Origin: Bryobacteraceae bacterium
GTDB lineage: Bacteria > Acidobacteriota > Terriglobia > Bryobacterales > Bryobacteraceae
Assembly: GCA_029975915.1 (NCBI GenBank)
Contig: JARKOC010000279.1
Location: 1 to 30,133 of the forward strand
Reading direction: 5' to 3'
DNA length: 30,133 nucleotides
Shown here piece after piece: positions 1 to 30,133 of the stretch (the first letter of the stretch is position 1; the number at the start of each line of letters is the position of its first letter). The translations under genes and the position numbers were made by a program. Below the pieces are notes generated by a model, which saw only the letters and a program-made list of their open reading frames with translations, did no database searches and was not told the origin of the DNA.

Positions 1-485
1 GATCTGTGGCCGGACTCCCCGGCCTTTGGCCGCAAGAACAGGTTGTATCTGTGACAACTCAGGCCGTTGGTGGTCTCCTATCGGCTCGGCCATCCGCGGG
101 CTGTTGCCCTATGCGCTGCCTCCCGTTTTCGGCCCTCGCCAATATGACATATAGATATATATACCTATGTGCGGCAATCCGGCCCCGCCACCCGCCCCGT
201 GCGGATAGCCATAACGCGTTCATCCTGTTGAGGATCTGCGCCTCGTGCAACGGCACTAGAAACCCCCTGCTCAAGGGCAATAGGCCCTGTTTTTCCAGCG
301 TCGGGTCACCCCCAGATTCTGGAAAATTCAATTTGCATAGCACACACCCCGGACTCCCGCCCCCTCCGCGGTCCATCCGCACCGGCGCGTCCGGCTAGGT
401 TACCCATATAATGGTCATTCTCCTGACCGCGCCTCCTCTGGCGGATCGTCGCTCAAAGGAACGCAAACTGACTCACGGTGAACCC
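1..485. other. Non-coding 5' part of the window
   Basis: I see no convincing gene here. An open frame runs over part of it, but its composition is not protein-like and it has no ribosome binding site or recognisable domain. There is an AT-rich patch around 143-168 in otherwise GC-rich DNA, and a perfect -10-like hexamer just before the transporter gene. The end of an upstream gene, if any, is outside the window. Confidence 0.5.
407..412 (+). promoter_or_regulatory. Candidate -10 element of the MFS gene
   Basis: A perfect TATAAT lies about 75 bp before the chosen transporter start. No good -35 hexamer is visible at the usual spacing. If it is used, transcription would start near 419, downstream of the in-frame ATG at 411, which supports the later start at 486. 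Confidence 0.35.
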
Positions 486-1847
486 ATGGCCTCCTCAAAC
501 ACACAAAGCAGTCAACCTAAATACGCCTGGTACCGGGAACTGAACCGGTATCAGTGGTTCGTATTAATCGTCGCCAGCCTTGGCTGGGCCTTCGACACGA
601 TGGCTCAGCAACTGTTTAACATCGCCCGCGTACCAGCGATGCGCGCACTTTTGGACACTGGCTCGGGCCCGCCCCCGCCTGGCATTGTGTCCGAGCAGGC
701 CGGCTACGCAACCATGATTTTCATGATCGGCTGGGCGCTTGGCGGCGTCTATTTCGGCGTCCTCGGCGACCGCTTGGGCCGCGCCAAGACCATGATCATG
801 ACCATCCTGCTGTACTCGGTCTTCACGGGCTTGAGCGTCTTCGCCGTGGGCATTTGGGACTTCAACGCCTACCGCTTCCTGTGCGGCCTCGGCGTAGGCG
901 GACAGTTCGCCGTCGGCGTCGCGCTGGTGGCCGAAACCATGCCGGACCGGGCGCGCCCCTACGCCTTGGGCATGGTGCAGGCCCTGTCGGCCGTCGGCAA
1001 CATGATGGCCGCCCTCACCGGAATCGGCCTGGGTCTGCTCGAGCAGTCTGGAACCATCACGGACGCCTGGCGCTGGACCTTCGCCGCCGGCGCGCTGCCC
1101 GCCCCCTTGGCCCTAGTCATCTTCAAGAAGCTCAAGGAACCCGAGTCCTGGCTCAAGGCCCGTGCCGAAAAGAAGAAGATGGGTTCGTTCGCCGACCTGT
1201 TCACTGACCCCAGGTGGAGACGGAATTCCATTGTCGGCCTCCTGCTTGCCTTCGCCGGCGTGGTTGGGTTGTGGGGTATCGGATTCTTCAGCTTTGATCT
1301 GCTGCGCCCGGTTTTGGAAGGCAACTTCCGCGCCCAAGGCCTCTCCGGAGCCGAACTCGCCGGCCGCACTACAACCTGGATCGGCATCACCTCTCTCCTG
1401 CAAAATATCGGCGCCTTCCTCGGCATCTACGCCTTTACCTACATGACCCACTACACAGGCCGCAAGAAGGCCTTCGCCATCGGTTTCGTGGCGGCCATGG
1501 GCATCACCGCCTTCACCTTCTGGAAGCTCAAAGACTTCTCCGACATCTTCTGGATGATCCCCATGATGGGCTTCGCCCAACTGGCGCTGTTTGCCGGCTA
1601 CTCCATCTATCTGCCGGAACTCTTCCCCACGCGCCTGCGCGCCACCGGCACCAGCTTCTGCTACAACGTGGGACGCCTGGTGGCCGCGCTCGGACCGCTC
1701 ACACTCGGCCTGCTGACCAGCCGCGTCTACGCCGGTTATCAGGATCCGATGCGCTACGCCGGCGCCACCATGTGCCTGGTCTTCCTCGTGGGCTTAGCAG
1801 CGCTGCCGTTCGCTCCGGAGACCAAGGGCAAACCGTTGCCCGAGTAG
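486..1847 (+). CDS. MFS transporter, sugar/organic acid type
   Basis: Inner-membrane secondary transporter of the major facilitator superfamily; the substrate cannot be read from sequence. From the ATG at 486 it has 453 residues, the usual MFS length, with about twelve hydrophobic segments. The loop after the second segment carries the family signature (GVLGDRLGRAK, matching G-x-L-x-D-x-x-G-R), and the RFLCGLGVGGQFAVG stretch is typical of the sugar-transporter and aromatic-acid/sialate branches. A second signature-like loop (THYTGRKKAF) lies near residue 330, in the second half. An in-frame ATG at 411 would add a poorly conserved hydrophilic leader and falls within a perfect TATAAT, so the start at 486 is preferred. 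It stands alone; the next gene is a PEP-CTERM protein about 230 bp downstream. The family is certain, the substrate unknown. Confidence 0.88.
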   Translation: MASSNTQSSQPKYAWYRELNRYQWFVLIVASLGWAFDTMAQQLFNIARVPAMRALLDTGSGPPPPGIVSEQAGYATMIFMIGWALGGVYFGVLGDRLGRAKTMIMTILLYSVFTGLSVFAVGIWDFNAYRFLCGLGVGGQFAVGVALVAETMPDRARPYALGMVQALSAVGNMMAALTGIGLGLLEQSGTITDAWRWTFAAGALPAPLALVIFKKLKEPESWLKARAEKKKMGSFADLFTDPRWRRNSIVGLLLAFAGVVGLWGIGFFSFDLLRPVLEGNFRAQGLSGAELAGRTTTWIGITSLLQNIGAFLGIYAFTYMTHYTGRKKAFAIGFVAAMGITAFTFWKLKDFSDIFWMIPMMGFAQLALFAGYSIYLPELFPTRLRATGTSFCYNVGRLVAALGPLTLGLLTSRVYAGYQDPMRYAGATMCLVFLVGLAALPFAPETKGKPLPE

Positions 1848-1975
1848 CCATCGTCCCAGAGTCATCCACGCCCGCCGCCCGGCCCTGCGCCGGTTGGCTG
1901 GGCTAGGAATGTCTCCGCCATTCGCGCAAACGCGGAGCCCTGCCGTGCTCATGTGTCTAAGGCATACCCCTCAAT

Positions 1976-1988
1976 TTTGGTACTTGAC
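1976..1988 (+). promoter_or_regulatory. Shared upstream motif of PEP-CTERM genes (copy 1)
   Basis: TTTGGTACTTGAC occurs 106 bp before the ATG of the PEP-CTERM gene at 2082. The identical 13-mer lies 104 bp before the PEP-CTERM gene at 25529. It ends in a -35-like TTGAC, so it could be a promoter, a regulator site, or both. Confidence 0.5.
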
Positions 1989-2081
1989 GCACCCTAACGA
2001 CTGGCGGAAACTGGCATTACTGGCTTTTCATGTGTTTGGCGTGTGCGCCAGACGAGAAAAGTCTCTGTCAGAGGAGGAAAC

Positions 2082-2765
2082 ATGAAAATCGTTCGCTATG
2101 TGCCCGTGCTATTCGTGCTGTTCTGCGTCTCCATGATCGGCGGGCCGCTTGTGGTCACTCAGGAGGGCGTCGTTGGCCAGACCACCGTCTACAAGGCATC
2201 CTTTGCAGGCTCTGGCGCCGCATCGGTCGGCACCGTCGTGATCAGCGACTCCAATAGCCAGACCGGCGGTTCCCCAGGCGTCTTCTCGGGGTTCGACCTG
2301 GACTTCCTGTGGCTCGACGTCGACGGTGTCTTCGCCACTGCTGGTGACCGTATCTACGCCGCCTCATACGCCTTCACTACAGGCACAATTCGCCCCACGG
2401 CCGACCCGAACTACCAGCCCACCATCGGACGCCCGGGCCCGACCTTCGGCTCGTCAGCCGCCGACACAATCGATCCCGCGCTCTCCACCCTGGGTGTTCT
2501 CGATGGCGCCTACCCGGCGGCCTTCAACACCGATAACGTTTTCGGCTGGCTCACCTTCGGCGATGGTGGCGTCCTGAAGGCCACGTTCTTTCCGTCGGTC
2601 GCCTTGAACGCCAATTCAGCCCTATTCTTCGGCGAAGTCGGCACGGGCCTCGGCGAGCAGCTTCGCGCCAATGTCGAACTCGTTCCAGAGCCCGGCTCCT
2701 GGGCCGCACTCCTGCTTGGTCTCGGCGGCTTGTCTTATGCCGTCTCCCGGCGCCGTCGCGCCTAA
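2082..2765 (+). CDS. PEP-CTERM sorting domain-containing protein
   Basis: Predicted exported surface or matrix protein of 227 residues. The N-terminus is a signal peptide (MKIVRYVPVLFVLFCVSMIGG). The C-terminus has the full PEP-CTERM tripartite signal: VPEPGSWAALL, a hydrophobic helix, then RRRRA. In characterised systems this signal is recognised and cleaved by an exosortase (EpsH family). The body, rich in G, T, S and F, matches no family I recognise. The start is fixed by GAGGAGG at 2071-2077, five bases ahead of the ATG; a longer in-frame reading from 2043 would place the signal peptide internally. A GTACT-type motif lies 106 bp upstream. The 3' end of the gene is nearly identical in DNA to that of the next gene, although the two ectodomains are unrelated. 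Confidence 0.85.
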   Translation: MKIVRYVPVLFVLFCVSMIGGPLVVTQEGVVGQTTVYKASFAGSGAASVGTVVISDSNSQTGGSPGVFSGFDLDFLWLDVDGVFATAGDRIYAASYAFTTGTIRPTADPNYQPTIGRPGPTFGSSAADTIDPALSTLGVLDGAYPAAFNTDNVFGWLTFGDGGVLKATFFPSVALNANSALFFGEVGTGLGEQLRANVELVPEPGSWAALLLGLGGLSYAVSRRRRA

Positions 2766-2929
2766 CCGCGTCGTTTCTGAATCAGGCCATCGGGGGCCGT
2801 TGACCGCGGCCTCCCGGGCCGAACGCTGGTTCTTACGCCAGTGCTCACAACTGCCAATGTGAATCCTCCTGGCCCCCATAAGCCTAGGATCCACTGCGGC
2901 AACTAATCGATCCATGGAGGAAACAACAA

Positions 2930-3556
2930 ATGAAATCACTGACTCTGGTCACCGTGATTGCTTTAATGCTGGCTTCTGTCGCCAGCGCCGGCGTGGTGGA
3001 TTTTGAATCCACGTCTACCGGAAACGCGATTCTGTCGGGGTCTACAGACGTTCAGGGCCTGACGTTTACATCCAGCCACTATCACATCCCCGACAGCGTA
3101 GTAGGCTCCTACGGCGGCTCTGTCGCCCTAGTGAAGTATCTTGCTCTCGACGCACCTGGCCTGGGCTTCCCTGTCACGGTCACGCAAACCGGCGGAGGCG
3201 CTTTCTCGGTTCTCAGCCTTGACGCGAGTCAGATGTGGGGAGACAGCGGCGCTGCAGCGGCTGCTGGGTATAACAATGCTGACTTCCTGCACCTGGTCGG
3301 CAACATCAGCGGTGGCGGGACGGTCACAACCGATTTGCCACTGGGGTTCGGCTTTGCCAACTTCGTCCTGGCCGGCTTCAACAATCTGGACTCCATGGTG
3401 ATCTCCGGGTTCGTCGTCGGCGGCACGGATAACGCAAGCTGGGCCGTTGACAATATCGAATACGCATCCGCAGTCCCCGAACCCGGCTCCTGGGCCGCGC
3501 TCCTGCTCGGCCTCGGCAGCCTCTCCTACGCCGTCTCCCGGCGCCGGAAAGCCTAA
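2930..3556 (+). CDS. PEP-CTERM sorting domain-containing protein
   Basis: Predicted exported protein of 208 residues, with signal peptide MKSLTLVTVIALMLASVASA and a likely cleavage after ASA. The C-terminus reads VPEPGSWAALLLGLGSLSYA followed by VSRRRKA, a complete PEP-CTERM signal. The ectodomain (VVDFESTSTGNAILSG..., later AVDNIEYA) resembles the beta-rich secreted proteins often annotated as 'PEP-CTERM protein, DUF-type' with a terminal D-N-I/V motif; I assign no function. GGAGG precedes the ATG by about ten bases. It lies 164 bp after the previous PEP-CTERM gene and may share its promoter, since no GTACT motif is seen in the gap. A strong intrinsic terminator follows. Confidence 0.85.
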   Translation: MKSLTLVTVIALMLASVASAGVVDFESTSTGNAILSGSTDVQGLTFTSSHYHIPDSVVGSYGGSVALVKYLALDAPGLGFPVTVTQTGGGAFSVLSLDASQMWGDSGAAAAAGYNNADFLHLVGNISGGGTVTTDLPLGFGFANFVLAGFNNLDSMVISGFVVGGTDNASWAVDNIEYASAVPEPGSWAALLLGLGSLSYAVSRRRKA

Positions 3557-3576
3557 ACCACATCGCCTCATCCTGG

Positions 3577-3607
3577 CGCCCGCGGGTCACCGGCCTGCGG
3601 GCGTTTT
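3577..3607 (+). terminator. Rho-independent terminator
   Basis: CGCCCGC at 3577-3583 pairs perfectly with GCGGGCG at 3597-3603 and is followed by TTTTGTTT. It lies about 20 bp after the PEP-CTERM stop codon and should end that transcription unit before the deacetylase gene. Confidence 0.85.
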
Positions 3608-3661
3608 GTTTCTCCGCTGGTCACCCTCTGCATGCGTGATATCCTCACTTGACAGTCAGCC

Positions 3662-4417
3662 ATGCTCATCATCATTAACGCGGATGACCTCGGGGCCACC
3701 AGCGAGGTGAATGATTCAATTTTCGGCCTCATCGATGCGGGCCTTGTCACCTCAAGCACTCTCATGGCCAACGGGCCGGGCTTTAAACATGCCGTGGAGC
3801 GGATCCCGAACTTCCCTCACTGTTCGTTTGGGATCCACCTCAACCTCACCGTCTTTGCCCCGCTCACCGCACCATCTGCACTAGCCCCGATCCTGGACTC
3901 GAATGGTTGTTTATCAGGACGCCTCCTGCAAGCCCGCTTGTCGCCGCCCCTTCGAACCTCCATCCATCAGGAACTGCGCGCTCAGGTCTGCCGTGCCCTC
4001 GACGCCGGCGTGCCCATCAGCCATTTCGATTCCCACCAGCACATTCACACTATTCCCCGCCTTCTGCCCATAATCAAATCCCTGCAGCGCGAGTTCAAAA
4101 TCGATAAGGTCCGTTCGACGATCAACCTCCTCCCCCCCTCGCAAAGCCTGAGCATGACCCGATTCGTCAAGAAGAAGCTTTTCCGCGTCGCTTTGAGCCA
4201 TATGCCGCACACCCGGATCACAAGCGGCCTGGGTGACTTCCGCTATTTCCACTCTGCCCTGGCCCGGGGCGACTGCCCCCGCTTTGACAGTCTCGAACTC
4301 ATGGTCCACCCCGGAGCCACCTCGCCCGGCTACTGTGCCGAGATTGAACTGCTGCGGTCCGAATGGAAACACCTACTCCCCGCTGGTGCCACGTTCGGCA
4401 GCTACCACTCCTTGTAG
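3662..4417 (+). CDS. ChbG/YdjC-family carbohydrate deacetylase (HpnK-like)
   Basis: Predicted metal-dependent deacetylase acting on N-acetylated sugars or related lipids; ChbG acts on chito-oligosaccharides and HpnK relatives are linked to hopanoid synthesis. The 251-residue length fits. Metal and catalytic motifs are visible: NADDLG near residues 6-11, FGIHLNLT near 57-64, and HFDSHQHIHTI near 120-130. A late MVHPG motif near 216-220 is also typical of the family. There is no signal peptide, so it is probably cytoplasmic. It follows a terminator and ends 16 bp before the convergent integrase gene, so it is the last gene before the island. Its substrate cannot be inferred; the nearby polysaccharide locus makes a glycan-modifying role plausible. 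Confidence 0.85.
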   Translation: MLIIINADDLGATSEVNDSIFGLIDAGLVTSSTLMANGPGFKHAVERIPNFPHCSFGIHLNLTVFAPLTAPSALAPILDSNGCLSGRLLQARLSPPLRTSIHQELRAQVCRALDAGVPISHFDSHQHIHTIPRLLPIIKSLQREFKIDKVRSTINLLPPSQSLSMTRFVKKKLFRVALSHMPHTRITSGLGDFRYFHSALARGDCPRFDSLELMVHPGATSPGYCAEIELLRSEWKHLLPAGATFGSYHSL

Positions 4418-4433
4418 CCTGTGCCCCTGGATC

Positions 4434-5429
4434 CTAGATCCCGCTCCGCTCCACGGCGTTATCCAGAAACAACGACCCCTCCCGGATGTACTGCCGCAGC
4501 GTCGTCACGCTCTTGTGGCCCGTCTGGTTCATGATCGCCCGTTCGCTGGCGCCGCCCCGGGCCGCCGACGTTGCAAAACCGGCCCTCAGGCTATGTCCTG
4601 CATAGCCTTCCGCGTCAATACCCGCCCTGAGCAGACTGCGCTGGACGATGCGGGCGACCGCTCTGTCAGATAGTCTTTTCTCCTCGACATCCCCGTGGCG
4701 GTTCACCGGCCGGAAGACCGGCCCCTCCTCCCATCCACCGTGCTCCCGCCACTCTGCCAGAGCACGCACGGGACAACTCGCCCGCCTTGGCCGAGTAGGG
4801 ATCCCAATCCGCCTGCCCTCGCCCTCCTGGTCCGTCTTTGCCCTTCGCAGCCGGATAACAACCCCCTGTTCGACAAATTCACAGTCCTCCCAGTCCAAAC
4901 CAACCAACTCTGACCGCCGGAAGGCGCCCGCGAACCCAACCAGAAGCAAAGCCCGGTCCCTCAACCCCAACGCGCCATCAGGCAGGTGCCGCAATACTGT
5001 TTCAAGTTGATCGGCCATCAGCGGCCGCCGCCGGTCGGGCATCGTGCCTTGCGCCCGCCTCAACCCCGCCATCAGAGCCCGCACCTCGGCCGTCTCCGAT
5101 GGTGAAGGACAGCCCGCCCATCTATGAGCTACCGAGATTGCAGAAAGCCGGCGTGTGAGAGTTGAAACTTTCCGCTGGCCCGCCTGCTCCGTCAGGAAAC
5201 AGACAACCGCTTCCACTGGAGCCGGCAGCGCCGCAAATCCCCTCGACACACACCATTGTTCGAACTGCCGCCAGTCGCCGTTGTATGCGCGTAACGTATT
5301 TGGCGCCTTGGCCAGCCGCATGTACGCCTGGCTGGCTTCGGTCAGCCGGCCGAGTTCCCCGCCCCGATCTGGATCGTCCAGCAGGTCCACGAGATCATTG
5401 TACGCGCTCTGGTGTCCGATATGCTTCAT
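4434..5429 (-). CDS. Tyrosine recombinase / phage-type integrase
   Basis: Site-specific recombinase of 331 residues. An N-terminal SAM-like core-binding domain (about 30-125; MRLAKAPNTLRAYNGDWRQFEQW) precedes a C-terminal catalytic domain (about 135-320). The catalytic set is visible: R171 in GAFRRSEL, K198 in RRAKTD, H279 and R282 in HSLRAGF, H305 in TGHKS, and the nucleophile Y314 in LRQYI. It therefore looks intact and active. The start at 5429 lies in the loop of an 8-bp inverted repeat and has no Shine-Dalgarno sequence, so expression may be controlled or leaderless; an internal ATG at residue 37 is the alternative. It is transcribed divergently from the unknown/ScpA pair. No tRNA gene or attachment repeat could be identified beside it. 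Confidence 0.9.
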   Translation of the reverse strand: MKHIGHQSAYNDLVDLLDDPDRGGELGRLTEASQAYMRLAKAPNTLRAYNGDWRQFEQWCVSRGFAALPAPVEAVVCFLTEQAGQRKVSTLTRRLSAISVAHRWAGCPSPSETAEVRALMAGLRRAQGTMPDRRRPLMADQLETVLRHLPDGALGLRDRALLLVGFAGAFRRSELVGLDWEDCEFVEQGVVIRLRRAKTDQEGEGRRIGIPTRPRRASCPVRALAEWREHGGWEEGPVFRPVNRHGDVEEKRLSDRAVARIVQRSLLRAGIDAEGYAGHSLRAGFATSAARGGASERAIMNQTGHKSVTTLRQYIREGSLFLDNAVERSGI

Positions 5430-5438
5430 TTATCGGAC
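5414..5438. repeat. Inverted repeat enclosing the integrase start codon
   Basis: GTCCGATA at 5414-5421 and TATCGGAC at 5431-5438 are perfect inverted 8-mers with a 9-base spacer. The integrase ATG (5427-5429, minus strand) sits in the loop. It could be an operator, a recombinase core site, or an mRNA hairpin at the start codon. Confidence 0.7.
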
Positions 5439-5448
5439 GGTGGGAAAA

Positions 5449-5475
5449 TTATGGTTTGGCACGAGTGTGCCATAA
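5449..5475. promoter_or_regulatory. Imperfect dyad in the divergent integrase/unknown promoter region
   Basis: GGCAC (5458-5462) and GTGCC (5467-5471) are separated by four bases and flanked by TTATGG (5449-5454) and a matching ATAA. A -35-like TTGGCA overlaps it at 5456-5461. Its place in the 72-bp gap between divergent genes suggests an operator for one or both. Confidence 0.45.
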
Positions 5476-5501
5476 CATAAAGAGTTTGGTAGGATGCTCG
5501 T

Positions 5502-6002
5502 ATGCCTGCCTTCCCCCAGTGGTATCAGCGCATTCCGGCGGCCCTCGCCACACTTCGCCGGGTCGATACTCCCGACTTCGACCGCAGCGCGATCGAGGGG
5601 TTGTTGAAAGTGAGCCGCCGCGATGCTGTCCGCATCCTTCACCGCTTTGGGGCCACCCGCGTCGGTAACTCGCTCAAGATCGCCCGCACTGACCTCATCC
5701 TTTGCCTGGAAGCGCTTCAGCGGGATGATTCTTTCCGGCTCGAGCGTCAGCGGCGCCGCTCGGTTGCCCAGGAAGTGATCCAGGCTGAACAGGATGCCGT
5801 CGCGCGAAGCATCGTGATCCATGAACCGCCGCCTGTCCCGCGCCCCGCCCTGGACGCGCTACCAGACACAATCGAGCTGCGTGCCGGACTCCTTTCAGTC
5901 CGCCATGCCGGCCCGGAAGACCTTCTCCGCCAGCTTCTGCTTCTCGCCCGAACCATCTGCCACGATCACTCGGCTTTTATGAGCCGGACAACGCCTTCGT
6001 AA
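5502..6002 (+). CDS. Unknown protein with an N-terminal HTH-like segment, partner of the ScpA-like gene
   Basis: I do not recognise a named family. The 166-residue protein has a segment at about 25-65 (FDRSAIEGLLKVSRRDAVRILHRFGATRVGNSLKIAR) that reads like a DNA-binding helix-turn-helix: a helix, a short turn, then a basic helix. A charged helical middle follows (about 70-105), then a proline-rich linker and a final helical stretch (LELRAGLLSV-type to the end) that could be a protein-interaction part. It ends 7 bp before the ScpA-like gene and on the same strand, so the two are almost certainly co-transcribed. By position it might replace ScpB, which is not seen here, but I see no sequence similarity to ScpB. 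The function is unassigned. Confidence 0.7.
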   Translation: MPAFPQWYQRIPAALATLRRVDTPDFDRSAIEGLLKVSRRDAVRILHRFGATRVGNSLKIARTDLILCLEALQRDDSFRLERQRRRSVAQEVIQAEQDAVARSIVIHEPPPVPRPALDALPDTIELRAGLLSVRHAGPEDLLRQLLLLARTICHDHSAFMSRTTPS

Positions 6003-6009
6003 GCCGCCC

Positions 6010-6735
6010 ATGCCTCTGCCAGCCCTTCACATCTCGGCTCCTGGCTTTGAGGGTTCAATCGAAGAACTCATCCACGCCGTCCGGACGGGCGAGCTCGCGC
6101 TTGCCAGCTTGCCCATGGCGGCCATTTCGGAGTCTGTGCTCGCTTGGGTTATGGCGCTTCGGGGCCGCGAATTGATCGACGGGGCTGACACGCTCGACAT
6201 TCTGGCTTCGCTGATCCGCCTCAAATCCCGAGCCCTCCTGCCTGAAGACGAAGTTGCCTGGGATGAACAGGTTAACCACGGCTTCACCCGTCGCAAACGG
6301 TCATTCATCGACGATCTTCGCGCTCTGCAGTATGCAGTTGACCAGATGCGTGACCTCTGGGCGGCTTCCCTGCCCCGCGAGGAGTTGCTCCAGCCTGCCG
6401 CCGAAGTCGAAGCCCCGGCCGCTCCAGCCACGCTCCATGACCTGATCCGCGCCCTTGAGGACGCGCTTCGCTTAACCCTTCAAGCCGCACAACCCCTAGA
6501 AATTGAACCGGAAGAGTATCCTTTTGATCGTTTGGCCGCCATCATCCACGATCACGTCCAGACAGAAACAGCGCTCGGCCCCCTGCTCGCCCGCCATCCG
6601 CACATCGCCGCCGGCTTGTTTCTTGCAGCGCTTGAATTGAGCCAGTTGGGTCAACTGGACCTGGATCAGGAGGAGCCTTTCGGCGCCATTCGAATCCAAA
6701 ACGCCGGCCAAGCTCAAAGGCCGTGCGAAGCGTAG
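6010..6735 (+). CDS. scpA-like: ScpA-like kleisin (segregation and condensation protein A family)
   Basis: Kleisin subunit homolog; in the Smc-ScpAB condensin the kleisin bridges the two Smc heads. The N-terminus aligns by eye with ScpA: FEGSIEELIHAVRTGELALASLPMAAI matches the FxGPLDLLLxLI...IPI pattern, and TLDILASLIRLKSRALLP at about 60-77 is the second hallmark. The C-terminus (HIAAGLFLAALELSQLGQL...QEEPFGAI) matches the winged-helix end of ScpA that docks on the Smc cap. At 241 residues it has full ScpA length. The odd point is context: it sits in an integrase/ParA island behind a small unknown gene, without ScpB or Smc. It could be an accessory paralog serving the island or the cell's own ScpA. 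The last 22 bp overlap the convergent gene. Confidence 0.8.
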   Translation: MPLPALHISAPGFEGSIEELIHAVRTGELALASLPMAAISESVLAWVMALRGRELIDGADTLDILASLIRLKSRALLPEDEVAWDEQVNHGFTRRKRSFIDDLRALQYAVDQMRDLWAASLPREELLQPAAEVEAPAAPATLHDLIRALEDALRLTLQAAQPLEIEPEEYPFDRLAAIIHDHVQTETALGPLLARHPHIAAGLFLAALELSQLGQLDLDQEEPFGAIRIQNAGQAQRPCEA

Positions 6736-8234
6736 CGGCCCAACCGTTTCATGCGTTCGCGGGCGACTTCCCTCCCCTGATTGTCGAGTTCCACATCCTC
6801 GGCGATCGCTTTCAGGTCGTAGCCGAACTCGGTCCGGTGCCGCTCGCTTACGCGCTCGCGGAGCGCGCGCAGTCGTTCATAACTCTGGTCCTGTCCCACT
6901 TGCGCCGCCGCCAGCTCCTCGTACCGGCGGACCTCGTCCTGTTCCCTCTGGCGCCTCTCGGCTTCGGCCGCTCGGTAATCGAGAAATGGCTGCCCGGAAA
7001 AGCACTCCGGAAGAGCGATCCTCAACACGCCCAACGGATTGCGCAAGTTGGACGCTCTGGCGAAGATGCCCGTCTTGACCCGGCAAAAATGCAGGATCTC
7101 ATCGTCTGACGCCGTGCTCCCGGTTGTCGCGCGGGCACGGGCACGGCAGTCATGGACCATCGCAGCCAATAACGCCTGGTCTGCATCCGCTCCCAAATTG
7201 ACGCGAATCATTCGCGCTAGAGCCCCAAAAAGTCCAGCTTCACTATCCTGATCAACACCCAGAGGTTCAGATGTTTCACCACTGGGCTTTATTTCAAACC
7301 CCTTGGGCGATGATCCAACACCCATGGGCTCGTCCAAAACATCAAGCTTCGCGTCCTCAACGAGGCTGGTATTCGCAGTGAGGCCAACGGACACAGGCCG
7401 CGCGTAGAAGACGCCTTTGCCGGTCTTTACCACCCACAGACGATTTCGCTTTTGCTGCTGCGCCAGGATCTCGCTGTAACTCCAAACCCGGTAACGCGTC
7501 GGCAGATTGCGCCGCACATCCGCCTCGCGTTCAACCGCGATGAAACCCTTGTCAATCAACCGCGGCAGCAACTCACGGACCGTCTTGATATTGATGCGAG
7601 CCTCGTTTGCGATGCGCTGAAGGCTGAAGTCGGCGAAACGGAAGGCATCCTTGCTCTGGTTCTTTACACCCCAAAGCAAGTCGTAGACTTTCTCCTCGAC
7701 ATGTGAAAGGGCGTCCTGAGCCAAACGAATCCGCCGCACACGGGATGCCGGGAACAGAGCCCCGATCTGCTCGGCAAGAAACATCGCCTGGCTCGACGCT
7801 GGAACCGACACCGGCACAACTTCCCCACTGGGTTTTACGCCAACACCACCATACTCTGGCCTAAAAGCCACTGGCTTTACGTCATCCCCCATGGGTGTTG
7901 CCACAACACCCTTGGAGGGATCAGTAGGCCGGCCCGCTGGCGCCTGGGTCTGGCTGGTCGCTTCCTGAACCCACAAGGGAATATGCGGCGAAGCGGGCGG
8001 TGGTTCCCCATCTATTCCTGTTTCGGCTTGGGGTTTTGGAACAAGACCTATGGGTTTTGACTCAACACTCCTAGGTGATGGCTCGGAGCCTGGCGCAACC
8101 TGAGACTCCTCGACCTCCTCGGCGCTCAATTGCAGGAAGCCCAGGTTGACCTTGGTAATCGGGTTGTTGATGATGTCAGCGACCGCGGCCTCGAGATCCT
8201 CGTTAGGCGGTCGCTGCTTCCTCTTGGCGGCCAT
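6714..8234 (-). CDS. Plasmid-type DNA-binding protein with central winged helix and heptad P-x-G repeats
   Basis: A 506-residue protein without an exact family match. Residues about 165-255 look like a winged-helix DNA-binding domain: EEKVYDLLWGVKN, then FSLQRIANEARINIKTVRELLPRLIDKGFIAVE, then a basic wing. This is reminiscent of plasmid replication or partition proteins. The C-terminus (about 420-490) is a charged probable coiled coil. Two regions flanking the winged helix (about 52-72 plus 105-138, and 302-328) repeat a seven-residue P-x-G motif, for example EPMGVGS-SPKGFEI-KPSGETS-EPLGVDQ. These are encoded by a 21-bp DNA palindrome array. Its start overlaps the parA end by 32 bp, so translation is probably coupled. 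It may act as the ParB-like partner or replication initiator of the module; that is inference. Confidence 0.7.
   Translation of the reverse strand: MAAKRKQRPPNEDLEAAVADIINNPITKVNLGFLQLSAEEVEESQVAPGSEPSPRSVESKPIGLVPKPQAETGIDGEPPPASPHIPLWVQEATSQTQAPAGRPTDPSKGVVATPMGDDVKPVAFRPEYGGVGVKPSGEVVPVSVPASSQAMFLAEQIGALFPASRVRRIRLAQDALSHVEEKVYDLLWGVKNQSKDAFRFADFSLQRIANEARINIKTVRELLPRLIDKGFIAVEREADVRRNLPTRYRVWSYSEILAQQQKRNRLWVVKTGKGVFYARPVSVGLTANTSLVEDAKLDVLDEPMGVGSSPKGFEIKPSGETSEPLGVDQDSEAGLFGALARMIRVNLGADADQALLAAMVHDCRARARATTGSTASDDEILHFCRVKTGIFARASNLRNPLGVLRIALPECFSGQPFLDYRAAEAERRQREQDEVRRYEELAAAQVGQDQSYERLRALRERVSERHRTEFGYDLKAIAEDVELDNQGREVARERMKRLGRYASHGL
7253..7333. repeat. 21-bp phased palindrome array, block A (4 sites)
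   Basis: Four degenerate copies of CAACACCCATGGGTGTTG start at 7253, 7274, 7295 and 7316, exactly 21 bp apart. By my count they match the idealised 18-mer at about 13, 10, 13 and 13 positions. They are in the codons for residues about 302-328 of the 506-residue protein. Confidence 0.75.
7820..7921. repeat. 21-bp phased palindrome array, block B (5 sites)
   Basis: Five sites start at 7820, 7841, 7862, 7883 and 7904, again exactly 21 bp apart. The site at 7883-7900 matches the idealised 18-mer at 16 of 18 positions; the one at 7862 is itself a good palindrome (AAAGCCA/TGGCTTT) but diverged. They encode residues about 105-138. Confidence 0.75.
8021..8080. repeat. 21-bp phased palindrome array, block C (3 sites)
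   Basis: Sites start at 8021, 8042 and 8063, 21 bp apart, with about 9, 15 and 14 matches to the idealised 18-mer. They encode residues about 52-71. The block is out of phase with block B (117 bp from 7904 to 8021). Confidence 0.65.
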
Positions 8235-9021
8235 TCTGGGTTTCCACGGGCTCGCTTGAGCCGTTTATGCCATAGATGGCCAGCAGCCGGTTGGAAACCT
8301 CACGGTAGTCGTCGAGGCACTTGGCTCTGGCATCCACGTCGGCGATGAATTGCCGCAGACGGATGGACTTTGCAACGGTGGCATCCGTCCGGATCGAGGG
8401 AAGTACCTCGACGCTGTAGTTTTGGCTAATGAGTTCAATCATCTTCGTGACCATCTCGGTATTTTGGTACCGGTGGTCAACGATGGTGGGGAGTAGGCCG
8501 ACGCAGCGGCATTTCTTCTTGAGTTGGACCTCTAACTGGTAGGAAGTATTAAAGAAAGCTGTGGCTCCGGTGACGCTGAGGGCGTCCATGGAGATCGGCA
8601 CGAGGTAATCGGTGGTATAGACCAGGGCGCAGATCTGCATGAGGCTGAGAGACGGCCCAACGTCGATCAAAACGGCATCGTAGTGATCTTCTATGGGTTC
8701 GAAGATGTTCTCGAAGATCCTCTCGCGTCCGATCGTCCCAGTGGCACGTTGTTCCGCCTCAAGGGTGTCCCGATTACTGCAGAGCACGTCCAGATTCGGC
8801 ACAGGCTGCACCACACAGTCCACCAGGCGCCGCTTATTCCACAAGAAGTCATTCAAATACAGCTCTGGACGGATTCGGAGAACACTGCCAATCGAACCCT
8901 GCGGATCGGCATCGACCAAAAGTGTTCGCAAGCCCCGTTCTGCCCAAAGACGCGCCAATGTGATGGCTGTAGTCGTCTTCCCGACACCACCTCGCTGATT
9001 CCCGATCGTCAAGCGAATCAC
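8203..9021 (-). CDS. parA: ParA-family partition ATPase
   Basis: Cytoplasmic ATPase of the ParA/Soj/MinD group that moves DNA carrying a centromere bound by a partner protein. It has 272 residues, as expected. The deviant Walker A is NQRGGVGKTTT at 8-18, with catalytic K15; the Walker A' is LLVDADPQGS around 36-45, and the Walker B is AVLIDVGPS around 115-123. The signature lysine of the KGGxGKT motif is replaced by arginine (R10, codon CGA). There is no long N-terminal HTH, so it resembles the small type Ib or chromosomal ParAs; the adjacent HTH gene may supply DNA binding. It overlaps the HTH gene by 4 bp (ATGA) and the 506-residue gene by 32 bp, forming a tightly coupled operon. Confidence 0.9.
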   Translation of the reverse strand: MIRLTIGNQRGGVGKTTTAITLARLWAERGLRTLLVDADPQGSIGSVLRIRPELYLNDFLWNKRRLVDCVVQPVPNLDVLCSNRDTLEAEQRATGTIGRERIFENIFEPIEDHYDAVLIDVGPSLSLMQICALVYTTDYLVPISMDALSVTGATAFFNTSYQLEVQLKKKCRCVGLLPTIVDHRYQNTEMVTKMIELISQNYSVEVLPSIRTDATVAKSIRLRQFIADVDARAKCLDDYREVSNRLLAIYGINGSSEPVETQNGRQEEAATA

Positions 9022-9209
9022 TTCGAAAGCTCCTCTTGAACCTGCTCTACGTCGTACCTTCTCCAGACCCGATAGTTGTTCGACGGATTGCGGCCCGGCT
9101 CCGGGATCCGGCCGGCACCGAGCATCCGATACAGCGTCTTTGTTGTAACTCCAAGAATCCTCGCCACTTGCGCCGTCGTCAAAGTGTCATCGGGCCGTTT
9201 TCTACGCAT
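9018..9209 (-). CDS. Small HTH protein of the excisionase/MerR type
   Basis: DNA-binding protein of 63 residues if started at the ATG (9209), or 66 from an upstream TTG (9218). The core LTTAQVARILGVTTKTLYRMLGAGRIPEP, followed by YRVWRRYDVEQVQEEL, is the HTH_17/excisionase fold: a helix-turn-helix, a wing, then a short helix. Such proteins act as recombination directionality factors or as repressors of their own operon. It overlaps parA by four bases and is the first gene of a three-gene operon (HTH, parA, 506-residue protein). It may bind the palindromes or inverted repeats in the upstream 770 bp. Neither start has a clear Shine-Dalgarno sequence, so the N-terminus is uncertain. Confidence 0.8.
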   Translation of the reverse strand: MRRKRPDDTLTTAQVARILGVTTKTLYRMLGAGRIPEPGRNPSNNYRVWRRYDVEQVQEELSK

Positions 9210-9270
9210 AGCTGCCAAAGTCCAGCTTAATCAAGAAATCGGTCCATAGCAAAAAAAACTGTAGGTTTTG

Positions 9271-9286
9271 CCCAAACCCTGGACAT
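9271..9286 (+). repeat. 16-bp inverted repeat, left copy
   Basis: CCCAAACCCTGGACAT here is an exact reverse complement of 9582-9597. The two copies enclose 295 bp that also contain the 9425-9434 palindrome and both strong array-type sites. Confidence 0.8.
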
Positions 9287-9424
9287 ATGCGGGAACGCCC
9301 TCCTCCTCCTCTGTCCATGATGGGTGGAATTGATCGCGCGAGTCAAGCCATCGCAGCAGCAAATAAACCGTAGTCGGCTGGACCGGACGGCAGGCCGACG
9401 ACGTTGAACTTAAACTCTGTCTAT

Positions 9425-9434
9425 GACATATGTC
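9425..9434. repeat. 10-bp perfect palindrome
   Basis: GACATATGTC, with imperfect dyad extension (CTAT on the left, TATAG on the right), lies 18 bp before a strong array-type site. Possible operator. Confidence 0.5.
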
Positions 9435-9451
9435 TATAGTGGGCGGCGTCC

Positions 9452-9469
9452 TAGGACCCATGGGTGTTG
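9452..9469. repeat. Array-type palindrome in non-coding DNA (copy 1)
   Basis: TAGGACCCATGGGTGTTG matches the idealised 18-mer at 15 of 18 positions. It lies outside any gene, which argues that the repeat family is selected as DNA and not only as a peptide motif. Weaker related sequences follow at about 9476-9510. Confidence 0.7.
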
Positions 9470-9557
9470 GGAGCTTATCACCCAGAGGGGCCCTGGGTAG
9501 TGGACCTATTGGGCATGTAGCAGGTGGCAAAGGGCTTTAACAAATAACCACTGGCGG

Positions 9558-9575
9558 TAACACCCATGGGTGATG
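9558..9575. repeat. Array-type palindrome in non-coding DNA (copy 2)
   Basis: TAACACCCATGGGTGATG matches the idealised 18-mer at 16 of 18 positions, 106 bp from copy 1 and close to the right 16-bp inverted repeat. Confidence 0.7.
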
Positions 9576-9581
9576 TTCGAA

Positions 9582-9597
9582 ATGTCCAGGGTTTGGG
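9582..9597 (-). repeat. 16-bp inverted repeat, right copy
   Basis: ATGTCCAGGGTTTGGG is the exact inverted copy of 9271-9286. Confidence 0.8.
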
Positions 9598-9686
9598 TAC
9601 GTGAAGGGCAGGATTTCGAGCGAGTCGTCGATGAACGGCAATGGGGGGAGTATTTGCTTGTTGAGAGGATGAGAGATGTCAGGAGT

Positions 9687-9711
9687 GGGGAAGGGCAGGG
9701 GAGGGGGCGGG
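9687..9711 (+). other. G-quadruplex-type motif in a purine-rich tract
   Basis: Five runs of three or more G are separated by loops of one or two bases (GGGG-AA-GGG-CA-GGGG-A-GGGGG-C-GGG). The surrounding plus strand from about 9640 to 9745 is strongly purine-biased. Confidence 0.65.
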
Positions 9712-9986
9712 CAGAGGGATGAAGAGACATTGGGATGAGGGAACAAAACATATTAAAGATGTTACGTGTTAGAATCGGACTGGATTGACTTTTTCCCCTG
9801 CCACCGAAGGGTCTACTCCATCTTGATCGTGATGGTCAGTGCGGGAGCGGCTCGGATGCCTGGTCCTGGTCTTGTGGCAGTGCTATGTATCGTCCTCCTC
9901 AACCTTTAGGGTGTTTTGTTGCTGCGTCACGGATGAAGTTGGTAGGCCCCTCTTCCGATGGATAAGGAGAGGAGGCAAAAGCCGCC

Positions 9987-12200
9987 GTGAAAGTGAGTGT
10001 CATTATACTTCCGGTCCTCGTCGTGGTTGGATCGCTTGGGCTGTCCGGGCAACCGAGGAGCTCCACAGATGGGCTGAACCAAATAAGAGAGCTCAATGGA
10101 AGTCTGCTTCGCTTGCATGAGGAGAACCGGGCGCAGCGGACTGAGGGACGTGTGAGCGACGAGCGGCGAGCCCATCAGTTGATCAGGGAGCGCGGCGACA
10201 CCTTGTTGAGGTTGATGCGAGAAGATCCAGCTGAGGCCCTAAAGGTAGCGCTGCCCCAAGAGATTCTGACGGAAATAAGAAACGAGTTTGGCGACTCGTC
10301 AGCCTGGCTGGAAGAACTGGGGCAGTGGTCAGGGGAAGTTGAAGTTGAGGTTGTCGACGACTTTGACAACGAAACGTCATACACAAACGTGCGACTCAAA
10401 AGTGGCGGGGAAGAAAGTGTGCTGCGCTTTGCTGATGAATCCGCAGTCCCGGTTCAATGCACACAAGGCGTCACCATTGAAGGGATGCGTTTGCGTGGGG
10501 AGATCGCCGTCAGAGCCGTAGAGGCCGCCGCAACTTCGAGTTGTACGCCGGTGGGCGCGCAAAAGACCCTTGTGATCCTGGCGAAGTTTCCCGGCTACGC
10601 AGACACCTTCACAACGGCCCACGCGCAGAACCTGGTTTTTGCCGACGGAACGGTAAAATCTCTGAACACCTACTGGAAAGAGAACTCCGCGGGCTTGACG
10701 TCGGCCGCTGGAACCGTGGTTGGCTGGCTGACCCTGGACAGGGTCTACACATGCGATGAGTATGCGACGATGCGCCTGGCGGCGATCAAGGCCGCCGATC
10801 CGTTGGTTGATCTGACGCAATTCACACGCATCCTGATTTACTTTCCGAATCCGGGCGGCTGTTCGTTTAGCGGGATCAGCACAGTCGGATGTACCAGCGT
10901 CAGTTCCAGTGATGGATACTCTCTCGCGTCGCTTTCAATGGTGGTTTCAAACTATGCCACCACCATTGATCAAGGAGTGCAGATCACCGCTCACGAGGCC
11001 GGCCACGGCCTCGGGCTGCGGCATTCCGCCTCGCGGGACTTTGGAGCGGAGCCGCTGGGCGCGTTAGGTGTTGCCGGCACTCTGAGCACATACGGGGACA
11101 AGTTCTCGAGCATGGGTTACTGGAATCTTGGACACTATGCGGCGCCACAGAAACTCTCGCTCGGGTGGTGGGTGAATAACGATGAAGTCCGGACCATCAC
11201 CTCCAACGGAACCTATACGATCGCGCCTTCCTCGCTAACCGCCACCAACCCACAAGGGCTGAAGATACAGCGAGGCGCGAACAGCGGCGCCTGGATCTGG
11301 CTTGAGTATCGCCAACCCGTGGGTCTGTTTGACAAGGCTCTGGCATCGCAGGTCTTCACGGGTGTTCTGGTTCACTACGAGGACAGCACGAACGGCGGGT
11401 TAACGCATCTGCTGGACTATAGTCCGGGCAGCACGAATTGGAACGGGCCGGCGCTGGCGGCGGGGTTGGTGTGGACTGATCCGTACACGAATCTGACAAT
11501 CACGGTATTGAGCGCCACCGCCTCGGGGGCGACGGTGAACATCAGCTATGGCAGCGAGCCTTGCTCGCCGCAGGCGCCCAGCCTGACCGTGTCTCCGTCG
11601 ACGGCCAGCGTCACTGCCGGACAGAGTGTGACTTATTCGGTGACGCTGAAGAACAACGACACGGCCGCTTGCTCCAGCAGCACCTTCAATCTGCAACCCG
11701 TGGTCCCAGCGGGTTGGACCGGCTCCATTTCACCAACGGCCGCAACAATGGCTCCAGGCGAAACGGCGTCATTCGGGTTGACCGTCACCGCTCCGGAACT
11801 TGCGGTCACTGGCACCTACGCGGTGGGGGCGAATGCGGCGGATTCGACGCGGACGGCGACTGCAAGCGCCTCGATCTCAGTCACCCAGCCAGTGAAGACA
11901 GTCACCGCGCCGTTGGCCCTTGCACTCAAAGTTGACAACACGGTGGCCACCGCAAAAACGAAGTTGACTTTCACGGCCACCGCGACCCGCAACGGGGTAC
12001 CGCAGAACAAGTTGCCGGTGGTGATCACGATCAAGAATCCGAACGGAACCACCACCAGCTACAGCATCATCACTGGTCCAACTGGCGCCGCAACGCTGCG
12101 GACGTCGTTGAAGAGTGTAGGTGTCTACACTGCGGCGGCCACAGCAAAGGATGGGGAGTCGGTGGTGGAGAGTCCCGCCGTGAGCGTGACCATCAAGTGA
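9987..12200 (+). CDS. Secreted zinc metalloprotease, M11/gametolysin-like, with Ig-like C-terminal domains
   Basis: Predicted exported protease of 737 residues. It starts with GTG at 9987, preceded by GGAGG at 9971-9975. A signal peptide spans about 1-21. A charged propeptide-like region extends to about 180. The catalytic motif HEAGHGLGLRH at 336-346 is the metzincin HExxHxxGxxH form (zinc ligands H336, H340, H346), and SSMGY near 374-378 gives the Met-turn; YGDKFSSMG is typical of the M11 group. Residues about 530-630 resemble a NEW3-type beta domain (VSPSTASVTAGQSVTYSVTLKNND), and the last 100 residues form another Ig-like domain. It has no PEP-CTERM anchor, so it is probably released or loosely surface-bound. 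It stands alone, followed by a shared terminator. The substrate is unknown. Confidence 0.8.
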   Translation: MKVSVIILPVLVVVGSLGLSGQPRSSTDGLNQIRELNGSLLRLHEENRAQRTEGRVSDERRAHQLIRERGDTLLRLMREDPAEALKVALPQEILTEIRNEFGDSSAWLEELGQWSGEVEVEVVDDFDNETSYTNVRLKSGGEESVLRFADESAVPVQCTQGVTIEGMRLRGEIAVRAVEAAATSSCTPVGAQKTLVILAKFPGYADTFTTAHAQNLVFADGTVKSLNTYWKENSAGLTSAAGTVVGWLTLDRVYTCDEYATMRLAAIKAADPLVDLTQFTRILIYFPNPGGCSFSGISTVGCTSVSSSDGYSLASLSMVVSNYATTIDQGVQITAHEAGHGLGLRHSASRDFGAEPLGALGVAGTLSTYGDKFSSMGYWNLGHYAAPQKLSLGWWVNNDEVRTITSNGTYTIAPSSLTATNPQGLKIQRGANSGAWIWLEYRQPVGLFDKALASQVFTGVLVHYEDSTNGGLTHLLDYSPGSTNWNGPALAAGLVWTDPYTNLTITVLSATASGATVNISYGSEPCSPQAPSLTVSPSTASVTAGQSVTYSVTLKNNDTAACSSSTFNLQPVVPAGWTGSISPTAATMAPGETASFGLTVTAPELAVTGTYAVGANAADSTRTATASASISVTQPVKTVTAPLALALKVDNTVATAKTKLTFTATATRNGVPQNKLPVVITIKNPNGTTTSYSIITGPTGAATLRTSLKSVGVYTAAATAKDGESVVESPAVSVTIK

Positions 12201-12245
12201 CGGGACGAGCCGCAGAAGCGTAAGCGCTTTGCGGTATCGACAAGA

Positions 12246-12281
12246 AAAGGACCTCAGCACCAGGAGTGCCTGAGGTCCTTT
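12246..12281. terminator. Bidirectional terminator between convergent genes
   Basis: AAAGGACCTCAG at 12246-12257 pairs perfectly with CTGAGGTCCTTT at 12270-12281. The A-run on one side and T-run on the other allow use in both directions, for the protease gene and the convergent PEP-CTERM gene. Confidence 0.85.
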
Positions 12282-12326
12282 ACCGCTTACATCTTCGAAC
12301 TAAGGATGCCGGCGAGAGTGCTTGCT

Positions 12327-13037
12327 CTAACTCATGCGGCGGCGATAGATCGCCAAACCGACGCCCGCCAAACCAAGCGCGAGAGCGGCGAAGGAGCCGG
12401 GCTCCGGAACCGGCGGACCAGGATCCTCCGGAGGTCCGTTCAGGAAGCTTTCGCTGCCTTTACTGTCGTAGGCAATGACGTGAATGCCAACTTTGATGTC
12501 GCCAGAGGTGAGAGAAGCCAGGACAGCCTGATAGGTATCGGGTGTGACCGAGAAGAGAATCCCGAGTTGCTCGCCGGCGCCGATGCCATTCGTGGGAGCA
12601 GGCGAGTCAGCACTATAGCTGTCGTCGGCTGTAAATGAATAGGCATTGCCGCCGGGGAGATTTCCGGGGTCCGGCGTGCACGGACCCTGATTGCATTTCA
12701 CGTCCTGGTAAAACAAGACCCCGGTTCCGTTGTAGATGCCGAGATTCAGAACGCCACCGATACCGTCAAAGAAGACCTGCTCAATGACTGCCTTCTCAGG
12801 ACCAGTGTTGTAGAGCCGGAACAGAACATCATTTGCGCCGATGGTGGCCGGGCCGACTGTACTTGGATTGGTCCCCCAAATAATGTCCAGGAAGAGCTGA
12901 GCCTCTCCGATTGCACAATCTCCAGCGTTGTTATTTGTGATGCAGGTGAACCCTGCGGTCTGGTAGCCGGCGGTTGCGACTCCGGCGAGGGCGAGGAAAA
13001 GGACAAAACCGCCTAAAAGTGTACACTTACGGGCCAT
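12327..13037 (-). CDS. PEP-CTERM sorting domain-containing protein (tandem paralog 1)
   Basis: Predicted exported protein of 236 residues, with signal peptide MARKCTLLGGFVLFLALAGVATAG and C-terminal signal VPEPGSFAALALGLAGVGLA followed by YRRRMS. The ectodomain is closely related along its whole length to the next upstream gene (shared blocks CITNNxAGDCAIGEAQLF, VEQVFFxGIGGVLNLGIYNG, DDSYSADSPAPTNGIG, GSESFLNGPP), so the two are a tandem duplication. Two pairs of cysteines near the N-terminus and middle could form disulphides. Function unknown. GGAGG lies about eight bases before the ATG. A -24/-12-like element at 13088-13103 and repeated TCTA(A)GGC motifs lie upstream. Confidence 0.85.
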   Translation of the reverse strand: MARKCTLLGGFVLFLALAGVATAGYQTAGFTCITNNNAGDCAIGEAQLFLDIIWGTNPSTVGPATIGANDVLFRLYNTGPEKAVIEQVFFDGIGGVLNLGIYNGTGVLFYQDVKCNQGPCTPDPGNLPGGNAYSFTADDSYSADSPAPTNGIGAGEQLGILFSVTPDTYQAVLASLTSGDIKVGIHVIAYDSKGSESFLNGPPEDPGPPVPEPGSFAALALGLAGVGLAIYRRRMS

Positions 13038-13087
13038 AACATCCTCCGTGGTGTTACTAAAGCAAGCCTAGACCTGCCTTAGACCAA

Positions 13088-13103
13088 ATGCAAGGGGTGT
13101 ACC
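13088..13103 (-). promoter_or_regulatory. Candidate sigma-54 promoter (-24/-12)
   Basis: On the minus strand GGTACACCCCTTGCAT has GG and GC exactly 12 bp apart, with TTGCA intact (consensus TGGCACG-N4-TTGCW). It lies 51-66 bp before the start codon. PEP-CTERM genes are known to be linked to the sigma-54 activator PrsR in other bacteria. Confidence 0.5.
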
Positions 13104-13269
13104 GAGATTATGGTGAGAATTTGTAGGAGTGGGGGCCTAGGTACGTAGAGAACTGTTAAGAGAATCACCCAAGTGGATGAACAACGGTTTTTTCTGGTAG
13201 TTGCCAAGATGGGGCCGCTCCACAGAGGGGAAGTGAACCGGTCAAGTAGACTTCATCACAAAAGAGGAA

Positions 13270-13299
13270 GGCCACGGCGCCCAAAGGGCGAACGTGGCC
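13270..13299 (-). terminator. Rho-independent terminator of the second PEP-CTERM paralog
   Basis: GGCCACG (13270-13276) pairs with CGTGGCC (13293-13299), and inside it CGCCC (13278-13282) pairs with GGGCG (13286-13290). On the minus strand a T-rich run follows. It lies about 50 bp after the stop of the gene at 13350-14072, which separates the two paralogs into two transcription units. Confidence 0.8.
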
Positions 13300-13349
13300 A
13301 TTGGAGAAGGCTGTGCGGGCAGAAGACGCCCGGATAACCCAGAACGTGC

Positions 13350-14072
13350 TTAGCTCAACCGGCGGCGGCGGATGGCGTAACCGACGCCAAACATGCCGAG
13401 AGCCAGAGCGGCGAACGAACCAGGCTCGGGAACCGCCGGCGGTGGGGGGCCGGGATCCTCCAGCGGAGGCCCATTCAGGAAGCTTTCGCTCCCCCCGCTT
13501 TGGTATGCGATAACGTGCATGCCCACCCTGACGCTGCCATCACCGAGAGCGGTGAGAACGTCTGCATAGGTGTCGGGAGCGATAGAGAAGAGAATCCCGA
13601 GTTGCTCGCCGGTGCCGATTCCGTTCGTGGGGGCAGGCGAATCAGCGCTATAACTGTCGCTCGCGACGAAGGAGTAGCTGTTCCCGCCGGGGAGGTTGCC
13701 TGGGTTTGGCGAACAGCCATCCTTCTTGGTGCATTTCACGTCTTGGTCAAACAACACGCCAGTTCCGTTGTAGATGCCCAGGTTGAGGACTCCGCCAATA
13801 CCCTCGAAGAAGACCTGCTCGACCACAGCCGCTGCCGGTCCAGTGTTCCGGAAGACGAAAAAGATCTCGTTGGGACCGATTGTGGCGGGGCCAAAGCCGG
13901 TGTCATTTGGATTCCAGATGACATCCATGAACAACTGCGCCTCTCCGATGGCGCAGTCGCCGGCCGAGTTGTTGGTGATGCAATCGAACCCGTGGGTTTG
14001 AATGCCCGCCGGCGCAATGCCGGTGAGGGCAATGGTAAGGAAGCTGAGCAGATACAGCTTACGCAAGGTCAT
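13350..14072 (-). CDS. PEP-CTERM sorting domain-containing protein (tandem paralog 2)
   Basis: Predicted exported protein of 240 residues, paralogous to the gene at 12327-13037. The signal peptide is MTLRKLYLLSFLTIALTGIAPAG; the C-terminal signal is VPEPGSFAALALGMFGVGYA followed by RRRRLS. Differences from its twin are concentrated in the signal peptide, around residues 35-60, and in the proline-rich linker before the PEP motif, which is longer here (EDPGPPPPAVPEPG). GGAGGAG precedes the ATG by about ten bases. It has its own terminator, a TTGCA-type -12 element and a GTACTAGTA motif upstream, so it is probably regulated with the other PEP-CTERM genes. It is divergent from the DUF218 gene at 14312. 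Function unknown. Confidence 0.85.
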   Translation of the reverse strand: MTLRKLYLLSFLTIALTGIAPAGIQTHGFDCITNNSAGDCAIGEAQLFMDVIWNPNDTGFGPATIGPNEIFFVFRNTGPAAAVVEQVFFEGIGGVLNLGIYNGTGVLFDQDVKCTKKDGCSPNPGNLPGGNSYSFVASDSYSADSPAPTNGIGTGEQLGILFSIAPDTYADVLTALGDGSVRVGMHVIAYQSGGSESFLNGPPLEDPGPPPPAVPEPGSFAALALGMFGVGYAIRRRRLS

Positions 14073-14134
14073 GTAGAGCGATCTCCTCCGAAGGCGATAG
14101 GCCTAGAATTGATGCTAGACGAAAGTGGACATTA

Positions 14135-14151
14135 TTGCAAGTAAAAACCCT
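14135..14151 (-). promoter_or_regulatory. Weaker candidate sigma-54 element
   Basis: On the minus strand AGGGTTTTTACTTGCAA has GG and GC 12 bp apart and an intact TTGCA, but the -24 box is otherwise poor. It lies 63-79 bp before the PEP-CTERM start at 14072. Confidence 0.35.
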
Positions 14152-14169
14152 AGTTGTCGGCCCCGCACA

Positions 14170-14183
14170 CTTAGTACTAGTAG
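14170..14183 (-). promoter_or_regulatory. GTACTAG motif upstream of a PEP-CTERM gene
   Basis: The minus strand reads CTACTAGTACTAAG, about 100 bp before the start at 14072. TACTAGTACTRAG also occurs on the plus strand at 25412-25424, before the PEP-CTERM gene at 25529. Confidence 0.45.
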
Positions 14184-14311
14184 TTCTATGGATATGCCTA
14201 ATCCAGTCGAATACAGGACAAAAGAATCTGATCAATACTAATTTGGCTTTTGGGTAAGACGGCGCTGGTTGCGGTGGGTTGAGGTCCGCGCTAAGGTAGG
14301 TATCTTCTTCC

Positions 14312-14923
14312 ATGAGAAGGGTTTTCAGAGCGCTGACGTGGATTCTTGCGGCCATCGGCCTGCTGCAGGTGGCTGTGACGTTTACCCCGCTGACAAAATG
14401 GTGGTCCTACAAATTAGGGGGAGGATTCGATAATCCCAAAGGCGATCTTTTGATAGTAGTGGCGGCATCCTCACTGGAAGATGGGACATTGATGGGCGAA
14501 TCTTACCGGCGGTGCCTGTTTGCCGTCTGGGCGTGGCGGGAAGGCGGGTTCAAAAAAGTCATCCTCAGTGGGGGAGGCGACGGCGTACCGGCGGCGGCGG
14601 GGATGAAGAACTTCTTCGTGGTGAACGGCGTGCCGGAAAGCGCGATTGTGACCGAGGAACGGAGCCGGAGCACCAGGGAGAATGCGGTGGAAGTGAAACG
14701 GATGCTGGGCAACCCGGAAAGCCGCCCAGTGCTGCTGACCAGCGACTATCACATGTACAGAACCAAACGGGCCTTTGAGAAGGCGGGGCTGCCAGTGGTG
14801 CCGCGCTCAATTCCGGACGGGGTGTGGCAGGGCGGGGAATGGACGCGGCGATGGGGGATCTTCCAGACGTTGATCGTGGAGACGGCCAAGATCGGATATT
14901 ACAAAGTGCGAGGGTGGATCTGA
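14312..14923 (+). CDS. YdcF/SanA-like DUF218 membrane protein
   Basis: DUF218-family protein of 203 residues; relatives (SanA, ElyC, YdcF) act in envelope integrity or polysaccharide carrier metabolism, but the reaction is unsettled. One N-terminal membrane anchor (ALTWILAAIGLLQVAVTF, about 7-24) leaves the domain outside the cytoplasm. Family motifs are visible: DLLIVVAAS near 45-53, KKVILSGGG near 81-89, SRSTRENA near 118-125, and LLTSDYHMYRTKRAFEKAGL near 140-159. The first motif has VVAAS where most relatives have VLGG or similar. It starts the polysaccharide locus and is convergent with the kinase gene (15 bp apart), so it may be monocistronic. A GGTAGG lies upstream of the ATG, somewhat distant. 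Confidence 0.8.
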   Translation: MRRVFRALTWILAAIGLLQVAVTFTPLTKWWSYKLGGGFDNPKGDLLIVVAASSLEDGTLMGESYRRCLFAVWAWREGGFKKVILSGGGDGVPAAAGMKNFFVVNGVPESAIVTEERSRSTRENAVEVKRMLGNPESRPVLLTSDYHMYRTKRAFEKAGLPVVPRSIPDGVWQGGEWTRRWGIFQTLIVETAKIGYYKVRGWI

Positions 14924-14938
14924 TACCCGGGAGCCGGG

Positions 14939-15820
14939 TCAGTTTTCACCGTTCAGTTTGAGGCTCGAGTAGTTGTACTTGTAACTGCCGTAGATGCGTT
15001 GCAGATCGCTGGCCTCGGCGTAATTCGCGACGACACCAACAATATTCCGCTGTAGGGTTTCCTTCAGCGCGGTCTGGAGGCTATCAATGGAGGTCTGCTC
15101 AAGCCGGACGACGAGCAGCGCTCCGTCGCACGCGGTTGACAGGAGATTGGCGTCGGCGGCCACGAGCAGGGGAGGCGTGTCGAGAATCACCCACTCGAAG
15201 ATGTCGGGCAGACTTTGCATGAGCCTGTTGAAAGCCGGGCGGTTGAGCAATTCCAGCGGGTTGTCCACTTCGCTGCCGGCGGGAAGGAAGTAGAGTTCGG
15301 TCCCCTCGACGCGGCGCACGACGTCGTGGAGGTCGGCCTGGCCCTGGAGAAACTCGGTGATGCCGGGACCGCGGTCGATGCCGAAGGCTTTGTGCAGGAC
15401 GGGTTTTCGAAGATCGAAGTCGGCAAGCAGGGTGGGGTTGCGGTCCAGTTGAGATTGAACGAAGGCGAGGTTAGACGAGGTGAAGGATTTTCCCTCTCCG
15501 GGGCCTGGGGAAGTGACGGCGAGGGTTTTGAGCTTCTTTGTCCGCCGCATGTGATTGAGGCGGGTTCGCAGTTGGCGGAACTCCTCGATGGGCGGCTGGA
15601 AGTCGCCCGGGGTCCCCATTAATGGGAACTCAAAGAACTCGGGCTTTGGAATAACGCTGATGGCTTCAAGGAGCGAAGGGTCAACAGCCTGGCCGGCACC
15701 TTCGCCAACTGGAGTCGCGACATCGACCGCCGCTGAGGGTGGGGCCGGGTTCGAAAGCGCCTCAGTCTCCTCGAAGACCTCAATTTGCAGACGTTTCAGG
15801 GCATCGTAGATACGGCTCAA
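14939..15820 (-). CDS. Bacterial tyrosine kinase (BY-kinase), CpsD/CapB type
   Basis: Cytoplasmic autokinase that works with the neighbouring Wzz protein to control polysaccharide chain length and export. Walker A is SPGPGEGKS (about 104-112), Walker A' is LLADFDLRKP (131-140) and Walker B is VILDTPP (211-217). The C-terminal tyrosine cluster IYGSYKYNYSS is the expected autophosphorylation tail. I prefer the TTG at 15820: it gives MSRIYDALKR, a common start in this family, it forms a 4-bp TTGA overlap with the wzz stop, and GGGAGG lies seven bases upstream. A GTG at 15835 would add five residues. Unlike proteobacterial Wzc, kinase and Wzz are separate proteins here, as in Firmicutes. A proline/alanine-rich linker (about 25-50) precedes the kinase domain. 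Confidence 0.88.
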   Translation of the reverse strand: MSRIYDALKRLQIEVFEETEALSNPAPPSAAVDVATPVGEGAGQAVDPSLLEAISVIPKPEFFEFPLMGTPGDFQPPIEEFRQLRTRLNHMRRTKKLKTLAVTSPGPGEGKSFTSSNLAFVQSQLDRNPTLLADFDLRKPVLHKAFGIDRGPGITEFLQGQADLHDVVRRVEGTELYFLPAGSEVDNPLELLNRPAFNRLMQSLPDIFEWVILDTPPLLVAADANLLSTACDGALLVVRLEQTSIDSLQTALKETLQRNIVGVVANYAEASDLQRIYGSYKYNYSSLKLNGEN

Positions 15821-17550
15821 ATCCAGGCCTCCCACGGAAGAGTCGTCCCATTTGGACGCAGGTATAGATGGTAGTACAGAGCGCCAGCCATGAGGATGCA
15901 GCCGAGCGCGACGGCTGCGCTCCAGCGCAGGCCGGCCGCAATGCGGTTCTTCCTGATGACGTTGCGGTCAACCAGTTTGGGAATGCTGGCGAGGATGCGG
16001 AGTCCGGAGAAGGTTTCGATGTCCTTCACGCGTCGCAGTTCGCGGGCATTGATCTCATAGACCAAGGTCAGGCCGATACCCAGAGCGAGTCCTGCGAAAA
16101 GCCCGGCAAAAATGACCAGCGGCCGCTTGGGGAAATTGGGATCAAGCGGAGCAATGGCAGGTTCAAGCATTTCGAGAGCTTCGCCTTGGCGCCGGCTCTC
16201 AAGATTTGATGCGAGCAGCGACTGTTGATACTTCACACTAAGCTCGTTGTAGTTTTTCTGTGCGATGTCGCGGTCCTGGAGAAGTTGGCTGTAACGCTGC
16301 TGGATGGTGGGACTCAAGGTCAAGTGAGCCTGGAGAGCTTTAATCTTGCCGTTGGTGTCGCGAAGTTGCTTGGTGACCTCTTCCATCTCCAATTCTCTGG
16401 CCTGGATGGCGGTCTGAATGAGTTTGGCGGTGTCACGCAATTTGACGAGTTCGGGATTCGGAGGGGCAGTGCTTGGAACCGGATTTGCGGCGGCCTGTTT
16501 GGCGGCGTCAGCAATCCTGGCCTGCTCGGCTTCCCACTGCTCACGCAGTTGAGTTTGTTCGGCTCGTTTTTTTGCCAAGGCGTTTTCGAGAGAGATGATG
16601 TCGGGGTGATCGGGCCTATAGCGGACAGAGAAGGACAGCAACGTTGTCTCGAGACCGGAGATCTCTTTCTCGAGGGCTGCGAGCCGGGCATTGCGAACCA
16701 CGGCGGAGGTCTGCTGGGTAGGCGTCCTGGCCACAGCGGATGCGGCTTCCGTGGTCCGAATGCGGTCCTCAACGATGCTGAGCTGCGATTCGAGTTGCAT
16801 CTTGGCTTGGGTGAGCCGGCTCATTGATGCGTTCAGGTTTTGCACTCCTGCTTCCAGGGCGCTGAGACGGCCGACCATCGCCGAGCTTTGTTCCGGCAGT
16901 TCGGGAGAGTTTGCGATGCGCATCGCGGCAACCTGGGAGTCGATTTCATCCAGGTGGCGCTTGGCGGCCTCGGCCTCTTCCTTTAGAAATTCCGTCGTTG
17001 TGACGGACTGGACCGAGCGGAGGCGGATGTTTTCGTCCACGAAGCGGCTGATGAACTGCTGGCAGACCTGAATGGCGGTTTGGCGTTCGGGGTAGGTGAA
17101 AGCGACCGTGAAGGCCATGCCGCCAGAGCCGCGTTGTGGGCCCCTGGTGACACCGCGGACAAGTTGGATGTTGATGTCCTTACGCATCAACTCGACGGTG
17201 TCCTCCAAGGTTTGGCTCTGAAGGCGGTCCTGATAGAGCTTGTGTTCTTTGATGATGTTGATCAGGTTCTCGCGCCGGGCGATGGTCTGATACATCAGGT
17301 TAATGCGCTGGTTGACTTCGTCGACGATGTTGGTGGGAACGAGGCGTTCGGGCACCTGTTGAGGCAAGAACCGGAGAGACCCAACCGCAATGTAGCGCTG
17401 AGGCAGAATGTAAGCCGCCACCACGCCCAAGACAAGCCCGGCGAAGGTGAGTGCGAGCCAGAGGCCCTTGCGGCGCTTGAGGATATACAGGTAGTCGAGG
17501 ATGTCCAGCGTGCGGCGGGCCGGTCCTGGATTTGTTTGGGTGGTCACCAC
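15817..17550 (-). CDS. Wzz-family chain-length determinant / polysaccharide co-polymerase
   Basis: Inner-membrane co-polymerase of about 577 residues from the GTG at 17550. A cytoplasmic start (TLDILDYLYILKRRKGLW) leads to the first membrane segment (about 27-48), followed by a long periplasmic part with coiled coils (about 165-230, 280-320, 365-450). The proline-rich motif PLDPNFPKRPL then precedes the second membrane segment (about 480-502). A third hydrophobic stretch near the C-terminus (WSAAVALGCILMAGALYYHLYL) is unusual and would place the last residues outside. GGAGA lies seven bases before the GTG. A longer reading from 17682 adds a cysteine- and histidine-rich leader before the Wzz domain and is unlikely. 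It is coupled to the BY-kinase gene by a 4-bp overlap. Confidence 0.85.
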   Translation of the reverse strand: MVTTQTNPGPARRTLDILDYLYILKRRKGLWLALTFAGLVLGVVAAYILPQRYIAVGSLRFLPQQVPERLVPTNIVDEVNQRINLMYQTIARRENLINIIKEHKLYQDRLQSQTLEDTVELMRKDINIQLVRGVTRGPQRGSGGMAFTVAFTYPERQTAIQVCQQFISRFVDENIRLRSVQSVTTTEFLKEEAEAAKRHLDEIDSQVAAMRIANSPELPEQSSAMVGRLSALEAGVQNLNASMSRLTQAKMQLESQLSIVEDRIRTTEAASAVARTPTQQTSAVVRNARLAALEKEISGLETTLLSFSVRYRPDHPDIISLENALAKKRAEQTQLREQWEAEQARIADAAKQAAANPVPSTAPPNPELVKLRDTAKLIQTAIQARELEMEEVTKQLRDTNGKIKALQAHLTLSPTIQQRYSQLLQDRDIAQKNYNELSVKYQQSLLASNLESRRQGEALEMLEPAIAPLDPNFPKRPLVIFAGLFAGLALGIGLTLVYEINARELRRVKDIETFSGLRILASIPKLVDRNVIRKNRIAAGLRWSAAVALGCILMAGALYYHLYLRPNGTTLPWEAWI

Positions 17551-17848
17551 AGCAGTTCTCCGAGTGTGGACATGAACGTTACAGCATGGACCGCGATGAA
17601 CCCGCGGCCATACGAGCTTCCGTCTATCTTCAATGTTACAGGCAAGTGTTGCTTGGGAAGTGCAAAGAAGTGCGCACTGCAACAGCTACGGGTAATCACG
17701 TAGCGGAATAGCGGCATTCACAACTATTAGCTGTCCCCCTCCGAATCTCTGTTCTCATTCTAGAGCAATTCAGGAATGACCAGCCTCCCCTTCACCGCCC
17801 GGCGGCGGGGAGCAGGGAAGAAGCTAAAGCACACTCTGCGAAGGCAAG

Positions 17849-18673
17849 CTAGGAGAGACGGCGCCGGCGGCGGATAGCGAGACCGATGCCACCCAAACCA
17901 AACAACAACGCCGCCACCTGACCCGGTTCGGGAACGGGATGCAAAACGATGAAGGTCTGCTTGGACTGATTGAAGTCGTTCAGGGAATATGAAGCGGCTG
18001 AGGAACTCTTGATCGCTGCGCCGCTGACGATGCTGAACCAGGACCAATTCGTGTTATTGGTGTTGGCGGTCATGTAGGCGACAGCCTGGTTGAACCAATA
18101 GCTGGACTCGTCGGTTTGCGTGTTTAGAATGCCGCCGTTGTAGGCGTTCACCGGGGTCGGAGTCTGATCCTTGGTGTCCATGATCTGCCAGATGGCGGTT
18201 TGAATTGCTTTGTTAACTGCCCATGAGGCTGTCGTTGGATTGCCAGGATCGACGTAGTTGGTCAGAAGCCACGCGGCGGCTTTATACCGGACATCCGGAT
18301 TGACCGTGGACCCGAGGAAAGACGTGGTGAACTGCTTATTGGTGAGGGAGTTGGTGTGATTTTCGAATCGCACGTCATAGGGCCCCACGCCGATGGCTGA
18401 GACATCTTCCTGGAATCCGACGTATGTCGAAGGAACGCTCACATGGTTCTGAGTATCGACACAGAACAACTGAACGAGATCGAACGTGTCGATTCCGGCA
18501 TCCTGAAAGTCGCCGTCGCCATTGCCATCGGTGACGAGCTTCGCCTGGAACATACCGCCATTCAGGACATTCCAGGGGTGGGAGGTAACGTTGACCTGGA
18601 CCACGCCGGCCTGGGCTACCATGACGGCCAGGGCTGTCAGGGCGAAAAGACGAAACGCTTGGTTCAATTTCAT
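17849..18673 (-). CDS. PEP-CTERM sorting domain-containing protein
   Basis: Predicted exported protein of 274 residues. The start is the ATG at 18673, giving signal peptide MKLNQAFRLFALTALAVMVAQAG; a longer frame to 18802 lacks a sensible leader. The C-terminus is VPEPGQVAALLFGLGGIGLA followed by RRRRRLS. The ectodomain has a DGNGDGDFQDAG stretch (about 48-60), possibly calcium binding, and an AAWLLTNY...AVNKAIQTAIWQIMD segment (about 130-165). The latter resembles the helical part of secreted proteins that carry a 'thioester-domain' or Cys-Gln-like fold (QTAIWQ); I would not assign a function. Only a weak AGAAAG precedes the ATG. Two ACCAGTAC repeats 20 bp apart lie upstream. It sits inside the polysaccharide locus, between wzz and the glycosyl-phosphate transferase. 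Confidence 0.82.
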   Translation of the reverse strand: MKLNQAFRLFALTALAVMVAQAGVVQVNVTSHPWNVLNGGMFQAKLVTDGNGDGDFQDAGIDTFDLVQLFCVDTQNHVSVPSTYVGFQEDVSAIGVGPYDVRFENHTNSLTNKQFTTSFLGSTVNPDVRYKAAAWLLTNYVDPGNPTTASWAVNKAIQTAIWQIMDTKDQTPTPVNAYNGGILNTQTDESSYWFNQAVAYMTANTNNTNWSWFSIVSGAAIKSSSAASYSLNDFNQSKQTFIVLHPVPEPGQVAALLFGLGGIGLAIRRRRRLS

Positions 18674-18728
18674 GTCGGTTCTTTCTTGCTTAAAGCGAGT
18701 GTAGAAAGTGGAATTGCAAAAGAAAAGA

Positions 18729-18756
18729 ACCAGTACCACAGGGCTTGTACCAGTAC
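18729..18756. repeat. Two ACCAGTAC direct repeats, 20 bp apart
   Basis: ACCAGTAC at 18729-18736 and 18749-18756. On the minus strand they read GTACTGGT, 57-84 bp before the PEP-CTERM start at 18673. They resemble the GTACTAG/GTACTTG motifs before three other PEP-CTERM genes. Confidence 0.55.
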
Positions 18757-18825
18757 GGATGGACCTGCGGACAATGAGGGGGCAATCAGACACGCCTGAC
18801 AAAGTCGAATCAGTGTATGGAGGAT

Positions 18826-19323
18826 TTATCTGTTTTGCGTGGAACCGATGCCGGCTTCCGATTGGTTCCGCAGCACTTGAACTGAAGATGCGCGAGGGGG
18901 GACGGTGGCACCCAAACTGAAGGCGAGTCTGGCCAGGGAGTGGGAGAACGCAGAATCAGAGGCTTCCGTTTGAGCGATTGGCAAGTCCACGCCGGCACAG
19001 ATGACAAATCCGCCGTGGTCGCAGATTTCCAGGAAGGGGTTGAGTGTTGCGGGTACGGCGACGGAGCCGGCGGATGCAGCAAACGCCCGCAGACTACAGG
19101 CCAGGGCGGCAGCGTCGCGCCGAGTCACTTCCTGTCCCTGAGGCTGGGTGTAGTCTCCGGTCCAGGAAGTCGAAGAGGTTTGTGCCGGGTCGGAGAGTAC
19201 CGCGCGAGGCGGGGCAGTGGTCCCCATCGACCGCCAACCGTGGGAGGTGGCGGCGGCCAGGAGCTGCCGCCAAACGTCCGCGTCCAACTCCAGCGCCTTC
19301 CCGGTGACACCGTATAGAACCAT
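18826..19323 (-). CDS. Small conserved-looking protein of unknown function
   Basis: A 165-residue cytoplasmic protein without signal peptide. It starts at the ATG at 19323, with AGGAAG about nine bases upstream. The pattern LELDADVWRQLLAAATSHGWRSMGT, then DYTQPQGQEVTRRDAAALACSL, then FLEICDHGGFVI is one I associate with short uncharacterised proteins scattered among soil bacteria, with the same W..LL..A..HGW...GT and GG.xV...DA..LA..L blocks. No catalytic motif is evident. The last 45 residues look less ordered. It is divergent from the sugar-phosphate transferase gene (92-bp gap). A link to polysaccharide production is suggested only by position. Confidence 0.6.
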   Translation of the reverse strand: MVLYGVTGKALELDADVWRQLLAAATSHGWRSMGTTAPPRAVLSDPAQTSSTSWTGDYTQPQGQEVTRRDAAALACSLRAFAASAGSVAVPATLNPFLEICDHGGFVICAGVDLPIAQTEASDSAFSHSLARLAFSLGATVPPRASSVQVLRNQSEAGIGSTQNR

Positions 19324-19415
19324 ATGTACTTCCTAACCGTTCCTTATCGGCGCGCAGCATGGTAATGTTTAGGATCTGTGATGGGCATCGCAATCTAAAA
19401 GAGGCGTAGTAAGAG

Positions 19416-20474
19416 ATGAGGGAGTTCTCCGTTTCGCCGGTGTTGTTCGCGGCATTTGGCACGACGGTGCTTGCTTCCTGGCTGGCGACGAAGTGGCTGG
19501 TGACCCATTTGCGCCGCCGGGGCATGCTAGATCAACCAAACGAACGGAGTTCGCATAAGGTCCCTACCCCCCGCGGCGGTGGACTGGGCCTGATCGTCGG
19601 CCTGGCGGCCGGGTGGGCTGTGCTTGCGGCGTTTGGCGAGGCGCTTCCGCCGTGGCCGGTCCTTGTTGGCGGAGTCTTGATTGCTCTCATCGGGTTTCTG
19701 GACGACAAAATTGGAGACATCAACCCGTTGTGGCGGTTTGGCGCTCAGGCGGCGGTGGCGGCCATGGTCGCTTTCAACGGCCTCAGCTTGGAAGCATTTC
19801 CGTTACCGGCGCCGGCAGGGTTTGAAACCGGGTGGCTTTCGATTCCACTGACGATCGTTTGGATTACGGGGGTAGTGAATTTCTACAACTTTCTGGATGG
19901 CATTGACGGCTATGCAGGTGCGCAGGCTGTCCTAGCCGGGGGCTCACTATTCCTATTAGGCGCCGGGGCGGCGGCAAATGATGCGGCGCTACTTGTGGCC
20001 GCGGCCAGCGCTGGGTTCCTGATACATAACTGGCAACCGGCGATGATCTTCATGGGTGATGTGGGATCGACGACCCTAGGTTTTCTGCTCGCGACGATTC
20101 CATTAGCTGCTCCGCCGCCCGAAAGAAGCACTACCGTCTTCGCCATGGCGATGTTTCTGTGGTTCTTCCTATCTGACGGACTCTACACAATGGCGCGGCG
20201 GACGATTCAGGGAGAAAAACCCTGGACCAGCCACCGTTCGCACCTGTATCAACTCTGGACACAGGCGGGCCATTCGCATGAGGGCGTTGTGGTGCGGGTG
20301 ATGCTGATGGCCCTTCCGCTGTCTGTGCTTACCATTGCCGCCGTCGTTCGGAAAGATCACTTTCTACAATGGATGGCGGCTGGTTTGGCCGTGGGCCTGT
20401 TCATTCTCTACCGGCGGCTGGCGGCCAATCCAAAGGATGAGGAAGACGAACCCGTGATCCAACTTCCAAATTAG
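19416..20474 (+). CDS. Undecaprenyl-phosphate sugar-1-phosphate transferase, MraY/WecA family (GT4)
   Basis: Integral membrane enzyme that starts repeat-unit synthesis by moving a sugar-1-phosphate (often GlcNAc-1-P) from a UDP-sugar to undecaprenyl phosphate. It has 352 residues and about ten or eleven membrane segments. Conserved loops: PNERSSHKVPTPRGGG (41-56), FLDD (94-97; aspartates for metal), NFYNFLDGIDGYAG (155-168), NWQPAMIFMGDVGST (205-219) and HRSHLYQ (273-279), in the HxSHxYQ pattern seen in the WbpL/WbcO type. That type works with N-acetyl-fucosamine or quinovosamine donors, which would fit the downstream 4,6-dehydratase. It is the first gene of a forward operon that continues with the dehydratase, dehydrogenase and glycosyltransferase. 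Confidence 0.88.
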   Translation: MREFSVSPVLFAAFGTTVLASWLATKWLVTHLRRRGMLDQPNERSSHKVPTPRGGGLGLIVGLAAGWAVLAAFGEALPPWPVLVGGVLIALIGFLDDKIGDINPLWRFGAQAAVAAMVAFNGLSLEAFPLPAPAGFETGWLSIPLTIVWITGVVNFYNFLDGIDGYAGAQAVLAGGSLFLLGAGAAANDAALLVAAASAGFLIHNWQPAMIFMGDVGSTTLGFLLATIPLAAPPPERSTTVFAMAMFLWFFLSDGLYTMARRTIQGEKPWTSHRSHLYQLWTQAGHSHEGVVVRVMLMALPLSVLTIAAVVRKDHFLQWMAAGLAVGLFILYRRLAANPKDEEDEPVIQLPN

Positions 20475-20528
20475 TACCTGTGGTCCAGGACGGGACAGCA
20501 CTAGTCTGGAGAGGTCTTCCCATTCAGC

Positions 20529-22538
20529 GTGAGCGGCCAGCAGGTTAAACTCAATTCATTGCCGCAGATGCCGCCGGAGGAACGCACTACCGAAATCATG
20601 AACGACGCTCACTCGGAGTTACCTGCCCGGGTAGTGCGGAACCGGCATTTATTGATCCTGCTTGCCGTCGCGGCGGCGATTGCGCTCTCCGTGGTCGTTT
20701 CGTTTCTGCTCCGCTTTGATTTGGCAATCCCGGATAACCAGCGGCGAAACTTGTTCGCCGGCGTGGTGATCGCTCTGGCGACGAAGCTAAGCATTTTCTA
20801 TGTCATGAAGTTGAACCGGGGCTGGTGGACCTGGGTCAGCCTGGTGGACTTCCGCCGATTGCTGGAAGGCAATCTGGTGGGCTCGATCGTCTTTATCTCG
20901 GCGGCGCGGCTGATCATGGGATCGACTTTCCCGCGGTCGATCTACCTCCTGGAGCCGGTGGTCTGCTTCATGGCGTTCAGCACCTTGCGAATGATCCTGC
21001 AGACCTCGCGAGAACTCATCAGCCATGCGTCAAAGGAACGGAAGGTCAGGCGAACGATCGTTTATGGAAGCGGTTGGGCGGCGAACTCGCTTGTTTATGA
21101 GATGCGATCGAATCCCAAGCTTGGATACCGGGTTGTCGGCGTGCTCGACGATGACCTCGAATCCCGGGAGGCGGTGCCACTCGAAGTGAGAGTCCTTGGC
21201 GGAGGCAAAGACCTTGGCAAGGTGTTGGAGGAGTTCAAGAAGGCAGGCGATCCCATCGACGAGGTCCTGGTCGCGTTGCCGACGGCCGCCGCTGCCGAAA
21301 TGAAGGAAGCGGCCGAGACGTGCCGCAAGGCGGGCGTAACTTGCAAGACCCTGCCGGTGCTGGACGACATATTGACAGGCAAGAGCCTGGCGCGTCAGAT
21401 TCGCGAGGTCTCGCTCGAGGACCTGCTATTCCGGAAGCCGATTGTGCTGCAAGACCCGCAGGTTAAGGAATCGATCAAAGGCAAGCGGGTGCTGGTCACC
21501 GGCGCGGCCGGTTCGATCGGCTCTGAATTGTGCCGGCAATTGGCTTCGTTCGGTCCTGAGCGCCTCGTGTTGCTCGATCAAGGGGAAAGCCCGCTGTTCT
21601 ATGTCGATCTCGAACTCGCCGAGCGCTATCCGCTACTGAACAAGGCCGCCGAGATCGGGGACATCCGGGACGCGCTGCGCATGCGGGAAGTGATCGAGCG
21701 TCACCAGATTCAATCCATCTTCCATGCCGCCGCCTACAAGCACGTTCCCCTAATGGAGGCACACGCCCTGGAAGCCGCGGCAAACAACGTGCTGGGCACC
21801 AAACATCTTGTGGATGCGGCGTACAAAGCCGGCGTGGAGACCTTCGTCATGATCTCCTCGGACAAGGCGGTGAACCCGACCAACGTCATGGGGGCGACGA
21901 AACGGGCGGCCGAATTGGTGGTCCGCAGCATCGCGACACAGGAGAGGGGATGCGCCACGAAGTTTGTTTCGGTCCGGTTTGGCAACGTGCTGGGCAGTAA
22001 CGGCAGCGTGATCCCGATCTTCCAGAAGCAGATGGCCGCCGGCGGACCGATCACGGTGACGCACCCCGAGGTCCGGCGCTACTTCATGACCATTAGGGAA
22101 GCCGTGTCGCTGGTCCTGCAGGCGTCCACCATGGGCCGGGAATCGCAGATCTTCGTGCTGGATATGGGCCAGCCGATTCGCATCGCCGACCTGGCCCGAA
22201 GCATGATCACGCTGGCCGGGCTGGAGCCAGACAAGGACATCCAGATTGTATACACCGGGCTGCGGCCCGGCGAAAAGCTCTATGAGGAGCTTCTTACAAG
22301 CGACGAGGAGACGCTGCCGACCCATCACGAAAAGATCCGCGTGTTCAGGCAAGAGCCGATTCCGCATCAGCGGATGGAGGAATGGGTAAACGAGCTCTCG
22401 GAGATCGTTCTACGCCGCGATGCGGCGGGCGTTGTCGCTCACTTGAAAGCGCTGATACCGGAATACAACGTCAGCGACACATGGCTAAAAGCAATTGAGA
22501 CCGTAACGAACAACCGTCCTCTTATGGGGAGACAGTAA
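20529..22538 (+). CDS. Membrane-bound nucleotide-sugar 4,6-dehydratase, WbpM/CapD/FlaA1-like
   Basis: Catalyses C4,C6 dehydration of a UDP-HexNAc to the 4-keto-6-deoxy sugar, a precursor of QuiNAc, FucNAc and bacillosamine. The 669 residues show four N-terminal membrane helices (about 40-62, 74-93, 113-130, 138-155) and a first Rossmann-like domain (VRRTIVYGSG near 173). The SDR catalytic domain follows, with TGAAGSIGSELCRQ near 324-337 and HAAAYKHVPLMEAHALEAAANNVLGTK near 400. In SDKAVNPTNVMGATKRAAE (443-461) the active-site Tyr of the SDR pattern is replaced by Met, as is typical of WbpM. The GTG at 20529 is taken as the start with a weak upstream GGAGAGG; ATGs at 20568 and 20598 are alternatives. 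It lies 54 bp after the GT4 gene, on the same strand. Confidence 0.88.
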   Translation: MSGQQVKLNSLPQMPPEERTTEIMNDAHSELPARVVRNRHLLILLAVAAAIALSVVVSFLLRFDLAIPDNQRRNLFAGVVIALATKLSIFYVMKLNRGWWTWVSLVDFRRLLEGNLVGSIVFISAARLIMGSTFPRSIYLLEPVVCFMAFSTLRMILQTSRELISHASKERKVRRTIVYGSGWAANSLVYEMRSNPKLGYRVVGVLDDDLESREAVPLEVRVLGGGKDLGKVLEEFKKAGDPIDEVLVALPTAAAAEMKEAAETCRKAGVTCKTLPVLDDILTGKSLARQIREVSLEDLLFRKPIVLQDPQVKESIKGKRVLVTGAAGSIGSELCRQLASFGPERLVLLDQGESPLFYVDLELAERYPLLNKAAEIGDIRDALRMREVIERHQIQSIFHAAAYKHVPLMEAHALEAAANNVLGTKHLVDAAYKAGVETFVMISSDKAVNPTNVMGATKRAAELVVRSIATQERGCATKFVSVRFGNVLGSNGSVIPIFQKQMAAGGPITVTHPEVRRYFMTIREAVSLVLQASTMGRESQIFVLDMGQPIRIADLARSMITLAGLEPDKDIQIVYTGLRPGEKLYEELLTSDEETLPTHHEKIRVFRQEPIPHQRMEEWVNELSEIVLRRDAAGVVAHLKALIPEYNVSDTWLKAIETVTNNRPLMGRQ

Positions 22539-22623
22539 AGGGACAGGAAAAGGACAAGGAAAACAACGGCCAGGTGAACCGATCACGCATGAAGGGAAAC
22601 CAGGTTCACAGCCGGGAGACACT

Positions 22624-23949
22624 ATGGGAACCACAGCAGTATTGAACGCAGCCGGCGCCGAGCTGCACCAGAAGATTACGTCCAAGACCGCCAAGGTCGG
22701 AGTTGTCGGTCTTGGATATGTCGGATTGCCGCTTGCCGTGGAGTTTGGCAAGGTTGGCTTCCAGGTGACGGGCATCGACTTGCTGGAGGGCAAGACGAAG
22801 CAGCTCAACCAGGGGCTTTCCTATATCCAGGATGTCCCGTCCGAGGCGGTTCAAGAGCTCGTCTCTCAGGGCTTGTTCCGCGCCACGACCGACTTCAGCG
22901 TGATCGCCGAACTCGACACGATCAACATCGCCGTGCCTACTCCTCTGCGTAAAACCAAGGACCCGGACATGAGCTACATCGTGTCGGCTTGCGAGGAGAT
23001 CGCCAGGCACATCCATCCAGGCATGCTGATCATCCTTGAATCGACCACTTATCCAGGCACGACGGATGAGCTGGTCAGGCCGATGCTCGAGCACAGCGGG
23101 CTGAAGGCGGGCGAGGATTTCTTCCTCTGCTTCTCGCCTGAACGCGTGGACCCGGGCAACGAGAAGTATCAGACCAAGAACATCCCGAAGGTGGTCGGCG
23201 GCTATTCAGAGGCCTGCACGGAGTTGGGCCGGGCATTCTACAGCCAGGCGCTGGAGACCGTGGTGCCTGTGAGCTCGACCCAGGTAGCCGAGATGGTGAA
23301 ACTGCTCGAGAACACCTTCCGCATGATCAACATCGGTCTGGTGAACGAGATGGCGTTGATGTGCGACCGCATGGGGATCAACGTTTGGGAGGTGATCTCG
23401 GCGGCGGCGACCAAACCATTCGGCTTCATGCCGTTTTACCCGGGACCCGGGCTGGGCGGGCACTGCATCCCGATCGATCCTTTCTATCTGTCGTGGAAGT
23501 CGAAGCAGGCCGGCATTGAGGCGCGTTTTATCGAACTGGCGGGCGCCATCAACGGCCAGATGCCGCACTTTGTCATCGAGAAGGTTCAGAATGCGCTGAA
23601 CAACGTCCGCAAGCCGTTGAATGGCTCGAAAGTACACATTCTGGGTATCGCTTATAAGCGCGATATCGATGATGTGCGGGAGTCGCCTGCGCTGGACGTG
23701 ATTCATCTGCTGCAGACCCGCGGCGCCGAAGTCACCTTTACCGATCCGTATGTTCCCGAGGTCAGGCTCGATCATTCCACGATGAAGTCGTCGCCAATGA
23801 TGCCGGCCGTGGCCGAGGCCGATTGCGTTGTGATCATCACCGATCACGCTTCGTTCGATTACGCTGGGATCGTCAGCGCGGCGAAGCTGATTGTCGATAC
23901 CAGGAACGCTCTGAAGGCCTACTCCGATCCGAAGATCGTCCGGCTATGA
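22624..23949 (+). CDS. UDP-N-acetyl-hexosamine 6-dehydrogenase (WbpA/TviB-type)
   Basis: NAD-dependent four-electron oxidation of a UDP-HexNAc to the corresponding uronate; the UDP-GlcNAc/ManNAc group is the best fit. The 441-residue length is usual. The N-terminal NAD-binding motif is VGVVGLGYVGLPLAVEFG (about 25-42). The STTYPGTT and CFSPERVDPG motifs follow, and the central helix KLLENTFRMINIGLVNEMALMCDRMGI connects the domains. The catalytic cysteine is C281 in GLGGHCIPIDPFYLSWK. The C-terminal UDP-binding domain has ILGIAYKRDIDDVRESPALDVI. GGGAGAC precedes the ATG. It lies 85 bp after the dehydratase, in the same operon. Both enzymes can draw on UDP-GlcNAc, so the polymer probably contains a 6-deoxy-HexNAc and a HexNAc-uronate. 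Confidence 0.88.
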   Translation: MGTTAVLNAAGAELHQKITSKTAKVGVVGLGYVGLPLAVEFGKVGFQVTGIDLLEGKTKQLNQGLSYIQDVPSEAVQELVSQGLFRATTDFSVIAELDTINIAVPTPLRKTKDPDMSYIVSACEEIARHIHPGMLIILESTTYPGTTDELVRPMLEHSGLKAGEDFFLCFSPERVDPGNEKYQTKNIPKVVGGYSEACTELGRAFYSQALETVVPVSSTQVAEMVKLLENTFRMINIGLVNEMALMCDRMGINVWEVISAAATKPFGFMPFYPGPGLGGHCIPIDPFYLSWKSKQAGIEARFIELAGAINGQMPHFVIEKVQNALNNVRKPLNGSKVHILGIAYKRDIDDVRESPALDVIHLLQTRGAEVTFTDPYVPEVRLDHSTMKSSPMMPAVAEADCVVIITDHASFDYAGIVSAAKLIVDTRNALKAYSDPKIVRL

Positions 23950-23989
23950 GGGGGACTGAACTGGCGCAGGGCAGGGAAGAGGCTGAACG

Positions 23990-24823
23990 ATGAGTTCTCC
24001 GCGGGTCAGCGTGGTAATGCTGACGTTCAACCGGCCGCAATTTATCAGCCGGGCGATCGAGAGCATCCGCGCGCAGACATTTACCGACTGGGAGCTGCTG
24101 GTTGTCCACGACGGGCCGAATGAGACCGTGAAGCAGGTGATGGAGGACTGGGTGGCGCGGGAGCCGCGCATCCGCTACTTCCGCCGCCTGGAGAAGGGCA
24201 ATATCGGCGAAGCGACCAACTACGGGCTGAAGCGCGCCGCCGGCGAGTACATCGCCATCCTGGATGATGACGATTACTGGCGGACAAGCGACAAGCTAGA
24301 GAAACAAGTCAAGTTTCTGGACGAAAATCCGGATTACGTCTGCTGCGCTGGCGGGGCCGTTGTGATTGATCCCCAGGGCAGGGAAACGATGCGGTACCTG
24401 AAGCCGGAAACACACGAGGAGATGGAGCGCGGCGCCCTGATCGCCAACCCGATCGTCCACTCCACGGCGCTCTACCGGAAGTCGGCTGCCGAGCAAGCAG
24501 GTTTGTACGCCGAAGACTTGGCCGGCTGCCAGGATTGGGATTTCTTTCTCAAGTTGGGAAGGGTTGGCAGGCTCAGGAACTTTCCGGAACACTTACTGAA
24601 CTATCAAGTATGGGATGGCAGCGGCAGTTTGCAGGACCAGCGGAAGAACGCCAAATCGACCTGGAAGGTGTTCAAGCGGCACCAGGCGCACTATCCGGGC
24701 CGTCTATTGGCATTCGTGGTGCGACTGGGCTATCTTTCGTATGCCTACCTCCCCTACTGGCTCCGCAAGGCGACCTACCAGGCGGTGACCCGATTTAAGA
24801 AAGCGGCTTTTTATAACGGGTAA
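23990..24823 (+). CDS. Family 2 glycosyltransferase
   Basis: Predicted inverting GT-A glycosyltransferase of 277 residues that adds a sugar to the lipid-linked repeat unit at the cytoplasmic face. The start VSVVMLTFNRPQFISRAIESIRAQTFTDWELLVVHDG is the classic GT2 nucleotide-binding region. RAAGEYIAILDDDDYW (about 81-96) holds the metal-binding aspartates, and GCQDWDFFLKLGRVG near 180-195 (an ED/QDWD-type motif) supplies the likely catalytic base. The C-terminal 40 residues are hydrophobic and basic, perhaps a membrane-associating helix. The donor and acceptor are unknown. It begins 40 bp after the dehydrogenase and is the last gene of the forward operon visible; no terminator with a T-run is obvious after it. 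Confidence 0.88.
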   Translation: MSSPRVSVVMLTFNRPQFISRAIESIRAQTFTDWELLVVHDGPNETVKQVMEDWVAREPRIRYFRRLEKGNIGEATNYGLKRAAGEYIAILDDDDYWRTSDKLEKQVKFLDENPDYVCCAGGAVVIDPQGRETMRYLKPETHEEMERGALIANPIVHSTALYRKSAAEQAGLYAEDLAGCQDWDFFLKLGRVGRLRNFPEHLLNYQVWDGSGSLQDQRKNAKSTWKVFKRHQAHYPGRLLAFVVRLGYLSYAYLPYWLRKATYQAVTRFKKAAFYNG

Positions 24824-25528
24824 CGGCCGTCAGGGCCGGTGGCTCCGTTTGGATGACAAGTCAAAAACGGCGTGTATTTTGCATCTTATCAGGCCGTCAA
24901 CAGGCGACACCCTGAATGGAGTTGTAACAAGCGCATTTTCTATTTGATGTCGAGCGGCCAAGTCCACATCCGGCCATTCCATATTTCCCTCGTCCCACCT
25001 TTCAGGCTTCCGCTCCTGTGACGCAGCATCACAAGGCCCAAAATGGACGGCGGGGCAGGCAGCCAACACGGACACGCTTGTAGTGTGCGGGGCCGGGTGG
25101 CGCTTCCATACAGCCGATCACAGCAGAACTTCAAGTGGAAAGCAGGCTAGTGGCCGGAGTGGATTCTAAGGTAAACAAGTGATTCTAAACCGTGCTCCAG
25201 CCATCAACGCGCGGCCGCCACGCCTGAGGACGTGGCGAGAGAATCGTTGGATCACATGCGCTAAGAGGCGACGGTCAAACCCGAGCCCACACGTTCCGTG
25301 CGGATCCAGCCGGCGGCTGAGCGGCCCCATTTGGGGGAAAAGTTAAGCCACAAAAAGACCCTACTATCTTTATTTATATTGTTTGGGGACTCCTGGCAAA
25401 ATTCGCCTAAGTACTAGTACTGAGTTTGGTACTTGACTACTTAGGTGAATTAGCCTAAGCTTCAGGGTAACGCTTGAGGTCCAGCTTGGAGTGAAAGGGC
25501 CCAAAGCGCAATTGGAGGAACAAACCCT
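24824..25528. other. Non-coding gap between the glycosyltransferase and a PEP-CTERM gene
   Basis: About 700 bp. Short open frames here have unlikely compositions and no ribosome sites, so I call no gene. Visible items are a 7-bp stem-loop at 25216-25237 (CGCCACG/CGTGGCG), an 8-bp direct repeat GATTCTAA at 25162 and 25181, an AT-rich patch at about 25355-25385, and the promoter-proximal inverted repeats at 25402-25449. Confidence 0.5.
25402..25449. promoter_or_regulatory. Nested inverted repeats and shared PEP-CTERM motif (copy 2)
   Basis: TTCGCCTAAGTA (25402-25413) and TACTTAGGTGAA (25438-25449) are inverted with 11 of 12 matches. Between them lie the palindrome GTACTAGTAC (25411-25420) and TTTGGTACTTGAC (25425-25437), the 13-mer that also precedes the gene at 2082. 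CTTAGG and CCTAAG recur just downstream to about 25459. The site is 80-127 bp before the ATG at 25529. Confidence 0.6.
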
Positions 25529-26248
25529 ATGTCAAATGTTTTAAGGCTCAGCGTCGTCTTGCTCGTTTTCTCGGCGCTCACTTTCGCGACGCCGCAACCC
25601 TGCGTTCAGGGCTCGCTGGCCGATTACATGGCTCTTGGCAGCACCGGCTGCTCCATCGGAGACAAGATCTTCTACAACTTCGATTTCGAGGTTAACCAGA
25701 CTCTGCCGCAGATTGATCCGCAGGCAGCGAACTTCGTTGTGATTAAGCCCCAGACCTTTGGGTCTACAATGGTTCTGAACTTCAATGGGTCACAATTTGC
25801 TGCTGGGGATGGCGAGTTTGGGAATGTCGGAATCTACTACTCAGTGAAGACCGCCACGGGGGCAAAGACGATTGCCGTCGGTTCACTATTCGCGACTGGA
25901 GGGGCCAGCGGCGACGGCTATATTGCCATTACTGAAGGTGTATGCGCTGGCCAGGATGTGTGGGGCATGGGATGTGCGCAGCCTGGTCAGATGTTCGTTG
26001 AAATCAACAAAAACTCGCCGGGCGGTGTGGATAGTCTGCTTTTCAACCCGCTCGTGAACAAGGTTTCAGTGTATAAGGATATTATCCTTTCCGGTCTCAC
26101 GAACCCAGGGGGCACTTACTCATCATCCTCGAAGTTTTCAACGATGAGTCAGTCCTGGACGCAGGTTCCCGAGCCGGGCGCCGCGTTCGCTCTGCTGCTG
26201 GGCCTGGGCGGCATCGGCTATGCCCTGCGCCGCCGTCGGACGGTCTAG
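25529..26248 (+). CDS. PEP-CTERM sorting domain-containing protein
   Basis: Predicted exported protein of 239 residues. The signal peptide is MSNVLRLSVVLLVFSALTFA, and the C-terminus VPEPGAAFALLLGLGGIGYALRRRRTV is a complete PEP-CTERM signal. The ectodomain starts with a cysteine pair (PCVQG...GCSIGDKIFYNFDF) and contains another (GVCAGQDVWGMGCAQPG). The CSIGDKIFYNF opening is one I associate with PEP-CTERM proteins of acidobacteria but cannot tie to a function. GGAGGA lies about eight bases before the ATG. Its promoter region carries the most elaborate repeat cluster among the PEP-CTERM genes, and a strong intrinsic terminator follows, so it is monocistronic. Confidence 0.85.
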   Translation: MSNVLRLSVVLLVFSALTFATPQPCVQGSLADYMALGSTGCSIGDKIFYNFDFEVNQTLPQIDPQAANFVVIKPQTFGSTMVLNFNGSQFAAGDGEFGNVGIYYSVKTATGAKTIAVGSLFATGGASGDGYIAITEGVCAGQDVWGMGCAQPGQMFVEINKNSPGGVDSLLFNPLVNKVSVYKDIILSGLTNPGGTYSSSSKFSTMSQSWTQVPEPGAAFALLLGLGGIGYALRRRRTV

Positions 26249-26324
26249 AAGGATAGATGCTGTTTGACAATCCGGAACTTGGCCTTGGCCTGAAGTTGGC
26301 ATAGGCAAGAAGTTCTTCCCAATG

Positions 26325-26355
26325 AAGGACGCGCGGGTTATTCCTGCGCGTCCTT
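26325..26355 (+). terminator. Rho-independent terminator
   Basis: AAGGACGCGC (26325-26334) pairs perfectly with GCGCGTCCTT (26346-26355), followed by TTTG. It ends the PEP-CTERM transcript 77 bp after the stop codon. Confidence 0.8.
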
Positions 26356-26446
26356 TGTGCTTACTGCGGACCACCTAGCAAAGGTGCTAATCTGACGTAG
26401 GAGGCTATTCCCCCCCCTGCCTGCCTCCGATCAATCAGATATAGCT

Positions 26447-29400
26447 ATGAAACGCCCTATGTTCGTCTCCATCCTACTGGTCTTGTCGTTTGTGGCCCCT
26501 CTTAAGCCCCAGCCGCATCCGAGGATGTTTCTCACGCCTGCGACGATGTCTGAGTTGCAGGCGCGAGTTGCGGCTAACTCATTGGAATGGAGGCAGTTGC
26601 TTGGAACCACTTATCTTAGTGGTCTGAACTGCACACGCCTCACAACATCCTACCCGACATTAACTCCCGATGGATTGCCGCCAGTGTATGGGCCTGGGGA
26701 CGCCAGGCTAACGGGGGATTCTCTCAATCTTAAAGCTTCTTCAAGTATGCCGGGTATGGTCAATCTGGCCGCGTGCTACATGATGACCAAAAGCACGGAC
26801 CCAACCAAAGCTGCAAAATATCTGACGATGGTCAAGAAGTACCTAAACGCCATCGCCGATCCGTTTGTGACGGTTGTGATCGATGGCGAGAGCCGGGCCG
26901 CTGCAAATCTCACGAACACAGGTCCGGATGGGCAAGCATATGTTGACTTGCGCTATAGCGCAACCAAGGTCGGGCAATCGGTGATTGTGTCCGGATCGAG
27001 AGGGTGCCCGGATGCAAATGGGACCCGTGTGGTGGCGTCTGTGCCCTCGATCCACGCCTTCACTCTGAACTATCCCGATGGCAAGCCGGTGATCTGCCCG
27101 AGTTCGACGCTGGATGAGTCATGGGGATGGTTGCGAGACGGCGGTTACGACATTCGCACTGTCGTCCCGCCGACAGCCATTGTGTATGACTGGCTGCATG
27201 ATGAGATTGCGGCCGATACTGATTTGAAAAACAGGCTCTACGCCGTAATGAACGCGTTCATAACCGAGTTCAAAGTGCTCGCTCGCGCTGGACTGCCGCA
27301 GGAGGTTGCTCCGCAGAGCAACTATCACGCACATTATTACTCAGCGCTTGGACTGGTTGGTATTGCGACAAGAGGCGAGAACCCGCGGGGCGAGGAGTGG
27401 TACCAAGAATGGCGCAACAAGGTTCATTTCGAGCGGGATCAGCCATACTTCCAGCGTTGGCTTGGCAATAGTGCTGGATTTCCGGAGACCTACCACTACA
27501 TGCGGGATAGCGCTCCGGCTCTGATGCTGCCGATCATCGCTAATTACACGGCGAACAACGAAGACCTGGTCAATGGAGTGGATGCGAAGGGATCGGCCTT
27601 GCCGGCGTTCCCCTGGCCGGTGGAATTGATGCGTTATCTGGTCCATTCGACCACGCCGGACGGGATGCACATCGTTGACCGCGGATTTGAGGAGTTGCCC
27701 GATTCGGTTCCGTGGGACGTGCAAAGATGGACGCCCCACCCCGCATTGATGGCCCACTATGCCGGTAACCTGTTCAAAGATCCGTTCGCACCGAAGTTTC
27801 ATAAGTATGTCAGTGAACGGATGAGTAAATACTACACTCTGACGGGCGGTCCAACGATCAACTCGGATGCGGCGAGTGGGCCATTGTGGGCGAGATTCCT
27901 GTTTTGGGACCCAGAGGCGCCGGAGGAGGAATGGTCTGCAACCGAGCCGTTGTCCAAGGCGATGGCGAGCAACCCAGCCGGCGGCTTCGGACTTGTTAAT
28001 ATGAGGTCCAGTTGGGCGAAGGATGGAATTCTGGGCAGTTTCATGGTCTGCCCGGTGACTTCAGATGCTTACAACGGCAAGGAACGCTATGACAAAGGCT
28101 CGCTGATCATTGAAAGAGCTGGCGTCAATTTCCTGGTCAACCCCGTCGGGGAAGCAGCGCGGACTTACGTCAAAGGGAGCACGGCCCATTCCTATTTCAA
28201 TACGGACGTATATCATTACTCGCTGTGGTATCTGAACCGTCCAGGCTGGACTTCACGTCAGCACCCGAACAAGACTCCGGGCCAGAGCTTTAACCACGAA
28301 CTGCCCGAATTCCCGACCCGCATTGATCTCTACGAAGACGGCGGCAGTTATGTCTACTCTCGTGGCGTGGACATCGAGAAGACCTATACGACTGGGGATT
28401 CGGGGATAGCATTCTTCCCTATGGAGCGCTGGGACCGGGAAGTCGTCTATGTTCGTCCCAAAGTTTGGGTCGTATACGACAGGACCGCGAAGAAGAACGG
28501 CAAGTACAGCTACTCGCAATACTTGGGATGGGCGGTTGGGAAGACGCCAGGAGCAGTGGAGTCGCCCAACTCGACCATGAGGCGTGTTTCCGTATCGGAT
28601 GGGGAAACATTCAAAGGCGCTATCACTGCCGTTCTTCCGGAAAACGCGAATGTCAATATTGAGGATGCCGGCAACTATGGTGTCTTATACCATGTCCAGG
28701 TTTCTCCGCCCGCTGATACGGATGAAATGAACTGGCTCACCGTGCTCGATGGCGCTGATTCGGCTGGAGCCGTGGCCGACGTAGAGCGGCTGTCGGGTTC
28801 TGGTGTCGATGCGGTCCGGCTGAATGGAGCCGATGTGGTGGGCTTCGTGAATGGCAGCGGCGCTCTGAGTTATGCTTTCACGCCGAAGGCAAATGGGACT
28901 CACATCATCGCTGGTTTGACCCCTGGAGGCAAGTACACCGTCGAGAAAACGACGCTGGAGAGCGGGCTAATTCGAATCACCATTGCAGCGGACGCGGCTG
29001 GAGCTTTTGAGGCAAGCGCCAGTGCGGGCGTGTTGAGCTTCGATGGGGATTCGCTTACGCCAAAGGCTTCGACGGGATCATGTTCTGTGACGGTAAGCCC
29101 CTTGAGCCAGTCGGTCGTGGCCGCCGGCGGCAGTGTCCAGTTGGCGGTGACGGCAGAGGCTGGGTGCGCTTGGACGCTCAGCACTCCACCATCCTGGATA
29201 GCGGCCTCGTCCTCTCTTTCCGGGAGCGGGAATGGCACGATTGTCCTGGCGGTTTCGGCGAACACCGGCGGGGTGCGTTCATCGGCTCTGAGCATTGGAG
29301 GCAAGACGGTGACGATCCAGCAGCAAGCGGCCGCCACAAGCTGTTCCTACACACTGGCGCCGGCTTCGCTCAGTTCCGTCGCCGCAGGGGGAACCCAAAG

Positions 29401-30133
29401 CGTTGGGGTGACTACGGATGCAGCGTGCTCTTGGACGGCCTCCAGTTCTCTAAGCTGGGCCACAATCGTGACGCCCACTGCGACTACAAGCGCGAAAGGA
29501 ACCGGCGCGGCCCAGGTGAAGTTTGCGGCTAACACGGGCGCGGCCAGGTCGGGAACGATCACGGTGGCTGGAAAGACGGTGCTCGTGAGTCAGTCGGCTG
29601 CGACATCGTGTTCATATGCTGTGTCGCCCACGTCTTTGACCGCCGCGGCAGGCGGCTCAACACTGAGTGTCAGCGTGACCGCCGCTGCTGGTTGCAGTTG
29701 GACGGCATCAAGCAGTTTGAGTTGGGTCACATTTCCATCCACATCTTCCGGCAGCGGGAACGCCACCCTTCAGATCAAGGTGGCGGCGAACACAGGTGCG
29801 GGTCGAAGCGGAACAATTACGGTTGCCGGCAAGACGGTTACCATTAACCAACCCACCGCGGCGTGTGCCTTCACCGTCTCTCCGACGACATTAAATTCCT
29901 CGTCATCTGGTGGGGTATTCAGCATCTCAGTGAGCACCTCCACGGGCTGCGGCTGGACTGCGACGAGTGGTCTCAGCTGGGCTTTGATCAGTTCCGGGTC
30001 AGCCGGCAGCGGCAACGGCACGGTTCAGGTGAAAGTGACGGCGAATACGGGATTGGCCAGAAGCGGAACGATAACGGTTGCTGGCAAAACGGTGACCATT
30101 AGTCAGGCTGACGGAGTTTGTTCCTACTCGGTC
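26447..30133 (+). CDS. Secreted heparinase II/III-like protein with BACON-like repeats (3' end outside the window)
   Basis: One open frame runs from the ATG at 26447 to the window end (1229 codons, no stop). The signal peptide is MKRPMFVSILLVLSFVAPLKPQ. PHPRMFLTPATMSELQARVAANSLEWRQLL, an alpha-helical region (about 100-480) and then a beta-rich region (about 490-850) give the (alpha/alpha)-toroid plus beta-sandwich plan of heparinase-II/III and alginate-lyase-like proteins. I cannot name catalytic residues, so lyase activity is unproven. From 29081 there are four complete Cys-started repeats of 85-89 residues and the start of a fifth (29081, 29342, 29609, 29864, 30119). Each ends in RSGTITVAGKTVTI-Q or a close variant, with a C-W-T-A-S-S-S-L-S-W core, like BACON carbohydrate-binding domains. 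No clear Shine-Dalgarno sequence precedes the ATG. It is probably a secreted polysaccharide-binding or degrading enzyme. Confidence 0.8.
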   Translation, partial: MKRPMFVSILLVLSFVAPLKPQPHPRMFLTPATMSELQARVAANSLEWRQLLGTTYLSGLNCTRLTTSYPTLTPDGLPPVYGPGDARLTGDSLNLKASSSMPGMVNLAACYMMTKSTDPTKAAKYLTMVKKYLNAIADPFVTVVIDGESRAAANLTNTGPDGQAYVDLRYSATKVGQSVIVSGSRGCPDANGTRVVASVPSIHAFTLNYPDGKPVICPSSTLDESWGWLRDGGYDIRTVVPPTAIVYDWLHDEIAADTDLKNRLYAVMNAFITEFKVLARAGLPQEVAPQSNYHAHYYSALGLVGIATRGENPRGEEWYQEWRNKVHFERDQPYFQRWLGNSAGFPETYHYMRDSAPALMLPIIANYTANNEDLVNGVDAKGSALPAFPWPVELMRYLVHSTTPDGMHIVDRGFEELPDSVPWDVQRWTPHPALMAHYAGNLFKDPFAPKFHKYVSERMSKYYTLTGGPTINSDAASGPLWARFLFWDPEAPEEEWSATEPLSKAMASNPAGGFGLVNMRSSWAKDGILGSFMVCPVTSDAYNGKERYDKGSLIIERAGVNFLVNPVGEAARTYVKGSTAHSYFNTDVYHYSLWYLNRPGWTSRQHPNKTPGQSFNHELPEFPTRIDLYEDGGSYVYSRGVDIEKTYTTGDSGIAFFPMERWDREVVYVRPKVWVVYDRTAKKNGKYSYSQYLGWAVGKTPGAVESPNSTMRRVSVSDGETFKGAITAVLPENANVNIEDAGNYGVLYHVQVSPPADTDEMNWLTVLDGADSAGAVADVERLSGSGVDAVRLNGADVVGFVNGSGALSYAFTPKANGTHIIAGLTPGGKYTVEKTTLESGLIRITIAADAAGAFEASASAGVLSFDGDSLTPKASTGSCSVTVSPLSQSVVAAGGSVQLAVTAEAGCAWTLSTPPSWIAASSSLSGSGNGTIVLAVSANTGGVRSSALSIGGKTVTIQQQAAATSCSYTLAPASLSSVAAGGTQSVGVTTDAACSWTASSSLSWATIVTPTATTSAKGTGAAQVKFAANTGAARSGTITVAGKTVLVSQSAATSCSYAVSPTSLTAAAGGSTLSVSVTAAAGCSWTASSSLSWVTFPSTSSGSGNATLQIKVAANTGAGRSGTITVAGKTVTINQPTAACAFTVSPTTLNSSSSGGVFSISVSTSTGCGWTATSGLSWALISSGSAGSGNGTVQVKVTANTGLARSGTITVAGKTVTISQADGVCSYSV

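What the first reader, a model, noticed from the sequence alone, without database searches (positions are those of the whole stretch)
7253..8080. Palindrome array at exact 21-bp spacing embedded in a coding sequence of a partition operon
Twelve degenerate copies of CAACACCCATGGGTGTTG occur in three blocks (starts 7253/7274/7295/7316, 7820/7841/7862/7883/7904, 8021/8042/8063). Spacing within each block is exactly 21 bp, about two helical turns, so dimers bound to all sites would face the same side of the DNA. The gene lies in an operon with parA. Known centromeres (parS, parC, omega-type arrays) are helically phased repeats near the par genes, but I do not know of one written into the reading frame of a par-operon gene. 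Inference: a centromere or spreading platform hidden in a gene.
Basis: partly seen in the sequence, partly recalled or inferred. Interest (0 to 1): 0.82.

Follow-up and report, generated by a model that had tools for sequence, protein, structure and literature searches.

The report
Plasmid origin written inside initiator gene
In soil Acidobacteriota, a plasmid-type maintenance gene appears to carry, inside its own protein-coding text, palindromic landing sites for the protein it makes, probably as the starting point of DNA replication, and related genes have different palindromes together with a different DNA-reading domain.

Summary
Eight 18-mers matching the palindrome at 13 or more positions occur in the window, all between 7253 and 9575 (1.4 expected). 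The three 21-bp blocks exceed shuffles, but five of the twelve copies match at only 9-11 of 18 positions. In relatives the sites are DNA signals: synonymous positions are biased towards the palindrome, near-consensus copies occur only on the locus contig in four genomes searched, and 19 genes of the family carry nine palindrome classes in the same kind of linker. Palindrome class follows the winged helix, not the C-terminal domain. The build (winged helix, site-bearing linker, DnaD-like C-terminus) resembles pSK41 Rep and lambda O, whose origins lie inside their own genes. Relatives sit on contigs whose ends overlap, one a conjugative plasmid. Best reading: an initiator with its replication origin inside its own gene, in a ParA operon. 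A centromere role, alone or added, is not excluded. No binding was tested.

The parts
6714..8234 (-). 506-aa protein: basic N-terminus, disordered linker 34-146, winged helix about 150-282, disordered linker 286-332, helical DnaD-like C-terminus about 335-498; proposed initiator
7253..7333 (.). array block 1, four copies at 21 bp, coding residues about 301-328 (second linker)
7820..7921 (.). array block 2, five copies at 21 bp, coding residues about 105-139 (first linker)
8021..8080 (.). array block 3, three copies at 21 bp, coding residues about 52-72 (first linker)
9452..9469 (.). non-coding copy of the palindrome (15/18) upstream of the operon
9558..9575 (.). non-coding copy of the palindrome (16/18) upstream of the operon
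8203..9021 (-). ParA ATPase
   Evidence: PF13614 E 2.7e-35; best NCBIfam match partition_RepA, below its cut-off
9018..9209 (-). 63-aa MerR/excisionase-type HTH protein, first gene of the operon
   Evidence: HTH_17, MerR; relatives in other loci
6010..6735 (+). ScpA-like kleisin, convergent with the 506-aa gene
   Evidence: PF02616 E 1.6e-6; similar gene in L002 and L033
5502..6002 (+). 166-aa protein of unknown family
   Evidence: no Pfam or NCBIfam match; relatives beside the family gene in 8 of the compared loci
4434..5429 (-). XerC/D-like tyrosine recombinase
   Evidence: PF00589, below NCBIfam cut-offs; 50-56% identical genes in L028 and L036

Best explanation
The gene 6714-8234 codes for a plasmid-type replication initiator whose winged helix binds, probably as a dimer, the palindromes written into the DNA of its own gene, where they code for two disordered linkers. 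The array is the replication origin (iterons): bound initiator would help to open the DNA and its DnaD-like C-terminus would recruit helicase or primase. The copies upstream of the operon would let the same protein control its own operon (small HTH, ParA, initiator); ParA serves stable inheritance of the same replicon. Shown: selection at DNA level in relatives; confinement of near-consensus sites to the locus contig in the genomes searched; position in predicted disordered linkers; palindrome class following the winged helix.
For: Synonymous bias: L001 PxG Pro CCC 15/15 vs 10/38 elsewhere, Gly GGT 13/15 vs 2/24; window Pro CCC 6/9 vs 4/25. Class-consensus matches exceed codon shuffles, P<=0.01 in 14 of 15 genes at the third threshold. 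Dyad symmetry per copy above codon shuffles in 13 of 19 genes. AAMACCCATGGGTKTT with <=1 mismatch: 11 sites in four genomes (38.9 Mb), all on the locus contig, reversed control 0. Winged-helix identity >=52% within and <=43% between palindrome classes; C-terminal domain does not separate them. L051 vs L052/L053: ParA 82-83% identical, winged helix 50%, palindromes unrelated. Weak initiator-like matches and DnaD domain as best fold of the C-terminus. Genes L020 and L021, with another DNA-binding part, keep the C-terminal motif and in-gene palindromes, with no ParA found beside L020. End-overlapping contigs G158:C31, G356:C9, G178:C175; G356:C9 has conjugation genes and no known initiator family among 30 of its 45 ORFs scanned. 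GC-skew minimum inside the gene in G158:C31 and G551:C6.
Against: No binding or replication test. GC-skew minimum is more than 2.5 kb away in 7 of 11 contigs; combined P only 0.03. C-terminal DnaD match is below the level the tool calls safe for helical folds, and the C-terminal model alone has no BFVD match at E<=0.001. No RepA_N, RepC or O family at E<=1 in Pfam. The window's own copies are degenerate: consensus-free dyad test P 0.17, generic palindrome count below the null. A tandem pair of sites lies about 7 kb from the gene in G001, which an origin does not need. Some relatives are on contigs with dnaA and parB (G048, G340). ParA is the constant neighbour, as expected of a partition protein.
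Confidence: 0.58

Rival explanations
1. Self-encoded centromere: the protein replaces ParB, the in-gene array is the partition site moved by ParA, and replication is driven by something else.
For: ParA directly upstream in 18 of 21 compared genes; overlapping operon; conserved basic N-terminus before the first linker, which could contact ParA (inference); remote tandem pair in G001; chromosomal-looking copies.
Against: No ParB_N domain; initiator-like weak matches and DnaD-like C-terminus; in-gene sites kept in L020, where no ParA was found; canonical ParB also present, over the cut-off, in 18 of 19 genomes; no known initiator seen on G356:C9 (30 of 45 ORFs).
Confidence: 0.22
2. Operator array only: the palindromes serve transcriptional control, read by the small HTH protein or by the 506-aa protein, without a role in replication or partition.
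For: Copies upstream of the operon in the window and L002; small HTH gene or HTH-like frame before ParA in most loci.
Against: Up to fifteen copies inside a gene (L001) exceed what an operator needs. L051 and L053 share almost the same recognition helix in the small HTH protein but have different palindromes.
Confidence: 0.1
3. Coding repeat only: a tandemly duplicated peptide in a disordered linker, with palindromic DNA as a by-product.
For: In-frame spacing of 6, 7 or 8 codons; linkers vary freely in length; for the window the consensus-free tests are not significant.
Against: Codon-shuffle tests; non-coding copies; unrelated peptides in different classes but each with a dyad axis; restriction to the locus.
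Confidence: 0.04

Closest known systems
pSK41 Rep (RepA_N plasmids of staphylococci)
   Same: Winged-helix N-terminal domain binds Rep boxes located centrally in rep; the stretch coded by the origin is a dispensable linker; C-terminal domain resembles DnaD (PMC5703833, passages).
   Different: No RepA_N match; palindrome arrays in linkers on both sides of the winged helix; operon with ParA and a small HTH; Acidobacteriota.
Phage lambda O protein and ori
   Same: Origin inside gene O; four 18-bp inverted-repeat iterons, each bound by an O dimer; DNA-binding N-terminus and partner-binding C-terminus joined by a flexible linker (PMC6022878, abstract and passages).
   Different: Only weak O-like profile matches; no relative found in viral contigs; more sites, ParA in the operon; no 39-bp AT-rich tract was identified in the gene.
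repABC replicons (RepC, oriV within repC)
   Same: ParA-like gene and an initiator gene with the origin inside it, in one operon (PMC3155836, abstract and passages); the window's ParA is nearest to partition_RepA in NCBIfam, below its cut-off.
   Different: That repC has an A+T-rich region and no iterons; here there is no RepC match, no ParB gene in the operon and an array of palindromes.
Deinococcus secondary replicons cisII/cisMP
   Same: Iteron array beside par genes reported to have both origin and parS-like activity (PMC7671480, abstract and passages).
   Different: The array there is upstream of parAB and bound by ParB; here it is inside the gene.
Bacillus subtilis parS inside spo0J (recalled, from no call; one search found nothing)
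   Same: A palindromic centromere site within a par-operon reading frame.
   Different: Single site and a canonical ParB; here arrays, no ParB fold, class-specific palindromes.

Membership tests
ParABS partition system | ParA-type Walker ATPase | tested here: met
   PF13614 E 2.7e-35 for 8203-9021
ParABS partition system | ParB partner with ParB_N domain encoded next to ParA | tested here: not met
   no such match in the 506-aa protein at E<=1 nor in 18 family members; small HTH protein matches HTH_17/MerR
ParABS partition system | cis site bound by the partner and needed for partition | not testable with these tools
   needs binding and stability assays
RepA_N initiators (pSK41 type) | RepA_N domain by profile | tested here: not met
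   not listed among Pfam matches at E<=1 for 18 members
RepA_N initiators (pSK41 type) | initiator-site array inside the gene, in a linker between winged helix and C-terminal domain | tested here: met
   block 1 lies between winged helix and C-terminus, blocks 2 and 3 before the winged helix; that they are initiator sites is inferred
RepA_N initiators (pSK41 type) | DnaD-like C-terminal domain | tested here: inconclusive
Lambda O-type initiators | O-family profile match | tested here: inconclusive
   PHROGs O-like families, best E 2.4e-4 in 3 of 18 members; one BFVD match named GpO N-terminal at E 8.8e-4
repABC RepC | RepC profile match | tested here: not met
   not listed among Pfam matches at E<=1 for 18 members; one BFVD row is named Replication protein C
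Theta-type plasmid replicon | located on an extrachromosomal element | tested here: inconclusive
   end overlaps of 149, 95 and 57 bp in three contigs, conjugation genes on one; window itself unknown; G048 and G340 copies share a contig with dnaA and parB

The most novel reading that the evidence does not exclude
A replicon family of Acidobacteriota in which one protein is initiator and ParA partner at once, and the array inside its own gene is origin, centromere and operator in one.
Probability: 0.25. Interest if true: 0.82.

Novelty: new variant of a known kind. Interest (0 to 1): 0.62.

Why it matters
If right, it gives a replication and maintenance handle for a phylum abundant in soil, and a natural series of matched pairs of winged helix and palindrome, linked in one gene, from which recognition rules and the evolution of plasmid incompatibility could be read. 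It also shows selection on DNA sites shaping the amino-acid sequence of disordered linkers.

Tried and rejected
Generic palindrome counting against codon shuffles was weak or negative; for the window 1 even 12-bp palindrome (<=1 mismatch) vs 9.7 expected. This blunt test was followed by a consensus test and a per-copy dyad test. In one search six of 19 genes are not significant: window 0.17, L014, L015, L018, L022, L050. In one search the consensus for classes other than A was read from the same genes, so those P values are partly circular; for class A the same consensus occurs in non-coding copies. In some searches I chose the peptide anchors after seeing the repeats. The link of winged helix and palindrome class is not corrected for common descent.

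GC skew was rejected as general evidence. The first look showed a switch only in the window and partly in G158; the test on 11 contigs gives combined P 0.03 with 7 minima more than 2.5 kb away. Linear contigs were treated without detrending there, end-overlapping ones with.

Long BFVD Foldseek rows have low TM scores; the C-terminal model alone had no BFVD match at E<=0.001. Families not listed by VIA-align are not excluded. A search of solved structures by profile found only a chance match. AT-rich tracts: no common one inside the genes was seen.

Rows dropped: L054 (G533) is a BlaI-type false positive; L011 (C-terminal fragment) and L013 (232-aa frame, two copies) were left out; L010 was left out of alignment A2; L020 and L021 out; one search was run before L050-L053 were fetched. 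Tallies: 14 of 200 genomes of the order and 6 of 396 of the phylum have a match, the latter including G001 itself and the false positive. No relative in viral contigs or in PLSDB plasmids at E 1e-5. The ten paper searches listed nothing whose title or abstract describes this family; that is the only basis for calling it undescribed. Papers opened were seen as abstract and passages only: PMC6022878, PMC7145576, PMC3155836, PMC5703833, PMC7671480.

Full report
The array. Matches to CAACACCCATGGGTGTTG of 13 or more of 18 occur 8 times in the window, all between 7253 and 9575; 1.4 are expected from shuffles. All twelve lie in one frame of the gene 6714-8234(-): 21 bp is 7 codons, and ACCCATGGGT codes for xPMGx. 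Two further good copies lie in non-coding DNA upstream of the operon, at 9452 and 9558.

The operon. Leftwards from 9209: a 63-aa MerR/excisionase-type HTH protein, a ParA ATPase and the 506-aa protein, each overlapping the next; convergent to it a 166-aa protein of unknown family and a ScpA-like kleisin, then a XerC/D-like recombinase. AlphaFold2 gives a confident winged helix (about 150-282) and helical C-terminus (about 335-498) and pLDDT below 50 at 1-11, 34-146 and 286-332. The blocks code for residues about 52-72, 105-139 and 301-328, that is, for the last two of these stretches.

Relatives. A protein search lists 84 proteins, the window's own included; an alignment of 29 keeps PxG repeats in both linkers of full-length members. 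DNA came from Bryobacterales and other Acidobacteriota genomes. Matches are patchy: 14 of 200 genomes of the order, 6 of 396 of the phylum, including G001 again and one BlaI-type false positive. ParA lies directly upstream in 18 of the 21 family genes compared, window included; the three others are L020, L021 (gene begins at the contig end) and the fragment L011. Within class A the ParA proteins are 79-83% identical to the window's.

Selection at DNA level. In L001 the Pro codon of PxG is CCC in 15 of 15 against 10 of 38 elsewhere in the gene, and Gly is GGT in 13 of 15 against 2 of 24; in the window Pro is CCC in 6 of 9 against 4 of 25. Matches to the class consensus exceed codon-shuffled versions of the same gene with P<=0.01 in 14 of 15 genes at the third of four thresholds; the exception is L015, P 0.09. 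A consensus-free test of dyad symmetry per copy reaches P<=0.05 in 13 of 19 genes (Fisher 8e-17); the window does not (P 0.17). A cruder count of all palindromes was weak, and for even 12-mers in the window it lay below the null.

Confinement to the locus. AAMACCCATGGGTKTT with up to one mismatch occurs 11 times in four genomes (G001, G002, G003, G158; 38.9 Mb), each time on the contig of this gene; the reversed control occurs 0 times. In G001 five of seven are in the gene and two, 21 bp apart, lie about 7 kb away. The shorter core ACCCATGGGT also occurs elsewhere: on the locus contig 8 of 11 in G001, 2 of 3 in G002, 3 of 6 in G003. GTTTCATCCCCWGGGGATGAAAC with up to three mismatches occurs 4 times in G402, all in the gene, and once in G551, in its gene; G356 and G340, of other classes, have none.

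Different palindromes, same place. By inspection and stacking, 19 genes fall into nine palindrome classes: ACCCATGGGT (window, L001, L002, L003, L010); CACCCACSGTGGGTG (L012, L014, L015, L018, L022); ACCCACWGTGGGT (L016, close to the previous one); ACAGGNCCTGT (L017); AGTGCACT with variants (L019); TTGGTAGTCTGTACAGACTACCAA (L020, L021); GTGGAC-N5-GTCCAC (L050); an 18-bp repeat around CTACCTGTAAG, the least clear dyad (L051); GTTTCATCCCCWGGGGATGAAAC (L052, L053). The fragment L013 may hold a tenth, seen in two copies. The coded peptides differ (TPMGV, TPTVGV, TGPVT, SAPE, LVVCTDYQ, PGDET), yet each stack has a best dyad axis 3.1 or more standard deviations above the other axes. Spacings are mostly 21, 18 or 24 bp within blocks.

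Reader and site change together. Among 16 genes, pairs of the same class have winged helices at least 52% identical and pairs of different class at most 43%; C-terminal domains overlap widely between the two groups. This is not corrected for descent. L051 against L052/L053 is a natural contrast: ParA 82-83% identical, winged helix 50%, palindromes unrelated; L052 and L053 share winged helix (87%) and palindrome. The small HTH protein has almost the same recognition helix in L051 and L053, and so is an unlikely reader. L020 and L021 have another N-terminal half and another palindrome, with the same C-terminal motif. That the winged helix binds the palindromes is inferred, not shown.

Where it lives. 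G158:C31 (116,678 bp), G356:C9 (55,408 bp) and G178:C175 (112,642 bp) have exact end overlaps of 149, 95 and 57 bp, suggesting circles; ten other whole contigs and three tested by their ends have none. On G356:C9, 30 of 45 ORFs were scanned: TrwC relaxase, TrwB, VirB8, TrbI, a T2SSE-type and a TraG-type ATPase, SSB, a RepB-type primase, a far-off protein with ParB_N and HTH_ParB, and no known initiator family; it looks like a conjugative plasmid. In G048 and G340 the match shares a contig with dnaA and a canonical parB, so some copies are chromosomal, perhaps integrated. ParB_N over the cut-off exists in 18 of 19 genomes tested. No tRNA was found in the window or on the plasmid-like contigs scanned (one tRNA in L037 of G048). 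The skew minimum lies inside the gene in G158:C31 and G551:C6, 114 bp away in G001 and 1.1 kb away in the window, and more than 2.5 kb away in the other seven of 11 contigs; combined P 0.03.

Conclusion. The most economical account is an initiator with an origin inside its own gene, in a ParA operon of Acidobacteriota plasmids and related elements. A centromere, or a double role of one array, remains open; only experiments decide.

Noticed in passing
L028/L029 (G158:C31, about 15-24.5 kb): Two complete-looking ParA modules of different palindrome class (B and A) lie about 5 kb apart on one 116.7-kb contig with overlapping ends; the class-A gene there is only 290 codons and lacks the C-terminal domain.
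   Followed up: partly
L051, L061-L063 (G356:C9): A 55-kb contig with overlapping ends carries conjugation genes, ArdC, an MmeI-like enzyme, an ImpB/UmuC-type polymerase and a protein of the broad PF00144 family.
   Followed up: partly
window 5502-6735: A ScpA-like kleisin and a 166-aa protein of unknown family lie convergent to the initiator gene; the 166-aa protein recurs beside the family gene in 8 compared loci, ScpA in two. No SMC gene was seen among the window proteins scanned.
   Followed up: partly
L025 924-961 (G001:C262 20924-20961): A tandem pair of near-perfect class-A palindromes, 21 bp apart, sits at the 3' end of a nucleotide-sugar dehydratase-like gene, about 7 kb from the initiator gene.
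   Followed up: partly
L040 about 10887-12341; L041 1-1744: Family members L020/L021 have a cysteine-rich N-terminus and another DNA-binding part, a perfect 24-bp in-gene palindrome, and in L040 no ParA beside them.
   Followed up: partly
window 14939-17682: A second ParA-type ATPase beside a Wzz/GNVR protein, followed by polysaccharide genes up to about 24 kb: most likely exopolysaccharide export, not partition.
   Followed up: no
window 2043-2765, 2930-3556, 12327-13037, 13350-14072, 17849-18802: Five proteins with a PEP-CTERM sorting motif lie on both sides of the module.
   Followed up: no
   Followed up: no
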